DNA of 64,000 bases, taken from the NCBI RefSeq assembly GCF_005780165.1, contig NZ_VAUV01000001.1, positions 186,001-250,000 of the forward strand, given 5' to 3'. A program made the translations under genes and the position numbers. This document shows positions 1 to 64,000 of this stretch, in pieces. Source of the DNA: Phragmitibacter flavus (GTDB taxonomy: Bacteria > Verrucomicrobiota > Verrucomicrobiia > Verrucomicrobiales > Verrucomicrobiaceae). Numbering within the stretch: position 1 is the first letter of the stretch; the number at the start of each line of letters is the position of its first letter. A model generated the notes under the pieces. That model was not told where the DNA came from and did no database searches. It was given only the letters and a program-made list of their open reading frames with translations.

Positions 1-132
1 ATTGGCGGACAGATCATCGTGAAGGATCTGGTTACCGGCAAACTGCTTCACCTTCCCGTCCTGGGTTGGATCGCGATCACCGTGAGTCTGCTCAGCATGG
101 TGTTGATGTCGCGGGTGAAACCGGTGTCGTGA
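1..132 (+). CDS. C-terminal fragment of a membrane protein
   Basis: An open frame enters from the left edge and stops at TGA 130-132, giving 43 residues. The tail contains one hydrophobic helix (VLGWIAITVSLLSMVLMS) followed by a short basic end. This fits the last transmembrane segment of a transporter or other polytopic protein, but the family cannot be named from so little. It converges on rsuA, with a palindromic repeat between the two genes. Confidence 0.5.
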   Translation: MGGQIIVKDLVTGKLLHLPVLGWIAITVSLLSMVLMSRVKPVS

Positions 133-137
133 TCGAA

Positions 138-208
138 AAGAAAGTAGAAGGCTCGTCCCCGAGCCCTGTTCCATCATGCAAGGCCCGGGACGGGCCTTCT
201 ACTTTCTT
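138..208. repeat. REP/REPIN-like palindrome, copy 1 (likely bidirectional terminator)
   Basis: Two inverted arms, AAAGTAGAAGGCTCGTCCC and GGGACGGGCCTTCTACTTT, are separated by about 30 bases. A second copy with nearly the same arms lies at 25966-26034. Both copies sit between convergent genes, so the RNA hairpin could end transcription from either side. The right arm contains the last codons and the TAG stop of rsuA (199-201). Confidence 0.8.
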
Positions 209-900
209 AGCGCCAACTCGCGCTCCTCTTCACTCAGCTCGCGCCATGTCCCAACCGCCAGATCATCCGGCAACGCCAGTGCGCCGATGCGCTCACGATG
301 GAGGCTCACCACCCGGTTGCCAACGCGATGAAACATGCGTTTGATCTGATGATAGCGCCCCTCATGCAGCGTGACTCGTGCACGATGGCTTCCAAGAATC
401 TCCAGCTCCGCAGGCAGCGTATGAATGTCCTCCGTGTGAAAATAGAATCCTGCCGCAAAGGCCGCCACTGCCTCTGGAGCAATCACCTCCGCCATTTCCA
501 CCAAATACGACTTGGGCACCTTATGATGCGGATCCATCAACCGTTTTGACCACCGACCATCATTGGTCAAAAGCAGCAATCCTGAACTCGCCCGATCCAG
601 TCGACCCGCCAGATGCAGGGACCCTTTGTCTGGATCGTCGATCAAATCCATCACCGTTGGATGTTGCGGGTCCGACGTTGCGCTCAAATAACCCGTCGGT
701 TTGTGCAGAATCACATACAGCGACCGCACCTCTTCCTGAATACAGACCCCCTCCAGCTCCACGCGCATGAAACGATCCACCTCCCAGCGGCTGTCGCGAA
801 TGACCACCCCATCCACGCTCACCCTGCCAGTCGCAATCCAGCGATGCGCCGCCGTGCGACCGGCAGAATCATGACTGGCAACCAGGCGATCAAGCTTCAT
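199..900 (-). CDS. rsuA: 16S rRNA pseudouridine synthase, RsuA/RluB family
   Basis: This 233-aa protein isomerises a specific uridine to pseudouridine in ribosomal RNA. An N-terminal S4-like RNA-binding segment (about residues 1-60: KLDRLVA, AAHRWIATGRVSVDG) is followed by the catalytic domain. The family motif GRLDRASSGLLLLTNDG carries the catalytic Asp, and the later GRYHQIKRMF motif is also typical. The length matches RsuA (about 230 aa). RsuA itself acts on 16S U516; RluB/E/F relatives act on 23S RNA, so the exact target is inferred. It starts at ATG 900-898. The stop codon lies inside a palindromic repeat arm, so the final Arg-Lys is repeat-encoded. Confidence 0.88.
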   Translation of the reverse strand: MKLDRLVASHDSAGRTAAHRWIATGRVSVDGVVIRDSRWEVDRFMRVELEGVCIQEEVRSLYVILHKPTGYLSATSDPQHPTVMDLIDDPDKGSLHLAGRLDRASSGLLLLTNDGRWSKRLMDPHHKVPKSYLVEMAEVIAPEAVAAFAAGFYFHTEDIHTLPAELEILGSHRARVTLHEGRYHQIKRMFHRVGNRVVSLHRERIGALALPDDLAVGTWRELSEEERELALRK

Positions 901-996
901 ACCCGGCTACTGACGCCAAGATCTGACCAGTTTCTACCATGAAATCTCCCTTGTGAGCCTTGCATGTGTTCTTATCTGCATCAATCTTTGGGCCTC

Positions 997-2484
997 ATGG
1001 CGGCACACGTTGGAATTGATCTCGGCACCACCTTATCCGGCCTCGCCTACTTGAAGGCTGATGGCACCCCAGAAATCGTCCCCAATTGTGACGGCGAACG
1101 CCTCACCCCATCCGTCGTTTACTTCGAACAGAAAGAGAGCGTCAAACTGGTCGGCACGCCCGCCCGCAATGGCGGCGATCCGGAACGCACCGTGTTCCAG
1201 ATCAAACGCCACATGGACGATCCCGATTACTCCGTCGAGTTCGACGGGCACCGCTGGACTCCGTCAGAAATCTCCGCGCTCATCCTCAGCAAACTGAAAC
1301 AAGATTGCTCGAGGATCATTGGCGCGATCAAGGACGTCATCATCACCGTTCCCGCCAACTACAACGAGCTCGCCCGCAAAAGCACCATCGCCGCCGCCGA
1401 AATGGCCGGCATGAACGTGACCCGCCTCGTCAACGAACCCACCGCCGCCGCTCTTTACTACGCCTACCGCCACCATTCCCGCGGACGTGTTCTCGTCTTC
1501 GACCTCGGAGGCGGCACATTGGATGTCACCATCCTCGACATCGACTTCAACAACATCCGCATCATCACCAGCGAAGGCGCACGCCATCTCGGCGGCGGCC
1601 ATATTGACGATCTGCTGCTCGAACTCTACAGCGAGCAATACCGGCAGCATCTCAACACCGAACTCTACACCAACGAGCGCCAGCGCCGCCGCATTTTGCA
1701 GTCCATCGAAGACTCCAAAAAGATGCTCAGCAAACTGCGAAACATCCAGGACACCATCAGCAACAGCACCCACGGCAACGTCGCCATTGATCTCAGTCGC
1801 GAGACCTTCGAGACCATCATCTCACGCCTCCTCACCCGCGCCGTCATGCTCGTCGAGCAAACCCTCGACAGCGCCAAACTCAAACCCGGCGACATCGATC
1901 ATGTGGTGCTCGTCGGCGGCTCCACCCGCATTCCGAAGGTCAAAGCTGTCCTGCACAAGTTCTTCGGCAAAGCGCCCGAATTCTGCGGCAATGTCGACGA
2001 AGCCGTCGCCCTCGGCGCCGCCCTCTTCGCCCGCCACGCCGCCAACATTCAGGAAGTCTGCAACCACAGCTACGGCACCCTCGCCTACATCGTGAACGCC
2101 CGCACCGGCGAGGAAGGCATCCAAAATTCCATCGTCATCCCGAAGAACACTCCACTCCCGTGTTCTTTCGCCGAGATCTACACCACCTCCGAAGCCAATG
2201 AGCAGGAGATTCATGTCGACATCACCCAGGGCGAAGACAGCGATCCACGTTACATTGATGTCATCGGCCGCCTTACTTTGGACGTTCCCCCGGGTCGTCC
2301 GGCCGGATGCGAAATCAAGGTCACTTTCAGCTACGATGAAAACCAGCGCGTGCGCGCCATGGTGCTTGACCGTCAGACGGGCCTGAGCAAAGAAATTGCG
2401 GTAAATTACAAAGGCAAAGGCATCCTCACCGACGAAGAACTCGAAAACCGTGGAACCATGCTGCGACAGTTGCGCATCGAATAA
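997..2484 (+). CDS. Short Hsp70-family (DnaK-like) chaperone lacking the lid
   Basis: This is an ATP-dependent Hsp70-type protein of about 495 aa. The nucleotide-binding domain is complete to the eye: phosphate loop 1 VGIDLGTTLSGLAYL, NEPTAAALYYAY, DLGGGTLDVTIL, and VVLVGGSTRIPKVK. A shortened beta substrate-binding region follows (TPLPCSFAEIYTT to VTFSYDENQRVRAMVLD). The protein ends where the helical lid of canonical DnaK (about 640 aa) would begin. The frame opens at 964, but the Met at 997 sits just before the conserved strand and is the preferred start. A proline-rich protein follows 42 bp downstream in the same direction and may be a partner. No DnaJ or GrpE gene is nearby, so this is not the housekeeping dnaK operon. 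Confidence 0.85.
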   Translation: MAAHVGIDLGTTLSGLAYLKADGTPEIVPNCDGERLTPSVVYFEQKESVKLVGTPARNGGDPERTVFQIKRHMDDPDYSVEFDGHRWTPSEISALILSKLKQDCSRIIGAIKDVIITVPANYNELARKSTIAAAEMAGMNVTRLVNEPTAAALYYAYRHHSRGRVLVFDLGGGTLDVTILDIDFNNIRIITSEGARHLGGGHIDDLLLELYSEQYRQHLNTELYTNERQRRRILQSIEDSKKMLSKLRNIQDTISNSTHGNVAIDLSRETFETIISRLLTRAVMLVEQTLDSAKLKPGDIDHVVLVGGSTRIPKVKAVLHKFFGKAPEFCGNVDEAVALGAALFARHAANIQEVCNHSYGTLAYIVNARTGEEGIQNSIVIPKNTPLPCSFAEIYTTSEANEQEIHVDITQGEDSDPRYIDVIGRLTLDVPPGRPAGCEIKVTFSYDENQRVRAMVLDRQTGLSKEIAVNYKGKGILTDEELENRGTMLRQLRIE

Positions 2485-2526
2485 CCGACCTGACCCAACC
2501 CCCCACAAATCCCCGCCCCTCCGCCG

Positions 2527-3147
2527 ATGACCATGTTCAACAAACTCAAATCCCTGTTCGACAGCCGGGCCGCCAAACTTCCGCTTGCTCCGCGGCCCGT
2601 CGCGACACCGCTCCACCGACCCCTTCCGACATCCAAGAGCAGTTCGCCGCCTCCCGCCGCGGCCGAATTGAAATCCGAGAGGACCACCTCCCCGCCAGTT
2701 TCTTTCCCCAGCAGTCCATCACCGGCACCTGTTTCCACACCGACTCCGACACCAACACCTCCGCCTAATCTAGCGCCAGCATCGCCGCCAAAACCCGCCG
2801 TTCCTGCCTCGCCCTCACCCGCTCCTGCGGAAGTCGCCAAACAGCCCGAAAAGAAACCCTCTTCCGCTGCTGAAGCTCCCAAGCCGGTCGCTCCGAAAGC
2901 TGCTTCAACCGCCGTCCCACCCGCCCCATCCAAAAAACCTAATCCTGCCGTTTTCACCCCGACGCCCGAGCAGCTTTGCAACATCAGTCCCAACATGACC
3001 CCTGAACAGGTGCGCCAACGACTGGCCATGCTTTACCGGCGTTACAATCATGCCTCCTCAAGCCTGAATGCCGGTCTGAGGGTCGAAGCCGAGGCAGCCC
3101 TAAACGCCATTGTTGCTGTTCGGGAAAAATATTTTGGCCCGGTTTGA
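2527..3147 (+). CDS. Proline/alanine-rich linker protein with short C-terminal helical domain
   Basis: The function is not recognised. The 206-aa protein has a short amphipathic start (MTMFNKLKSLFDS). A long low-complexity Pro/Ala/Ser/Thr/Lys segment covers about residues 20-145. The C-terminal 55-60 residues look folded (TPEQLCNISPNMTPEQVRQR, then a Tyr/Arg-rich helix ending EKYFGPV). The architecture suggests a tethered module on a flexible arm. It lies 42 bp after the short Hsp70 gene on the same strand, so co-expression and a client or cofactor role are plausible but only inferred. ATG codons at 2527 and 2533 are both possible starts. Confidence 0.6.
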   Translation: MTMFNKLKSLFDSRAAKLPLAPRPVATPLHRPLPTSKSSSPPPAAAELKSERTTSPPVSFPSSPSPAPVSTPTPTPTPPPNLAPASPPKPAVPASPSPAPAEVAKQPEKKPSSAAEAPKPVAPKAASTAVPPAPSKKPNPAVFTPTPEQLCNISPNMTPEQVRQRLAMLYRRYNHASSSLNAGLRVEAEAALNAIVAVREKYFGPV

Positions 3148-3282
3148 AAAAAATTGGCCCTGGGTTGCCATTTTTTGCATCTGAACACCGCATTGAACGC
3201 ATAAGTGGTGAGGCATATGTCTCGTCCACCAGTCTTCAGAATTTCATTGGTGACTCACCCTACGAAATTTTGAAACCATTGT

Positions 3283-4344
3283 ATGTTAGGTTGGTTTTCT
3301 CTAGAAGACACCCTTTCCAAATCACCCGTTTTTCCGACCTTGCCCCCTACTTTACCACGCATTGCCATCACCATGGGAGACCCCGCTGGAGTCGGCCCCG
3401 AAATCTGCCTTCGTGCCCTCGCCAGCGCAGAGATTCGCGAGATCGCCACAGCAGTCGTTTTCGGCGACGCCGCCGTGCTTCGGCATTGCGCGGCCGTGAC
3501 TGGGCTTCCTGAGCCACGCTGCATCGTTCGTGAAGCGCGCTGGTCCCAAAATTTTGCCAGCCTGAATGAGCCCGCCGTGCTCGATTTGCCCGGCTTCAAT
3601 GCCACCGACTTCAACCCTGGCACTGTCAGCGGCAGCACCGGTGCCGCCGCCTATCGATACATTCAAAAAAGCATCACCGCTGCGGTTGACCTCGAAGTCC
3701 AGGCCGTCGTGACCGCCCCCATCAACAAGGAGGCTCTTCGCGCTGCCGGTATTGATTTCCCTGGTCACACCGAAATTTTTGCCAGCGCCACCCGAGCCCG
3801 ACGCGCCTGCATGTTTCAATTTAGCAAGGAAGTCTGCGCCAGTTTTGTCACTGTCCACGTTGGTTACAGCGAAGTTCCCGCCCTCATCAGCACCGACCGC
3901 ATCCTCGACGTCATCGAACTCACTGCCGCCGCCCTGCAACGCATCCATGGTCGGCCCCCGAGGCTTGCCGTGCTCGGTCTCAATCCCCATGCCGGTGAAC
4001 ACGGCCTTTTCGGCAACCGCGAAGAAGAGCGTTTCATCATCCCTGCCATCCAAACCGCCCGTCAGCGCGGTTATGAGATCGAAGGCCCGCTCCCACCCGA
4101 CACCGCCTTCATCCCTGCCAAACGAAGAGTCATCGACGGCTTCATCTGCATGTATCACGACCAGGGCCACATCCCTTTGAAAGCCCTTGCGTTTGATAGC
4201 GCTGTCAACACCACCCTCGGCCTTCCCATCGTGCGCACCAGCGTCGACCACGGCACCGCCTGCGACATCGCCTGGCAGGCCAAGGCTGACCCCGGCAGTC
4301 TGTTCGCCGCCATCAAGCTCGCCGCAAAACTGTCTGCTTCCTGA
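3283..4344 (+). CDS. pdxA: 4-hydroxythreonine-4-phosphate dehydrogenase PdxA
   Basis: PdxA performs the NAD-dependent oxidation of 4-phosphohydroxy-L-threonine in the deoxyxylulose-5-phosphate-dependent route to pyridoxal phosphate (vitamin B6). Visible family signatures are ITMGDPAGVGPE near the N terminus, VTAPINKEAL, the metal-ligand region FPGHTEIFA, and MYHDQGHIPLKALAFD, whose His and Asp residues bind the divalent metal. VNTTLGLPIVRTSVDHGTA closes the active site. The frame gives 353 aa, about 20 more than typical PdxA. The first ATG (3283) adds a non-conserved leader, and a TTG near 3340 could be the true start. No other B6 gene is adjacent. Confidence 0.92.
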   Translation: MLGWFSLEDTLSKSPVFPTLPPTLPRIAITMGDPAGVGPEICLRALASAEIREIATAVVFGDAAVLRHCAAVTGLPEPRCIVREARWSQNFASLNEPAVLDLPGFNATDFNPGTVSGSTGAAAYRYIQKSITAAVDLEVQAVVTAPINKEALRAAGIDFPGHTEIFASATRARRACMFQFSKEVCASFVTVHVGYSEVPALISTDRILDVIELTAAALQRIHGRPPRLAVLGLNPHAGEHGLFGNREEERFIIPAIQTARQRGYEIEGPLPPDTAFIPAKRRVIDGFICMYHDQGHIPLKALAFDSAVNTTLGLPIVRTSVDHGTACDIAWQAKADPGSLFAAIKLAAKLSAS

Positions 4345-4587
4345 CCACCCAAACTCTGGCACTCCCGACTTTGGCAGCCGGAAATTTTCTCTCCTGCCAA
4401 ATCAGCCCGGGCATCATTGGGTCGTTCCTATCACCCCAATCACCTGATGATGAAGTGTGTTCACCCGGACAGGCTTGCCCATCATTTTTGTTAACGCAGC
4501 TTATCGCCAAACATTCGGGGTTTCGTGCTCAACTACTCCAGGTATAGTTCGCCCAGGGTTCAATCCATCCGCGACACCAAATCGTCT

Positions 4588-7500
4588 ATGCCGAAGAAAT
4601 CTCATTGCATCGTCACGCCGGAATTCCTGGGACCAACCGGAGACGGGGAAATCGGAAAATACTGCCATCATCTCATGAGACTCTTGAGGCAGCTGGAGAG
4701 CGAAGTGACGATTGTGTTCACCGGTTCCTTTGAAAAAGGGGATGCCGATCACTGGTTGCGGCACTTTCGCGATCAACATGGGGTGGAGTTTTACACCATT
4801 GTGTTGCCCGAAAACCGGATTCATTGGAACTCAGGCTTTTCCTTCAACCTCAATAGCCGGGCCGTGGCTGAATTTCTAGAAGGCCGTCAATTTGATGCCA
4901 TCCACTTCCAACAATGGCAGGGCAACGGATTCATCCCCATGCAGCGTCGGCGCAACTTGGGCACGCTGCCTGAGGCGGTGGTAACCATCACCTTGCACAG
5001 CAGTTCCGAGTGGTTGGCCGAGGAAAGTCAAAACTTGCGCCGTGGTTCGGTTGAAAATTTGCTGGAAGGCTACTGCGAGCGTTATGCCGTCGAACATGCC
5101 GACTTAGTCATCAGCCCGACGATGCATCTGATTGACAGGGCGATTTCCTCAGGTTGGAAATTGCCGGAGAGTCGGGCACTGCTGCCCTGTTTCATTGATG
5201 TTTTGCCATGGGCAGTCATCCCCGAAGGCATTCCCGACGAATTGATCTACTACGGTCGACTCGAAACGAGCAAAGGATTGGAAGTGTTTGCTGGTGCCCT
5301 GCGCAACCTCGTCTCGCATTCGGCCCAAGCAGGAGCCAGCAAGCGCAAGGTCACTTTCCTCGGCAAGCCCGGCATCGTGAAAAATAAACGCGCCGCCTTG
5401 GATTTCCTCGCTGAGCTTGAAGATGAGCTGCGGATTGCATTCCAAATAACAGTCGAGAGTGATCTCGATTACCCTGCCTGTCAGGATTACTTGTCCGACC
5501 ACCCATCCGCCCTCGTGGTCATTGCGCCGTTGCAAGACAGCCATCCCTTCACCGTCCTTGAGTGCCTGCAGCAGGGGAGTCGCTTCATCGCCAGTCGCAT
5601 CGGCGGCATTCCGGAAATGATGGCCGATGACAGCTGCCTGTTTGAACCCACCGAGCCGGACTTGACTGCCAAACTGCTGGAAAAACTCCAACAGCCCGGC
5701 GGCGCAACCGCAGCAGCTTATTCATCCGCCACCTTGCGGGAGCAGTGGCGTCAACTGCTTGAAGACACCCTGCCGGAAATCCATCGTCACAAGGCCACGC
5801 CCGCCATCTCCGTGGCTGCCCGTGATGGCGCTGCAAAACGGGTGACCATTTGCGTTCCGCACTACAACCACGGGGACTACCTTGGCGACTTGCTGGACTC
5901 CTTGGAAAAGCAGACGTCCAATGATTTTACGGTCATTGCGGTGGACGACGGTTCCACCTGCGAATTCTCGCGTGCTGCTTTCGCCCGCCACGCCGACCGT
6001 CATCGCGACAAAGGATGGCGGTTCCTCACCAAGCCCAACGGCGGCATCGGCCACACCCGCAACGATGCCGCCCGCCACGCGCAGACCGATCTCCTTATCT
6101 TCATGGATGCCGACAACGCCGCCCGGCCCGCCATGGTGAAAACCTTTCTGGACGCCATCGACCGCTCCGGCTGCGACTGCCTCACCAGTCACTTTCTCGC
6201 TTTTCCTGACGAGGCGAAACCCTCCACCGACAACGCCTGTTATGGCCACATGCCTGTGGGCCCCTGCCTTGAAGCCGGAATGCTCATCAATGTCTTTGGA
6301 GACGCCAATTGCATCATCCGAAAAACCGCTTATGACGCCGTTGGCGGTTTTACCGAAGACCGCAACACGTCTTACGAGGATTGGGAATTGTTCGCACGCC
6401 TTGCCCTCAAAGGATACAGACTCGATGTCGTCCCCGAGATTCTTTTTCTCTATCGCCATGCGGCAGGCGGTTTCAGCCGCGCAACTTCGCTTTACGCCAA
6501 TCACCTTCGTGCCATGCGGCCTTACCTGGAAGCACTTCCCGACTGGCAGCGTCGTGCCTTCCTTGCACTGGCTGGCTGCGAATCTCCCATTGCTCCCGAA
6601 AGCCAGATCGCCATGGAGCGCCAAACCACCATCGAGCGTCTCCAGAGCCGCCTCCACAAATTCGAGGCACGTCAGGTCGAGTTGAAATCCAAACTCCAGG
6701 AGGCCAGGTCCAAACTGAACGTTGGTAATGAACGCCATGGCAGCAAACCTCGTGGCCTACGGCGCATCGGCAGAACCCTCAAGAAGTTTTTTCCGCATCA
6801 GGTATTTGGATTGGCAGCGGTGAAAGAAAAATCAGAGGCAGGTTCGCCGCATTCACGAACGAATAAATCCTTGCAAGTCGACTCACGTCCTTCAACCGCT
6901 CCAGCGACGACGTTCCAACCAAATCAAGCGGGCCGGACCGCCATGGTGGTGGCCAGATATGCTGAAGATCTCTCATGGCTAAATTCCGTGCCTGGCAACA
7001 TTGAGATATTCGTCATCAACAAAGGAAAACCGATGGCCGCGAATGATTTCCAGCGGTCCGGCGTCCGTGTCATGAAAAGAACAAACCTTGGACGCGAGGC
7101 TGACAGTTACCTGGGTTTTATCGAGGGTGACTACCACCAAGGTTACGACAAAATCATCTTCACCCAAGGCGATCCATTCACACACAATCCAGATTTCCTT
7201 TCCCTCTTGTCCGAGAACGCCCATTGGTCCAATCCGCAACCCCTTGGCTGCCAGTGGTTGACCAAGAAATCGTTGCCTCCACAACATTTGATCGATTCAG
7301 AAACAGAGGACTGGATCAATGGATACAAGGTAAGAAAGGAGTTGTTCTCTCTGTTCACCTTGGGAACACTGCGCTACAAGGATCGAGGGATTCTTTACGT
7401 GCTTGATGAATATCTCCGATTCCATGAATCGCCACATGGGACAAATATCGCAGAGCACTTTTTCTCCACCGTGGGTCTTGCTGACCATGCGGAGCGGGCA

Positions 7501-7740
7501 GCCCGATCTGACATGGGTGTGTTTACTTTCAGTGCGTTGTTCTCAGTAGGAACCGACCTTATCGCCCGGCTGCCTAAAGATTCCGTGGTCCGCATGAGAC
7601 AGTTATGCCAGAAGAACCCTATCCACGCTTACATTCTGGAACGTCTATGGCTCCATCTGTTTGACTATCCGTTTGTAACTACAGCAAAAAATGCGCCCTC
7701 GAACGAAAACGATGGCTCATCCATTTCTTGCCTTCGATAA
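4588..7740 (+). CDS. Trimodular glycosyltransferase: GT4 + GT2 + DUF3431-like
   Basis: A large cytoplasmic sugar-transferase-type protein of about 1050 aa. Residues 1-400 resemble a GT4/GT-B enzyme, with a donor-site region containing LIYYGRLETSKGLEVF and a SRIGGIPEMM loop. From about residue 415 a GT2/GT-A domain begins (VTICVPHYNHGDYLGDLLDS), with VDDGS, a DxD-like FMDADN and NTSYEDWELFARL. A charged coiled coil (about 672-711) leads to a C-terminal DUF3431-like domain (VVARYAEDLSWLNS, GREADSYLGFI, FTQGDPFTHN). The open frame begins with GTG at 4525; the ATG at 4588 sits just before conserved sequence and is preferred. It heads a run of co-oriented envelope genes. The acceptor is unknown, probably a surface polysaccharide or glycoprotein. 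Confidence 0.8.
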   Translation: MPKKSHCIVTPEFLGPTGDGEIGKYCHHLMRLLRQLESEVTIVFTGSFEKGDADHWLRHFRDQHGVEFYTIVLPENRIHWNSGFSFNLNSRAVAEFLEGRQFDAIHFQQWQGNGFIPMQRRRNLGTLPEAVVTITLHSSSEWLAEESQNLRRGSVENLLEGYCERYAVEHADLVISPTMHLIDRAISSGWKLPESRALLPCFIDVLPWAVIPEGIPDELIYYGRLETSKGLEVFAGALRNLVSHSAQAGASKRKVTFLGKPGIVKNKRAALDFLAELEDELRIAFQITVESDLDYPACQDYLSDHPSALVVIAPLQDSHPFTVLECLQQGSRFIASRIGGIPEMMADDSCLFEPTEPDLTAKLLEKLQQPGGATAAAYSSATLREQWRQLLEDTLPEIHRHKATPAISVAARDGAAKRVTICVPHYNHGDYLGDLLDSLEKQTSNDFTVIAVDDGSTCEFSRAAFARHADRHRDKGWRFLTKPNGGIGHTRNDAARHAQTDLLIFMDADNAARPAMVKTFLDAIDRSGCDCLTSHFLAFPDEAKPSTDNACYGHMPVGPCLEAGMLINVFGDANCIIRKTAYDAVGGFTEDRNTSYEDWELFARLALKGYRLDVVPEILFLYRHAAGGFSRATSLYANHLRAMRPYLEALPDWQRRAFLALAGCESPIAPESQIAMERQTTIERLQSRLHKFEARQVELKSKLQEARSKLNVGNERHGSKPRGLRRIGRTLKKFFPHQVFGLAAVKEKSEAGSPHSRTNKSLQVDSRPSTAPATTFQPNQAGRTAMVVARYAEDLSWLNSVPGNIEIFVINKGKPMAANDFQRSGVRVMKRTNLGREADSYLGFIEGDYHQGYDKIIFTQGDPFTHNPDFLSLLSENAHWSNPQPLGCQWLTKKSLPPQHLIDSETEDWINGYKVRKELFSLFTLGTLRYKDRGILYVLDEYLRFHESPHGTNIAEHFFSTVGLADHAERAARSDMGVFTFSALFSVGTDLIARLPKDSVVRMRQLCQKNPIHAYILERLWLHLFDYPFVTTAKNAPSNENDGSSISCLR

Positions 7741-7887
7741 GGAGGAGTGGCTGTCGGTCACTGTCACCTGCTCAAGTCTGCATTCCAGCTTGAGATTTTA
7801 GACAAAAACCAGCATAGGGGGCCAGGGTTATTGGTCTTGCCATCTCCAGAAAGCTGCGGATCATCACGCCGGAAAAGTTATCTTTCC

Positions 7888-10071
7888 ATGAACCACCGAA
7901 TTCCATCACCGGGCGAACGAAAAGGAGTGGTTGTCTTCGTCGTGGTCATTTTTCTCAGCGCTTTTCTCCTGTTCCAGATCCAGCCCGTGATCGCGAGGCT
8001 CATTCTCCCCTGGTATGGTGGCAGCTCTTCCGTTTGGAGCACCTGCATGCTCTTTTTTCAGGTCGGTTTGGTCATCGGTTATGCGTATGCCCACGTTCTC
8101 GCCACGGTCTTCAGGAACAGACGCTCTGTGCAAGTAGGCCTGCATCTCGTTTTGGTCGCCCTGGCCATTTTGATGCTTCCGATCACCCCGGATCAAGCAT
8201 TGAAACCAGACGCTTCCGATACCGAACCGGTGATCGACATCCTCAAGCTCCTTGCTCAAACCGTTGGCATCCCCTTCATGATTTTGGCTGCAAGCGGCCC
8301 CCTGCTGCAATCGTGGTTTAGCGAACTCTACCCAGGTCGTTCCCCCTTTCGCCTCTATGCGGTGTCGAACATCGGCAGCCTGCTCGCCCTGTTGACCTAT
8401 CCTTTCTTGTTTGAAGTCTATTTCCCCGTCTCGCAGCAATCCATGTTCTGGTCGGCCGGTTTCGTGACTTATGCCTTGGCCCTCGCTGTCGCCGCCAGCC
8501 TCTTCGCCCGGAATCGCATTAGTCCATCACCGGAAGCTTCGCAGGCGTCGTTTGAATCCGGGCCGGCCCAAAGGACCACCGCATTCCATCGCTTGCTGTG
8601 GATCAGCTTCAGCGCCTGTGGCTCCATCCTGCTGCTTGCCATCACCAGCCAGCTCGGAGAGGACGTCGCGGTGATTCCGTTCTTGTGGGTCGTTCCGCTG
8701 GCGCTCTACCTCCTGACTTTTGTGATCGCCTTTGATCACTCCCGCTGGTATTCCCGCAAGTTCGCGATCAGCGCTTCCGTGCTGGCTGTAGGACTCATGA
8801 TTGTCCAGATGAATGGCCACTACTCGCCAGCGGGAAGCTGGTCCATTCCATGGCAGGTCGTCACCTTCTGCGCCGCCCTGTTCTTCACCTGCCTCGTCTG
8901 CCACGGAGAGATCGTCCGGCTCAAACCTCCTGCGCGATTCCTCACCGAGTTCTACCTGCTCATTTCCGTGGGTGGAGCATTGGGCGGAGTTTTTGTCAGC
9001 CTGGTTGCCCCGCACATTTTCACCGGATATTGGGAACTGCATTTCGGGCTGGTGTTGCTCGCCTTCCTGATCACCCTTCAACTCATTCCCACACTGAAAA
9101 CCAGAGGGTCTATTGCCGCCGTATGGATCGTTGTTCTGGTCGGCATGATTTGGGGCCTGAACCGAAATGTTGTCCTATCCAAATCAGGCGTCATCGCCTC
9201 CTCGCGAGGATTTTTTGGCGTCCTCAATGTCAGGGAACAACAGATCCCCGGATCGCACACCTTCCGCAGTCTCTATCACGGGAAAACCATCCACGGACTC
9301 CAGTTCAAAACCCCCTCCCACGAAAAAATGGGAACCGCCTACTACCACTACCGCAGCGGAGTTGGACGTGCCTTCGAGTTTCTTCACCAACGTCAGGCCG
9401 GCGGCAGCGACAACAACAACAACAACAAGTCACTCCATGTCGGGCTCCTCGGCCTTGGCATCGGCACTCTCGCCACCTACGCCCAACCGGGGGACCGTTT
9501 CCGCTGCTACGAGATCAATCACGGCGTTGTCGATTTGGCGAGGTCACACTTCACCTACCTCAAAAATTCCCAAGGGGAGATCGATATCATTTTGGGCGAC
9601 GGTAGGATCTCCATGGAGCGAGAACTCCACGCCGGAAAAGCCAATCGTTACGACCTGCTCGTCATCGATGCTTTCAGCGGTCACGCTCCCCCGATCCACC
9701 TTCTAACCCAGGAAGCCTTAGAACTCTACTTTGCCCACCTCAAGGAGGACGGGATTCTCGCGCTGCACATCAGCAACGGCGAGATCGACTTTTCTGACCC
9801 CATTCGAAATCATGCGGCTCGTTCCGGCATGCAAGCCCTCCAGGTGATTCATCAACCTGAGGGCGGTATTCCCTCCATTTGGGCGCTCGTGACCAGGAAT
9901 GAAGACTTCGCGCAGCACCTGGATCAGTCGGGACAACTCACCCCTTGGGCCCGACCCAAACCCAAGAAGGTCGTCTGGACTGACGACTTCAACAGCCTTC
10001 TTCAAGCTCTTCGATACCGGGCCACTTCGCCCATAACCCGGTTCCATTTCCCACATTTTGCTCACCCATGA
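7888..10071 (+). CDS. Membrane protein fused to a spermidine-synthase-like domain (paralog 1)
   Basis: The N-terminal two thirds (about residues 1-480 of 727) consist of about 10 hydrophobic helices, beginning FLSAFLLFQIQPVIARLILP and including PWYGGSSSVWSTCMLFFQVG. The C-terminal part has a SAM-type Rossmann fold of the spermidine synthase family: GLLGLGIGTLATYA, CYEINHGVVDLA, LGDGRISME and LVIDAFSGHAPPIHLLT. The Asp-Pro pair typical of true aminopropyltransferases is replaced by Asp-Ala, so polyamine synthesis is doubtful. The frame opens at GTG 7747, but ATG 7888 directly precedes the first helix. A close paralog lies at 12095, with a TPR glycosyltransferase-like gene between them. The substrate is unknown. 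Confidence 0.8.
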   Translation: MNHRIPSPGERKGVVVFVVVIFLSAFLLFQIQPVIARLILPWYGGSSSVWSTCMLFFQVGLVIGYAYAHVLATVFRNRRSVQVGLHLVLVALAILMLPITPDQALKPDASDTEPVIDILKLLAQTVGIPFMILAASGPLLQSWFSELYPGRSPFRLYAVSNIGSLLALLTYPFLFEVYFPVSQQSMFWSAGFVTYALALAVAASLFARNRISPSPEASQASFESGPAQRTTAFHRLLWISFSACGSILLLAITSQLGEDVAVIPFLWVVPLALYLLTFVIAFDHSRWYSRKFAISASVLAVGLMIVQMNGHYSPAGSWSIPWQVVTFCAALFFTCLVCHGEIVRLKPPARFLTEFYLLISVGGALGGVFVSLVAPHIFTGYWELHFGLVLLAFLITLQLIPTLKTRGSIAAVWIVVLVGMIWGLNRNVVLSKSGVIASSRGFFGVLNVREQQIPGSHTFRSLYHGKTIHGLQFKTPSHEKMGTAYYHYRSGVGRAFEFLHQRQAGGSDNNNNNKSLHVGLLGLGIGTLATYAQPGDRFRCYEINHGVVDLARSHFTYLKNSQGEIDIILGDGRISMERELHAGKANRYDLLVIDAFSGHAPPIHLLTQEALELYFAHLKEDGILALHISNGEIDFSDPIRNHAARSGMQALQVIHQPEGGIPSIWALVTRNEDFAQHLDQSGQLTPWARPKPKKVVWTDDFNSLLQALRYRATSPITRFHFPHFAHP

Positions 10072-10199
10072 TTGACCTTCGCCGCGCACCTGATTTGTTC
10101 CGGTGAACCCGCGGTTTTCGGATGTCGGGTCTGCAGCCTTTACGCCGCTGCTCGCGCCTTCCGTGGATGCACCCGCATCCCCCTCGTGGAAATTGTCTC

Positions 10200-11954
10200 A
10201 TGAAAATCCCCCTCGCTCTCTCGGTCTCTGAAAGGCTCGCCAAGTGTCCAAGCTGGTTTCACGCAGTCGTTTTGTTCGCCTTGGTCTTTCTTGCTTTTGC
10301 CCCTTCGCTGACCTTCGATTTCATCAACTACGATGATCCATATTACATCATCGACAACCCCAACGTAAACACCGGGTTGAGTCTGGCCAACCTCCGATGG
10401 GCTTTTGGCACGCCGGGGGAAGTGAACCTCTGGAACCCGCTTACCACTCTCTCCCATCAACTCGTTGTCAGCCTCTTCGGACTCAATCCAGCCTGGCACC
10501 ACGCCGTGAATGGCTTATGTCATGCCCTTGCCGCGAGCCTCCTCTTCCTGCTTGCCGTAAAACTGACAAAGTCCCTCCCCTGGAGCTACTTCATCGCCCT
10601 TCTTTGGGCGATCCATCCCCAAAAGATTCAATCGGTGGCCTGGATCACTGAGCGCAAAGATGTTCTTTCGGGTGCCCTCTTCTTCGCCAGCATCCTGTGT
10701 TTCGCCGAGTGGCATTCCCGCACAAAAAAACGTCCCGCGCTCTATGTCGCCAGCCTCCTGCTTTTCATTGCCGCCGCCATGGCGAAACCGAGCGTGCTCC
10801 CTCTGCCATTGGTTTTGCTCGTCCTGTTTGCCCTCAAACCCGGACAGATCATTTCCTCAGCCCTGTCCTCCCTTCGTCAACTTGGCCCCTTTTTCGCCGC
10901 CGCCGTAGCCCTTGCCGCCATCGTCGTCTTTTTCCAATCCCACGGCACCCTCAGTGACGTCGGAGGCGACGACAGCCTCTTCGAGCGGCTCCGACAGATG
11001 ATTTTCGGCTACGTCTTTTACCTCTTGCGCTTTGCCTTCCCCATTCCGTCCCAATTTTTTTTTACCCCTCCTCTTTCCCATCTTCCCCTCGTCCTCGCCA
11101 TCGTCGGACTCGGTCTTTTCCTCATCGCAGTGATCTGGCTCGGAAGACGGGAGAAACTCATTCCTGTCGGTGCGCTCATTTACACCCTGCTATGGCTGCC
11201 CATTTCAGGAATCATCCCGATCAGCCACTACTTTGCTGCCGACCGCTACAGCTACCTCCCGCAGATTGGCATCATCATCATCGTGATCGGTCTGGCCAGA
11301 CGTTTATCCTCACTTTCTTCAAAATCTCTCCTTCTTCCAATCGCGCTTGGTTCGCTCGTTGCCGGTTATCTCGTGCTTTTGCAACAGCAACTGCCGATCT
11401 GGAAGAACAGCGAAACTCTTTTCGCCCATGAGATGCGCGTGAACCCCAGGGAAGCTCTCGCCGATATTCACTATGGCGAGGCATTCTGGAACAATGATCC
11501 AGCCAAAGCCCTTGTCCATTTTGAACTGGCCCACCAAAAAGCCCCTCACGAAGGCCTGCCGCTCAGCAAAATGGGCGTGACGCAACTTCGTCTGAACCAA
11601 CCGGAACAAGCCCTTGAGAGTTTCCAGGCGGCCACGCGGGCCGCCAATCCTGTTGTGGAAACATGGACTCAACTTCTCCTTCTCCAGGTCGATCTGAAAC
11701 GCTACTCCGAGGCCGAAGCAACCGTCAACGATGGGCTGCAACGCTTCCCCAATCAATGGCCCATGTTGATGAACGCCGGCAACTTCCATCTGCTCGTTAA
11801 AAAAGATCCCCACCAGGCGCTTCCGCTTTTTCTCAAGGCCCATGAGATCAGTCCTTCCAACGCCGACAGCATCCGGGCCTGTGCCCGCTGTTACCTCATT
11901 CTGGGAGATCAACCATCTGCCGCGCGCTTTGAACGACTTCTACAACTTCGATGA
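10200..11954 (+). CDS. TMTC/GT-C-like membrane protein with C-terminal TPR repeats
   Basis: This protein of about 584 aa resembles bacterial relatives of the TMTC/O-mannosyltransferase (GT-C) group. About 10 membrane helices cover residues 15-400. The first extracytoplasmic loop carries the acidic pair FINYDDPYYI, and WNPLTTLSHQLV and HPQKIQSVAWITERKDVLSG are also typical. Residues 415-584 form TPR-like helical pairs (ADIHYGEAFWNNDPAKALVH, LRLNQPEQALESFQAAT). Such proteins transfer lipid-linked sugars to proteins at the outer face of the membrane; that role here is inferred. The frame opens upstream at 10122. ATG 10200 follows a GTGGA that may act as a ribosome site and precedes the first helix. 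It is flanked by two paralogous membrane/spermidine-synthase fusions. Confidence 0.75.
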   Translation: MKIPLALSVSERLAKCPSWFHAVVLFALVFLAFAPSLTFDFINYDDPYYIIDNPNVNTGLSLANLRWAFGTPGEVNLWNPLTTLSHQLVVSLFGLNPAWHHAVNGLCHALAASLLFLLAVKLTKSLPWSYFIALLWAIHPQKIQSVAWITERKDVLSGALFFASILCFAEWHSRTKKRPALYVASLLLFIAAAMAKPSVLPLPLVLLVLFALKPGQIISSALSSLRQLGPFFAAAVALAAIVVFFQSHGTLSDVGGDDSLFERLRQMIFGYVFYLLRFAFPIPSQFFFTPPLSHLPLVLAIVGLGLFLIAVIWLGRREKLIPVGALIYTLLWLPISGIIPISHYFAADRYSYLPQIGIIIIVIGLARRLSSLSSKSLLLPIALGSLVAGYLVLLQQQLPIWKNSETLFAHEMRVNPREALADIHYGEAFWNNDPAKALVHFELAHQKAPHEGLPLSKMGVTQLRLNQPEQALESFQAATRAANPVVETWTQLLLLQVDLKRYSEAEATVNDGLQRFPNQWPMLMNAGNFHLLVKKDPHQALPLFLKAHEISPSNADSIRACARCYLILGDQPSAARFERLLQLR

Positions 11955-12094
11955 AGTTTTCCTCTTGTCTGTGAAGCCCCGCACTTTTCGCTTTTCTTGT
12001 CGGTTCATTCGCAAGATGTTCCGAATCTCAGTCGAACATCTCGACCCCTAGGTTTGCACCCGCCTGGACGAGTTACCCCCACCCCATTACCCCC

Positions 12095-14293
12095 ATGACC
12101 TATCCTTTTCATCAGCAAGCACCTTTGGCCGAACCCGTCAAAATGACGACTTTCATCCTTTCGGTTTTTTCTAGCGCGTTTCTGCTCTTTCAGGTTCAAC
12201 CAATCATCGCCCGTTTTATCCTGCCCTGGTATGGCGGCAGTTCTTCGGTCTGGAGCGCCTGCATGCTGTTCTTTCAACTGGGTTTGGTCGTTGGTTATGC
12301 CTACGCTCACCTCATCGTCACCGTTTTTCGCGACCGCCGTGTCCTTCAAATCGGGATTCATTTCGCGCTGTTGTTTCTTGCAGTCATCACCCTGCCCATC
12401 ACGCCCGATCCCTCGATGAAGCCGGGCGCTGAAGAAACTCTCCCCCTCCTCGGAATCATCAGGCTTCTGGTTCAAACCGTCGGCATCCCCTACGTGATTC
12501 TCGCTGCCAGCGGTCCTCTCGTGCAGCATTGGTTCAGCAGGGTCTATCCGGACCGTTCGCCCTTCCGGCTCTATGCAGTCTCCAATGTCGGCAGTCTGCT
12601 CGCCCTGCTTAGCTACCCATTTCTTTTTGAAGTCTACCTGACCGTTTCCAGACAATCCATGCTCTGGTCTCTCGGCTTTGTCGTTTATGCGCTTGTCCTA
12701 GGTGTGGCGGGTTTTGTTTATTTGCAGGCAGGAGCGATGGTCAACACCACCAATTCCGAATCCCCCGATCCAATTTCTGAGAAACGAGACATCGCTCCCG
12801 GTTTCACTCATTATCTCCGTTGGATTCTTTTCAGCGCGTGTGGTTCCATCCTGCTTCTCGCAGTAACCAACCAGATTTGTCAGGACGTGGCCGTGGTTCC
12901 TTTTCTGTGGATTCTGCCGCTCGCCCTCTACCTGCTTTCCTTCATCATCGCCTTTGATCGGGCACGCTGGTATTTCCGTCCCATTGCCGTTCCCGCATTG
13001 GCAGTTTCGGTGGGCTTGGTCATCATTCTATTGAACAGATTCTTCGAATCGGTCCACTGGCCCATGGTCGGGCAGATCGTGATCTTCTGCAGCGCCCTGT
13101 TTTTCTCCTGTCTGGTTTGTCATGGGGAAATCGTCCGCATCAAACCCACCTCCAGGTTTCTCACCCAGTTCTATCTCGCCATTTCGGTGGGTGGAGCTTT
13201 GGGAGGAATTTTTGTCAATCTGGTCGCACCCCACCTTTTCGACTCTTATTACGAGCTGCACATTGGCATCCTGCTTCTGGCGACCTTGTTGACGTGGCAG
13301 GTTCTCCCCCAATTCATTTCGTCGTGTCGCCGCTCTCAAGGTCAATCGGGGACGGAGACCAGTGCTCCCAGCAGGCTGGCGTTGGCGGCGGTGGCGGGCA
13401 TACTCTGGTGCGGCGCGATGGGTTTCGCTGTCTTCGGCCTCCACACCCACATTCAGAATGACAAGGAGGGCGTGACTTTTTCTTCGCGCGGATTTTTTGG
13501 GGTCCTTAAGGTGAAAGAGTCCCGGGCATTGACGGGACAGACCTATCACACGCTGATCCATGGGCAGATTCATCACGGGATGCAATTTGAAGATCTTGGG
13601 CTCAGCAAGATCCCCACCTCCTACTTTGCCAGGCAATCGGGGATTGGCAGCACCTTCGAGTTCATCCCACAACGATTCGATGGAAACAACGAGCCACTTC
13701 ATGTGGGCGTGATCGGTCTGGGCGTGGGAACCCTCGCGGCTTATGCCAGGCCGGGAGACCGCTTTCGATTTTATGAAATCAACCCGCAGGTCATTGAAGT
13801 CGCCCACTCCCATTTCACTTACTTAAAAGACTGCCAGGGTGAGGTGGTGAATGTCCTGGGCGACGGCCGCATTTCACTGGAACAGGAGCTGGTGCAAAGC
13901 TCGGGATCGGGCAATGCTTTTGACATCCTTATCATTGATGCGTTTTCTGGTGACTCCATCCCCATGCATCTCCTGACGGCGGAGGCCTTCGACCTCTATC
14001 TCAGACACATGAAGGAGGATGGAGTCCTTGCCTTTCACATCACCAACAAACACGTCGATCTTTCCGACCCTTTGCGAAAACACGCGGGGCGATACCGCTG
14101 GGGCAGCATGAGACTTGGATCGAATCCCGAGAATGGCATTGGCTCTGCCGCCGAGTGGGTGATCATCACACGCAATTACCCGCTTATTGACAGGTTTTTT
14201 CAGAATGATCGGATTTACCACTGGAAACACGAGAAGCCGAGGGACATTTTATGGACCGATAACTTTGGTAATGTTTTTAAGGTCCTCAAGTAG
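12095..14293 (+). CDS. Membrane protein fused to a spermidine-synthase-like domain (paralog 2)
   Basis: A 732-aa paralog of the protein at 7888-10071, with the same architecture and long shared stretches (SAFLLFQVQPIIARFILPWY; AVSNVGSLLALLSYPFLFEV). The C-terminal Rossmann domain has GVIGLGVGTLAAYA, FYEINPQVIEVA, LGDGRISLE and LIIDAFSGDSIPMHLLT. As in paralog 1, the catalytic Asp-Pro of authentic spermidine synthases is Asp-Ala. The ATG at 12095 or the one at 12143, just before the first helix, could be the start. The duplication around a TMTC-like gene suggests paired functions, perhaps modification of a membrane-associated substrate. That is inference only. Confidence 0.8.
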   Translation: MTYPFHQQAPLAEPVKMTTFILSVFSSAFLLFQVQPIIARFILPWYGGSSSVWSACMLFFQLGLVVGYAYAHLIVTVFRDRRVLQIGIHFALLFLAVITLPITPDPSMKPGAEETLPLLGIIRLLVQTVGIPYVILAASGPLVQHWFSRVYPDRSPFRLYAVSNVGSLLALLSYPFLFEVYLTVSRQSMLWSLGFVVYALVLGVAGFVYLQAGAMVNTTNSESPDPISEKRDIAPGFTHYLRWILFSACGSILLLAVTNQICQDVAVVPFLWILPLALYLLSFIIAFDRARWYFRPIAVPALAVSVGLVIILLNRFFESVHWPMVGQIVIFCSALFFSCLVCHGEIVRIKPTSRFLTQFYLAISVGGALGGIFVNLVAPHLFDSYYELHIGILLLATLLTWQVLPQFISSCRRSQGQSGTETSAPSRLALAAVAGILWCGAMGFAVFGLHTHIQNDKEGVTFSSRGFFGVLKVKESRALTGQTYHTLIHGQIHHGMQFEDLGLSKIPTSYFARQSGIGSTFEFIPQRFDGNNEPLHVGVIGLGVGTLAAYARPGDRFRFYEINPQVIEVAHSHFTYLKDCQGEVVNVLGDGRISLEQELVQSSGSGNAFDILIIDAFSGDSIPMHLLTAEAFDLYLRHMKEDGVLAFHITNKHVDLSDPLRKHAGRYRWGSMRLGSNPENGIGSAAEWVIITRNYPLIDRFFQNDRIYHWKHEKPRDILWTDNFGNVFKVLK

Positions 14294-15248
14294 CTGCAGC
14301 CGCATTCGGGCGTGAATGGAGTGCATGGAGTGCAATCGATCACAAAGATTTTTCGCCCGCTCTTTGCAGCCTATTTTCAAAACCCCAATTCCCAGGTCAT
14401 CCGCCTCGGGTCTCGTTACCATCGGAAGGACGGGGCCGCTCGATCGGTGGGGAGTGGTCGCTTCGACGATCTGGCATACCCAGTGGGTAACATAGATTCG
14501 GGAAGCATCATGATTCTTCAGCCAGGATGCCCACAGGCATCAACTTAAGGGCAGCACCTTCATCACGGTGGCCGATGAAAATTGGAAGCACGAGCACGAG
14601 CGCGCGTGCTCTGATCAGACGCACCCTCCAGCACGCAGAGGCGCTTGCGCTCTCCAAACGAAAACCCATCGACCCGTCAACCCACCCGGCACGACGTTGC
14701 GTCGATACCAATGAGCATGCAGCCTGCCGGACGGCATGATCAAAATGGCGGCGTTACTCCTAAAACGATCTCCTGCTGAAGCCCATTTTTCAACACGCCG
14801 AAAATCCCCCTGCATTGAGAAAAGCAGCAACACGAGGGTTTTCTACGTTTCGCGCCACGCCTGAATTTCGCTTTTGTCCATATTCCAATAAGAGGAAGGA
14901 TCTGATGATCAAGATTCCCCTACCAGCATGCTCACGCTTGACTTGAGATGAAGCTAGTTCGGTTTGCTTCATTCAACGGATTGCATTCTCATGGCCAACC
15001 AGGTCGCGCTGAGACAAGCCAAAGGTTGAGCAACAAGATAGGCCACCACCAATGCTATTGGCGCTCGGCACAGGGCCCGTTTTGCATGAAGTGAGGTTGA
15101 GTCGCCCAAGCTCCTCCAAATCTTTCCGCAACATTGATCAATGATGCTTCCAGAAGTGTTGTGACATGAGTCAATCAAGGTCCAAAAATTCCATCGACTA
15201 CCTTGCATCCACGCCGACTTTCTCACACTCGGCGCGCGTTCGGGTTCT
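14294..15248. other. Long intergenic stretch without a supported gene
   Basis: About 950 bases. Short open frames exist on both strands (for example 14312-14548 and 14508-14711) but have no recognisable motif or clear ribosome site and overlap each other. Near 14320 there is a short tandem GGAGTGCAT. I see no RNA gene or insertion sequence. It may hold the decayed remains of a gene. Confidence 0.5.
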
Positions 15249-15284
15249 GAAAAAAAAAGCTCCCCGCAGTTAATGCGGGAAGCT
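15249..15284 (-). terminator. Rho-independent terminator of the PEP-CTERM gene
   Basis: Read on the minus strand, AGCTTCCCGC and GCGGGGAGCT pair with one G-U wobble around a 7-base loop. A run of eight or more T residues follows (A-run at 15249-15257 on the plus strand). It lies about 40 bases past the stop of the gene at 15325-16266. Confidence 0.85.
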
Positions 15285-15324
15285 TTCAGAAGTGAAATGA
15301 ATGACTAACTGGACCATCCTTTGA

Positions 15325-16266
15325 TTAGCGACGGCGGCGGAAGAAAAACAAGCCCATGCCGGCGGTCAGGACCAACAGAGCAGATGAAGGCTCAGGAACT
15401 GGAGGAGGAGGACCGAAGATTGATGAACCCTCAAAGACCACACCTGACCCGAGCTTGATGTGACTCGCATAAACCTGACCTCTGAAGTCGACATCACCAA
15501 TGATGGTCGTCCAGTCAGCCGATCCAGTCGTGGATTTACGGTTGATGATCACCCCCTCAAAAATAGCAAAGTCGTTTTTGTGAAGGTCGAAATCGTTGTC
15601 ACCCATCGAGAGCCAGATCACATTTCTCCGATCGATGTTGTTCAGGATTACCGGTGCCCCGTCCTCCCAAAGGGCGTCACCATTCACCCGGATGATCACA
15701 GTATCGGACAGGCCGTTGTTGACCCCTGTCCGACCATTGATGGTAATTTTATCATTCACGCCGCTCATGGTAATACCGGTGAAATCCAACACGGACAGAT
15801 GCGAGGTCGTGTTGTAAGTCAGGGCAGTGGTGCGATTCCCAAAACTTTGCGTTGAAGAGAGCGCGGTCAGTTGATTGATGTAAGTGATGAGTTGACTGTT
15901 GACCAAATCCAACTCGGCATTGGTAGCAGCATTGGAAGTGGTCACATGGCCTGGCTGGTAGGCTGGGTTAAACTCATTAGGTTTGTAGAGTGAAGTATGC
16001 CTACGAAGTTCTCCATCAATTTCGAAGTCACTATCTGCGTAGATCCAAGAATTTCTCCCAAATCCCATCAACCCATCGAAACTCATTTCACTCACAAAAT
16101 CCGCGTAAGTGGTGTTGCTGTCGTTTGGACTGCTCGCCGGTCCGTTAAAAAGGAAAAAATCGTAAGAGGCGGCTTCTAGACCTAGGGCCTGACCCTTTAG
16201 ATTGGTCGCGAAGAATGAGAACGAGAGCGTAAGGCAAGATACCGCCAGGATGGTATTGAATCTCAT
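15325..16266 (-). CDS. PEP-CTERM secreted protein, choice-of-anchor A-like
   Basis: This 313-aa exported protein carries an N-terminal signal peptide (RFNTILAVSCLTLSFSFFA) and a C-terminal PEP-CTERM sorting signal: VPEPSSALLVLTAGMGLFFF followed by an Arg cluster. The middle is beta-rich and Asn/Thr-rich; DTVIIRVNGDALW to NVIWLSMGDN and IIGDVDFRGQVYASHI resemble choice-of-anchor A domains. PEP-CTERM proteins are thought to be processed by an exosortase and routed to the surface or extracellular matrix. No exosortase gene is in the window. It stands alone with its own terminator. Confidence 0.85.
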   Translation of the reverse strand: MRFNTILAVSCLTLSFSFFATNLKGQALGLEAASYDFFLFNGPASSPNDSNTTYADFVSEMSFDGLMGFGRNSWIYADSDFEIDGELRRHTSLYKPNEFNPAYQPGHVTTSNAATNAELDLVNSQLITYINQLTALSSTQSFGNRTTALTYNTTSHLSVLDFTGITMSGVNDKITINGRTGVNNGLSDTVIIRVNGDALWEDGAPVILNNIDRRNVIWLSMGDNDFDLHKNDFAIFEGVIINRKSTTGSADWTTIIGDVDFRGQVYASHIKLGSGVVFEGSSIFGPPPPVPEPSSALLVLTAGMGLFFFRRRR

Positions 16267-17444
16267 GATTGAGCTATCAGTTGAGGGTTTGAACGGGGAT
16301 TTTCTGACAACTGCAAACTACACAGTCTTTCGACAAATCGCTCAAGTTAATCAACGGTCAACATCAAATTTTTAAAAATCATCTGTGTCTGCGTATTGAT
16401 GAGGCACACACCCAAAAAGAATTTCGAGTTATGATGGGTTGGCGGATGCCATAATGGACATGGTTGCGACCGAGTTATAAATTAGTGCAGCTAATGCAAT
16501 GATTCATTTATTGCTCGGCTTTTTCCCAAGGGTGCGCCGGACACATAACTTCCGTGGTTATGGCTTGCTCACCTTATCAACGTATTCCCAGTATAAGGGC
16601 ACCTTATCCCAAAATCGCCCGACGGACTCGCTAACGGCCTCTGATGCGGGGGAGACTGCGATGCATCTCGTCGACTTAAGAAGCGGTAATCGTCCTCGAT
16701 TTTCTCAGCCTTCTCTCTATTTTTTTGCAATTCTATAAGATGAACTACTGCATGATGACGCATCGGCATCAACGCGTCAGTCGATTCTGCAACTGACTCA
16801 TCCCCTCCACCAATTTCGATTCCGGTGTCTCGGTGAAAAGAAGTTCATGAGTTAGGGTGAAATTGTGTTGGGGAGGGTGATCTGAACTTCACGTTTGAAT
16901 ACCATGGAGCAGCTCGAACGGGCGCGACCGATTCCGAAACTTTGGTGCGATGAAACTTGGAAGGGAGCGACAGTAACTTGTGAACTACATCGATTCAAAG
17001 ATCACGATCGTGCTGAGTCGCAGTCATGCTGATTGCAGCTCTGCGCGTAGCGCTGTGGACTGCGGCGACCTGTCGCCGCTTTTCCCAAACCGGCCTGCCG
17101 GTTTGTTCCAGCCGTGGGCGCAAGTCGCAATACCTTCTCCCGACAGCCCGTAACGCAATGGGCGCAGCAGGCTGCGGCCCCCAAAGCGGCGACAAGTCTC
17201 CGCACTCCACAACGACTGCGTCGTGGAATAAGCAGTCTTGTCGCCCCACTTCGGATTCACGGTTGAATGAATCGAATTGCGGAGGAACCCAACAGAGACG
17301 CGAATCTCCCTGCTCCTAATTTCTCCTAGTCGACCGTCATTCCAAAACAGGCGCGCAACAGACTCTCAGCGCTGATCTCGCGGCTGCGATGATCAGTGAG
17401 CGGGTGCAGACCGGCGGCAACCCGGCAAGATCGCCTTGCTTCAT
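16267..17444. other. Intergenic stretch; upstream region of the PEP-CTERM gene plus a palindromic element
   Basis: About 1.2 kb between the PEP-CTERM gene start and the pgsA stop. The first 200 bases are AT-rich and probably hold the PEP-CTERM promoter, but no clear sigma site was identified. A long inverted repeat sits at 17049-17224. Short open frames at 16499-16738 and around 17000-17300 lie in unrelated or repeat sequence, and I do not support them as genes. Confidence 0.5.
17049..17224. repeat. Long imperfect inverted repeat with internal palindromes
   Basis: The left arm near GCTGTGGACTGCGGCGACCT and the right arm near GGCGACAAGTCTCCGCACTC are inverted copies about 120 bases apart. Inside are short perfect palindromes such as GCGGCGACCTGTCGCCGC (17062-17079) and AACCGGCCTGCCGGTT. 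It looks like a REPIN or MITE-type non-autonomous element. No transposase is nearby. Confidence 0.7.
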
Positions 17445-18026
17445 TCAGGCGTCAGAAAACAGTTTGCGGTTCTTCCAGAAATAACTGATCCCCGAAAGAA
17501 TCGTCAGTGCTGTCATGACCACGATGCAAAAATTACCGAAGATGCCCGGCGAAAGCGGCTTCCAGGTGAACAACGGCGCCACCCAGCTGAACATCGGCTC
17601 GGCGCTTGCCGCGAACAGCAGAAAATAGATCACCGTGATGACCTGCCAGACGAGCTTGTGTTTTCCGAGTTTTTCCGCCGCCAGCACCACTCCCTGCTGC
17701 GAGGCGATCTGCCGAATGCCGGTGACAAAAAATTCGCGCGCCAGAATCGCGATCACAATCCACTCCGCAAGATGATTCATCATGGCCAGGATAATCAAAG
17801 CCGCAGTCATGAGAATTTTGTCTGCCAATGGATCCATCAACTTGCCAAAGTTGGTCACCAAATTGTATTTGCGGGCGATTTGCCCATCCAGCAAATCGGT
17901 GATCGATGCGACCGAAAACACCAGGAGCGCCCAAGACAGGTGATTGGTAAAGACCACCTCCATCAGCACGACAAACACCGCTGTGAGAGCGAGGCGGGCA
18001 ACGGTGAGTTTATTAGGAAGATTCAT
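17445..18026 (-). CDS. pgsA: CDP-diacylglycerol-glycerol-3-phosphate 3-phosphatidyltransferase
   Basis: PgsA makes phosphatidylglycerophosphate, the committed step to phosphatidylglycerol and cardiolipin, in the inner membrane. The 193-aa protein starts MNLPNKLTVARLALT, typical of the family. It carries the complete CDP-alcohol phosphotransferase signature in DLLDGQIARK through GKLMDPLADK (DGxxARx8Gx3Dx3D). Several hydrophobic helices follow. The length is normal (180-200 aa). moaE lies 64 bp upstream on the same strand. Confidence 0.93.
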   Translation of the reverse strand: MNLPNKLTVARLALTAVFVVLMEVVFTNHLSWALLVFSVASITDLLDGQIARKYNLVTNFGKLMDPLADKILMTAALIILAMMNHLAEWIVIAILAREFFVTGIRQIASQQGVVLAAEKLGKHKLVWQVITVIYFLLFAASAEPMFSWVAPLFTWKPLSPGIFGNFCIVVMTALTILSGISYFWKNRKLFSDA

Positions 18027-18090
18027 GCGCAGGCGCAGAAGATGAGCGGGGGCAGGTTGTTGTTAGACGCTGCGGCAAGCGCCTGTCAAA

Positions 18091-18552
18091 TCACGATTCG
18101 TCCCCAGAGGGTTTTTTGAATGCCCCGGTTGATTCCCACACCGGCTTTTTCCAGATCGGCACACGGGTCTTGATCGCACCCAGATACCACTGGCAAAGCT
18201 CAAATGATGCGGCGCTGTGCTTGGTCGTAACCCGGATGACAATGCTCGGCACCTGGGCCGCCACAAAACCCAGCCGATGCTGAAGGTAAACCCGGTGCCC
18301 GGGATGTTCGCGCTGCGCACGTTCGCACAGCCGCTGCAACTCCTGATCCGCCATCGGGCGGTAGGCGCTGTAGTCGATGCCGCAGATTCTTTTGCCGTCC
18401 TCCATGTGCCGCACGGTGCCAAGGAACTGGCATTCCGCTCCCTCCTCATCGCCAAACACGGCGGCAGCAGGTTCAATGGGCGCTTCGGAAAGCAAGATCT
18501 GAAACGGACACGAATTCACAGTGATGAGGGGTGGGGGAGGGGACTCCGCCAT
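18091..18552 (-). CDS. moaE: Molybdopterin synthase catalytic subunit MoaE
   Basis: MoaE, with MoaD, inserts two sulfurs into precursor Z to make molybdopterin. The 153-aa protein has CQFLGTVRHMEDGK, GIDYSAYRPMADQEL, HRLGFVAAQVPSIVIRV and the catalytic-lysine region GAIKTRVPIWKKPVWE. The usual HR-AF motif reads KHSAASFELC, a mild deviation. No moaA, moaC, moaD or mogA gene is in the window, so the partner must be elsewhere. It may be co-transcribed with pgsA. Confidence 0.88.
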   Translation of the reverse strand: MAESPPPPLITVNSCPFQILLSEAPIEPAAAVFGDEEGAECQFLGTVRHMEDGKRICGIDYSAYRPMADQELQRLCERAQREHPGHRVYLQHRLGFVAAQVPSIVIRVTTKHSAASFELCQWYLGAIKTRVPIWKKPVWESTGAFKKPSGDES

Positions 18553-18647
18553 GGTTCATTCATTCGTCCCGTTCCCGTCGATTTTCAAGTCGGTCACACA
18601 GGTAAAGCTTCCAAGCCTGCACCGTCTGTGGTAAATCCGGGACCTGC

Positions 18648-18917
18648 ATGAAGATTTTTTGGACCCTTTTCCTTTCCGCGCTGTTGATGACCACCCTCCC
18701 AAGCTGTGGCCTCGCCAATGCCGCCATCAACGCCCCCGGCACCTTGTTCAAAGGGATGAACGGCGCCGTCGGGCGCGCCACCGGACTTGGTTCCATCAAC
18801 CACACCCCGGAAAAACCGATGCTGGATCAGGAAGCTTTGCGTCTGCATCGCGAATCACTGCAAATCACGCCAATGCCCGCCACGACTCCCGCCGCCAACG
18901 TCGCACGGGCCCACTGA
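18648..18917 (+). CDS. Small predicted lipoprotein
   Basis: An 89-aa protein with a lipoprotein signal peptide: MKIFWTLFLSALLMTTLPSC with the lipobox LPSC (cysteine at residue 20). The mature part is short and unordered in appearance, with AAINAPGTLFKGMNGAVGRA. It resembles small entericidin-like or hypothetical lipoproteins but is not assigned to a family. It is divergent from moaE and convergent with the DUF3817 gene. Confidence 0.6.
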   Translation: MKIFWTLFLSALLMTTLPSCGLANAAINAPGTLFKGMNGAVGRATGLGSINHTPEKPMLDQEALRLHRESLQITPMPATTPAANVARAH

Positions 18918-18932
18918 CTCTTGGATCAATGG

Positions 18933-19250
18933 TCAGGCCCCGGTGCCCTGCGGCTGATATTCCTCTTCATACCCGCGCATTTTGCGGTCGAGGAAAAACG
19001 GCACAAATGGCAGCAGCGATGCCACAAAAACCATCGCCACTCGCAAAACCGGCCAGCGTGCCAGCACAAAGGTGTGCAGCAACGACGCACAAAACAGAAT
19101 GAACAACAGGCCGTGGACCCAGCCCACCGCCATGACCGCCTGCGGGACGTTAAGCAAATATTTCAGCGGCATCGCCACCAGCAGGAGCGCCAGATAGGAA
19201 ACCGCCTCAGCAAGTGCAATGCGGCGAAGAAAGGGGACAGGGTTTTTCAT
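18933..19250 (-). CDS. DUF3817 family integral membrane protein
   Basis: A 105-aa protein with three hydrophobic helices. The DUF3817 hallmarks are visible: AEAVSYLALLLVAMPLKYLL early and GWVHGLLFILFCASLLHTFV in the second helix. The C-terminal tail is charged (DRKMRGYEEEY). Members are common small inner-membrane proteins of unknown role, sometimes next to transporter genes. Nothing in this context specifies a function. Confidence 0.85.
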   Translation of the reverse strand: MKNPVPFLRRIALAEAVSYLALLLVAMPLKYLLNVPQAVMAVGWVHGLLFILFCASLLHTFVLARWPVLRVAMVFVASLLPFVPFFLDRKMRGYEEEYQPQGTGA

Positions 19251-19398
19251 GCATTAATAATAAGGGGGATCGGCGCGTTTCGTTTGCTGCGCACAAGGAA
19301 GCCTACGTATGGCGAGAATTCAAAAATCGACAACTGTTTGTGTTTGTCCACCAGAGTGACCTCGCAAAATCGGCACATCATTTCCCCGGCACAACCTC

Positions 19399-20319
19399 TC
19401 AGGCCTGCTCCAGCACTTCGTTCGCCGTCTTGAAATGCATCTTTGCCACCGTCGGCAATACCTCAACCCCATGTGCCTGGATCAGTCGCGCCGCACCCGC
19501 CTTCACCATCGGCGAAACCCCCTTGGCCAATTCGATCCCAAGCCGGTCACCCGCCTCCTGCAACCAACGCACAAACCGTTCACGTGCAAAAATTGACGCC
19601 GCTGCCACCGCCGGGTCGCTCTCCGCCTTGGTCTGCTGATCCAACACGATCGCCTTGCCGCGCGCCTGCAACGCCGCCTGCAAAACCCTCGGATTGGCAA
19701 ACTGATCCGACAACGCCCGCGGGCAATCGGGCACCCGTTCCAACAGGTTCTCAATGATCTTCGCATGCCCCCAGGCAAGCAGTTTATTCAGATTCCCAAA
19801 CTTCAAATAGAGCTGGTTGTAACGCTCCGGACCAATCACGATGACCTCATAAACCAGTCCCCGAACCCCGCGCAGCGCCTCCGCCACCTTCGCGATCTTG
19901 GCATCGCTGCCGATGCGTTTGCTGTCCATCGCCCCCGCCTCCACCAGCTGCCGCGCCACCGCGCCATCCACATACACCCCTGCGATCACCAGCGGGCCAA
20001 AGAAGTCCCCCTTGCCACTTTCATCCACCCCAATGTGGGGCGCAAACATCTCCGGGTGAGCCACGTCTTCATAACCCAGCTCCGCCTCCCCAAGCACCTC
20101 AGGCTCAAGGGTAAACTTCACAAAATCCTCCGTCCCCTTGCCCTGCACCACCACCTTCGGGCCCTTTTCATACACCGCGATGCTCACCTTCTGCCCACTC
20201 CCGGCATACAAACAGTAGGGTTTCACCACAAACTCAAAACCCTTCGCCACCAGCAGGGTGCGGAGCTTCGCGGCCTGCAAATCGGTCAGCGGTTTGGTGT
20301 AGGTGGTCAACGCGGCCAT
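19399..20319 (-). CDS. rnhC: Ribonuclease HIII
   Basis: RNase HIII cleaves RNA in RNA/DNA hybrids. The protein of about 306 aa has the N-terminal TBP-like DUF3378 domain (TYTKPLTDLQAAKLRTLL to EPEVLGEAELGYED). The catalytic domain follows, with GVDESGKGDFFGPLVIAG (two acidic active-site residues), MDSKRIGSD, and ALSDQFANP leading to VLDQQTKAESDPAVAAASIF. The frame stays open upstream to 20643, but that extension is Ser/Met-rich and antisense to the next gene. The Met at 20319 matches the family start. It is divergent from the yqeY-like gene. Confidence 0.92.
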   Translation of the reverse strand: MAALTTYTKPLTDLQAAKLRTLLVAKGFEFVVKPYCLYAGSGQKVSIAVYEKGPKVVVQGKGTEDFVKFTLEPEVLGEAELGYEDVAHPEMFAPHIGVDESGKGDFFGPLVIAGVYVDGAVARQLVEAGAMDSKRIGSDAKIAKVAEALRGVRGLVYEVIVIGPERYNQLYLKFGNLNKLLAWGHAKIIENLLERVPDCPRALSDQFANPRVLQAALQARGKAIVLDQQTKAESDPAVAAASIFARERFVRWLQEAGDRLGIELAKGVSPMVKAGAARLIQAHGVEVLPTVAKMHFKTANEVLEQA

Positions 20320-20458
20320 GAGAGCGACGCACCAAAGAAGAACCCATCCCACTTGTCGAATTCCAATCACAAAATCTTGCCTGCCGCTGCCTCCTTGCTC
20401 ATTCCCCCAAACTGTGCCAACGTATGCGCCCTCAACTTTCCTCTTCAACATCATCATC

Positions 20459-20914
20459 ATGAGCACCATCGCCGCCCGCCTGACCGAAGACATGAAAACC
20501 GCCATGAAGGCGAAGGACTCCGTCACGCTCAACGTGGTGCGCGGCCTCAAGTCCTCCCTCAAATACGCCGCCATTGAAAAAGCCGGTGCCGATGGCGAAC
20601 TCGACGACAACGAAGCCCTCGTGGTCATCCGTCGTGAAATCAAAAAACGTCAGGACTCCGTCAGTCAATACGAGAGCGGTGGCCGACCTGAACTTGCCGC
20701 CACCGAGAAAGCCGAAATCGCCGTCCTTGAAAACTACCTGCCGGCCGCGATGAGCGAAGCCGACCTCATCGCCCTGGTCGATGCCGTAATCGCCGAAACC
20801 GGTGCCACCACCAAGAAAGACATGGGCAAGGTCATGAAACTCCTCCAGGAACGCAGCGAAGGCCGCGCCGACAACAAAGTGCTCAGCACCGAAGTCAACA
20901 AAAGGCTCGGTTGA
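20459..20914 (+). CDS. GatB/YqeY domain protein
   Basis: A 151-aa helical protein of the YqeY family, related to the tail domain of the GatB amidotransferase subunit. Family features are RLTEDMKTAMKAKDSVTLNV, VIRREIKKRQDSVSQYESGG, EKAEIAVLENYLPAAMSEAD and KDMGKVMKLLQERSEGRADN. The role is thought to relate to tRNA-dependent amidation or RNA binding but is not settled. The frame opens upstream at 20303; the ATG at 20459 gives the standard-length protein. Confidence 0.9.
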   Translation: MSTIAARLTEDMKTAMKAKDSVTLNVVRGLKSSLKYAAIEKAGADGELDDNEALVVIRREIKKRQDSVSQYESGGRPELAATEKAEIAVLENYLPAAMSEADLIALVDAVIAETGATTKKDMGKVMKLLQERSEGRADNKVLSTEVNKRLG

Positions 20915-20920
20915 GAAGGG

Positions 20921-21071
20921 TGGGGACACAAGACGGGAAGACAGAAGACGGAAGACAGAAGAAAAAAACGAAGCTTCGGTCAAGCATCCCTCTCCTCATC
21001 CCACGCTACCTTCGCGCATTTCCCTCTGGTCTTGTGTCTTCTGTCTTCCAGTCTTGCATCTTGTGTCTCCC
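20921..21071. repeat. Inverted low-complexity GAAGACAGAAGAC element
   Basis: A left segment (about 20921-20961) is rich in GACACAAGAC/GGAAGACAGAAG units. A right segment (about 21025-21071) carries the reverse complement CTTGTGTCTTCTGTCTTCC. The RNA would fold into a long hairpin between the yqeY-like gene and ispD. The right arm reaches to within about 10 bases of the ispD start and may hide its ribosome site. Confidence 0.65.
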
Positions 21072-21077
21072 ACTTTT

Positions 21078-21755
21078 ATGACCTCCGCCCTCATCGTTGC
21101 CGCCGGCAGCAGCCGCCGCATGGGTTTTCAAAAACTCACCGCCAGCCTCCTCGGCAAACCCGTCCTGCGATGGACGCTTGAAGCCTTCGACAACTGTCCC
21201 GCCATCGATCACCTCGTCGTTGTCGTCAGTGACGCCACCCGTGAACTCGTGCGCGCCTGGGCAGCCGACGGCATGCTGCGCAAACCCGTCACCCTCAGCG
21301 AAGGCGGTGCCGAGCGCCACATCAGCGTCTACGGGGGTCTTAAGAAGCTTCCTCCATCGACCGAACTCGTCGCCGTTCACGACGGAGCCCGACCCCTCAT
21401 CACCTCCGATCAGATCATCCGCTGCATAAACCGCGCCCGCGAAATCAAAGCCGTCGCCTGCGCCCGTCCCGTCACGGAAACGCTCAAACGGGTCGATGAA
21501 AACGGCGTGATCACCGGCTCCGTGGATCGCAAGGACACCTGGATCATGGAAACGCCCCAGATCTTTGACCGCAACCTGCTGTGCCAGGCCTACGAACGCG
21601 TCATGCAGCAAAACCTCACCGTCACCGACGAAGTCTCCGCCGTCCAACTCCTCGGTCACCACGTTTTTGTCCTCGAGAATCCCGAGTCCAATCTCAAGAT
21701 CACTTACCCCACCGACCTCCTGCTCGCCGAGCAACTCCTCCAGGCCCGGCTGTGA
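21078..21755 (+). CDS. ispD: 2-C-methyl-D-erythritol 4-phosphate cytidylyltransferase
   Basis: IspD joins CTP to MEP in the non-mevalonate isoprenoid pathway. The 225-aa protein has the nucleotide-binding start ALIVAAGSSRRMGFQK, VAVHDGARPLITSDQI, ETLKRVDENGVI and WIMETPQIF, and ends with TYPTDLLLAEQLL. All are characteristic. The frame can extend to a TTG at 21054; the ATG at 21078 is the normal start. A palindromic repeat lies directly downstream, before tgt. Confidence 0.93.
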   Translation: MTSALIVAAGSSRRMGFQKLTASLLGKPVLRWTLEAFDNCPAIDHLVVVVSDATRELVRAWAADGMLRKPVTLSEGGAERHISVYGGLKKLPPSTELVAVHDGARPLITSDQIIRCINRAREIKAVACARPVTETLKRVDENGVITGSVDRKDTWIMETPQIFDRNLLCQAYERVMQQNLTVTDEVSAVQLLGHHVFVLENPESNLKITYPTDLLLAEQLLQARL

Positions 21756-21756
21756 C

Positions 21757-21815
21757 ACAGGCTTGCAGCCTGTCGTCCCTCCCGGATCACCCAAAAAAAC
21801 AGGCTGCAAGCCTGC
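21757..21815. repeat. Palindromic CAGGCTTGCAGCCTG repeat
   Basis: ACAGGCTTGCAGCCTGT (21757-21773) and ACAGGCTGCAAGCCTGC (21799-21815) are mutually inverted, and each is nearly self-complementary. The hairpin begins directly after the ispD stop and could reduce read-through into tgt. Confidence 0.7.
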
Positions 21816-21905
21816 TTCACCCACGGGCAAAGTGCCTGTGTCATCCTGCCCAAAAACAAATCCATTGCACCGCGCCCCAGCCTCGCCAGCGTATGCGCCC
21901 CCCTT

Positions 21906-23072
21906 ATGTTCACCTTATTAGGCTCCGATCCCCACTCGCTCGCACGGCGGGGAAGGCTCGTCACGCCCCACGGGACCATCGAAACGCCCGTCTTCATGCC
22001 CGTCGGCACCCAGGGCTCCGTCAAAACCGTCCATCCCGCCGAACTCAAGGCCCTCGAAGCCCAAATCATCCTCGGCAACACTTATCATCTCGCCGTCCGC
22101 CCCGGCATGGAAGTCATGCGCGAAGCCGGCGGACTCCATAAATTCGCCAACTGGGACGGTCCCATCCTCACCGACTCCGGTGGCTTCCAGGTCTTCTCCC
22201 TCGGCAAAATTCGCAAGATCAAAGAAGACGGCGTCCATTTCCAAAACCACGTCGACGGCTCCCCGATGGTTCTTGGACCCGAAAGCGCCATGGAAATTCA
22301 GGCCACGCTCGGCTCCGACATCGCCATGCTGTTCGATGAGTGCCCACCGCACCCCTGCACTTTCGAATACGCCAGCACCAGCCTCGACCTCACCCTGCGC
22401 TGGGCCAAACGCTGTCGTGAATGGATCGACAAAAACCAGCCTCAGACCAACGGCCAGCCCCAGCTGCACTTCGGCATCGTGCAAGGTTCATCCTTCGCTG
22501 AACTGCGCGCCCGTTCCGCCAAGGAACTGGTCGCCATGGGATTCGATGGATATGCCGTCGGCGGCGTCAGCGTCGGCGAGCCCGAACCTGAAATGATGGC
22601 CGCCGTGGAGAACAGCATCCCTTTTCTTCCGCACGACAAACCGCGCTACGCCATGGGCCTCGGCACCCCGCCGCAAATGCTCGAAATGATCGCCCGCGGC
22701 ATCGACATGTTCGACTGCGTGCTGCCCACCCGGCTGGCCCGTCACAGCACCCTTTTCACCAAAAACGGCACCGTCAACATCAAGAACCAAACCTTCGCCC
22801 GCGACTTCGGTCCGCTTGACGAAGACACCCATCCGCTCTGTCACGGATTCACCCGTGCCTACGTCCGACACCTCATCAAAGCGGGCGAAATCCTGGGATT
22901 ACGGTTGATTTCCCTCCACAATCTGCATTTCTACCTGTCCCTCATGTCCCGCGCCCGCAAAGCGCTGGAGGAAGGCTATTTCAACGAATTCCGTAAAGAG
23001 TTCACCGCCAACTACAAAACGCATACGTCAACGCCAGATTCAACGTCAACGCCAACGCCATCGCCATCATGA
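21906..23072 (+). CDS. tgt: tRNA-guanine transglycosylase with altered zinc site
   Basis: Tgt exchanges G34 for preQ1 in GUN tRNAs on the way to queuosine. The 388-aa protein has ILTDSGGFQVFSL (general-base Asp), a GIVQGSSF loop, YAVGGVSVGEP (Val at the preQ1-selecting position) and GIDMFDCVLPTRLARH (nucleophile Asp). The usual zinc motif CxCx2C reads DTHPLCHGFTRAY, keeping one Cys; the downstream His in SLHNLHFY remains. The C-terminal 15 residues are a low-complexity Ser/Thr/Pro tail. The stop overlaps the yajC start by 4 bases (ATGA), so the two are translationally coupled in a tgt-yajC-secDF operon. Confidence 0.92.
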   Translation: MFTLLGSDPHSLARRGRLVTPHGTIETPVFMPVGTQGSVKTVHPAELKALEAQIILGNTYHLAVRPGMEVMREAGGLHKFANWDGPILTDSGGFQVFSLGKIRKIKEDGVHFQNHVDGSPMVLGPESAMEIQATLGSDIAMLFDECPPHPCTFEYASTSLDLTLRWAKRCREWIDKNQPQTNGQPQLHFGIVQGSSFAELRARSAKELVAMGFDGYAVGGVSVGEPEPEMMAAVENSIPFLPHDKPRYAMGLGTPPQMLEMIARGIDMFDCVLPTRLARHSTLFTKNGTVNIKNQTFARDFGPLDEDTHPLCHGFTRAYVRHLIKAGEILGLRLISLHNLHFYLSLMSRARKALEEGYFNEFRKEFTANYKTHTSTPDSTSTPTPSPS

Positions 23073-23401
23073 CCATCATCACCACCGCCCTACTCGCCCA
23101 AACCGCAGCACCAGCCCCTGGCGGCGGCGGACTCTTCGGCAACCCGCTCGTATTCATGATCCTCATGATGGTGGTCATGTATTTCATCCTCATCCGCCCC
23201 CAGCAGAAGAAGCAGAAGGAAGCCCAAAACCTGCAAAAAGCCCTCGCTCCGGGAGATCAGATCGTCACCATCGGCGGAGCCCACGGCACCGTCACCACCG
23301 TGCATGAAAAAACCGTCACCATCCGCGTGGCTGAAGGGAAAATCGAATTCGACCGCACCGCGATTGCCTCACGCATCTCTCCGACCGTTGAAAGCAAATA
23401 A
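23069..23401 (+). CDS. yajC: Preprotein translocase accessory subunit YajC
   Basis: YajC associates with SecDF in the Sec holotranslocon of the inner membrane. The 110-aa protein has one membrane helix (PLVFMILMMVVMYFILIRPQ) immediately followed by the hallmark RPQQKKQKE. A soluble domain with LAPGDQIVTIGGAHGTV and a Thr/Val-rich strand follows. A Gly-rich stretch precedes the helix. It overlaps the end of tgt and is followed 99 bases later by secDF, the standard gene order. Confidence 0.95.
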   Translation: MTIITTALLAQTAAPAPGGGGLFGNPLVFMILMMVVMYFILIRPQQKKQKEAQNLQKALAPGDQIVTIGGAHGTVTTVHEKTVTIRVAEGKIEFDRTAIASRISPTVESK

Positions 23402-23500
23402 GAATAAATAAAAGAGACGAACCGTCCCCTCCGTTAAAAAAAACCCGCGGCCCCCACGCCGCTGCCGATCAACCACCGCTTCCCACCGACCCGACCGTCC

Positions 23501-25858
23501 ATGCACACCCCGGAAATCACCTTCCTCTACGGAGCCGTCCTGCTGTTCCTGCTGTTCTTCTACCTCGGCACCGCGAAGCACCGCAGCAAAAAGATCGCCG
23601 GCACCGTCCTTACCCTCGGCATCAGCGCATTTTGTCTGTGGGCCTTCTTCGACATCGGCATTAAACGCGGCATCGACCTCGGCGGCGGCAGCTCCTTCAC
23701 CGTGCAGCTCAGCCCCGGCGTCAGCGACGACGGCAGCCAGAAAATCATCACCTCCGACTCCGTCCAACAGGCCATCGGCATCCTGGAGAAGCGTCTTAAC
23801 CCCGACGGTGCCAAAGACCTCCAGCTCGTCCCCCAGGGCACCGACCGCATCAACATCCAGATGCCCGGCGTCGGCCCTGAAGAAGTTGAAGCCGTCCGTA
23901 AACAGATCGAACAGGTCGCCCACCTTGAGTTTCGCCTCGTCCATCGCAACAGCGAAGGCGAACTCGCCTCCATGAAGGCCACCGGTCGTCCGGCCATCGG
24001 TTACGTGGAAATGCCCGGCACCGAACACAAGACGGATCCCACCGCACCCGCCAGCTACCTCGTCAGTGCCCGTCCCGACCTCGAAGGCAAATACGTCAAA
24101 AATGCCTACGCCTATCCTGATCCTCTTCAAGGCTGGACCATCGGTCTCGACTTCGACAGCCTTGGCGCCGATCTCTTCGCCAAACTCACCAGCGCGCATG
24201 TCGGCGAACGCCTCGCCATCATCGTGGATGGCGAAGTGATCTCCGCCCCCAACCTCAAAGACGCCATCCTCACCGGCAGCGCCGTCATTTCCGGCGACTA
24301 CAAGGAGGCCCAGGCACGCGGCCTCGCCACCGCCCTCGAGAACCCTCTCGAAAACCCGATGTCCATCATCGAGGAAAGCTCCGTCACCGCCGCGTTCGGT
24401 GAACAGACCGTCAAACAGGGCATCTACACCGGCTACATCTCCGCCGTGCTCATTGCCCTGTTCCTGGTCATCTACTACCGCTTCGCCGGCCTCATCGCCC
24501 TCATCGGCCTGGCCGTCTGCATGCTGGTGGTCTTCGGTGCCCTCGCCCTCTTCAACTTCACGCTCACCATGCCGGGGATCGCCGGTCTCGTGCTCACCAT
24601 GGGCATGGCAGTGGATGCCAACGTGCTGATCTACGAACGACTGCGAGAAGAGATCAAAAACGGCAAGAGCATCGCCTCCGCCCTTGAATCCTCCTTTGAA
24701 AAAGCGTTCTCCGCGATTTTCGACGCCAACTTCACCACCCTCATCTCCGCCGTCGTTCTCTTCTACCTCGCCAGCGGCCTGGTCAAAGGTTTCGCCGTCA
24801 CCCTCACCATCGGGATCTTCGGCACCATGCTCGGTGCGCTCATCGTCACCCGCGTGGTCTTCAACTGGTTGATCGACGCCAACCTCCTCAAGAAAATCAC
24901 CGTGACGCAGATCATCCCTGACCGGATTTTCAATGTGATGAGCCTGTCACGCGCCTTCTTCATCGGCACCTTGCTTGCCACCGTCGTGGTGGTCGGCATG
25001 TTCTTCGTCAAAGGCAAGGAGGCCATCGGCATTGACTTCCGCGGTGGAGCCCTGACCCGCTTCGAAATCAAGGAAGGCCAGCGCATCGAAGCCTCCAGCG
25101 TCGAAGCCATCCTCACCGAAGCCGGCCTCAAAGGCTTCTACGTGCAGGAAAGCAGCACCGGCACCAACGAACTCATCACCGTGCGCAGCGAATACGAAGA
25201 CGGAACCAAGGTCAAAAGCCTCGTTGAAGCCAAACACGCCGATCAGGTCTCCGGCGGCCAGATCGAACGCGTCGGCTCCGTGGTTGGCAAAGAACTCGCC
25301 ATCCGCTCCCTCATTGCCTACGCGATCGCCATGATCGGCATGCTCATCTATCTGACCATCTTCTACGAATGGTCGTTCGCCCTCGCCGCCATGGTCGCAC
25401 TGTTCCACGACTGCGTGCTGGCGATTGGCGTCTCCGTGTTGTTCGGCCAGCAACTCTCCGTCATTCACATCGGCGCGTTGCTCACCGTTGCCGGCTATTC
25501 CCTGAACGACACCATCATCGTGTTTGACCGTATCCGTGAGATGCTCAAAACCCGCAGCGGCAGCCTGCGCGACCTGATGAACGAAGCCGTCTCCGCCACC
25601 CTGAGCCGCACCCTTCTCACCAGCGTTACCGTGTTGATGTCGATGGGCGTTCTCTATGTGTATGGCGGTCCTTCCATGCGCGATTTCGCCCTGCCAATCC
25701 TCATTGGTGTGGTGGTCGGAACCTATTCCTCCATCTACATCGCCTCCGCACTGGTGCTCTGGTATGTGAGGGTCACCGGCAAGAACCTCCGCAACCAGAT
25801 CCTCGAAACCGAAGCCCGTCGCGAAGCCATCAAAAACGCCGCTTCGACTGGAGCCTGA
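23501..25858 (+). CDS. secDF: Fused protein-export membrane protein SecDF
   Basis: SecDF uses the proton gradient to help pull exported proteins across the membrane. The 785-aa protein is a natural SecD-SecF fusion. The SecD half has the first helix, KRGIDLGGGSSFTVQL, a periplasmic P1 domain, and the helix-4 motif GMAVDANVLIYERLREE with its proton-path Asp. The SecF half has FRGGALTRFEI and GYSLNDTIIVFDRIRE. About 12 helices are expected. It is the last gene of the tgt-yajC-secDF operon and ends in a strong terminator. Confidence 0.95.
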   Translation: MHTPEITFLYGAVLLFLLFFYLGTAKHRSKKIAGTVLTLGISAFCLWAFFDIGIKRGIDLGGGSSFTVQLSPGVSDDGSQKIITSDSVQQAIGILEKRLNPDGAKDLQLVPQGTDRINIQMPGVGPEEVEAVRKQIEQVAHLEFRLVHRNSEGELASMKATGRPAIGYVEMPGTEHKTDPTAPASYLVSARPDLEGKYVKNAYAYPDPLQGWTIGLDFDSLGADLFAKLTSAHVGERLAIIVDGEVISAPNLKDAILTGSAVISGDYKEAQARGLATALENPLENPMSIIEESSVTAAFGEQTVKQGIYTGYISAVLIALFLVIYYRFAGLIALIGLAVCMLVVFGALALFNFTLTMPGIAGLVLTMGMAVDANVLIYERLREEIKNGKSIASALESSFEKAFSAIFDANFTTLISAVVLFYLASGLVKGFAVTLTIGIFGTMLGALIVTRVVFNWLIDANLLKKITVTQIIPDRIFNVMSLSRAFFIGTLLATVVVVGMFFVKGKEAIGIDFRGGALTRFEIKEGQRIEASSVEAILTEAGLKGFYVQESSTGTNELITVRSEYEDGTKVKSLVEAKHADQVSGGQIERVGSVVGKELAIRSLIAYAIAMIGMLIYLTIFYEWSFALAAMVALFHDCVLAIGVSVLFGQQLSVIHIGALLTVAGYSLNDTIIVFDRIREMLKTRSGSLRDLMNEAVSATLSRTLLTSVTVLMSMGVLYVYGGPSMRDFALPILIGVVVGTYSSIYIASALVLWYVRVTGKNLRNQILETEARREAIKNAASTGA

Positions 25859-25885
25859 TCGATTCGAATCTTCTCATTTATCCAT

Positions 25886-25919
25886 AAAAAACCGCCCTCA
25901 ATCAGGGCGGTTTTTTTAT
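25886..25919 (+). terminator. Rho-independent terminator of the secDF operon
   Basis: ACCGCCCT and AGGGCGGT form a perfect stem around a short CAATC loop, followed by seven T residues. An A-run precedes the stem, so it could also act on minus-strand transcripts. It lies about 30 bases after the secDF stop. Confidence 0.95.
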
Positions 25920-25965
25920 TGGTTATTGGCATCGGCAAAGCGACCATTGAGGAGCGGAGCGATAG

Positions 25966-26034
25966 CAAAGTAGAAGGCTCGTCCCGGGCCTTTTCAAAAA
26001 ACTGCAAGGCTCGGGACGAGCCTTCTACCTTTCC
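25966..26034. repeat. REP/REPIN-like palindrome, copy 2
   Basis: Arms CAAAGTAGAAGGCTCGTCCC and GGGACGAGCCTTCTACCTTT flank about 27 bases. This is the second copy of the element at 138-208; both share a TGCAAGGC segment before the right arm. It lies between the convergent secDF and hydrolase genes. Confidence 0.8.
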
Positions 26035-26065
26035 ACTCTACGGAGCGTTTTCAACTGATCACGAA

Positions 26066-27085
26066 TTACTTGGGGGCTCTGGTCTGGTCCGCGTCCGCCT
26101 TTTTCACCTGAAACACATCCGCCGATTCCAGCACCGATCTCGCCTCTTTTCGCAACCACTCAAGCGCCGCCGCATTCCCCATCAAATGCGCATCCCAAAA
26201 CGCCGTGCTGATCGCCAGGATCGCCCGATGATGATTGGGATTGCGCGGATTTCGCTCGGCAGGAAGCCGCCTTTCCGTGAACACCGAATGCTCTGCCCCA
26301 TACAACACCAGCTCATAATGATCCCCCATCGGTAATGCCGGATACACCTTGCGCCGATCCTCGGGCGTCGTCGACACCACTCCCGAAGGCGCTCCGTCGT
26401 CCGTGCCGGTCATCAGCATCCACGGGATCTTCACCGCCCCAAAACTGTCGGATGGGTCGCCCATGGCAGCGGGACTCGGACTCATCGGTAGTGCCGCCTT
26501 GATGCGCGAATCCGCAGCACTCCTCGCCCCACCCAAGCCAACCTGCTGCTCACCACCGAGCGCCTGCGTCGTCTTGGCCCCAAAAGAATGCCCGCTCATG
26601 CCAACACGCTTTAAGTCCAGACGACCCGCCAGCCGGTCACCCGACTGGGTGGACGCCTTTTCCAGCCCATCCAAGACCGTTCTCACATCCGCAATGCGCA
26701 GCAGGTAGTTCGCCGCATTGGCCGCCCGTTTCATTTCCCGTCGTGCCTCGATCACGGGTTTGCCCCTCCAGACGCTTTCGTCACTGCCGGGATGCTGAAG
26801 AAAAACCGTCACATAACCACGGGCCGACCAGTGCTCGCCAAGAAAGTTCGATCCCTCACGCGACCCTCCCAGCCCATGGCTCACCAGGATCACCGCAGCC
26901 GGACCAGAGCCTGCCGGTAAAAAAATGCGCGTCGGCACCACCCGCTCTCCACCGGTAGTCGCGAAATCACGATCATAAATGACCGGGGCCGCGCCTCGTT
27001 TTGATGGATCATACAACGTCGGTTCGGCTGCATGAATCACGGTCGTCACCAACCATATCAGGGGAAATAGAGCAGACTTCATCAT
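26066..27085 (-). CDS. Secreted alpha/beta-hydrolase (dienelactone hydrolase/PAF-acetylhydrolase-like)
   Basis: A 339-aa exported esterase-type enzyme. A signal peptide (ALFPLIWLVTTVIHAAEP) precedes an alpha/beta-hydrolase fold. The oxyanion strand region is VILVSHGLGGSREGSNFLGE, the nucleophile elbow GMSGHSFGAKT (GxSxG), an acid candidate is MTGTDDGAP and the catalytic His is in YGAEHSVFTER. The overall pattern matches predicted dienelactone hydrolases (COG4188). The substrate is unknown. It lies 55 bases beyond a sulfatase on the same strand, so the pair may serve extracellular polysaccharide de-esterification and desulfation. Confidence 0.82.
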   Translation of the reverse strand: MMKSALFPLIWLVTTVIHAAEPTLYDPSKRGAAPVIYDRDFATTGGERVVPTRIFLPAGSGPAAVILVSHGLGGSREGSNFLGEHWSARGYVTVFLQHPGSDESVWRGKPVIEARREMKRAANAANYLLRIADVRTVLDGLEKASTQSGDRLAGRLDLKRVGMSGHSFGAKTTQALGGEQQVGLGGARSAADSRIKAALPMSPSPAAMGDPSDSFGAVKIPWMLMTGTDDGAPSGVVSTTPEDRRKVYPALPMGDHYELVLYGAEHSVFTERRLPAERNPRNPNHHRAILAISTAFWDAHLMGNAAALEWLRKEARSVLESADVFQVKKADADQTRAPK

Positions 27086-27140
27086 GGGCAGGAGTGTGGA
27101 TTTTTCCGATGAAACCCATCACGCCCAAATAAGTTGGACG

Positions 27141-28601
27141 TTAATTCACTTTCTTCTCTTCCTTCTTCGCCGCAGCACCCGCACGTTTTTTGTTTCCTGC
27201 CCGATGCGTCATGGGTTTCTCCATCGCCTTCATGTTCGCCATGCCTTCTTTCGAGAGCAGCGGATCACTGGTTTCCTCGCGCCATGCCAGCAAAGCCGAT
27301 TTCATGCGCGCGAGTAACTCAGCCTGTTCGGGTTTGGACGACAACTCATCAAACTCCCATGGGTCTGACTGCAAATCATACAGTTCAAACTCCGGCGGAT
27401 TCGCCGCCCGCTCAAACGCCTGACCCACCCGGGTGCCTGCATAGGGAGCTTCACGCGCCATGCTCAGAGACACATCGCCATCAACGGCCTGGGTGGGTTT
27501 TGCCTCACCAGCCCGCAGATTGTGGATCAACTTGTAACGTGCATCCCGGATGGAACGTCGGGGGAAGAAGGGCATCGAACCATGAAATTGAAACTCCGTG
27601 GCGAGATACTCCCGATGCTGTTTCTCATCCAAGGTGTGACGCAAGGATTTGCCCTGCAATCCAGTGGGGAGGGGAAGCGCCGTCGCATCAAGAATCGTGG
27701 GCAGCAGATCAACCGTCGACACCAACGCTGCACTGCGTTCGTCCGCCTTGAAAACCTCCGGCCACACCACCATCATCGGCACCCGCACCCCGCCCTCATA
27801 ACAACTGGTTTTACCACGGAAGAACGGCGGACCATGATCGCCCACAAACAGGATCAACGTGTTTTCCGCATGCCCCGAAGCCTCCAGCTCTGCCATCAAT
27901 AATCCTACCGCCGCATCAAACCGCATCACCGCATTGTAATACTGGGTGACCCGCTCCGGCTGCTCCTGCGTTTCAATCAGCTGAAACGGAAAAGGCGGCA
28001 CCTCACCCACCTTCAACGGCGTTTCCGGCACCCCAAGGTATTGGGTCGGAAACGCCTCTTTTGGCGGGCGCGGACTCAACCCCAGCACGTGGGGATCAGA
28101 AAAGTTGGCCATCAAAAAGAACGGTCCTTTCACCTCGCGTAGAAACTTTCCCGCCATCGCCGTCGCGCTTTTCACATCGCGAGTGTCGCCGCGCAAACGT
28201 TGATCAAACGGAAAACTCGCTTCCGGCGCGACATGCAGTTTTCCGAGAATCGCCGTCTCATACCCCGCTTGCTTCAACAGGGCCGGAATAGTCTGCTGCC
28301 GCAACGGTTCATGCAGCTCAAATCCTCCATTCACCAATCCATACTGACCGTTGGAATGAGGATACATGCCCGTGAACATGGCGCTGCGCGAAGGACTGCA
28401 CGAAGCCTGCGCCACATAGGCGTTTTCAAACAAACGACCACGTTTTGCCAGCGCATCGAGATGGGGAGTGCGCACCGCTTTATCCCCATAACAACCCAAT
28501 TGCAGGCCAAGATCATCCGCCGTGATCAGCAGGACATTGGGACTCGACCCCAACAACATGGACGAAAAGGAAAAAAGGACGAAAAGCGATCGAATCATCA
28601 T
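27141..28601 (-). CDS. Secreted sulfatase, S1 family (first)
   Basis: A 486-aa exported sulfatase that hydrolyses sulfate esters. It has a signal peptide (IRSLFVLFSFSSMLLGSS) and the metal-binding start NVLLITADDLGLQLGCYGD. The formylglycine motif CSPSRSAMFTG carries the Cys that must be oxidised. Further motifs are ILGKLHVAPE, FSDPHV, and LILFVGDHGPP. The C terminus ends in a Lys/Ala-rich tail (about KKRAGAAAKKEEKKVN). The overall pattern resembles N-sulfoglucosamine-type sulfatases, but the substrate is uncertain. Another sulfatase lies 14 bases upstream in the same direction. Confidence 0.9.
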   Translation of the reverse strand: MMIRSLFVLFSFSSMLLGSSPNVLLITADDLGLQLGCYGDKAVRTPHLDALAKRGRLFENAYVAQASCSPSRSAMFTGMYPHSNGQYGLVNGGFELHEPLRQQTIPALLKQAGYETAILGKLHVAPEASFPFDQRLRGDTRDVKSATAMAGKFLREVKGPFFLMANFSDPHVLGLSPRPPKEAFPTQYLGVPETPLKVGEVPPFPFQLIETQEQPERVTQYYNAVMRFDAAVGLLMAELEASGHAENTLILFVGDHGPPFFRGKTSCYEGGVRVPMMVVWPEVFKADERSAALVSTVDLLPTILDATALPLPTGLQGKSLRHTLDEKQHREYLATEFQFHGSMPFFPRRSIRDARYKLIHNLRAGEAKPTQAVDGDVSLSMAREAPYAGTRVGQAFERAANPPEFELYDLQSDPWEFDELSSKPEQAELLARMKSALLAWREETSDPLLSKEGMANMKAMEKPMTHRAGNKKRAGAAAKKEEKKVN

Positions 28602-28615
28602 AGAAAAACTCGTTT

Positions 28616-30151
28616 TTATTCAAAGCGGACCGCATTCACGCCCATCGTCATTCCCTCGCGCACCACGCCCTCAAGGTCGATCAACGGCAGCGGCTTCACC
28701 ACCCGCCCCAACGGACGACAACCAGGTCCAACTCCATCCAGACCGAGATCATCTTCCATCGTCAGCGCCAGCTGTTGCAACTTCTCCACCACCTCCGGAT
28801 GCTGACCATACACATCGTTTTGTTCCCCCAAATCATCGCCCAAATGATAAAGCTGCTTCTTGTCAAGGTGCAGCTTCCATGGACCGAAGCGCACCGCCTC
28901 CATGCGAAATCCGCGATAATAAAAAAAGTGATCCCGCGGAGCCTTGCCGTCCACCGTCCCCGCCAGCACCGGCCAGATGTCTACGCCGTCGATTTTGCGA
29001 TCCGCCGACAACTCCACACCCCCCAATCTTGCCACCGTCGGCAATAGGTCCATCATGCTGGTGATCTCGTCCGTGCTCGTTCCCGCAGGAATTTTGCCCG
29101 GCCACCACGCGATGGTGCCCACCCGCATGCCACCCTCCCAGGTCTCCGCCTTGCCGCCTCGCAATGGACCATTCTTCGACCCATGCCGCACCGAACCCCC
29201 ATTGTCCGAGGTGAAAATCACCAGCGTCTTCTGGTCGAGCTTCAACTCGCGCAAAAGGTCCAGCACCTGGCCCACACTCCAATCCACCTCCATCGCCCAG
29301 TCACCAATCGCCCCATTCGGCGATTTCCCGGCAAACTCCTCCCGCGGATAAATCGGAAAATGCACGGCGCTGTGCGGCAGGTAGAGGAAGAAGGGCCGGT
29401 CCTTGTTTTGCTCAATGAATTCCCTCGCCTCCATCGTGTAATCCAGCGTCAGCTCATACTGTTGCTCCGCCTTCACGCGATTGATCACCTGCTCGTTGCG
29501 CAACAACGGCAGCGGCGGCTGCGCTGTGGCTTTGATGCCAGTTTCATCGTCCTTCCGCGGCGGCACATTCAGATTGGGACTTTGATTCGGATTCGGATTC
29601 TGTTTTGGACGCGGACGCGCACGCGGCTTGGGCGGCGGCTCCCCTGGGTTATTTTTGGCCCCATCGGCCACGGTGCCCATGTCATTCGAATAGGGGATGC
29701 CGTAAAAATAATCGAACCCCTGTCGCGTCGGCAAAAACTCCGGTTGATCCCCGAGGTGCCACTTGCCGATGCAGGCCGTGGCATAACCCGCCTCCTTCAA
29801 AACATCCGCCATCGTCACTTCGTCTGGATGCAGTCCCACCGCCGCCGCAGGAAACAACACATGCGGAATCGGCAATGCCCGTTTCGGATAACACCCCGTC
29901 ATCAACGCCGCCCGCGAAGGCGAACATACCGGCGCCGCATAATGACTCATCAGTTTGCGTCCCTCTGCCGCCATCCGGTCAAGATGGGGCGTTTTGGTTG
30001 TCGAACCAAATGGCCCAATGTCCGCATATCCCAAATCATCAATGTTGATGACGATGATGTTCGGTTTCTGTTCCGCCGCTCCTCCCGTCGATATCAAGGC
30101 TGCATTCAGCAGAAGCACCAACATCGGCCCGGTCCACCGGAGCCCGTTCAT
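28616..30151 (-). CDS. Secreted arylsulfatase-type sulfatase, S1 family (second)
   Basis: A sulfatase of about 511 aa. The signal peptide is MNGLRWTGPMLVLLLNAALI (start at 30151; an upstream ATG at 30178 adds nine residues). The catalytic domain has NIIVINIDDLGYADIGPFGS, the formylglycine motif CSPSRAALMTG, IGKWHLGDQ, HSAVHFP and FTSDNGG. An unusual Pro/Arg/Asn-rich insertion (about residues 170-205, KPRARPRPKQNPNPNQSP) interrupts the domain. It looks like an expanded simple repeat. The sulfatase at 27141 follows 14 bases downstream, making a likely transcription unit with the hydrolase beyond. Confidence 0.92.
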   Translation of the reverse strand: MNGLRWTGPMLVLLLNAALISTGGAAEQKPNIIVINIDDLGYADIGPFGSTTKTPHLDRMAAEGRKLMSHYAAPVCSPSRAALMTGCYPKRALPIPHVLFPAAAVGLHPDEVTMADVLKEAGYATACIGKWHLGDQPEFLPTRQGFDYFYGIPYSNDMGTVADGAKNNPGEPPPKPRARPRPKQNPNPNQSPNLNVPPRKDDETGIKATAQPPLPLLRNEQVINRVKAEQQYELTLDYTMEAREFIEQNKDRPFFLYLPHSAVHFPIYPREEFAGKSPNGAIGDWAMEVDWSVGQVLDLLRELKLDQKTLVIFTSDNGGSVRHGSKNGPLRGGKAETWEGGMRVGTIAWWPGKIPAGTSTDEITSMMDLLPTVARLGGVELSADRKIDGVDIWPVLAGTVDGKAPRDHFFYYRGFRMEAVRFGPWKLHLDKKQLYHLGDDLGEQNDVYGQHPEVVEKLQQLALTMEDDLGLDGVGPGCRPLGRVVKPLPLIDLEGVVREGMTMGVNAVRFE

Positions 30152-30274
30152 CACAAGAGAATTTAAAAAAGCCGACACGCCCTCACAACGTCCCCAAGCT
30201 CGCCGTCTTTCCCGAAATCAAAAAATCCCGGTCCCAGAGCAGCCGATGTGGGCCGCCATTAACTTCCCCAGCAC

Positions 30275-30658
30275 TCAACCCACCGAACGCAAAGTCCGCT
30301 CACCCTCTTCGATCAACTTCCAAAAATTCTTCGACTCGGCCAACGCCTCGTCTTCTCCTGCGCTGCCAAGGTTGCTGCGGAACAAGAAATCCTTCAGCGA
30401 ATTCTTGTGCAACACCCGGTGAATCTTCACATGCGTGCCCTCAACGGCGAAATAAATCCGGTAATCCCCAGCGCGGCAGCGGAACAAACGGGTTTCACCG
30501 CGTTGGATCACCCCATAACGGCCTTCCAGCCGGTTGTTCTCAAGATCTTCAGGCTGAATGTTCAACGCCTCAAGCAGCGTGAACTGAATCTGATTCGAAA
30601 GCTGGGAAAGCTCCGCAGCGCTGATCTCATTGAAAATGATTTGGAGCATGTGGCGCAA
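30275..30658 (-). CDS. Orphan RelE/ParE-like protein
   Basis: A 127-aa protein. The middle resembles the RelE/ParE toxin fold: RLEGRYGVIQRGETRLFRCR then GDYRIYFAVEGTHVKIHRVL and a closing basic-hydrophobic KNSLKDFLF. A further 30-residue C-terminal extension rich in Glu follows, which is unusual for toxins of 85-100 aa. No antitoxin-sized gene is adjacent on the same strand, so it may be a domesticated or solitary relative. The start may be the Met at 30658 or 30649. Confidence 0.55.
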   Translation of the reverse strand: MRHMLQIIFNEISAAELSQLSNQIQFTLLEALNIQPEDLENNRLEGRYGVIQRGETRLFRCRAGDYRIYFAVEGTHVKIHRVLHKNSLKDFLFRSNLGSAGEDEALAESKNFWKLIEEGERTLRSVG

Positions 30659-30784
30659 CCTAGTCGTATCCAGCCTACAAGAAAGAGGAAAAGTGCAGTC
30701 TTTGACAAAAGCGCATCCTCCTGCATCTTGACCACCCGTTTTTAACCCGAGGAATTACTCTCCCTTCACCCTCCTGACCGTCCC

Positions 30785-33016
<2,232 letters not shown>

Positions 33017-33039
33017 GCGTCAAAACCAAACCAAGGAGG

Positions 33040-33057
33040 GGCGGTCTCCAGACCGCC
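33040..33057. repeat. Short perfect palindrome after the fusion gene
   Basis: GGCGGTCTCCAGACCGCC is a perfect inverted repeat 24 bases after the stop of the triple-fusion gene. No T-run follows, so it is more likely part of a dispersed palindrome family than a classical terminator. Confidence 0.5.
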
Positions 33058-33132
33058 GTCGTTGCCATCAAATCCAAAGTCGTCTTGCGGGTCAGAAATT
33101 GACCCGTATGATGACCAATAGTATCTTCACTC

Positions 33133-33333
33133 ATGAGCAGCATCGAAGAAATTGAAGAAGCGGTCGAGCGACTCTCCTCCAAAGAACTATCCACTTTTCG
33201 GAATTGGTTCTCTGCTTACGACGCCGCCCATTGGGATGCCGCGATTGAAGTCGACATCGCATCTGGAAAGCTTGATTCATTAGCTGACGAAGCCCTTTCC
33301 GACTATCGCTCAGGAAAAACTCGTCAACGATGA
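33133..33333 (+). CDS. Putative antitoxin of a type II toxin-antitoxin pair
   Basis: A 66-aa acidic helical protein (SSIEEIEEAVERLSSKELST then NWFSAYDAAHWDAAIEVDIA). The C-terminal end is flexible and basic (SDYRSGKTRQR). It overlaps the next gene by 4 bases (ATGA), the classic arrangement of antitoxin before toxin. It resembles small stability-module proteins found upstream of RelE/HigB-type toxins. The DNA is more AT-rich than its neighbours, suggesting acquisition. The function is inferred from size, overlap and partner. Confidence 0.7.
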   Translation: MSSIEEIEEAVERLSSKELSTFRNWFSAYDAAHWDAAIEVDIASGKLDSLADEALSDYRSGKTRQR

Positions 33334-33584
33334 AACATCTGGCGACACCGCGGTTCTGGAGCGCTTATGATCAGCTCCCGGCAGCAGTTCGTGCTGTGGC
33401 AGACGCCAACTATGAACTGCTAAAAAACAATCCGTTTCATCCCTCTCTCCATTTTAAGAAAGTGGGCAGGTTTTGGTCGGTGAGAGCAGGACTTAAATAC
33501 CGCGCATTAGGAGTCCAAGAGGACGACACGATCATCTGGTTTTGGATCGGAAGCCATTCCGATTACGACAAGCTGATTTCATAA
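33330..33584 (+). CDS. RelE/HigB-like toxin
   Basis: An 84-aa basic protein with the compact RelE/ParE-type fold pattern: helices (TPRFWSAYDQLPAAVRAVAD then ANYELLKNNPFHPSLHFKKV) followed by strands (GRFWSVRAGLKYRALGVQ, TIIWFWIGSHSDYDKLI). RelE-family toxins cleave mRNA, usually on the ribosome. The conserved Arg and the closing His-Asp-Tyr region are compatible with that activity. Translation is coupled to the upstream antitoxin by a 4-base overlap. Confidence 0.75.
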   Translation: MKHLATPRFWSAYDQLPAAVRAVADANYELLKNNPFHPSLHFKKVGRFWSVRAGLKYRALGVQEDDTIIWFWIGSHSDYDKLIS

Positions 33585-33696
33585 ATCTCACCCGCAGCCG
33601 ATAGCGCGCCACTTTCGTCCCATCCTTGGTCGAAAGGTCTGGGGCACTCCTCCAGTATCTCTTGCCAGATTCGCGATGATCTGGTGAGATGTCTAC

Positions 33697-34368
33697 ATGA
33701 GAGGCAAGTCTGTATTAAGCTTGGCCAAATGGATTTTCGCCATCACGGTTCTCGCGTTGGTCACAGCGTCGCTGCTCGTGCCCATCGTCGGACGCATTTC
33801 CGAACCCGGGCATCTGACCAAAAGCATCAATAACTGCCGCCAGATACTCCTTGCCCTGCAAATATACGCTGCAGATCACGATGGCCGCTATCCAACCGGG
33901 GAAACCGCCAACGTAGCTTTCCGCGAGCTTTTCAAAAACGAAATTTTAGAGACCGAGTGGATCTTCGGCGGACGCATCAGCCCTTATCAAGATGATGGCC
34001 GCATCGGCGAATCCCCCGATTTCAAACATGCCCTCGAACCCGGCGAAAACCATTGGGCCATGACTCAAGGCTTAAGTAATGCAAAGGAACTCGCTTCCAT
34101 TCCCGCCGTCTTTGAAACACCCGTTAAAGCCGAATGGCCCCCAAAATGGAACGCCGATGCTGCCGAAACGCCCGTCAAAGGTCGCAGTTGGAAGGGCGGC
34201 AAAATTGTCATTGGCCTCAACGACGGCAGCGTCGCTCTCCACGATTTAACCTCCTCATCCGGGACCTCCGTCGGTCTCGCCCCGGCAAAAGGTGAAACCC
34301 AAAACCTCTTCGAAAAAGCCATCCATCCCATCCACTTCCCCATCGGCAAGATCTTGGACGTCGAGTAA
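33697..34368 (+). CDS. Pseudopilin-like single-pass protein
   Basis: A 223-aa protein with an N-terminal membrane helix (LAKWIFAITVLALVTASLLV). The segment NNCRQILLALQIYAADHDGRYPTG is typical of the pseudopilin-like proteins abundant in Verrucomicrobia and Planctomycetes. A later IVIGLNDGSVALHDL resembles their C-terminal DG motif. The usual prepilin cleavage signature (GFTLxE) is absent, so classical prepilin processing is doubtful. The DUF1501 gene follows 53 bases later on the same strand. Confidence 0.6.
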   Translation: MRGKSVLSLAKWIFAITVLALVTASLLVPIVGRISEPGHLTKSINNCRQILLALQIYAADHDGRYPTGETANVAFRELFKNEILETEWIFGGRISPYQDDGRIGESPDFKHALEPGENHWAMTQGLSNAKELASIPAVFETPVKAEWPPKWNADAAETPVKGRSWKGGKIVIGLNDGSVALHDLTSSSGTSVGLAPAKGETQNLFEKAIHPIHFPIGKILDVE

Positions 34369-34421
34369 GTATAGTCCCGCTCACCGATAAAAATCACCCT
34401 GCGCTCACGTAGTAAGCCTCG

Positions 34422-35816
34422 ATGCAAGCCTGCCGCGATTTCCAAAACACCCGGCTCCTCTCCCGCCGCTCCATCCTGCGAGCCGGTGGCATGGGCCTGT
34501 TTGGCATGACCCTGCCGCGCATGATCTTCGCCGAGGAAGCCGCCCGCAATCCCAAGCTCATCGCCAAGGCCAAAAACGTCATCTTCCTGTTTCAATGGGG
34601 CGGCCCCAGCCATCTGGAAACGTTCGACATGAAACCCGATGCCCCCAGCGGCATCCGTGGCTTTCACAACCCCATGAGCAGCAGCGCCGACGGCATCCAG
34701 GTCAGCTCTTTGCTCCCCAAAACGTCCAAGGTGATGGACAAAGTCACGCTCATCCGCAGCCTCCATCACAAGATGAAGAACCACAACTCGGCTGGCTACT
34801 ACGCCCTCACCGGACACGCCCCGCCGAGCGACGACCAACGCCTCAAAGACACGCCCGATCTCTTTCCCGCCTACACCGGCGTCGTCGACCGCATGCTGCC
34901 TTCCCGCAGCGAAGTCCCCAGCAGCGTCCACCTTCCTTACGTCGTCAGCGACGGCACCCAAACCCCCGGTCAGTTTGCCAGCTTCCTCGGCAAACCGCAC
35001 GATCCCTTTCTCGTCACCCAGGATCCCAACGACCCCAAATTCGCCCTGCCCGAACTCAGCCTGCCTGAAGGCGTCAGTTACGAACGACTCTCCGCCCGCC
35101 GCGAACTGCAACAGATGATCGACTCCCAAAGTCGACTCATGGAGCACTCCGCCGCTGCGAAAGGACTCGACGGATATTACGAAAAAGCACTCTCCATGCT
35201 CAACAGCACCCAGCTGCGCGAAGCCTTCGACCTCTCCAAAGAATCCGACAAAACCCGCGACGCCTACGGTCGCACCACCTACGGCCAAAGCTGCCTGCTC
35301 GCGCGTCGTCTCGTCGAAGCCGGCGTCAAATTCGTCACCGTCACCTTCGATCCCACCATCGGTGGCCAGAGCATCACCAACGGCGGTTGGGACACCCACG
35401 GCTTCAACGACACGCGCATGTTCCCCATCATCGAACAGCGCCATCTGCCCATCACCGAGCAAACCCTGCCCACGCTGCTCACCGATCTCGATGAACGCGG
35501 ACTTCTCGACGAAACCCTCGTCGTCTGGGTCGGTGAATTCGGCCGCACCCCGCGCATCAACAAATCCATCAGCCGCGACCACTGGCCCTTCTGCTACACC
35601 GCCCTCCTCGCCGGCGGCGGCACCAAACGCGGTTTTGTTCACGGTGCTTCCGACAAAAACGGCGAACATCCCGCCGAAAACCCCGTCACTCCCGACGACC
35701 TCGCCGCCACCATGTATCATCTGATGGGCGTCGATCCCCACACCGAAGTCCACGACGCCGCCAACCGCCCCGTCCCCCTCAGCTACGGCAACGTCATCAA
35801 CAACGTCATCGCCTAA
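34422..35816 (+). CDS. DUF1501 (Tat-exported) protein
   Basis: A 464-aa protein of the DUF1501 family, related to the alkaline phosphatase/sulfatase fold. It has a Tat-type leader, LLSRRSILRAGGMGLFGM. Family motifs include NVIFLFQWGGPSHLETFDMK, RSLHHKMKNHNSAGYYALTG, GGWDTHGFN and VVWVGEFGRTPRIN, with GRDHWP-like SRDHWPFCYTALLAGGG. In Planctomycetes and Verrucomicrobia these genes usually follow a DUF1549/DUF1553 cytochrome-type gene. That partner is missing here, and a pseudopilin-like gene takes its place. The biochemical role is unknown. Confidence 0.9.
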   Translation: MQACRDFQNTRLLSRRSILRAGGMGLFGMTLPRMIFAEEAARNPKLIAKAKNVIFLFQWGGPSHLETFDMKPDAPSGIRGFHNPMSSSADGIQVSSLLPKTSKVMDKVTLIRSLHHKMKNHNSAGYYALTGHAPPSDDQRLKDTPDLFPAYTGVVDRMLPSRSEVPSSVHLPYVVSDGTQTPGQFASFLGKPHDPFLVTQDPNDPKFALPELSLPEGVSYERLSARRELQQMIDSQSRLMEHSAAAKGLDGYYEKALSMLNSTQLREAFDLSKESDKTRDAYGRTTYGQSCLLARRLVEAGVKFVTVTFDPTIGGQSITNGGWDTHGFNDTRMFPIIEQRHLPITEQTLPTLLTDLDERGLLDETLVVWVGEFGRTPRINKSISRDHWPFCYTALLAGGGTKRGFVHGASDKNGEHPAENPVTPDDLAATMYHLMGVDPHTEVHDAANRPVPLSYGNVINNVIA

Positions 35817-35822
35817 ATTAAG

Positions 35823-35895
35823 CAGGGGAGCACGCGGATCGCTTCGCGGCTTCGCAGCTTGCATGTCGTTCCCGGCATCCTGCCGGGAGCCTCCC
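35823..35895. repeat. Dispersed GC-rich intergenic repeat, copy 1
   Basis: The segment GGGGAGCACGCGG, then CGCTTCGCGGCTTCGCAG, then GCATGTCGTTCCCGGCATCC, ends with the small palindrome CCCGGCATCCTGCCGGG. A degenerate second copy is at 46574-46622. It lies between the convergent DUF1501 and PEP-CTERM genes. Confidence 0.6.
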
Positions 35896-35917
35896 CAAAC
35901 CACCCGCAACTCCATCA

Positions 35918-36529
35918 TCACGCCGCCAGGGCGCGCCTGCTTCTGCGCAGCAACAAGACCACACCAGCCAACCCCACCATCAAAGCCCCGGATGGCTCCG
36001 GCACCGCAGTAGGCGTTGCAAAGCGCAGCTCGTTCACTTCTGCCGCCGTAGACTGTCCAAAATTCGAAGTGAAATTCACCACAAAACTGGCCGCCCCAAC
36101 ATAACTCTGGCTGGTGGCGAAAGTCTGCCAGCTAGCCGTCAGCGCCGCACTTCCCGTCTCCGTTCCCATCAACAAATCATTGCCGTCAAAAAATGATACC
36201 GAGAAATCTTGCATGCCATTGTCGGTCAGCGCGCCAACCCTCGTCCACAATTCAATCGCCGTGATCTCCGGCGCCGGAACCGTAAAGTCGAAATTCCAGC
36301 TGTCGTTGCCATCAGCGAGAATCACCGCACCGGACGTGTTGGCGTTCGATCCATCGCCAAAATTCGCCAACGAATTCCAAGGCTGATAGGCCACATCCGT
36401 GCTCAAAATCGCATCCGAAGAGATAAACACAAAATCTGTCCCTCCGACCAAGTATTGCGCCATCAAACTGCCGCTTGAGAGCACCGTCACTCCAGCCATC
36501 GTCAATAAGTATTGCTTAAGTCTTTTCAT
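35918..36529 (-). CDS. PEP-CTERM secreted protein (second)
   Basis: A 203-aa protein with a signal peptide (KQYLLTMAGVTVLSSGSLMA) and a C-terminal VPEPSGALMVGLAGVVLLLR followed by Arg/Ala residues. That is the PEP-CTERM signal for exosortase processing. The mature part is a small beta-sandwich-like domain (WNFDFTVPAPEITAIELWTR; DFSVSFFDGNDLLMGTETGS) resembling carbohydrate-binding or discoidin-type folds. No exosortase is in the window. A 360-base intergenic region separates it from the divergent vWA gene. Confidence 0.85.
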   Translation of the reverse strand: MKRLKQYLLTMAGVTVLSSGSLMAQYLVGGTDFVFISSDAILSTDVAYQPWNSLANFGDGSNANTSGAVILADGNDSWNFDFTVPAPEITAIELWTRVGALTDNGMQDFSVSFFDGNDLLMGTETGSAALTASWQTFATSQSYVGAASFVVNFTSNFGQSTAAEVNELRFATPTAVPEPSGALMVGLAGVVLLLRRSRRALAA

Positions 36530-36889
36530 TGGACTGTTCTCAGTTGATGTTTCCCTGCCTCCATCAAGAAGACTCCCGCGTTTGCTGGAATCCTATCGCG
36601 CATCCGCTGTGACTACAGGGCAATGCACCAAAATCAAGCATAAGTAAATCAGATTCTGGTTTCAAAACAGCGATCCTTTGCTCATGCATGTTCGCCTGGA
36701 AAGATGTTAGGGGCTCCATCCGCGTGCACCCCTTGGACCCGCCCTCGTCCTGGTCAGCGTCAAACTCAACTTCTTCCCTTACCAGCCTGACTTTACAATC
36801 TTCTTACAAACCCCTGACAGCAAGCTGACACCTTTCATGGCATCTTGAAGCAGGATGGAGCTGTCCAAAAACAACGCACCCATACTGCC
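36530..36889. other. Divergent intergenic region
   Basis: About 360 bases between the divergent PEP-CTERM and vWA genes, so it must hold both promoters. The right part contains an 11-bp-spaced direct repeat (36814-36830). No gene or hairpin of note was seen. Confidence 0.5.
36814..36830 (+). promoter_or_regulatory. Direct-repeat operator candidate (PhoB/OmpR-like spacing)
   Basis: CTGACAGCAAGCTGACA contains two CTGACA repeats whose starts are 11 bases apart, about 60 bases before the vWA start codon. A third CTGAC lies at 36787-36791. Tandem 11-bp-phased repeats are typical targets of OmpR/PhoB-family regulators, and one is encoded at 40122. Confidence 0.4.
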
Positions 36890-38224
36890 ATGAAAATCCA
36901 AAGCCTATCTGCCAGTCTCCTCGCCATCCTTGCCTTCGCCAGCTCCGCTTCCTCCGCGACTCCCGGCCTGCAAATGACCACGGAACTCGCCCATCCGCGA
37001 CTCCCTGCCGACAAAAAAATGACCGCCTACCTTAAGGTTGGCCTGCTCGGTGACGAACCCCCCGCCTCCAAAAAACGCCCGCCTGTCAACGTCGCCATCG
37101 TCATCGACAAATCCAGCTCCATGGCCGGCGACCGCATCCGCGATGCTCGCGAAGCCGCCAAACAAGCCATCGACCTGCTCTCCCCTGAAGACATCGTCTC
37201 CGTCGTCGCTTATGACAGCACCGTCAAAACCATCTCCAGCGCCGCCCCGCTCAAGGACCCTGCCGCCGTCAAAGCCGCCATCGATAAAATTCAGGCCGGC
37301 GGCATGACCGCCCTTTTCGCCGGCGTCAGCAAAGCCTCTGAGGAACTGCGCAAACACAAAAACCCCGATCAAGTCAGCCGCATCATCCTGCTCTCCGACG
37401 GCATGGCTAACGTCGGCCCCGCCACCACCGAAGAACTCGGCCGGCTCGGCGTCGCCCTCGCCAAGGAAAACGTCAGCGTCAGCACCCTCGGACTCGGACT
37501 CGGTTACAACGAAGACCTCATGACCGAACTCGCCCTGCGCAGCGATGGCAACCACACCTTCATCCAAGACAGCGCCGCCCTCGCCACCGTCTTCCAAAGT
37601 GAATTTGGCGACCTCCTCTCCATCGTTGCCCAACGCCTCCAAGTTCGCATCCAATGCGCCGAAGGCATCCGCCCCGTCCGTGTGCTCGGCCTCGAAGCCG
37701 ACATCGAAAATCAAACCGTCACCCTCAACCTCAACCAGCTCTACGCCCAACAACAACGCGCCATCCTCCTCGAAGTCGAAGTCCCCGCCGGTGCCAAAGA
37801 CACCGATGCCGATGTCGCCAGCGTCACCGTCTCCTACATCGAAAACGCCACCGGCAAAGAACAGCAAATCTCCAATCGCAGCGTCGCCCGTCGCGTCAGC
37901 GATGCCGCCCTCGTCGTCGCCAGCCTCAACAAAAGTGTCATGGAAGACGTCGCCATCCTCATCGCCACCGAGAAGGAAGCCCTCGCCGTCAAACTCAACG
38001 ACGAAGGCCGCCACGCCGAAGCCATGAAAGCCTACACCGACGCCGCCGTATGGACCGCCCAACAAGGCAAAGACCTCCAGTCCGAAAAACTCAACCTTCT
38101 CAATACCAGCCAGATCCAACGCCAGGAACTCTTCAAAGAAGGCGGAGCCAGCGCCAACCAAGCCCGCAAAATGTCCAAAGAAGCCGACGTCAAAAACCGC
38201 ATCGGCAAATCCCTGTCTAGATAG
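36890..38224 (+). CDS. Secreted von Willebrand factor A-domain protein
   Basis: A 444-aa exported protein. A signal peptide (MKIQSLSASLLAILAFASSA) precedes a short beta segment, and the vWA domain follows (about residues 60-240). It has an intact metal-binding MIDAS start, VAIVIDKSSSMAGDRI (DxSxS), a later GMTAL threonine, and the acidic strand IILLSDGMANVG. A beta-rich region and a helical C-terminal part follow. Such proteins usually mediate metal-dependent protein binding at the cell surface. The frame can be extended to a TTG at 36845, but the ATG gives a clean signal peptide. A histidine kinase gene follows in the same direction after 181 bases. Confidence 0.82.
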   Translation: MKIQSLSASLLAILAFASSASSATPGLQMTTELAHPRLPADKKMTAYLKVGLLGDEPPASKKRPPVNVAIVIDKSSSMAGDRIRDAREAAKQAIDLLSPEDIVSVVAYDSTVKTISSAAPLKDPAAVKAAIDKIQAGGMTALFAGVSKASEELRKHKNPDQVSRIILLSDGMANVGPATTEELGRLGVALAKENVSVSTLGLGLGYNEDLMTELALRSDGNHTFIQDSAALATVFQSEFGDLLSIVAQRLQVRIQCAEGIRPVRVLGLEADIENQTVTLNLNQLYAQQQRAILLEVEVPAGAKDTDADVASVTVSYIENATGKEQQISNRSVARRVSDAALVVASLNKSVMEDVAILIATEKEALAVKLNDEGRHAEAMKAYTDAAVWTAQQGKDLQSEKLNLLNTSQIQRQELFKEGGASANQARKMSKEADVKNRIGKSLSR

Positions 38225-38243
38225 CGTCCGCGAACCATGGAGC

Positions 38244-38306
38244 GCCGACGTTTCGTCGGCCTTCAGTGCATTATCATCTAGTCGGACCACCGACGTGTCG
38301 TCGGTG
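38244..38306. repeat. Pair of CGACGTNTCGTCG palindromes
   Basis: GCCGACGTTTCGTCGGC (38244-38260) and CACCGACGTGTCGTCGGTG (38288-38306) are two related perfect or near-perfect palindromes 27 bases apart. They lie between the vWA gene and the histidine kinase gene. Their similarity suggests a REP-type doublet. Confidence 0.7.
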
Positions 38307-38405
38307 AACAGTTCAACAGCCAAGACTCCCAAAACCCCGCAGTCCCAAACCCAACAAATCCTCGTCTCGTCCCACCCCCTCTGCTAAAACTCCCCTAAGT
38401 AAATC

Positions 38406-40088
38406 ATGCCCGTCCGCGCCACCCTGCTTTTTCTCTTGCTGGTCGCCGCCCCGCTCCTGCTCATCGTCTGGCTCGGCGGCATGCTGCTTCGTCAACAAAA
38501 CGAACACACCCAGCGCACCTTCCTCACCATCAGCCGGGAACGCCTGCTTAATCACCAACGACTCATCGAAGAAGAAATCCGCCGTCTTGAAGGCGCCTTT
38601 GACACCCTCCTCCTCGAAACCCCTTCGACCTCTGAAGCCCTGCGCGAACTCCCCCGCGAGCAGCCCCTCATCCGCCACGCTTTCCTTCTCGACTCCAACA
38701 ACCAACTGCTCTTCCCCCCCAGCGCATCCGCCGATCCCAACAGCGAAGCCTCCGCCTTCCTGCGCCGCACCGAATCCGTCTGGGAAACCGGCCTCAAACC
38801 TTCCGCCGCGCTGAACGAAGCCGAAGCCGGCTCCAACGTCATCTCTCCCCAGCGTGCCGACACCAGCTCCAATTCCAGTTGGACCATCCTCAAACAAACC
38901 ACTCGCGGCCCCGCCATCACCCCTTCACGCAACCAAGGCAAACCTGCCGCAGCCATTTCCACCAACGTCAGCAGCGGCTGGCACCTGTGGTTCCACGGCA
39001 ACGGACCACGCCTGCTCTTCTGGCAGGAAAAATCCAATCGTCAGATCGTCGGCCTCGAACTCGAAATGCCCGCGCTGATCTCCCTCCTCATCAACCGCCT
39101 CTCCGATCCCACCCTTACCCCCGTCGCCGGCCTCATGCGCCTGCTCGCTGCCAACGGCCGCAGCGTCCTCCACCAATGGGGCAACGGCAACGGCGACACC
39201 AACACCGCCCTCCCATCCATCGCTGAAATCCCCTGCACCGCCCCCCTCAACATGTGGCGGCTCGACTACCTTCCCGACCCCGACGAAACCCCGCGCATGG
39301 AAGCCCTCCCCATCCTGCTCGGCAGCGGCGGCGCCTGCCTCGCCCTCATCACCGTCGCCATTCTTTTCCATCGCGACAGCACCCGCGAAATGCGCGAAGC
39401 CCGACGCCGCGTTTCCTTCGTCAATCAGGTCTCCCACGAACTCAAAACCCCCCTCACCAACATCCGTCTCTACACCGAGCTCGCCCAGCAACAAGCCGAA
39501 CAGACCAACGACCCCGACATCAACCGCCACCTCCAAGTCGTCGAAGCCGAAACCTCCCGCCTCAGCCGCCTTATTCACAACGTCCTCACCTTCGCCCGTC
39601 AGCAACGCGACCAGCTCACCGTCCATCCCAAACCCACGCTTCTCGATCCCATCGTGCAACGCGTGGTCGAAACCTGGCGACCCACCCTCGAATCCAAAGG
39701 CTTCACCGTCCAACTCGAAACCAACGCCCCCCAAACCGGCAACCTCGACCCTGACGCCATCGAACAAATCCTCGGCAACCTTCTTTCCAACGTCGAAAAA
39801 TACGCCGCTGACGGCCAGCACGTTCTCATCCGCACCCAACAGGACTCCACCCATCTCCATCTCATTGTTGAAGACCGCGGACCCGGCATTCCCGCCGCCC
39901 AGCTCGACTCCATCTTCGCCCCTTTCGTCCGCGCCCGCAACGACCTCACCGAAGGCGTCAGCGGCACCGGCATCGGCCTCACCATTTCCCGCCAGCTCGC
40001 CCACCTGCATCACGGCACCCTAACCGCCACCAACCTTCACCCCGGCACCCGCTTCACCCTCACGCTCCCAGCAGTCGACCTCAGATAA
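38406..40088 (+). CDS. Sensor histidine kinase
   Basis: A 560-aa membrane kinase. An N-terminal helix (ATLLFLLLVAAPLLLIVWLG) and a second near residue 300 (LPILLGSGGACLALITVAIL) enclose a roughly 270-residue extracytoplasmic sensor region. The cytoplasmic part has the phospho-acceptor box QVSHELKTPLTNIRLY, the N box GNLLSNVEKYA, G1 VEDRGPGIPAAQL and G2 SGTGIGLTISRQLAHLHHG. All are intact, so it should autophosphorylate on His. The response regulator gene starts 34 bases downstream. The signal sensed is unknown; the upstream vWA protein may be related. Confidence 0.92.
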   Translation: MPVRATLLFLLLVAAPLLLIVWLGGMLLRQQNEHTQRTFLTISRERLLNHQRLIEEEIRRLEGAFDTLLLETPSTSEALRELPREQPLIRHAFLLDSNNQLLFPPSASADPNSEASAFLRRTESVWETGLKPSAALNEAEAGSNVISPQRADTSSNSSWTILKQTTRGPAITPSRNQGKPAAAISTNVSSGWHLWFHGNGPRLLFWQEKSNRQIVGLELEMPALISLLINRLSDPTLTPVAGLMRLLAANGRSVLHQWGNGNGDTNTALPSIAEIPCTAPLNMWRLDYLPDPDETPRMEALPILLGSGGACLALITVAILFHRDSTREMREARRRVSFVNQVSHELKTPLTNIRLYTELAQQQAEQTNDPDINRHLQVVEAETSRLSRLIHNVLTFARQQRDQLTVHPKPTLLDPIVQRVVETWRPTLESKGFTVQLETNAPQTGNLDPDAIEQILGNLLSNVEKYAADGQHVLIRTQQDSTHLHLIVEDRGPGIPAAQLDSIFAPFVRARNDLTEGVSGTGIGLTISRQLAHLHHGTLTATNLHPGTRFTLTLPAVDLR

Positions 40089-40089
40089 C

Positions 40090-40121
40090 TTCCGACCTCC
40101 GACCTCCCACTTCCGACTTCC
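40090..40121. repeat. CTTCCGACCTCC tandem units between kinase and regulator
   Basis: The 33-base gap between the two genes is filled by imperfect repeats of ACTTCCGACCTCC (ACTTCCGACCTCCGACCTCC then CACTTCCGACTTCC). No purine-rich ribosome site is visible before the ATG at 40122. Confidence 0.6.
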
Positions 40122-40805
40122 ATGAAAATCCTCATCGCCGAAGACGACCAGCACACCCGCGCCGCCCTCTGCGAAGTCTTGCGTGGTGAAGGCTACACCA
40201 CCATCGACGCCCCCGACGGTCGCGCCGCCCTTGAACTCTTCCATCAACACCAGCCCGACTTCATCTGCCTTGATGTCATGATGCCCCATCTCGACGGTTA
40301 TGAAGTCTGCCGCCAGGTCCGACGCAAAAACGCCCAGGTCCCCGTCCTCTTCCTCACCGCCAAAGCCGAAGAAATCGATAAAGTCCTCGGCCTCGAACTC
40401 GGTGCCGACGACTACATGGCCAAACCCTTCGGCGTCCGCGAAATCCTCGCCCGCATTCGCGCCATTACCCGCCGCACCGGCCTCCTGCAAAAAATCGACG
40501 GCATGGAGCAGCCCTTCACCATGGAAGACCTCCGCATTGAACCCGCTGAACTGCGCGCGTATCGCGACACCACCGAAATCCCTCTCAGCCTGCGCGAAGT
40601 CAAAATCCTCCGACTTCTCTGGCAGCGACGCGGCAAAGTCGTTGATCGCGACACCCTCACCGACGAAGCCTGGGGCGCCGACTACTTTCCTGAAAGCCGC
40701 GCCGTCGACCAGCAAATCTCCCAACTCAGAAAACGCGTCGAACAAGACCCCGCCCACCCCCGCCTCATCCGCACCATTCATGGAGCAGGCTACCGGTTTG
40801 AGTGA
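40122..40805 (+). CDS. OmpR/PhoB-family response regulator
   Basis: A 227-aa DNA-binding regulator paired with the kinase just upstream. The receiver domain shows KILIAEDDQHTRAALCEVLR (acidic pocket), the phospho-acceptor Asp in FICLDVMMPHLDGYEV, VLFLTAK and DDYMAKPF with the conserved Lys. The C-terminal winged helix has ISLREVKILRLLW-like sequence (PLSLREVKILRLLWQRRGKV) and ends RTIHGAGYRFE. It likely binds tandem direct repeats. Target genes are unknown; a repeat of suitable spacing lies before the vWA gene. Confidence 0.93.
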   Translation: MKILIAEDDQHTRAALCEVLRGEGYTTIDAPDGRAALELFHQHQPDFICLDVMMPHLDGYEVCRQVRRKNAQVPVLFLTAKAEEIDKVLGLELGADDYMAKPFGVREILARIRAITRRTGLLQKIDGMEQPFTMEDLRIEPAELRAYRDTTEIPLSLREVKILRLLWQRRGKVVDRDTLTDEAWGADYFPESRAVDQQISQLRKRVEQDPAHPRLIRTIHGAGYRFE

Positions 40806-40812
40806 CCAAAAA

Positions 40813-41304
40813 TCAGCTGCCATTTTTTACAGCTACCGTTGTCTTCAGGAGGGGAGGTCCCGCTGCGCTGGCCAATCGAATCGCCAATTCTTTCTGTTGT
40901 GCCTTTTGGAGGCTCAAGTCATCATTCCAAGGCCAGCCCTTGATCACGGCATGTTTTGGCGGTGGCTCATGTGAGTGCACTTCAAGCAGAATCTGCCTCA
41001 CTGAACCTGCTCGGATAAATGCAGCTCCGTAAAGTGTTCGTTCTCCAGCAGCATGGTGTCCCATCCTCCAGAGCTCTTCAACGGGTTCATCCCTACAACG
41101 AGAAACGGAAGTCTCTTGATCCTTAGGATTTGGTAGAAAGGCCGCTGGTTTAACCATCACACTGTTGTAGTGCCCGCTTTGAGTTAAAAACCTCGCGAGT
41201 TCTTCTTGGTCGTCGACGACCTCAGGAAGTCCAGACTCGAGCATGGTCATACTACAGAATCGATCTAATTCCCTGTTCAATGCGCGCCGGTATTTTCCAG
41301 CCAT
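40813..41304 (-). CDS. Uncharacterised protein, third gene of the TIGR04255 cassette
   Basis: I do not recognise the family. The 163-aa protein has helical N-terminal sequence (LNRELDRFCSMTMLESGLPE, DDQEELARFLTQSGHYNSVM), a central region VMVKPAAFLPNPKDQETSVS with Cys-Arg, then ELWRMGHHAAGERTLYGAAF, and a basic tail. It overlaps the upstream gene by 53 bases in another frame, so its translation is probably coupled. A Met at residue 20 is another possible start. The DNA is less GC-rich than the flanking regulator gene. Confidence 0.6.
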   Translation of the reverse strand: MAGKYRRALNRELDRFCSMTMLESGLPEVVDDQEELARFLTQSGHYNSVMVKPAAFLPNPKDQETSVSRCRDEPVEELWRMGHHAAGERTLYGAAFIRAGSVRQILLEVHSHEPPPKHAVIKGWPWNDDLSLQKAQQKELAIRLASAAGPPLLKTTVAVKNGS

Positions 41305-41758
41305 CGAAAAAAGCTACCGCATGCCCTTTGTCGGAGCCATCCAGCCAGGCATAAGAAAGGCGCGAACCATTGGAAACACTAAGGGAGAAAAGACGATACC
41401 TGGAACGAATCCAGTCGAACGAGATCGACCCATCAGGTTCAGGGGCAACTTCAGGCATTGGGATACCCACAGGCAGAGCCCTGATCAGTGAAACCGCGCA
41501 TCCTACCGTCAATTCATCAATAGGCATCGCTCCGTCGCCATCCCAATCAGGCAGAGCGCAATCATCTGCGAGCTTCCAAACTTCAGACATTGTGGTGGTT
41601 TGTGAGCCAAAAAGCGATTCTGCCCGCTCCGCATTTGAAACGACTTCCCGGGCAGCGCTCTGAACTGCCTGTGCCTCATTCGATACGGCGCTTCCGCCGA
41701 ACGCAAACATCTGCATGGCAGCATAACCTAACCCAAGTTTCGATACAGATTCAGACAT
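41252..41758 (-). CDS. Uncharacterised protein, second gene of the TIGR04255 cassette
   Basis: A 168-aa protein of unknown family. An Ala/Ser/Glu-rich N-terminal part precedes a compact domain with DCALPDWDGDGAMPIDELTV, LIRALPVGIPMPEVAPEPDG, and SISFDWIRSRYRLFSLSVSN. The pattern "LPDWDGDGA...PxPDGxIxxxW" looks conserved, and I recall similar small proteins beside TIGR04255 genes, but this is unverified. It overlaps the genes on both sides (31 and 53 bases). A Met at 41716 would remove the upstream overlap. Confidence 0.6.
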   Translation of the reverse strand: MSESVSKLGLGYAAMQMFAFGGSAVSNEAQAVQSAAREVVSNAERAESLFGSQTTTMSEVWKLADDCALPDWDGDGAMPIDELTVGCAVSLIRALPVGIPMPEVAPEPDGSISFDWIRSRYRLFSLSVSNGSRLSYAWLDGSDKGHAVAFFDGWKIPARIEQGIRSIL

Positions 41759-42555
41759 GATTCGGTGAGAGTGTTCTCAAAAATACGATTCTTCAGACTC
41801 CTTAATGACATAATCTGTTCGACAATCCAGCCCCAATTCTCAATTTTTCCATATTCTGCGTGATAAACGCCTATGTCAAAAATCATTGGCAACGCGCTTC
41901 CTTCTATTTGTTGGCTCGCCAACACTATATTGGCCTGGTTGCCAGTGCCTTTTTCTACAGCGGAGTGTTGATGCAAAAAACCAGAAAATTCCAAATTGCT
42001 TTGTTCAGGCAATTGGGGGCTGATCCTCAAGAAATCCGTGGTTTCCAACGCTCCGCCCCGGAGAGGTAGGTTTAACCGGTTGATATACCGAAGTCGAATC
42101 CCTTTCACTTGGATCGGAGCAGTCAGGTCAACGAACAAACTCCACGTTCTTTCAATCTCCATCACGTAGTCGTCGAGGTTTGAGTAGGGTGCCAGCCGAT
42201 TAAATGAAAATCCTTGTGTTCGCACCTGCACGAGCTGGTTCTTGTCCACTTGACGGAATTGGAATGCCTGGATCTGCCGGATTCGGCGATGCTTGGCCGG
42301 TCCATCGGTATTGGGTTCAAATTGATGCTGTTCGACAACTTGCGTCTGAAATATTGGGTAACGATCACCGAAAGCCGACCGCGCTTCTGCTTCCAGGGTC
42401 AAAAGGTTGAAATTGACCGGCATATCACAGTCGATGTCCACGACAGCTTCCACAATAGGGGGGGAAGAAAGCCTTAGATTGTTTTCGCTCATTGACGGCA
42501 TCTTATCTAAGATTTGATCTTTGAAAACTCCATTCAGAGGGGCATCAAAAGTCAT
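41728..42555 (-). CDS. TIGR04255-like sporadically distributed protein
   Basis: A 275-aa protein resembling the TIGR04255 family, whose members occur sporadically in accessory regions and have no known biochemistry. Visible features are LSSPPIVEAVVDIDCDMPVN near the N terminus, RRIRQIQAFQFRQVDKNQLV, RTQGFSFNRLAPYSNLDDYV, GIRLRYINRLNLPLRGG and a C-terminal IMSLRSLKNRIFENTLTES. A Met at 42492 gives the start closest to conserved sequence; 42555 is the longest option. It is the first of three overlapping minus-strand genes. Confidence 0.7.
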   Translation of the reverse strand: MTFDAPLNGVFKDQILDKMPSMSENNLRLSSPPIVEAVVDIDCDMPVNFNLLTLEAEARSAFGDRYPIFQTQVVEQHQFEPNTDGPAKHRRIRQIQAFQFRQVDKNQLVQVRTQGFSFNRLAPYSNLDDYVMEIERTWSLFVDLTAPIQVKGIRLRYINRLNLPLRGGALETTDFLRISPQLPEQSNLEFSGFLHQHSAVEKGTGNQANIVLASQQIEGSALPMIFDIGVYHAEYGKIENWGWIVEQIMSLRSLKNRIFENTLTESCLNLYRNLG

Positions 42556-42603
42556 TCAAAGGGGAGAATGGCACCAAATTCACTAGCTGCTCCTCTACAA
42601 GTT

Positions 42604-42642
42604 GCCTGTTGCATTGTCTCTCATCGGCGCAACAGGCTTTTT
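42604..42642 (+). terminator. Terminator-like hairpin in the leader of the FGE-like gene
   Basis: GCCTGTTGC and GCAACAGGC form a 9-bp perfect stem around a 16-base loop, followed by five T residues. It lies about 50 bases before the start at 42693 and after no plus-strand gene, so it may be an attenuator or the end of a small RNA. Confidence 0.5.
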
Positions 42643-42692
42643 GTCTCATTGCCAATGGCATCAAATGCAGCATCTTTTCTCCACCTATCGCC

Positions 42693-43723
42693 ATGAAAAC
42701 GTCCCTGGTGCTACTCATCCTTTTCTGCCCGTTATTGAACCACGCAGCGGAAAGGGTTTTCGTCGGTGTCGATGCAGGACAACAACGCATCGACAACGGT
42801 CCGTCCATTACCCTGCGATGGTGTCCACCAGGAGAATTCACCATGGGCAGTCCCGAAACCGAACCGGGACGCGACAACTATGAAAAGCCTCATCGAGTGA
42901 AACTCACCCACGGCTTCTGGCTTGGCGAAACGGAGGTCACGCAAGGTCAATGGCAAACCGTGATGGGCCTTACCTTGAAAGCCCAAGCCCAAAAGATGCT
43001 CGATGATGAAACCCTTTATCCGCAGGGCGGCAAGATGATCACCCTGCGGGAAGGTTTGAAGGCCATCGGCGGACGCAAAGTGCTCGACAGTGTGACGGCC
43101 GCCAAATCTCCAAACATCCCCATCTATTACGTGAGTTGGGACGACGCGATGGCATTCTGTGCGAAACTCACGGAAAAAGAACGTCAGGCCGGACGCCTGC
43201 CAGACGGTGCCATCTACACCCTTCCCACCGAAGCCCAATGGGAATACGCCTGCCGCGCCGACACCACCACCGCCACCTATGCGGGACCTATGCGGGACCG
43301 ATGTTGGTGCTTGGTGAAAACAACGCCCCTGTTCTGAACGACATCGCCTGGTATGGGGGCAACAGCAGTGTCGGTTACAAAGGCGCTGGCTGGACCACTC
43401 CCAAATGGCCCAATCAAGCCTACCCAGGAAAAGTCGCCGGGCCTCGTCGTATCGGACAGAAAAAAGCCAATGCCTGGGGTCTGAAAGACATGCTCGGCAA
43501 CTTGTATGAATGGACCTTGAACTTCACCTATGATTACCCCGATGGCGAACTCGTCATCGATCCCACTGGCCCGGCCACCGGCAAAAACCACCCCTATCGC
43601 GGCGGCGCATGGAATCATTACGCCGTGCAATGCCGTGCCGCCAAATCCTACGAAGGACCGCCCACCTTGCGCGGCAACAATCTCGGGTTCCGCGTGGCTC
43701 TGGTGATGAAATCAGGGCCGTAG
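42693..43723 (+). pseudogene. SUMF1/FGE-like secreted protein, frameshifted by an 11-bp duplication
   Basis: Two overlapping frames together encode one formylglycine-generating-enzyme-like protein of about 340 aa. The first part has a signal peptide (MKTSLVLLILFCPLLNHAAE), RWCPPGEFTMGSPETEPGRD, FWLGETEVTQGQWQTVMG and LPTEAQWEYACRAD. The second part has NAWGLKDMLGNLYEWTLNF, YRGGAWNHYAVQCRAAKS and NNLGFRVALV. The break is a perfect tandem duplication of CCTATGCGGGA (43276-43286 and 43287-43297). Removing one copy restores a continuous frame. It could be a real inactivation, a reversible switch or an assembly error. SUMF1-fold proteins with signal peptides are often not true sulfatase activators. 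Confidence 0.85.
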
Positions 43724-43769
43724 GATTGCCCGCTTGCCAGAACGAGGCACGTTTGGGTAAACTTCGTGA

Positions 43770-44705
43770 ATGTCCATGAACTCACCCACCCATCTCTCCG
43801 GCGAAATCACTGCCATGGAACTGCATCATTGGCTCGACAGCGGAAAACCCTTGATGCTGATCAACGTGATGGGGGAGGGGTGTTTTGCCGAAACCCACAT
43901 TCCAGGTTCTGCGCGCGCATGTGTGTATGAAACAGCCTTCCTTGATCAAGTGGATCAACTCAACCCAGACACCGGAGCCTCCATCGTTGTGTATGGCAAC
44001 CACTCACAATCCCTTGCCTCCCAAGTGGCCGCAGAAAAACTGCTGGCTGCTGGTCATACTCATGTCTATGATTTCAGGGGCGGCGTGGATGACTGGATTG
44101 CCGCCGGGTATGAAATTCAAGGCGAAGGTCCAAAAGCGACCCCTCCCGACCCACTCTCGGGAACCTTCAATCTCGACACAGATCGCAGCGTCGTGCGCTG
44201 GACCGGTCGGAATCTTCTCAATCACCATGAAGGCACCGCGCCATTGGTGGCCGGCGAAATCGAAGTGAAATCAGGCGAACTGGTGCGCTGCCACTTTCAG
44301 GTCGACCTGCGATTGATTACCTGCGCCGATCTCACCGATACCAGCCTGCGCACCATGCTCATCCACCACCTGATGGACGCCGATTTCTTTGATGTCGCCA
44401 AACACCCCACCGCCGAGTTCACCAGCACTTCGGCAAAGCCGTTGAGTGAAGCCACCCCCGGCATGCCCAACTATGAACTGACCGGCGATTTCACCCTGCG
44501 CGGCCAAACTCACTCCATCACCTTCCCCGCAGTCATCGGTTCTTCAGATCCGAACACCATCGCTGGCCAGGCCGAGATCGACCTCGACCGCACCCGCTGG
44601 GGTGCCCTTTACGGCTCCGGCAAATTCTTCGACCGCCTCGGCGGTCACCTCGTCAATGATCTCATCCACCTCCATTTGAAGATCGTGGCCAACTTGAAAG
44701 ACTGA
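43770..44705 (+). CDS. Rhodanese-like (inactive) and YceI-domain fusion
   Basis: A 311-aa protein. Residues 10-118 form a rhodanese-like domain (MELHHWLDSGKPLMLINVMG, HIPGSARACVYE, then ASIVVYGNHSQSLASQVAAE, YDFRGGVDDWIAAGY). The catalytic Cys of the active loop is replaced: the loop reads YGNHSQS. Residues 130-311 form a YceI-like lipid-binding barrel (FNLDTDRSVVRWTGRNLLNH, LMDADFFDVAKHPTAEFTST, DFTLRGQTHSITFPAVIGS). YceI proteins bind isoprenoid lipids. No signal peptide is evident, so a cytoplasmic location is likely, unlike most YceI proteins. Confidence 0.85.
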   Translation: MSMNSPTHLSGEITAMELHHWLDSGKPLMLINVMGEGCFAETHIPGSARACVYETAFLDQVDQLNPDTGASIVVYGNHSQSLASQVAAEKLLAAGHTHVYDFRGGVDDWIAAGYEIQGEGPKATPPDPLSGTFNLDTDRSVVRWTGRNLLNHHEGTAPLVAGEIEVKSGELVRCHFQVDLRLITCADLTDTSLRTMLIHHLMDADFFDVAKHPTAEFTSTSAKPLSEATPGMPNYELTGDFTLRGQTHSITFPAVIGSSDPNTIAGQAEIDLDRTRWGALYGSGKFFDRLGGHLVNDLIHLHLKIVANLKD

Positions 44706-44745
44706 CCAGTTAACATCGGCAACATGCGCTCGAGAGCCTCGTTCG

Positions 44746-45537
44746 ATGAGACACTTCTTTACAATACTAACGCTGTTCTTCGCATCCATTGCGCCATCAT
44801 CAGGAGATTATGGGGCTTATGCTGACCGCGTAAAAATCTGGGCTGAAAGTGAAGCACTACTCGTGTTGCATAACCATGACTGGAGCGATTCGAAAAAGAT
44901 AGCTGATGCCTTTGATCCATTGCGGGACGAAGAGGTGCATTTTCACTCAAAAAATCAGTTCGCTTACGTAAAAGTTCTCAGCAAGGAAAATGGAGAAGTT
45001 CTTTGGAATTCTCCTTCACCCGCCTTCTCCCATTTATGGGTAAGTCCCGACTCCAACTACGTGATTGGTCTTTCCAACATCAAAATTAACAACCCCTATC
45101 AACTCGTTATTTTTGATCGCTCGGGTAAGGTGCTCTACAAGCATCACGTCACGTCATCTAAAGCTGAATTCACCCAGAATGAACTGGAAGACTTCTTGTT
45201 CAAATATCCAGCCACCAAAAAAATATTGTTAACCGGCAGATTGATTCACGACGGAAGATCATACATTGACTTCGCGCGCATGGGCATGCCAGTTGCCATT
45301 CCTGAAAAAGCTTGGGAAGAACTTAAAAATAGATCAAAGCCCGATCCCTTCGTTCCGTGGGTCATTGAGAGTGTCACCAATTCGGTCCGGTGGTTCGATG
45401 AATCTGAACCCAACCTCGCGATTGTCGAAGAAGATTCAAAACGCTTTCTGATGATTGATAGCATTTATGGACCGCCTGCCTCCGAAGACAACCTTTCCAA
45501 GATGAGAATTAAAATCGAAATACCCCGCTCAGAGTAA
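44746..45537 (+). CDS. Secreted protein of unknown function
   Basis: A 263-aa protein with a signal peptide (RHFFTILTLFFASIAPSSGD). The body has beta-propeller-like or repeat-free beta segments (NQFAYVKVLSKENGEVLWNS, LWVSPDSNYVIGLSNIKINN, QLVIFDRSGKVLYKHHV). No family was recognised. The codon usage is clearly more AT-rich than the surrounding genes, which suggests recent acquisition. It lies 40 bases after the YceI fusion in the same direction. Confidence 0.6.
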   Translation: MRHFFTILTLFFASIAPSSGDYGAYADRVKIWAESEALLVLHNHDWSDSKKIADAFDPLRDEEVHFHSKNQFAYVKVLSKENGEVLWNSPSPAFSHLWVSPDSNYVIGLSNIKINNPYQLVIFDRSGKVLYKHHVTSSKAEFTQNELEDFLFKYPATKKILLTGRLIHDGRSYIDFARMGMPVAIPEKAWEELKNRSKPDPFVPWVIESVTNSVRWFDESEPNLAIVEEDSKRFLMIDSIYGPPASEDNLSKMRIKIEIPRSE

Positions 45538-45592
45538 TTGGGAACTCACCGTGCACTACGCTGTCTTGACTTACTAAGTGCCTATCGCGGAC

Positions 45593-46558
45593 ATGAGCCC
45601 CAAACAGCAGCTGATTCACTTCCTGGGCCAACAGCCTCATGAGGTCTTCAAGCTCAGCGGACGCATCGACAGCCGCCGCTACCTTCCGCGCACCTTTCCC
45701 TCCGAACTTCCACTCATTCTCAGCCTTCAACAGTATCCGGGCTACCAGCGCATGGTCGGCGAAAACTGGCTGCACTGGCATGATTACTTCGAGTTCTTTG
45801 TCGCTTTGAGCGGCAATGGACATTTTCGCAGCGGACATGACCTGTTCCATTTTCATCCGGGCGACATCGTGGTGGTCGATCCACTCAAAATCCACGGCGT
45901 GTGGGAGATGGACGCCAAACACACGGCTCTGGTGGTCCTTTTTCCACGTCACCTTGTCGCGAGCGACACCTCCGGCACCAGTCTCGACGAAGCGTATCTG
46001 GCTCCGTGGGAACAGCGCAGTGGGGGAAGGCTGCCTCTCATTCAACACGATGATCCCGCCGCCGCCAACGTTCATTCCGCGCTGCTGGCATTCGCTCAAA
46101 CTTGGTTCAATCCTTCGCCCGCATCCGACCGATCATTGCAATTGAAACTGGAGCTGCTCACCGTGTTGTTTCATCTGCGTCAGGCGTTTCCGCTCGAACC
46201 CTCATCTTCCGTTCCAACAGCGGATCGCGCCTTGCAGACCGAGCGTTTGCGCCGGGCCCTCGACTACCTCTCACAGCATGCCCACGAACCGCTCACCCAG
46301 TTCGACGTTGCCAAAGCCGTTGGCATGAGCACCAGTCGTTTCCGCGCCTTTTTCAAGGCCACCACCGGCTGGGGATTTGCCCAGTTCGTGCGCGAACAAC
46401 GCGTGGAACGCGCCGCCAAACTCCTCCGCGAAAGCAGCGACAGCGTCGCAACCATCGCCCATCTCACCGGCTTCGCAGACCAAAGCCATCTGTTGCGCTG
46501 CTTCAAAGCAAAACACGAAGTCTCGCCCCTGACCTACCGCCACCGCCATCAGGGGTAA
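45593..46558 (+). CDS. AraC-family transcriptional regulator
   Basis: A 321-aa regulator. The N-terminal half is a cupin-like sensing domain (WLHWHDYFEFFVALSGNGHF, HFHPGDIVVVDPLKIHGV). The C-terminal 100 residues are a double helix-turn-helix: LTQFDVAKAVGMSTSRFRAF and VATIAHLTGFADQSHLLRCF then SPLTYRHRH. The ligand is probably a sugar or similar small molecule. The frame opens at a GTG at 45578, but the ATG at 45593 is better. It may control the adjacent exported-protein genes; this is inference. Confidence 0.9.
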   Translation: MSPKQQLIHFLGQQPHEVFKLSGRIDSRRYLPRTFPSELPLILSLQQYPGYQRMVGENWLHWHDYFEFFVALSGNGHFRSGHDLFHFHPGDIVVVDPLKIHGVWEMDAKHTALVVLFPRHLVASDTSGTSLDEAYLAPWEQRSGGRLPLIQHDDPAAANVHSALLAFAQTWFNPSPASDRSLQLKLELLTVLFHLRQAFPLEPSSSVPTADRALQTERLRRALDYLSQHAHEPLTQFDVAKAVGMSTSRFRAFFKATTGWGFAQFVREQRVERAAKLLRESSDSVATIAHLTGFADQSHLLRCFKAKHEVSPLTYRHRHQG

Positions 46559-46573
46559 CATACCGCAGGCATT

Positions 46574-46622
46574 GGGGAGCATACGCATCCTGCATATCGT
46601 TCTCGGCATCTTGCGTAGAGCA
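46574..46622. repeat. Degenerate copy of the repeat at 35823
   Basis: GGGGAGCATACGCATCCTGC and ATATCGTTCTCGGCATCTTG align with parts of 35823-35895, with a gap of about 20 bases and several substitutions. It follows the AraC gene stop. Confidence 0.45.
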
Positions 46623-46774
46623 CAATTCACCAAGATCCACCGCACTTCACACCTCGTCTCCAAAATCACCGCGAGCGAAATATACGAATTTTCAGGCGAA
46701 TCATCCAAGCAACACCCGCCTCCGATTTTTTATTCTTTGGCAGTTAACTGTCCCCGCACCCTGCCTCACTCATC

Positions 46775-49700
46775 ATGACGAACCACATCAAACTTCTCGC
46801 TGTCGTCGCCTGCCTCACCCCCTGCCTCGGCGGCTTCTCCTTCTCCCAACAGGTCATCCCGGAATCGCCCGCCATCTGGCGTGAAGTGACCGGCGTGATC
46901 ACCGACTACTCCACCACGCCCGCCACCCCAAAATTTACCCGACCGCACATGCCCGGACTGCGTGTCACCTCCGATGGTCGCGTCGGCATCATCGTTGAAG
47001 GCGGCGGCACCGAAGGAAGCACCCCGCGTTTCGCCCTGATGATGCCGGAGAAAATGACGCAGCCATTCCTGCTCAGCAATCCCTACGGTCCCGACTCCGC
47101 GAACTCCCACACCATGAGTTCGACCACCTTCAAATGGATGGACGGCTACACCACCGCTTTCCAGAGCCGCCTGCAATACACCGACGGCGTTAAAGGCGTT
47201 TCCCACGCCGCGCTCTGGAACGACAACCCTCCCACCGTCAATGCCAGCGGCCAGGACGTGTATGACGTCAAAGTTTTCGTCAGCAGCAACACCAATGTCA
47301 ACGAAGTGCGCCGCACCCAATTTTTCGTCACGCCCATCCGCATCATCGTCAGCAATCCCAAAACCGCCAGCGCCGCCATCACTTCCATCACCAAAACCGG
47401 CACCACCATCGCCGGGCCGGAATTTCCCTTCCACGCCGCCGGATTCGAACCCGTCGTGGCTGGCGATGGCCGCTTCCTCATGATCCGCGTCGGTTCCCCC
47501 AGCATGCCCTGGACCAATCCCAACACCGGGGCCGCCATGCCCGCCCAAGGCTGCGACATCGTCTATTCCTACTACCCCAGCGGCAACAGCGCCGACGCCT
47601 CGCAGTGGACCAATCTCATCCCCATCACCTACGCGCCCTACGACAACCGCATCAATACCAAATTCGGCTTCGCCATGGCCCCGTTCCGCGACGCCGAAGG
47701 CACCCTCATCACCCCCGGCGAAGACCTCGGAGCCTCCTACCCCTGGCTTGATCGCGACGCCAAAAACCTCTTCATCGAAGCCATCAACGACACCCTCCAT
47801 TACAGCGTCAGCGGCAACTGGAACAACAGCCGTTACCCGCAAACTGCCGTTCCCGAAGAACCCGCCTCCTACCTCGGTGAAGACGGTGGCAAACACCAGG
47901 GCGTCTCCTTCCTCGGCCTGTGGAGTCACGGCAAACTGGTCCAGATCGACAACCTCAACAACGACATGGACTACGCCATCGGCCTCGGCGATTCCGGCAA
48001 CGGACCCCAACAACGCCTCGTCAATCTCTTCCAGCCCAACAGCGGTCCCTACGGCAACGAAAGCGGCTGGCTGCGACTCGGCTATGGTCGCGCCACCATC
48101 AAGATGCCCAAAGGCGAAAACGACAACGGCAACATCATCGACTCCCTCGAAAACCTCCTCAACTACCGCACCAAATTCTTCCCCGTCACCCTGCGCGACG
48201 TCGTCTGGCCCCTCACCAACGGCAAACAAACCGATGAACTCGCCTTCGATGACTACGTCGATCCCGACGCCTTCATTGTTGCCAACATGACCGGACTGCT
48301 CACCTTCAACGTCGCCGGTGCCGCCAGCTCCAGCGGCAGCAACAGCCTCGTCCACCATAGCGGCTGGAACAACACCACCAAAACCTTCTCCAACCCCGTC
48401 AAACTGCAAAACGCCGCCACCGCCCCAACCACGCATTGGATCACTCCCAAACACGGCCTCGTTATTGGCAATGGCCGACTCGAACCCGCCGCCACCGGAG
48501 GCGTCCATGGCAAAGGTTTCTACATGAACGGCAGTATCGGCCTTGAATTCACCGTCGACGCCCAACCCCAAAGCGTCTCCAGCAAGGACTGGTATGTCGG
48601 CCTCTTCGTCGACTGTCGCCACATCGACGACAGCACCGAACGCCGCCTGCTCACTTTCCCCGACAACACCTCCATCCGCCTGCGCGGTCGTCGTCAGATC
48701 ATCTATGCCGATGCCGCAGGCGTCATCGTCAACCGCATCACCATCCCCCTCGTCAGCACGTCCACACCCGCCAGTGACCTGCTCGATGACCTCCTCCCCG
48801 ACCGCGGCTGGGCCCACCTCGCCTTCCAGATTCGCAAAGGCGGAGCCGAAGTCGACTTCCACCTCAACGGCCTCCTCTACCACCGCTGGCAGGACGTTTA
48901 TACCGGCCTGTTCCAGCTTCCTCCTGGCAAACTCACCATTGGCAAACCCGCCAGCGCCGCCGTCACCGGCTTCCATGGTTGGGTCGATGACTTCAAAGTC
49001 TTCGCCCACGCCGTCGATCTCGAAACCGCCGCCAACCACGCCAACGGCACCCTCATCGGCCTGCCCTCCACCTACACCGGCCAGTGGAAAACCAAGTTCG
49101 CCGACCGCTTTCCCACCTGGGCACACGAAGAGGTCACCAAGGTCTTGAGAAACAACGGCGAAGCCACCCATCCCCGCTACGCCGTCTTCTACAACTACAT
49201 GGCCGACAACCAGATCCATCGCGGCAGCATCCCCGCCGGCACCGTTTCCTTGCGCAACAGCATCCACTTTCCCGAAGGCCCGCTGTTTCACAACGCCCCG
49301 CGTCCCGACTCCGTCACCAACCAGTTCTGCATCACCTGTCACCACACCAACGGCAAAGGCGGACTCGATCTCGAAGCGCTCGAACTCGACACCATGCTCC
49401 TCGCCAAAGAAGACAATCGCCGCCAGCCCATGCAACCCCCCAAACGCATCCATGGCCGCATCCCTGCCGGACTCATCGACAGCACCAACCAGCCCACCGC
49501 GCTCACCGACCTTCCCGCTGGCGGCAAATTGATCGACGAATGGATGCTCAGTGCCTACACCGGACCCGCCGTTGTGCAATCCTTCACCCTCGTCGATGCC
49601 AACACCGGCCGCGACCTAATGCCACTAACCAGCGGAGCCGTCGTCGACCCCGCCAAACTCGGCACCACCAACCTCACCATCCGCGCCAACCTCAACACCG

Positions 49701-50467
49701 CGCAGGGAAGTGTCGCCATGCAATACGACAGCAACTCCGTCAACACCCGGCACGTGCCACCCTATGCCGTGTTTGGCAACGCCTCCAACCCACTGCTCGG
49801 AGCCACCCTAACTCCCGGTGCCCACAGCATCAAAGCCACCCCCACCGGCGGTGCTTTAACCACCGTGAACTTCACCGTCGCCGGGGGCACCACCCGAGTC
49901 ATCGCCGATTATCGCGACGACTTCAAACCCGTCGCCCCTCTGCCCGGCTGGAGTTACTGCTGGAACCAGACTGGTGCCGTCTCCAACCCGCTCTCCTACC
50001 GCAACCTCGCCTGGACCCCCAGCTCCAGTCGCTACGGTGTCAGCGGCCTCGTGGTTCCCGACATGACCGTGCCAGAAGGAGCGTATGCCTCCCTCAACTC
50101 CACCGGTGGCCATCCCGGTCGCGGCACCGCTCAAGCCACCGCCGCCGACCGCTTCGCCATTGCGGGTTACACTGTCAAACTCGCCGGTTACTACGGCATC
50201 AGCAGCAGCTTCGTCACCATCGGCACCGCTGCCAGCAACGGCGGACAAGTCGTCATCTACACCGACACCAACGGCGGGGCCACCTTCACCAACAAACACA
50301 CCTCCACCTTCGCCCCCACCGTGGCCCATCCCTTCAACGGCAACGTCGGCTATCTTCAACCCGGCGACACCATCTACGTTGGCATCGGCCCCAACGGTCA
50401 CGATGGCAGCGACAGCTTCACCCTCGACTTCAGCATCGTCTATAAAGAGTCCAGCAATCCTCTGTAA
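46775..50467 (+). CDS. Large exported LamG/CXXCH protein
   Basis: A 1230-aa exported protein with a signal peptide (NHIKLLAVVACLTPCLGGFS). Residues about 30-560 look like a beta-propeller or neuraminidase/BNR-like region (VTSDGRVGIIVEGGG; AGDGRFLMIRVGSPS). About 570-770 resemble a LamG/concanavalin jelly roll (WYVGLFVDCRHIDD; RGWAHLAFQIRKGGAEVDFH). A single c-type heme motif CITCH occurs at C852-C855-H856, and several beta domains follow to the end. Related Planctomycete/Verrucomicrobia exported proteins combine cytochrome motifs with polymer-binding domains. It has its own terminator. The function is unknown, perhaps surface polymer binding with electron transfer. Confidence 0.75.
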   Translation: MTNHIKLLAVVACLTPCLGGFSFSQQVIPESPAIWREVTGVITDYSTTPATPKFTRPHMPGLRVTSDGRVGIIVEGGGTEGSTPRFALMMPEKMTQPFLLSNPYGPDSANSHTMSSTTFKWMDGYTTAFQSRLQYTDGVKGVSHAALWNDNPPTVNASGQDVYDVKVFVSSNTNVNEVRRTQFFVTPIRIIVSNPKTASAAITSITKTGTTIAGPEFPFHAAGFEPVVAGDGRFLMIRVGSPSMPWTNPNTGAAMPAQGCDIVYSYYPSGNSADASQWTNLIPITYAPYDNRINTKFGFAMAPFRDAEGTLITPGEDLGASYPWLDRDAKNLFIEAINDTLHYSVSGNWNNSRYPQTAVPEEPASYLGEDGGKHQGVSFLGLWSHGKLVQIDNLNNDMDYAIGLGDSGNGPQQRLVNLFQPNSGPYGNESGWLRLGYGRATIKMPKGENDNGNIIDSLENLLNYRTKFFPVTLRDVVWPLTNGKQTDELAFDDYVDPDAFIVANMTGLLTFNVAGAASSSGSNSLVHHSGWNNTTKTFSNPVKLQNAATAPTTHWITPKHGLVIGNGRLEPAATGGVHGKGFYMNGSIGLEFTVDAQPQSVSSKDWYVGLFVDCRHIDDSTERRLLTFPDNTSIRLRGRRQIIYADAAGVIVNRITIPLVSTSTPASDLLDDLLPDRGWAHLAFQIRKGGAEVDFHLNGLLYHRWQDVYTGLFQLPPGKLTIGKPASAAVTGFHGWVDDFKVFAHAVDLETAANHANGTLIGLPSTYTGQWKTKFADRFPTWAHEEVTKVLRNNGEATHPRYAVFYNYMADNQIHRGSIPAGTVSLRNSIHFPEGPLFHNAPRPDSVTNQFCITCHHTNGKGGLDLEALELDTMLLAKEDNRRQPMQPPKRIHGRIPAGLIDSTNQPTALTDLPAGGKLIDEWMLSAYTGPAVVQSFTLVDANTGRDLMPLTSGAVVDPAKLGTTNLTIRANLNTAQGSVAMQYDSNSVNTRHVPPYAVFGNASNPLLGATLTPGAHSIKATPTGGALTTVNFTVAGGTTRVIADYRDDFKPVAPLPGWSYCWNQTGAVSNPLSYRNLAWTPSSSRYGVSGLVVPDMTVPEGAYASLNSTGGHPGRGTAQATAADRFAIAGYTVKLAGYYGISSSFVTIGTAASNGGQVVIYTDTNGGATFTNKHTSTFAPTVAHPFNGNVGYLQPGDTIYVGIGPNGHDGSDSFTLDFSIVYKESSNPL

Positions 50468-50484
50468 CGCACCTCACTTACCCC

Positions 50485-50517
50485 AAGCCCGCATCTTCAA
50501 AGGTGCGGGCTTTTTTG
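50485..50517 (+). terminator. Rho-independent terminator
   Basis: AAGCCCGCA and TGCGGGCTT form a strong stem around a loop of about 10 bases, followed by six T residues, 18 bases after the stop of the large LamG protein gene. Confidence 0.92.
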
Positions 50518-50544
50518 TTTGGTGGTCGTTCTATCCCTACTCAC

Positions 50545-50625
50545 AACCACAGATGAACACAGATAGACACAGATACTATCTCCATAAGCCCATCAACAGA
50601 AGCCCATCTGCGTTCATCTGTGGTT
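50545..50625. repeat. Inverted CCACAGATGAACACAGAT element
   Basis: The left arm AACCACAGATGAACACAGAT (50545-50564) and the right arm ATCTGCGTTCATCTGTGGTT (50606-50625) are reverse complements at 19 of 20 positions. AGATAGACACAGAT extends the left arm. It lies between the terminator and the alpha-2-macroglobulin gene. Confidence 0.75.
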
Positions 50626-50746
50626 AAAAGAATTCATCCCCTCGGTCACATCACAAAAACTTCCCACAAAATTCCAAGATTGCCGCCGCTCATGCGTGAG
50701 GACTAAGATAACCCACTGCCAACGTTCCCCACCCGTTCTACACCTC

Positions 50747-53700
50747 ATGAAATTTTCGAATCCTTCCATGTGGACCATCACGCTTCTGGCCCTGCTTTCT
50801 TCCCTTGCATTCGCGGCCCAAAATCCCACGCCCGAAGACGCCCTCAAAAAAGCCACCAAACTCTCCAAACAAGGCAACCACAAAGAAGCCTACGACCTGC
50901 TCATCCCCTTCCTCCACGACAAGGACCGCGTCCAAGACCCTCAACTGGTTGCCGACCTTATGCTAACTGCTTTCCGCGGTTCCATCGCCCTCGGCGAGAC
51001 CGGCATTTCCATCGACGATTTCCTCTCCACCACCATCGCTGCGCATCCCACCAACTGGCGCGTGCTCCAACTCGCCGCCGAATGGTTCATCCTAAGCAGC
51101 GGCAGCCAGGGAAGCATCGTTGACGGCAAATACCTCCGCAACCGCTGGGACGGCCAACGTGCCCAGTCTTTCGAACGCGACCGCGTCCAGTCCCTGCGAT
51201 GGATGCACCAGGCCGGCGAACTTGTCCTGCAAGATCCCGACGCCAGCGCCGATCAACGCGCCCAGTTGCTCATCGCCGAAGCCGAACTGTGGCTCCGCAG
51301 TCGCGCCGCCTGGCAACTGCAATCCCTCACCGACCTCACCCAGCTCCCGGAAGTCGAAATCGTGGAAGGCGGTCGGGGCAGGGGATTCGCCCCGTGGTAT
51401 CCGCAAGGCGACGGCTCCACCGGCTATCCGGTCGATGCCCAGGGCAACATCGTCTATTTTAAAGTTCCCGCCTCCTGGGAAACCGCCGCCAACGATGGGG
51501 AACGCTGGCGCTTCCTCTTGCAACGCGCTGCCGACACCCAGCCCAACGCCTCCGTGCAAGTTAGCTACCGACTAGCCGAGCAATTCAGCCGCTGGTTCGA
51601 TGTCAGCACGCTGCAAGGCTCATCCGTCTGGAACCTCATCGGCCAACGCGCGGAAGCGGGGAACGATCAGGCATCGCAAACCAAAAAGAGCATTGTCGAC
51701 CTCCCCTCGCTTGCCGAAAACGAAACCATCACCCGCCTCGCCACCGGCATCAAACGCCATACCCTGCCCGACGAATTCAGCTACCTTTCCATCCTCAAAG
51801 AAATCTCCTCAGGTAACACCCCCTACGCCCAATCTGCCCTTCAACTCCGCGCCCAAATCTATGAAAACCGTCGCCAGCGCGACACCGCCGCCGACCTCTG
51901 GCAGGAGCTTCTCGACCGATTCGGCAAAGACAAAAATATCCGAACCATCGCCGAAGTCCGACTCAAGCAACTCCTCGGCAACCTTGGCAAACTCGAAACC
52001 AGCGAACCTCAACCTGCCGGTGAACCCGCCACGCTTGGCCTCGTTTTCCGCAACGCCTCCAGCGTCAAACTCACCGCCCGCCCCATTCTCGTCGACAATC
52101 TCCTGGACGCCACCCGCGACGAACTGCGCGCCCGATCCAAAGGCAAAGCAGTCGCCGATCGCAACGAATGGCACTGGCTCACCCAAGCCTTCGGAGCCAT
52201 CCTGCAAAACACACTCGACATCAAAAAGCGCAAGATCGATCAATACATTGGCAAACCCGTTGCCACGTGGGAACAAGCCCTGCAGCCCGCCGCCAAACAC
52301 GCCGACCGCCGCATCGTCCTCGAAACCCCCCTTCGCGATGCAGGCGTTTTTTTGGTCGAGGCCACCTTTCCCGACGGCAACACCCACCGCTGCATCCTTG
52401 AGCTCGTCGACCTCATCACCCTCACCAAACCGCGTCATGACACGCCCGGTCAGTTCGGTTTTGTATTGGACGCCAACACCGGCAAACCCGTCGCCAACGC
52501 CACGATCCAAGCCATCGGTCATCGCCAGGAATACGGCGACAACAACAACCGTCCGCAACGTCTTTGGCTGATCTCCGAACAGCAGCTTCAATCAAACGAA
52601 CAAGGCGCCTTCACACTCAGCACCGAAGATGCAAAACCTTACCAATGGCTGCTTCAGGTGAAGTCACCCGATGGTCGCCAAAGCGTCCTCGGTCTCCATC
52701 ACTATTATCATCAGCATCAAACCACTGAATACGACAATTACCAGCAGCAGAAGGTCTTCCTCACCACCGACCGGCCCGTTTACCGGCCTGATCAAAAAGT
52801 CCATCTCAGCGTCTGGGCCCGCCGTGCCACTTACGAAGAAAACAAAAACGGCAACGAATTCGCCGAACGCAAATTCACCGCCGAAGTTTTCAATCCACGC
52901 GGCGAAAAGCTCTTTTCTAAAGATGGCATTCTCGATGAACAGGGAACCGCCGACCTCTCATGGATGCTCGCGGAAAATGCGGCGCTTGGTGCTTATCAAA
53001 TCAACCTTCGCGTGGATAACATGATCACCCAGGGCAACCTCTCCTTCCGGGTCGAGGAATACAAAAAGCCCGAGTTCGAAGTGATCGTCAAAACCCCCGA
53101 ACAACCCGTGCTTCTTGGCGAATCTTTTGAGGCGACCATTGAAGCTAAATATTACTTCGGCGGCGCGGTCACCGAGGCGCAGGTTCATTACAAAATCGAA
53201 CGCACCCGTCACGACTCCACCTGGTTTCCCGTTCGTCCCTGGGACTGGCTGTATGGACCCGGCTACTGGTGGCGCAACTCCGATTATCCATGGCTTCCGG
53301 GACACCGCAGTTGTATTGCCTACTGGCCGTCCTGGTGGCCTCGTCATACCGATCCTCCTGAAGTCGTCGCCGAAGCCACGGTTCCCATCGGTCCCGATGG
53401 CAAGGTCAAAATTCCCATCGACACCGCCCTCGCAAAGGAACTTCACGGCGATCAGGATCATCGTTATCAAATCACCGCTGAAGTGGTCGACTCATCGCGG
53501 CGCATGATCGTCGGCAGCGGATCCGTCATCGCGCCCCGCCAGCCCTATCAAGTTTACGTGTGGACCGACCGCGGATTCTACTCCGCCGGAGCCGAAGCCA
53601 AAGTCTCCATCACCGCCCGAACCCCCGATGGCAACGCTGTCAAAGGCAAAGCCGTGTTGCGGGTCTTGTCCATCACTTACAAGGAAAATCAGGAACCCGC

Positions 53701-56700
53701 CGAGAAAGAAGTCGCCCGTTTTGAACTCCAATCGGACGGCGATCAAGCCAGCACCCAAACTCTCCAATTTCCTGTGGCCGGCCAGTATCGTCTCGCGGTG
53801 GATTTCGAGGATCAGGCAGGTCACCAAGTCGAAGGAAGCGCCCACACTTCCGTGCGCGGTCCCGAATTTGAAGGCAAAGACTTCCGCTTTCCCGATCTCG
53901 AAGTAATCGCTGAAAAAAGCGAATACCAACCCGGTGAAGACGCCTCATTTACCATCAATACCAACCAGGTCGGCGGCACCATTCTGGTATTTGAACGGCC
54001 ACGTTTTGGAGCTTATTCAAAACCTAAAACCCTCACCATCGCCGACGGAAAAAGCACCACGTTTACCCTCCCCGTCAGCTCAAACGACCAGCCGAACTTC
54101 TTCATTGAAGCGGTGACTGTCCATGGCGGCAAGATTCACACCCAAGTGGTGCAAGTTCCCGTTCCGCCGACCAAACGAATCGCGGAAGTGAAACTAACGC
54201 CTTCCCAGGAAACTTATCAACCACAGGCAAATGGAACCGTGCAAGTGCGCATCACCAACGCCGCTGGTGAACCGATCCAGGGACGTGTGTTGCTCACCGG
54301 CTATGACAAAGCTCTCGAGTATATCTCCGGCGGCTCAAACATACCGGCGGTGCGCGATTTCTTCTGGGGTTGGAAACGCAGCCACCATCCCACCGATTTC
54401 AGCTCGCTGGACACCGTGCGGCCGCATCTGCCCAACGAAGGTTTCCAATGGCAGCCCATCGGCGTGTTCGGTCGACAAGATGTCTCCATTGGGAATGGCA
54501 TGATCAGCAGAAGCAGGGGCGACGGGATCGTAATGGAGAGTGCCAGTGGTGGCATGCTCGCCATCAGCGCCGCACCCATGTCCGCAGTCGCGCCCGCGCC
54601 AATGGCAAAGGCCCAGGCGGCCGACTTATTCGCCGCTGCACCACAGGAAGGTTCAGGTTCTGCCCTGGCCGAAGCCGCGCCAATGATCCGCCAGGAGTTT
54701 GCGGATCTTCTCACCTGGAATGCCACGGCCAAGACCGATGCCAATGGGGTCGCCAGTCTTCCGCTCGACTTTCCGGATGACCTCACCACTTGGAAACTCC
54801 GCGCCTGGGCACTCGGACCCAATAGTGAAGTCGGCGAGGCACAGGTGGAAATCATCTCCCGCAAAGACCTCTTGGTTCGCCTACAAGCCCCGCGCTTTTT
54901 TGTCGAAAGAGATGAAGTCGTTCTCTCCGGCATCGTGCACAACGATCACAAGGATACTCAAAACGTGCGCGCCGTTCTTGAACTCGACGGAAAGAACCTC
55001 GCCCCCATGGACGACACGTCCGTCGAACAACGTTTTGAAGTTCCCTCAGGTGGGGAACATCGTTTCGACTGGCGGGTGAAAGTGCTCGCGGAAGGGGAGG
55101 CCACCATTCGTATCAAAGCACTCGCCCAGAAGGAAAGTGACGCCGTGGAAAAAACGTTTCCCGTCTTCGTTCACGGCATGGAACGTCAGGATGCCTGGAG
55201 CCTCGCCATCCGGCCCGATCAAGCCGATGGAAAAGTCACCTTCAACGTTCCCGAAAAACGCCGCCCCGCACAAACACGACTCGAAGTTCGCTACAGTCCC
55301 AGCCTTGCCGCCGCGATGGTGGATGCGCTGCCATTCCTGATCAGCTACCCACATGGTTGCACTGAACAAACCTTGAACCGCTTTGTTCCCACCGTCATCA
55401 CCCAACGTGTGTTGAACGATCTCGGACTCGATTTGAAAGCCATTCGCGACAAACGCGCCAACTTCAATGCCCAAGAACTCGGCGATCCAAAACGCCGTGC
55501 GGAACAATGGCAGCGCTGGAAAGATCAAGGACCTGTCTTCGATCCCGAAGAAATGAAAAAGATGACCGCCGCTGGCATCGAACGCCTACAGTCCATGCAA
55601 GCCGGTGACGGCGGATGGGGTTGGTGGCCGGGTGCCAGAGAGGGCAGTGTCCATCTCACTGCCCAAGTGGTGCAGGGTCTGATCCAAGCCAAAACCGCTG
55701 GAGCTGACGTTCCCGCCGATATGCTCGCCAGCGGTCTTCAATGGCTGGAGCGTCATGAAAAGGAAGCGCTGCGCCGATTGATACTGCCCAAAGAACATCA
55801 GCAACACAAAGCGTGGCCCGACCATCAGGATGCCCTGACCCATGGCGTGCTGGTCTCCGGCGGATTGGGCGACTCCACCATGCGCAGCCGCCTTTACGAA
55901 GACCGGCTCAAGCTCTCCAAATCGATGCAGGCCGTCGTCGGACTCGCCTGCCATGCCCTCAACGAGATCGAACGTCGCGACATGATCATTCGCAACCTCG
56001 AGCAATTTCAAAAACTCGATGAAGAGAACCAGACCGCCTGGCTGGATTTTGGCAACGACCATCGCTGGTGGTCTTGGCACGATGACGAAATTGAAACCCT
56101 TGCCGCCTATCTTCAGCTGCGCATTGCCCGCGATGCCAAAGACGCAGTTTCTCCACAATTAGTCAAATATCTGCTTAACAATCGTAAACACGGCACTTAC
56201 TGGCGCAGCACCCGCGACACTGCCGCCGCCATCAGCGCTCTCGCTGCTTACATCAAAGCCTCCGGCGAAACCGCCGCAGACATGTTGGTGGAGCTTTGGA
56301 TGGATGGCAAGATGTTGAAAGAGGTTCCCATCAACAAAGACAACCTGTTTACTTATGATCATTCTCTGGTGCTCACTGGCGACGAACTTCCCACCGGCGA
56401 TCATCAGTTGGAAATTCGTCGAAAAGGAAAAGGTGCTTTGTATGCCAATGTCTATCTCACCTGCTTTACTCTAGAAGATCACCTGCGCGCTGCCGGCCTC
56501 GAAGTGAAGGTTGAGCGCCTGTTGTATAAGCTAGTTCCCGAAGACACCAAAGACCTCGTGGCCGGTGCCCATGGCCAGGCGTTAAATCAAAAAGGGCAAC
56601 GTTACCGTCGCGAAGCTTTGCCGGAAAACGCGAGTGTGACCAGTGGTGATCTAATTGAAGTGGAACTCATTGCGGAGAGCAAAAACGACTACGAATATCT

Positions 56701-56983
56701 GATGCTTGAAGACTTCAAACCTGCTGGTTGCGAAGCCGTTGACTTACAGAGTGGTTATGTTTGGGATCAGGGACTGAACGCCTATCGCGAATTCCGTGAC
56801 GAGAAAGTGAGTTATTACATCGAGAACTTGCCTCGTGGTCGACATAGCATGACTTACCGTTTGCGCGCCGAAATTCCTGGTAGGTTCAGTGCCCTTCCCA
56901 GTGTGATCAGTGGCATGTATGCGCCCGAGTTGAAGGGTAACTCTGAGGAGAGAAAGGTTAGCATCGCGGATCAGAAAAAGTAG
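50747..56983 (+). CDS. Giant bacterial alpha-2-macroglobulin
   Basis: A protease-trapping, thioester-type protein of about 2078 aa. A signal peptide (MWTITLLALLSSLAFAAQN) precedes a TPR-like N-terminal region (ALKKATKLSKQGNHKEAYDL). MG domains follow, with FLTTDRPVYRPDQKVHLSVW marking MG2. An Ala/Met/Pro-rich bait-like region (54540-54690) comes next. The thioester domain has YPHGCTEQT (Cys codon at 55358, residue 1538) with intact C-x-E-Q. A Trp-rich insertion lies near 53220-53345. No lipobox is seen and no pbpC is adjacent, unlike many bacterial homologs. The frame opens at GTG 50696; ATG 50747 or the Met seven codons later may be used. The PycTM-like gene follows after 9 bases. Confidence 0.92.
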   Translation: MKFSNPSMWTITLLALLSSLAFAAQNPTPEDALKKATKLSKQGNHKEAYDLLIPFLHDKDRVQDPQLVADLMLTAFRGSIALGETGISIDDFLSTTIAAHPTNWRVLQLAAEWFILSSGSQGSIVDGKYLRNRWDGQRAQSFERDRVQSLRWMHQAGELVLQDPDASADQRAQLLIAEAELWLRSRAAWQLQSLTDLTQLPEVEIVEGGRGRGFAPWYPQGDGSTGYPVDAQGNIVYFKVPASWETAANDGERWRFLLQRAADTQPNASVQVSYRLAEQFSRWFDVSTLQGSSVWNLIGQRAEAGNDQASQTKKSIVDLPSLAENETITRLATGIKRHTLPDEFSYLSILKEISSGNTPYAQSALQLRAQIYENRRQRDTAADLWQELLDRFGKDKNIRTIAEVRLKQLLGNLGKLETSEPQPAGEPATLGLVFRNASSVKLTARPILVDNLLDATRDELRARSKGKAVADRNEWHWLTQAFGAILQNTLDIKKRKIDQYIGKPVATWEQALQPAAKHADRRIVLETPLRDAGVFLVEATFPDGNTHRCILELVDLITLTKPRHDTPGQFGFVLDANTGKPVANATIQAIGHRQEYGDNNNRPQRLWLISEQQLQSNEQGAFTLSTEDAKPYQWLLQVKSPDGRQSVLGLHHYYHQHQTTEYDNYQQQKVFLTTDRPVYRPDQKVHLSVWARRATYEENKNGNEFAERKFTAEVFNPRGEKLFSKDGILDEQGTADLSWMLAENAALGAYQINLRVDNMITQGNLSFRVEEYKKPEFEVIVKTPEQPVLLGESFEATIEAKYYFGGAVTEAQVHYKIERTRHDSTWFPVRPWDWLYGPGYWWRNSDYPWLPGHRSCIAYWPSWWPRHTDPPEVVAEATVPIGPDGKVKIPIDTALAKELHGDQDHRYQITAEVVDSSRRMIVGSGSVIAPRQPYQVYVWTDRGFYSAGAEAKVSITARTPDGNAVKGKAVLRVLSITYKENQEPAEKEVARFELQSDGDQASTQTLQFPVAGQYRLAVDFEDQAGHQVEGSAHTSVRGPEFEGKDFRFPDLEVIAEKSEYQPGEDASFTINTNQVGGTILVFERPRFGAYSKPKTLTIADGKSTTFTLPVSSNDQPNFFIEAVTVHGGKIHTQVVQVPVPPTKRIAEVKLTPSQETYQPQANGTVQVRITNAAGEPIQGRVLLTGYDKALEYISGGSNIPAVRDFFWGWKRSHHPTDFSSLDTVRPHLPNEGFQWQPIGVFGRQDVSIGNGMISRSRGDGIVMESASGGMLAISAAPMSAVAPAPMAKAQAADLFAAAPQEGSGSALAEAAPMIRQEFADLLTWNATAKTDANGVASLPLDFPDDLTTWKLRAWALGPNSEVGEAQVEIISRKDLLVRLQAPRFFVERDEVVLSGIVHNDHKDTQNVRAVLELDGKNLAPMDDTSVEQRFEVPSGGEHRFDWRVKVLAEGEATIRIKALAQKESDAVEKTFPVFVHGMERQDAWSLAIRPDQADGKVTFNVPEKRRPAQTRLEVRYSPSLAAAMVDALPFLISYPHGCTEQTLNRFVPTVITQRVLNDLGLDLKAIRDKRANFNAQELGDPKRRAEQWQRWKDQGPVFDPEEMKKMTAAGIERLQSMQAGDGGWGWWPGAREGSVHLTAQVVQGLIQAKTAGADVPADMLASGLQWLERHEKEALRRLILPKEHQQHKAWPDHQDALTHGVLVSGGLGDSTMRSRLYEDRLKLSKSMQAVVGLACHALNEIERRDMIIRNLEQFQKLDEENQTAWLDFGNDHRWWSWHDDEIETLAAYLQLRIARDAKDAVSPQLVKYLLNNRKHGTYWRSTRDTAAAISALAAYIKASGETAADMLVELWMDGKMLKEVPINKDNLFTYDHSLVLTGDELPTGDHQLEIRRKGKGALYANVYLTCFTLEDHLRAAGLEVKVERLLYKLVPEDTKDLVAGAHGQALNQKGQRYRREALPENASVTSGDLIEVELIAESKNDYEYLMLEDFKPAGCEAVDLQSGYVWDQGLNAYREFRDEKVSYYIENLPRGRHSMTYRLRAEIPGRFSALPSVISGMYAPELKGNSEERKVSIADQKK

Positions 56984-56992
56984 CTCATCATC

Positions 56993-57520
56993 ATGACTCC
57001 ACCTATTGAATTACCTGGCCCAATCCCGACCGCATCCCCCGTAAGTGTCATCAACATGCTGCGCAGTGCGCAACAGCATCACATCATGCTGAGCTCCATG
57101 GCCGATCAGAAATCGAGCTTTCTCATGGGTGCCTCAGTGGTGACGCTGACCTTGATTCTTGGTAAGTCCGAAACCAGCGTGGCGCTGATGTGCCTCGCCT
57201 TGGGGGCACTGCTCTCAGCCATCTTTGCCGCACTGGCACTGATGCCAAGGTCTTCGCGCTCCAAATCGAAGTCACAGTCCTTGAGTTTCAATCCGCTGTT
57301 CTTTGGTCACTTCACTGACATGGGCGAGGAGGAGTATTTGAAAGTGATGGCCAAGATCATTGAAGAGGACCGGACCGTCTTTGAGGCGATGAGTCGCGAC
57401 ATGCACCAGATGGGTATGGTTTTGCGCCATAAAAAGTTTTTCTATCTCTCGTGGGGCTACCGTTGTTTTGTAGTGACACTGGTCATCACGCTGGTGGTTG
57501 CGGTGTGGGGATTGTGGTAA
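56993..57520 (+). CDS. PycTM-like (DUF5706-type) membrane protein
   Basis: A 175-aa protein with an N-terminal helix (SVINMLRSAQQHHIMLSSMA) and then ADQKSSFLMGASVVTLTLIL and a second helix (VALMCLALGALLSAIFAALA). A soluble segment follows (FFGHFTDMGEEEYLKVMAKI, MSRDMHQMGMVLRHKKFFYL) and a last helix CFVVTLVITLVVAVW. This is the layout of PycTM effectors of Pycsar anti-phage systems, where a cyclic nucleotide triggers membrane damage. No nucleotide cyclase gene is adjacent; the neighbour is the alpha-2-macroglobulin gene 9 bases upstream. A defence role is therefore only a possibility. Confidence 0.7.
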   Translation: MTPPIELPGPIPTASPVSVINMLRSAQQHHIMLSSMADQKSSFLMGASVVTLTLILGKSETSVALMCLALGALLSAIFAALALMPRSSRSKSKSQSLSFNPLFFGHFTDMGEEEYLKVMAKIIEEDRTVFEAMSRDMHQMGMVLRHKKFFYLSWGYRCFVVTLVITLVVAVWGLW

Positions 57521-57618
57521 CAACTGTTGGCACTAGGCCAAGCCACCAAAGGAGGACAGTGCCCATTCAACTTACTTGAGAAGACGATGCTGCCCTGAAA
57601 TTCCGAGGCTCATTATTT

Positions 57619-57818
57619 GTCCCAACGGGACTATTCATAACAGCCCGGCACGAGGTGCCGGGTATGGTGTAAACAAATGGAATCGTCCTGAAGGGACGGC
57701 TCATGCACTCAATATAACCACATTCTGCTGCATGAAGCGTCCTTTCAGGACGCAATTACCTGCTGATCGAGAACCCGGCACCCTGTGCCGGCCTGCTATA
57801 AGCCGTCCCGTTGGGACG
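57619..57818. repeat. Nested six-palindrome element (A-B-C-C'-B'-A')
   Basis: Six short palindromes are arranged symmetrically: GTCCCAACGGGAC (57619-57631), CCCGGCACGAGGTGCCGGG (57644-57662) and CGTCCTGAAGGGACG (57684-57698). Then come CGTCCTTTCAGGACG (57738-57752), CCCGGCACCCTGTGCCGG (57774-57791) and CGTCCCGTTGGGACG (57804-57818). The outer, middle and inner pairs are mutually inverted around about 57718. It fits a non-autonomous REPIN/MITE-like mobile repeat and fills most of the gap between the PycTM-like gene and pdhB. Confidence 0.85.
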
Positions 57819-57882
57819 AGAGTTCATGATGCACGAACAATCGCTAAACCGTTCACTATCAACCAGTTAAGCGAATTTCAGT

Positions 57883-58875
57883 TCAGCAAATCTCCAACAC
57901 TTTCGCCACGACCACGTCAGGGTAGGGGAGTTGCACTTTCTCAATCGGAGGACTGTAAAACGCGGGGGTATCGATGGCATTGACGCGTTGCACGGGTGCA
58001 TCAAGGTCATCAAAGCAATGCAACTGGATCATTGCGGTCAACTGGGCACCGACGGAGAGGAAAGGTTTGTTTTCATCGACGCAGACGACGCGATGGGTTT
58101 TGCGCACCGACTCGTAAACGGTTTCTTCATCCAACGGACGAATGGATCGAAGGTCGACCACTTCAGCGCTGATCCCGTGTTCTTCTTCAAGAATCTCAGC
58201 GGCTTTCAGACAGGTATGAACCGCACGACCATGGCAGACCAAAGTAACATCGGTCCCTTCGCGTTTGACGTCCGCAACGCCGAGGGGAATGAACAACTCG
58301 CCATCGGGGAGTTCGCTATTGTCAGGCACATCCCATTTTTCGCCGTAGAGAAGGGTGTTCTCCATGAACATCACCGGATCATTGTCACGAATGGCTGCCT
58401 TCATCAGACCTTTGGCATCGTAGGCGGTGGCAGGAACCACACACTTCATGCCGGGGAAACTGGCCATGATGTTTTCGGGAGTGTGGGAGTGGGTGGCACC
58501 GACATTGGTGCCGCCGTTCGCTGGTCCGCGAATCACGATGGGGCAATTGATCAACCCACCGGACATGTAACGAACCATGCCCGCGTTGTTGATGATCTGA
58601 TCCCAGGCGACGGTATAAAAGCTCCAGAACATCAACTCCATGACGGGGCGGAGTCCGAGCATCGAAGCGCCGACACCCATGCCGATAAATCCGGCTTCAC
58701 TAATGGGGGTATCAATGATGCGTTTGTCGCCCCATTTGTCCCAGAGACCTTCGGAAACTTTGTAAGCTCCGTTGTATTGGGCAACTTCTTCGCCCATCAG
58801 AACGACCATCGGGTCGCGGGCAATTTCTTCATCAATGGCTTCGCGGAGAGCTTGACGGTAGGTGATCTGGCGCAT
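57883..58875 (-). CDS. pdhB: Pyruvate dehydrogenase E1 component, beta subunit
   Basis: The beta subunit of the thiamine-diphosphate-dependent E1 that decarboxylates pyruvate (or a related 2-oxoacid) and passes acetyl to lipoyl-E2. The 330-aa protein begins MRQITYRQALREAIDEEI and has VVLMGEEVAQYNGAYKVSEG, IIDTPISEAGFIGMGVGASM, GGTNVGATHSHTPENIMASF and VVDLRSIRPLDEETVYESV. All are standard. The frame extends to 58971 but the extension is not conserved. pdhA lies 35 bases upstream on the same strand. No E2 or E3 gene is in the window. Confidence 0.93.
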   Translation of the reverse strand: MRQITYRQALREAIDEEIARDPMVVLMGEEVAQYNGAYKVSEGLWDKWGDKRIIDTPISEAGFIGMGVGASMLGLRPVMELMFWSFYTVAWDQIINNAGMVRYMSGGLINCPIVIRGPANGGTNVGATHSHTPENIMASFPGMKCVVPATAYDAKGLMKAAIRDNDPVMFMENTLLYGEKWDVPDNSELPDGELFIPLGVADVKREGTDVTLVCHGRAVHTCLKAAEILEEEHGISAEVVDLRSIRPLDEETVYESVRKTHRVVCVDENKPFLSVGAQLTAMIQLHCFDDLDAPVQRVNAIDTPAFYSPPIEKVQLPYPDVVVAKVLEIC

Positions 58876-58910
58876 GGAAAAGAGAGAAAAAGGTGGGGAA
58901 GGGGAGAAAA

Positions 58911-59987
58911 TTAATCGTTGAAGAAATGGCGACCTGTTGCGCCGGCTTCGGTCTGGTTGTCGACTTCCCAATACACGTCGTCAAACATTTCTGAGGGATC
59001 GGGGTATTCACTTTGATCGGCGAACACGGCCGAGTCTTCAGCTTCCTTGTAGGCAGCCTGGTCGATAACCTTGGCTTCTTCTTCGGTGAAAACCCCTTCG
59101 GAGACCAGATGATTGCGCCAGATGTTGATCGGATCGTGGTCGCGCTGGTAACGCTCGATTTCTTCCTTGGTGCGGTAGCCGTCCTTGTGTTTGGAATCAG
59201 CGACCGAATGCCCGTAATAACGGTAGGTGGAAATTTCGAGAAGCGTGGGCTTTTTCTCATTGTGTGCGCGTTCGATGGCAACCTGAACGCGTGAGCGAAC
59301 TTCGTAAACATCTTCGCCATTGAGCAGTTCCCAAGCCATGCCGTAACCTTCGGCACGTTCGGCAAGGCAGCTTGGATAGGCGCTGGACCGTTTTTGACTC
59401 GTGCCCATGGAGTAGCCGTTGTTCTCGATGATGTAGATCACCGGCAATTCCATCAAAGCAGCCAAGTTAAGGCTTTCATGGAATGCACCTTGGTTGACGG
59501 CACCGTCGCCCATGAAAGTCATGCAACAGCCCTTAAGCTCTTTGTATTTTAGTCCGAAAGCAATGCCGGTGCCGAGGGGAGTCTGACCTGCAACAATCCC
59601 GTGGCCACCCCAGTAGTTTTTGGAAGGGGCGAAGTAGTGCATCGATCCACCCTTGCCTTTGGAGCAGCCGGTCTTTTTGCCGAACAACTCCGCCATGCCC
59701 TCGTTCATGCCCATGCCAACGGCAAGAGCATGACCATGATCGCGATAGGCGGTGATCATGTGGTCGTTTTCTCCCATCAAAGAAGCGCATCCGACGGCGA
59801 CCGATTCCTGGCCGATGTAAAGGTGGAGGAAGCCGCCCATCTTCTCACCATTGTAATGTTTCAGCGCAATTTGTTCAAAACGGCGGATACGACTCATGTC
59901 GCGGAATATCGCGATCTTTTCGTCTTTGCTCAGCGCCTTATTGATGGGGGCGTCTTTGTGTTTGATGGATTTTTGGACGGCAGCCAT
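58911..59987 (-). CDS. pdhA: Pyruvate dehydrogenase E1 component, alpha subunit
   Basis: The alpha subunit of E1, which binds thiamine diphosphate. The 358-aa protein (start MAAVQKSIKHKDAPINKALS at 59987) has MSRIRRFEQIALKHYNGEKM, GFLHLYIGQESVAVG, AYRDHGHALAVGM, and the cofactor motif GDGAVNQGAFHESLNLAALM ending in ENN. It also has RYYGHSVADSKHKDGYRT, the region of the regulated loop. The C-terminal end is Asp/Glu-rich (YPDPSEMFDDVYWEVDNQTE). It is co-transcribed with pdhB. It is divergent from mnmG, with a parS site in the shared intergenic region. Confidence 0.94.
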   Translation of the reverse strand: MAAVQKSIKHKDAPINKALSKDEKIAIFRDMSRIRRFEQIALKHYNGEKMGGFLHLYIGQESVAVGCASLMGENDHMITAYRDHGHALAVGMGMNEGMAELFGKKTGCSKGKGGSMHYFAPSKNYWGGHGIVAGQTPLGTGIAFGLKYKELKGCCMTFMGDGAVNQGAFHESLNLAALMELPVIYIIENNGYSMGTSQKRSSAYPSCLAERAEGYGMAWELLNGEDVYEVRSRVQVAIERAHNEKKPTLLEISTYRYYGHSVADSKHKDGYRTKEEIERYQRDHDPINIWRNHLVSEGVFTEEEAKVIDQAAYKEAEDSAVFADQSEYPDPSEMFDDVYWEVDNQTEAGATGRHFFND

Positions 59988-60092
59988 GGTGAGAAAATCA
60001 GATGGTGACTGTAGGCGGGGAGGCAGGGAAGGCAAGAGGGGATTGAACTTCGGTTAAAGCAGAGCCAAAGAACCCTTCCATACAGCCAGAAG

Positions 60093-60108
60093 TGTTCCAC
60101 GTGGAACA
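60093..60108. promoter_or_regulatory. parS site 1 (ParB-binding palindrome)
   Basis: TGTTCCACGTGGAACA is a perfect 16-bp palindrome matching the bacterial parS consensus TGTTNCACGTGNAACA. ParB loads here and spreads for chromosome segregation. It lies 44 bases upstream of the mnmG start, in the divergent pdhA-mnmG gap. Confidence 0.9.
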
Positions 60109-60151
60109 TTTTGCGGATCGTTTCAAGCGTGGTAAGGTATGCGTTCTCACC

Positions 60152-62065
60152 ATGTCAGACCCCAAGAGCTCTCTGTTTACCTATCCTAAAATCTACGACG
60201 TTATCGTGTGTGGTGCTGGGCATGCCGGAGTGGAAGCTGCTTTAGCGGCGGCTCGCTTGGGTTGCCAAACTGTGATGCTCACCCAAAATTTGGACACCAT
60301 CACCCAGATGTCCTGCAACCCGGCCATCGGGGGTCTCGCCAAGGGTCATGTGGTTAGAGAGATCGATGCACTTGGAGGAGCGATGGCTCTCAATACCGAT
60401 GCTACAGGCATCCAATTCCGCATGTTGAATGCCAACAAGGGACCCAGCGTTCAGGCCCCTCGTGCGCAATGCGACAAGAAGGCCTACCAGTTCCGCATGA
60501 AGTGGGTGGTGGAGAATCAGCCCAACCTCGACCTTCAGCAAGGAAATGCCGCTGAGATCCTGGTGGAAGGTGACAAGATCAAAGGCATCCGCACATCCCT
60601 GGGGGTCATCTATCTCGCCAAGTCGGTGGTGATTTGTTCCGGCACGTTCATGCGGGGTCTGCTCCATGTAGGTCTACAAAATCAGTCAGGGGGAAGGATG
60701 GGGGACACCATCTCCACTCTGAGTGATTCTCTTCGGGATCTTGGGTTCGATGTCGAGCGCTTCAAAACCGGCACCCCGTGCCGCATCAATGGCCGCAGCA
60801 TTGACTTCTCCCATTGCGAGGAGCAGCAGGCAGACGATCCACCCCCTCGCTTTAGCTACCTAAGCGGTGTGCTTCCCGATGAGGAAGGGCTGTTTACGCT
60901 GAATCGATGGGGGAAGAAAATGTTCCACGTGGAACATTTACCCTGCTGGGTGACCTACACCAATCCTCAGACCCACGACATCATCCGCGCCAATCTTGAT
61001 AAATCACCGATGTATTGTGGGATCATTGAGGGCATTGGACCCCGCTACTGCCCCAGCATCGAAGACAAAGTGGTGCGTTTTGCCGACAAAACACGCCATC
61101 AGATCTTCCTCGAACCCGAAGGAAAACAGACCAACGAATTCTATGTGAACGGAGTCTCGACCAGTCTGCCACATGAGGTTCAGCTGGAATTTATCCGCAG
61201 CATCGCAGGATTGGAGCGCGCTGAAATTGTCCGCCCTGGGTATGCGGTTGAATACGATTATTGCCCGCCTACTCAACTACAAAACACCCTTGAAACCAAA
61301 CGGGTGGAAGGATTGTATTTCGCCGGTCAGATCAATGGCACCTCAGGTTACGAGGAAGCCGCTGGCCAAGGATTGCTGGCGGGAGCTAACGCCGCCCTCA
61401 AAGCATTGGGCAAACCACCCTTTGTTTTGCAACGTAGCGATGCCTACCTCGGAGTGCTGGTGGATGACTTGGTAACCAAGGGCGTCACGGAACCTTACCG
61501 GCTCTTCACCAGCAGGGCGGAATACCGGTTGTTGCTGCGACAGGACAATGCCGATTTAAGACTCACTGAAAAAGCGGCGGCCTCTGGTTTGGTCGATGAT
61601 TTTCGACTCGACCACACCCGGAACAAGATCGCCAATCTGAAAAAATTGAGGGGTGAACTGGATCAGACCAGCCATCAAAGCATGAAGGTGTCGACCTGGC
61701 TCAAGCGACCGGAAAACGTGTGGGCTGCTTTGCCTGAAGATCTGTTGCGCGAACACGATGATGAATTGTGGGCCATCGCTCAGAATGACATCAAATATGC
61801 CGGCTACATCACCCGGCAGGAAGATCAGGTCAATCGTGCAGCGCGGATGGAGCACGAAGCCATTCCTGAATGGGTCGACTATGCCGGTCTACTGGGACTC
61901 AAAAAGGAAGCGCGTCTCAAGCTCGCCTCCATTCGCCCGGCGACCTTCGCTCAAGCATCGCGCATTCAAGGGGTGACGCCTTCCGATCTTGCGGTGGTTA
62001 GCATCGCGGTAAAACGCGGAAGCGCCCGCGCCAATGAACCAGCGTCTGCAGCTCCTGTTGAATAG
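60152..62065 (+). CDS. mnmG: tRNA uridine-5-carboxymethylaminomethyl modification enzyme MnmG
   Basis: MnmG (GidA), with MnmE, adds the cmnm5 group to U34 of certain tRNAs using FAD and methylene-THF. The 637-aa protein has the FAD-binding start [59 protein letters not shown] and [47 protein letters not shown] and [20 protein letters not shown] follow. Residues 257-262 (MFHVEH) are encoded by a second parS site; the segment [20 protein letters not shown] looks like an insertion before the conserved PCWVTYTN. A longer frame from GTG 60092 begins inside parS site 1 and is rejected. mnmG often lies near oriC and parAB. Confidence 0.93.
60921..60936. promoter_or_regulatory. parS site 2, inside the mnmG coding sequence
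   Basis: A second perfect TGTTCCACGTGGAACA lies 828 bases from the first, within mnmG. Its codons spell Met-Phe-His-Val-Glu-His. Two sites this close suggest a parS cluster in an origin-proximal region. Confidence 0.9.
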
Positions 62066-62103
62066 CACACGAGCTACCCAATCCAGTCTTGCCGCACAAC
62101 CGT

Positions 62104-62904
62104 TCAGGGGACGAGAAACACATCACCCGTTCTCGGATCACGCGCTTTCTGACCTGGAGTCAGACCGCGCACGTCCAGCATGTTTGCGGATTCCTGTTTG
62201 GCTCCGGGAGGATAAACAAAACCGCTGCGTCCAGGAACGGGAGTCGCATACGCCGCTTTTGGCTCTACCGTGGTGCCAGCACCTGATCCCAATGCAGGGC
62301 CAGAGTTGGAGTTCGAGCTTTTTGGTTCCACCTTGTCGATCCTTCTTTCAGTTGGTTTTTGAATCGAAGGTGAAGACTCCACTGCGTCACGATCGCGATT
62401 CGTTGAACGTTTCTCCAAATTGAGCTTGGGCCCTGGGGCAGCCTGTTCTGGCGAAGGGAGGTCGGGGGTGTAATATTCTGTCGTATCACGGCGACGATTG
62501 TCGTCATAGCCATCCCGATCCCGCCGATCCAAACCCGGTTCCATATCGTCTTCATAACGATCTCTTGGATCGGTGTCTATTGGTGCACGGCGCGACCTTG
62601 GACCAGAATCTTCAGGATAGTCACGATACGGTTCAGGATTCCGGATGCCGGAGCTCTTGTCGGGCAGACGTCGGACGCGCCGACGTTCAGCCTCTTCATC
62701 CTTGGGCGCCCCTTCAAGCACACGCGCCGCTTTAAAGAAAATTCCGCTGATTCGTTTGTGAACTCGATTGGCCACTTCCCGGGGAGATGGCGGACTTGAG
62801 TATGCAGTGCTGCTGCCCACCACCAATGTTGTCGTCACTAAAAGTGAAGAAGCCATCCATACACGGAATCGGGCGTTTGAAAGAGAAAAGGCGGAGAGTT
62901 TCAT
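62104..62904 (-). CDS. Secreted Arg/Asp-rich low-complexity protein
   Basis: A protein of about 266 aa of unknown function. A signal peptide (SNARFRVWMASSLLVTTTLV) ends near SSTAYSS. Helical sequence follows (REVANRVHKRISGIFFKAAR) and then a long charged low-complexity segment with RRRVRRLPDKSSGIR and DRRDRDGYDDNRRRDTTEYY. The C-terminal 30 residues look structured (DVRGLTPGQKARDPRTGDVF). The charged region suggests a disordered cell-wall or matrix component. It starts at the Met at 62904; an upstream in-frame extension to 63018 is not convincing. Confidence 0.6.
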   Translation of the reverse strand: MKLSAFSLSNARFRVWMASSLLVTTTLVVGSSTAYSSPPSPREVANRVHKRISGIFFKAARVLEGAPKDEEAERRRVRRLPDKSSGIRNPEPYRDYPEDSGPRSRRAPIDTDPRDRYEDDMEPGLDRRDRDGYDDNRRRDTTEYYTPDLPSPEQAAPGPKLNLEKRSTNRDRDAVESSPSIQKPTERRIDKVEPKSSNSNSGPALGSGAGTTVEPKAAYATPVPGRSGFVYPPGAKQESANMLDVRGLTPGQKARDPRTGDVFLVP

Positions 62905-63043
62905 AACGCAGCGGGATGGAATGGGTTTGAACGGGAGATGAGTTCTCCAACTAATCGATTGAGGATGCAACGACGGTTGCCTCGACCTTTTGACGGGCCG
63001 ATGCCTCCAAGTATTCAAATGAACCGTCAGTCAGTCCAACAAT

Positions 63044-63991
63044 CTACAGTCTTGCGTCCCCTTGTTCAAGGTGTTCCAGGAAGGACGCGTAAGCCTCCCG
63101 CAAACCATCCTTCAACTCCCGTTTGGCGGTCCATCCCAACGCACTTAAACGATTGACACTTAAAAGCTTACGCAATGTGCCGTCCGGTTTGGTGATGTCC
63201 TGAACGATGTCTCCTTCGAACCCGACCACTTCTTTCACCAGATGGGCGAGTTCGGCAATGCTGATTTCCTGCCCGGTGCCGACGTTCACCCAGTCCGGTG
63301 GATCGGGAACCGTCAGAAGATGAAGACAGGCTTCAGCAAGGTCGTCGACATGAAGAAATTCGCGCAGCGGACGACCGCTGCCCCAAACCACCACTTCGGA
63401 ATCACCCGCATGTTTCGCCTCGTGAAAGCGGCGAAGCAGCGCGGGGATGACGTGGGAGTTTTCGCGATGATAATTGTCGCCCGGCCCATACAGGTTGGAA
63501 GGCATGGCGGAATGAAAGAGCACTCCATATTGCTGGCGGTAGTATTGGCAAAGTTTGAGACCTGCGATCTTTGCAATCGCATAAGCTTCATTGGTCACCT
63601 CTAGCGGACTGGTCAACAATGCTTCTTCAGGAATGGGCTGTGGGGCCTCCCGCGGATAAATGCACGAGCTGCCGAGAAACAACAAACGCTGCACCCCAGT
63701 TCGCCAGGCTGCGTGAATGCAGTTGGCGGCAATCATGAGGTTTTCATATCCGAACTCGGCGGGATAGGTGGCATTGGCATGAATGCCTCCAACTTTCGCA
63801 GCAGCGATGATGACGTGATCAGGGCGATGCTTGTCAAAAAATGCTTCCACCTGATCCTGGCGCTGAAGATCGCATTCATTTCGAGTAGCCGTTAGCAGCT
63901 GCATGTCACTGTGTTGCGAAAGCGCACGAAGCAGCGCATTCCCAACCATCCCGCGATGGCCGGCGATGAAAATGGTCGCAGGAGAAGACAT
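63044..63991 (-). CDS. fcl: GDP-L-fucose synthase
   Basis: An NADPH-dependent epimerase/reductase making GDP-L-fucose from GDP-4-keto-6-deoxymannose. The 315-aa protein has the nucleotide-binding loop [36 protein letters not shown], the catalytic Ser in [20 protein letters not shown] and [12 protein letters not shown] (Tyr-x3-Lys). [20 protein letters not shown] and [18 protein letters not shown] complete the pattern. The whole gene is inside the window, starting at 63991. The fucose donor would fit the glycosyltransferase locus at 4.6-14.3 kb, but that link is speculative. The partner GDP-mannose dehydratase (gmd) may lie just off the right edge. Confidence 0.92.
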
Positions 63992-64000
63992 CCTTCTCTT

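What the first reader, a model, noticed from the sequence alone, without database searches (positions are those of the whole stretch)
40813..42555. Overlapping three-gene cassette headed by a TIGR04255-like gene
Three minus-strand genes overlap by 31 and 53 bases, so they are likely translated as a unit. The first resembles the sporadic TIGR04255 family of unknown function; the other two are unassigned but look like compact real domains. The block is more AT-rich than its neighbours and sits between a two-component system and a decayed FGE-like gene, typical of mobile accessory DNA. It is the best candidate here for an undescribed multi-gene system, possibly in defence or stress.
Basis: partly seen in the sequence, partly recalled or inferred. 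Interest (0 to 1): 0.7.

Follow-up and report, generated by a model that had tools for sequence, protein, structure and literature searches.

The report
TIGR04255-headed three-gene toxin-like cassette
Three small bacterial genes that travel together across phyla turn out to belong to a larger, apparently undescribed family of three-gene units that keep the same first gene but swap the last one, in several cases for a known RNA- or DNA-cutting toxin, which suggests a modular toxin or phage-defence system.

Summary
The cassette is real and conserved. Gene 1 is a TIGR04255 protein (98.7 bits, cut-off 30). Genes 2 and 3 match no Pfam or NCBIfam family, but the same g1-g2-g3 order recurs in other members of the phylum and in Proteobacteria, and the three genes diverge in parallel (Mantel r 0.82-0.86). 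The 31-nt overlap of genes 1 and 2 recurs exactly in homologues; the 53-nt overlap of genes 2 and 3 is most likely a longest-ORF artefact (start 41250).

58 sampled TIGR04255 loci were assigned to eight classes by their downstream genes: g2(+g3) 25, HTH + 'DCD' protein 13, small + 'TCD' 9, PIN 4, unknown pair 3, HEPN 2, HNH 1, YhaV toxin 1. By position, window gene 3 is the effector. Its confident AlphaFold2 model resembles ADP-ribosyltransferase folds, but only in a second-look structural alignment; Foldseek and sequence profiles gave no support.

Restriction genes lie within four genes of 6 of 20 homologous cassettes against 1 of 19 control stretches: suggestive, not significant (one-sided p 0.053). 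The window copy has no recognised defence neighbour.

Best reading: an undescribed modular tripartite toxin or abortive-defence system. Toxicity, neutralisation and phage defence are untested.

The parts
41728..42555 (-). Gene 1: TIGR04255 family protein (likely start 42492); AF2 model resembles TBP/AdoMetDC-like or guanidino-kinase-like folds
   Evidence: 98.7 bits, cut-off 30; pLDDT 92
41252..41758 (-). Gene 2: 168-aa protein with a C-terminal domain marked by WDG...LP..P.P...EPDG.IS.DW; overlaps gene 1 by 31 nt; presumed adaptor or antitoxin (inference)
   Evidence: (no Pfam/NCBIfam; weak PADLOC PDC-M32A E 0.014)
40813..41250 (-). Gene 3: 145-aa protein (start 41250 by homology, not 41304); candidate ADP-ribosyltransferase-fold effector; S48 and H100 invariant in 19 of 19 rows, R20 in 16 of 19
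   Evidence: (pLDDT 95.3, pTM 0.87)
40814..40835 (-). Terminator-like stem-loop followed by a T run at the 3' end of gene 3
   Evidence: 4 terminator-like sites found in the region against 1.9 expected, so weak

Best explanation
The cassette is one class of a modular three-gene toxin or abortive-defence system. SHOWN: TIGR04255 is the constant first gene, followed closely by a class-specific second gene and, in nearly all sampled loci, a class-specific third gene. In four other classes the third gene belongs to a toxin or nuclease family: PIN, HEPN (weak match), YhaV, HNH. INFERRED: gene 3 of the window is therefore the effector, possibly an NAD+-using ADP-ribosyltransferase with an R20-S48-H100 active site in place of R-S-E. 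Gene 2 is its partner, most simply the neutraliser, because gene 2-gene 3 pairs persist in three genomes in which no TIGR04255 gene was found. Gene 1, a duplicated beta-sheet fold, is the common sensor or regulator that keeps the effector silent until infection or stress, then releases it.
For: Fixed g1-g2-g3 order across phyla; parallel divergence over 16 loci, Mantel r 0.856, 0.855, 0.823, 0 of 2000 permutations as high. 58 TIGR04255 loci fall into eight downstream classes. Pfam: YhaV 1.5e-45, PIN 2.9e-11 to 1.1e-5, HNH 1.4e-5, HEPN 5.6e-4 (below its cut-off). Class labels cluster on the gene-1 tree yet change 12 times (least possible 6; shuffled mean 23.9), i.e. partners were swapped. Restriction genes within four genes of 6 of 20 cassettes against 1 of 19 controls. 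Gene 3 fold: the top 16 of 38 rows of the second-look alignment are ART-type proteins (KptA/Tpt1 Z 5.4-8.0, rmsd 2.6-4.3 over 90-102 residues; AvrPphF ORF2 Z 5.5; TreTu 4.1; NarE 3.3; that the last three are ARTs is recalled), next row Z 3.2. g2-g3 pairs without TIGR04255 in G030, G327, G324.
Against: No experiment. The restriction-gene excess is not significant (p 0.053), and one control stretch holds a Hhe/PDC-S37-like defence candidate. Foldseek gave nothing below E 0.001 for gene 3 in PDB or viral models; Z 8 is what models without a clear match typically reach (note); profile-profile comparison of gene 3 with KptA gave no signal (E 0.25-0.55, like reversed controls). In classes A, B, C and F (50 of 58 loci) the third gene, where present, is in no known toxin family. 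Of the 25 class A loci, third genes of 17 are linked to gene 3 by clustering or profile (two of them only weakly), 6 by eye only, and 2 loci have none. Some g2-bearing loci (L061, L062, L064, L065) lie among genes that read as housekeeping. YhaV and HNH are single examples. No PADLOC system matches the cassette.
Confidence: 0.5

Rival explanations
1. Accessory module of restriction-modification systems: the three proteins help or guard an adjacent type I, IIG or III restriction enzyme (for example by restraining it or by killing the cell when it is lost) rather than forming a system of their own.
For: Cassette directly after hsdS in L021, between hsdS and hsdR in L060, directly after type III mod and before a RelE-UvrD gene in L019 and L050, with mod several genes upstream and the same kind of RelE-UvrD gene directly downstream in L066; type IIG beside L020; a type IIG remnant on the other strand beside L052.
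Against: No restriction gene found near 13 of 20 cassettes, L066 counted as near (flanks are short in some loci), nor near the window's; the partner restriction type differs; TIGR04255 operons of class B on plasmids have no annotated restriction gene within 4 kb in 4 of 5 examined, the fifth having an MT-A70 methyltransferase (this annotation is incomplete).
Confidence: 0.18
2. Ordinary toxin-antitoxin or plasmid-addiction locus without a defence role: gene 3 toxin, gene 2 antitoxin, gene 1 an accessory such as a chaperone or regulator.
For: Antitoxin-before-toxin style gene order; known TA toxins (PIN, YhaV) in the third position of sister operons; TIGR04255 proteins like a class B head on 16 plasmid records, 8 of them conjugative, 5 of 5 examined with the class B partners. 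The defence association is weak.
Against: No plasmid match was found with four gene 2 or gene 3 queries, so class A does not look like a plasmid-addiction unit; restriction genes beside several copies.
Confidence: 0.24
3. A conserved metabolic or stress-response operon, gene 3 being a small NAD+- or nucleotide-binding enzyme and gene 1 an enzyme of the guanidino-kinase or AdoMet-decarboxylase fold.
For: Gene 1 model resembles guanidino kinases (Z up to 8.5) and AdoMetDC/prozyme (Foldseek 1e-4); several copies sit among genes that read as housekeeping.
Against: Sporadic presence of gene 2 (15 of 387 and 7 of 369 genomes), phyla interleaved in the gene-1 tree, and swapped downstream toxins do not fit a metabolic pathway.
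Confidence: 0.05

Closest known systems
TIGR04255 (NCBIfam 'sporadTIGR04255', function unknown)
   Same: Gene 1 scores three times the cut-off over nearly the whole model
   Different: The family entry describes one protein; no paper naming the family was found, so no description of the operons or of the swapped third gene was seen
Type II toxin-antitoxin systems (VapBC, PrlF-YhaV, HEPN toxins) and tripartite toxin-antitoxin-chaperone (TAC) systems
   Same: Compact, often overlapping genes; PIN and YhaV toxins occur in the third position of sister operons
   Different: Three genes with a constant TIGR04255 head; the head's model resembles TBP/AdoMetDC/guanidino-kinase folds, whereas TAC chaperones are SecB-like (recalled)
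KptA/Tpt1 tRNA 2'-phosphotransferases and other ADP-ribosyltransferase-fold proteins (DarT, RES, TreTu)
   Same: Gene 3 model has the same order of strands and helices as the KptA C-lobe (my reading) and second-look Z up to 8
   Different: No sequence-profile similarity, no KptA N-lobe, and the HGT and VG.R motifs of KptA are not in gene 3; its invariant residues are S48 and H100
Polymorphic-effector defence systems such as CBASS (recalled)
   Same: Constant core with exchangeable effectors
   Different: No nucleotide cyclase recognised; only three small genes

Membership tests
TIGR04255 protein family | Score above the curated cut-off over the model | tested here: met
   98.7 bits against 30, profile 1-249 of 252
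Type II / tripartite toxin-antitoxin | Adjacent, probably cotranscribed genes in conserved order | tested here: met
   in the clustered second-gene families 42 of 42 frames open at most 27 nt after gene 1's stop, against 80 of 188 next genes in control stretches. Only same-strand frames were examined behind TIGR04255, so the comparison flatters the 42
Type II / tripartite toxin-antitoxin | Toxin of a known family at the toxin position | tested here: not met
   window genes 2 and 3 match no Pfam, NCBIfam or PADLOC family at a usable score; met only in sister operons
Type II / tripartite toxin-antitoxin | Toxicity of one product neutralised by another | not testable with these tools
   needs expression tests
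ADP-ribosyltransferase superfamily | ART fold | tested here: inconclusive
   top 16 of 38 listed rows are ART-type, Z 8.0 to 3.3, but Foldseek found nothing under E 0.001
ADP-ribosyltransferase superfamily | Sequence-profile similarity to a known ART family (KptA tested) | tested here: not met
   hhalign E 0.25-0.55, no better than reversed profiles; DarT and RES profiles were not tested
ADP-ribosyltransferase superfamily | Catalytic triad R/H - S/Y - E (recalled) at the matching strands | tested here: inconclusive
   R20 (16 of 19 rows), S48 and H100 (19 of 19) lie in strands 1, 2 and at the start of the last strand; H instead of E; no coordinates superposed
Known anti-phage systems in PADLOC 2.0.0 | Match to a system protein | tested here: not met
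   only PDC-M32A, E 0.014 and 0.034, gene 2
TAC (toxin-antitoxin-chaperone) | SecB-like chaperone | tested here: inconclusive
   SecB is not among the 50 rows shown for gene 1; absence there is not exclusion

The most novel reading that the evidence does not exclude
TIGR04255 proteins are the common sensor or lock of a previously unrecognised, widespread family of tripartite defence operons. The third gene is an interchangeable killer (PIN, HEPN, YhaV, HNH, the uncharacterised DCD/TCD proteins, or, as in the window, a new ADP-ribosyltransferase branch with an R-S-H active site), and the second gene adapts each killer to the common head.
Probability: 0.33. Interest if true: 0.85.

Novelty: new variant of a known kind. 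Interest (0 to 1): 0.67.

Why it matters
A family labelled 'sporadic, function unknown' becomes a testable hypothesis: look behind any TIGR04255 gene and the third gene is predicted to be a toxin or effector. That would give function to several unassigned families at once (g3, the DCD/TCD proteins, the class F pair), offer a source of new effectors, and raise the question of how one head protein controls unrelated toxins.

Tried and rejected
Fold of gene 3 by Foldseek: nothing under E 0.001 in PDB or viral models (best was an unnamed 149-aa viral protein, E 0.0073; some lower rows are labelled T5orf172 or DUF3627). Sequence link of gene 3 to KptA by hhalign: no signal. PDB profile searches: gene 1 hit only 9hnh (E 2.4e-6, two short stretches), whose one paper in the library concerns designed solenoid proteins, so taken as spurious (search listing only); gene 2 hit only Mis12 at E 1.3; gene 3 none. 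A shared hydrophobic N-terminus of the second genes looked striking by eye but failed: mean peak hydropathy 1.37 against 1.61 in control proteins and 1.23 in shuffles, not significant. A search of viral contigs with gene 2 found no relative. Plasmids: none with gene 2 or gene 3 queries, one distant TIGR04255 with gene 1; phages none with gene 1. No flanking direct repeats; no integrase recognised by eye beside the window cassette. Promoter scan found none.

Limits of the neighbour test: 133 cassette and 144 control proteins (up to four genes of 100 aa or more on each side) were chosen; to meet the size limit 6 and 7 large ones were left out. The 7 control ones were scanned later: one (L092) matches Hhe and PDC-S37; the 6 cassette ones were never scanned. 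Of 20 control stretches fetched, L088 yielded no genes, so 19 count. The methylase of L066 lies outside the four-gene limit, so L066 is not among the 6 of 20; counting it gives 7 of 20, p 0.026, but then the comparison is uneven. Gene calls come from my own script and missed the small cassette genes in several loci, the window's included; some short frames in GC-rich loci are probably spurious. In the gene-1 tree 10 of 58 rows were left out as short under the script's trimming. L132 and L158 were put in class A by eye; L136, L153 and L133 in their classes by Pfam.

Full report
OBSERVATION. The three minus-strand frames exist at the stated coordinates. Gene 1 is a nearly full-length TIGR04255 protein, 98.7 bits against a cut-off of 30. 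Genes 2 and 3 have no Pfam or NCBIfam match; PADLOC gives only weak PDC-M32A matches to gene 2 (E 0.014 and 0.034). The gene 1/gene 2 overlap of 31 nt is conserved: exactly 31 nt in L019 (Sulfuritalea) and L020, 22 nt in L002. The gene 2/gene 3 overlap of 53 nt comes from taking the longest frame; homologous starts align with the ATG at 41250, one base after gene 2's stop. GC is 0.495 against 0.565 for the window.

CO-OCCURRENCE. A profile of gene 2 finds 15 of 387 genomes of the window's phylum, the window's own included, and 7 of 369 genomes of the class of the Sulfuritalea genome G433, with 8 places. Profiles of the three genes show the same strand and order g1-g2-g3 at 17 distinct places: L001 (the window), L002, L004, L005, L007, L008, L010, L011, L012, L014, L019, L021, L025, L027, L028, L029 and L031, with L011, L012 and L029 the weakest. 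In L026 gene 3 is only partly readable. L046 has TIGR04255 with very divergent g2 and g3. Exceptions: L003, L015 and L016 have g2-g3 without g1, and no TIGR04255 was found in their genomes G030, G327 and G324; L006 has a stop codon inside g2, L009 shows g2 alone and L013 a g2 with a g3 fragment; L017 has g1 and a weak g2 only; L030 has a TIGR04255 gene, g2, and a third gene whose profile link to gene 3 is weak (E 2.6e-4). Across 16 loci with all three genes, pairwise distances of g1, g2 and g3 correlate (Mantel r 0.856, 0.855, 0.823; 0 of 2000 permutations as high). Gene 3 of Sulfuritalea, a proteobacterium, is 62% identical to the window's, and in the gene-1 tree the window's group of six mixes members of its phylum with genomes of the Sulfuritalea class, which points to horizontal transfer.

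NEIGHBOURHOOD. In the window the cassette follows an HK-RR pair. The block of upstream gene (VWA-like by my reading), HK and RR is conserved in three relatives (L114-L116) and HK-RR in two more (L117, L118). Four of these genomes (G001, G005, G007, G011) have no gene-2 match and the fifth, G030, has a g2-g3 pair on another contig, so the cassette is accessory at this place; nothing recognised beside it marks a mobile element. In homologous loci, restriction genes lie within four genes of the cassette in 6 of 20: L021 (directly after hsdS), L060 (between hsdS and hsdR), L050 and L019 (directly after a type III methylase), L020 and L052 (type IIG); L066 has the same type III methylase model further upstream. 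A RelE-UvrD helicase gene follows gene 3 directly in L019, L050 and L066. Control stretches from the same genomes: one restriction gene among 19 contributing stretches, plus one Hhe/PDC-S37-like protein. Fisher one-sided p is 0.053 for 6 of 20 against 1 of 19: suggestive only. PADLOC matched 186 models among 127 neighbour proteins and 11 among 137 control proteins at E<=1e-10, but one protein can match dozens of models, so loci are the fair count. Other copies lie among genes that read as housekeeping (L057, L058, L061, L062, L064, L065).

ONE HEAD, MANY TAILS. TIGR04255 was searched on its own: 12 of 288 genomes in the phylum, 15 loci, and 35 of 369 in the class, 43 loci, some of them fragments. 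Same-strand downstream frames of these 58 loci were clustered by sequence and read by eye where needed. Classes: A, g2 (+g3), 25 loci; B, HTH protein + 'DCD' protein, 13; C, small protein + 'TCD' protein, 9; D, small protein + PIN, 4; F, unknown pair, 3; E, small protein + HEPN, 2; G, HNH, 1; H, YhaV toxin, 1. Of the class A loci 23 come from clustering of g2 and L132 and L158 from reading; third genes of 15 cluster with gene 3 or with its weak relatives in L145 and L148, two more (L053, L074) match its profile, six are put there by eye (L128, L129, L132, L147, L154, L158), and L059 and L075 show none. Pfam: PIN 2.9e-11 (L070), 1.5e-8 (L125), 7.2e-9 (L151), 1.1e-5 (L136); YhaV 1.5e-45 (L133); HNH 1.4e-5 (L153); HEPN 5.6e-4 in L069, under its cut-off, and not called in its homologue in L140. 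Third genes of B and C are linked (hhalign E 1.7e-7 for B against C2, 6e-8 for C1 against C3; B against C1 only 0.007), whereas the second genes compared (B, D, F against A and among themselves) are not detectably related. In the clustered second-gene families 42 of 42 frames open at most 27 nt after the stop of gene 1; in control stretches 80 of 188 next genes are same-strand with a frame opening by +30, a comparison that favours the 42 because only same-strand frames were examined. On the gene-1 tree (48 of 58 rows) the class label changes 12 times, where 6 is the minimum and 23.9 the shuffled mean, with well supported mixed pairs such as HEPN (L140) with TCD (L168), 100/100. So the head is inherited while the tails have been exchanged. 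TIGR04255 proteins like a class B head are on 16 plasmid records, 8 of them conjugative; 5 of 5 such regions examined carry both class B partners. A Crinalium plasmid has another pair behind TIGR04255, with an HNH and a DNA methyltransferase gene in the same stretch.

STRUCTURE. Gene 3 is predicted with high confidence (pLDDT 95.3, pTM 0.87). Foldseek finds nothing under E 0.001, but in the second-look alignment of Foldseek's own top 1000 chains rows 1-16 are ADP-ribosyltransferase-type proteins (KptA/Tpt1, AvrPphF ORF2, TreTu, NarE) and the next row drops to Z 3.2. The order of strands and helices equals that of the KptA C-lobe (my reading). The most conserved residues R20 (16 of 19), S48 and H100 (19 of 19) lie in strand 1, strand 2 and at the start of the last strand, where ART enzymes keep their triad (recalled); this is inference. 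Against it: no profile similarity to KptA, and Z 8 is not exceptional for models without a clear match (note). Gene 1 (pLDDT 92) resembles AdoMet decarboxylase/prozyme (E 1e-4), TBP (E 0.005) and, by second look, guanidino kinases (Z 8.5) and TBP (Z 6.9): a duplicated beta-alpha fold; no function follows.

MECHANISM. Shown: a conserved three-gene unit with a constant head and exchangeable tails, several tails being toxin or nuclease families. Inferred: the third gene is the effector, so the window's gene 3 is a toxin-like enzyme, perhaps an ADP-ribosyltransferase; gene 2 is the class-specific partner; gene 1 is the shared sensor or lock. Defence against phage is suggested only by restriction-gene neighbours and by the nature of the sister effectors.

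LITERATURE. Searches for TIGR04255 and for CHP04255, IPR026349 and sporadTIGR04255 found no paper in the library that names the family; only open-licence PMC papers are held. Searches for tripartite TA with HEPN/PIN/YhaV and for three-gene operons with interchangeable toxins listed 3 and 1 papers, none with a title or abstract start that describes this unit (listings only). One of them (PMC11980606) was searched for terms and read in passages about YhaV; it holds neither TIGR04255 nor UvrD.

Noticed in passing
   Followed up: no
L019 2457-4571, L050 6844-8934, L066 10323-12398: A RelE-like (my reading) + UvrD-helicase gene follows gene 3 directly in three cassettes from different phyla, each with a type III-like methylase upstream (PDLC03632 in L019 and L066; N6_N4_Mtase in L050).
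   Followed up: partly
L050 13381-14328: NYN-domain gene between the ResIII-domain and methylase genes of a type III-like restriction cluster.
   Followed up: no
L123 2913-3719, L162, L171 5492-6196 and others: Unassigned 'DCD/TCD' protein family (motif [TH].[DTS]CD[LI]) as third gene of TIGR04255 classes B and C, in 22 of 58 loci; six members were scanned and had no Pfam or NCBIfam match apart from one weak, spurious-looking Pfam match for L073.
   Followed up: partly
L129 2712-3161, L145 616-1074, L148 609-992: Divergent gene 3 relatives with an N-terminal LYR(R/S)I-like or LWRRV motif and, in L145 and L148, a HA.V.GKK ending; the profile link of L145/L148 to gene 3 is only E 2.6e-4, L129 is by eye.
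   Followed up: partly
L002 86-553: HEPN-like gene with an R-x4-H motif just upstream of a class A cassette; weak Pfam support (E 0.044).
   Followed up: no
L060 1980-5558: 1193-aa protein with a PIN-like start (my reading) inside a type I restriction cluster, no PADLOC match at E 1e-20.
   Followed up: no
L169 4229-5301 (Crinalium plasmid): TIGR04255 gene close to class A followed by two proteins that match none of the g2, g3, B or C profiles tested.
   Followed up: partly
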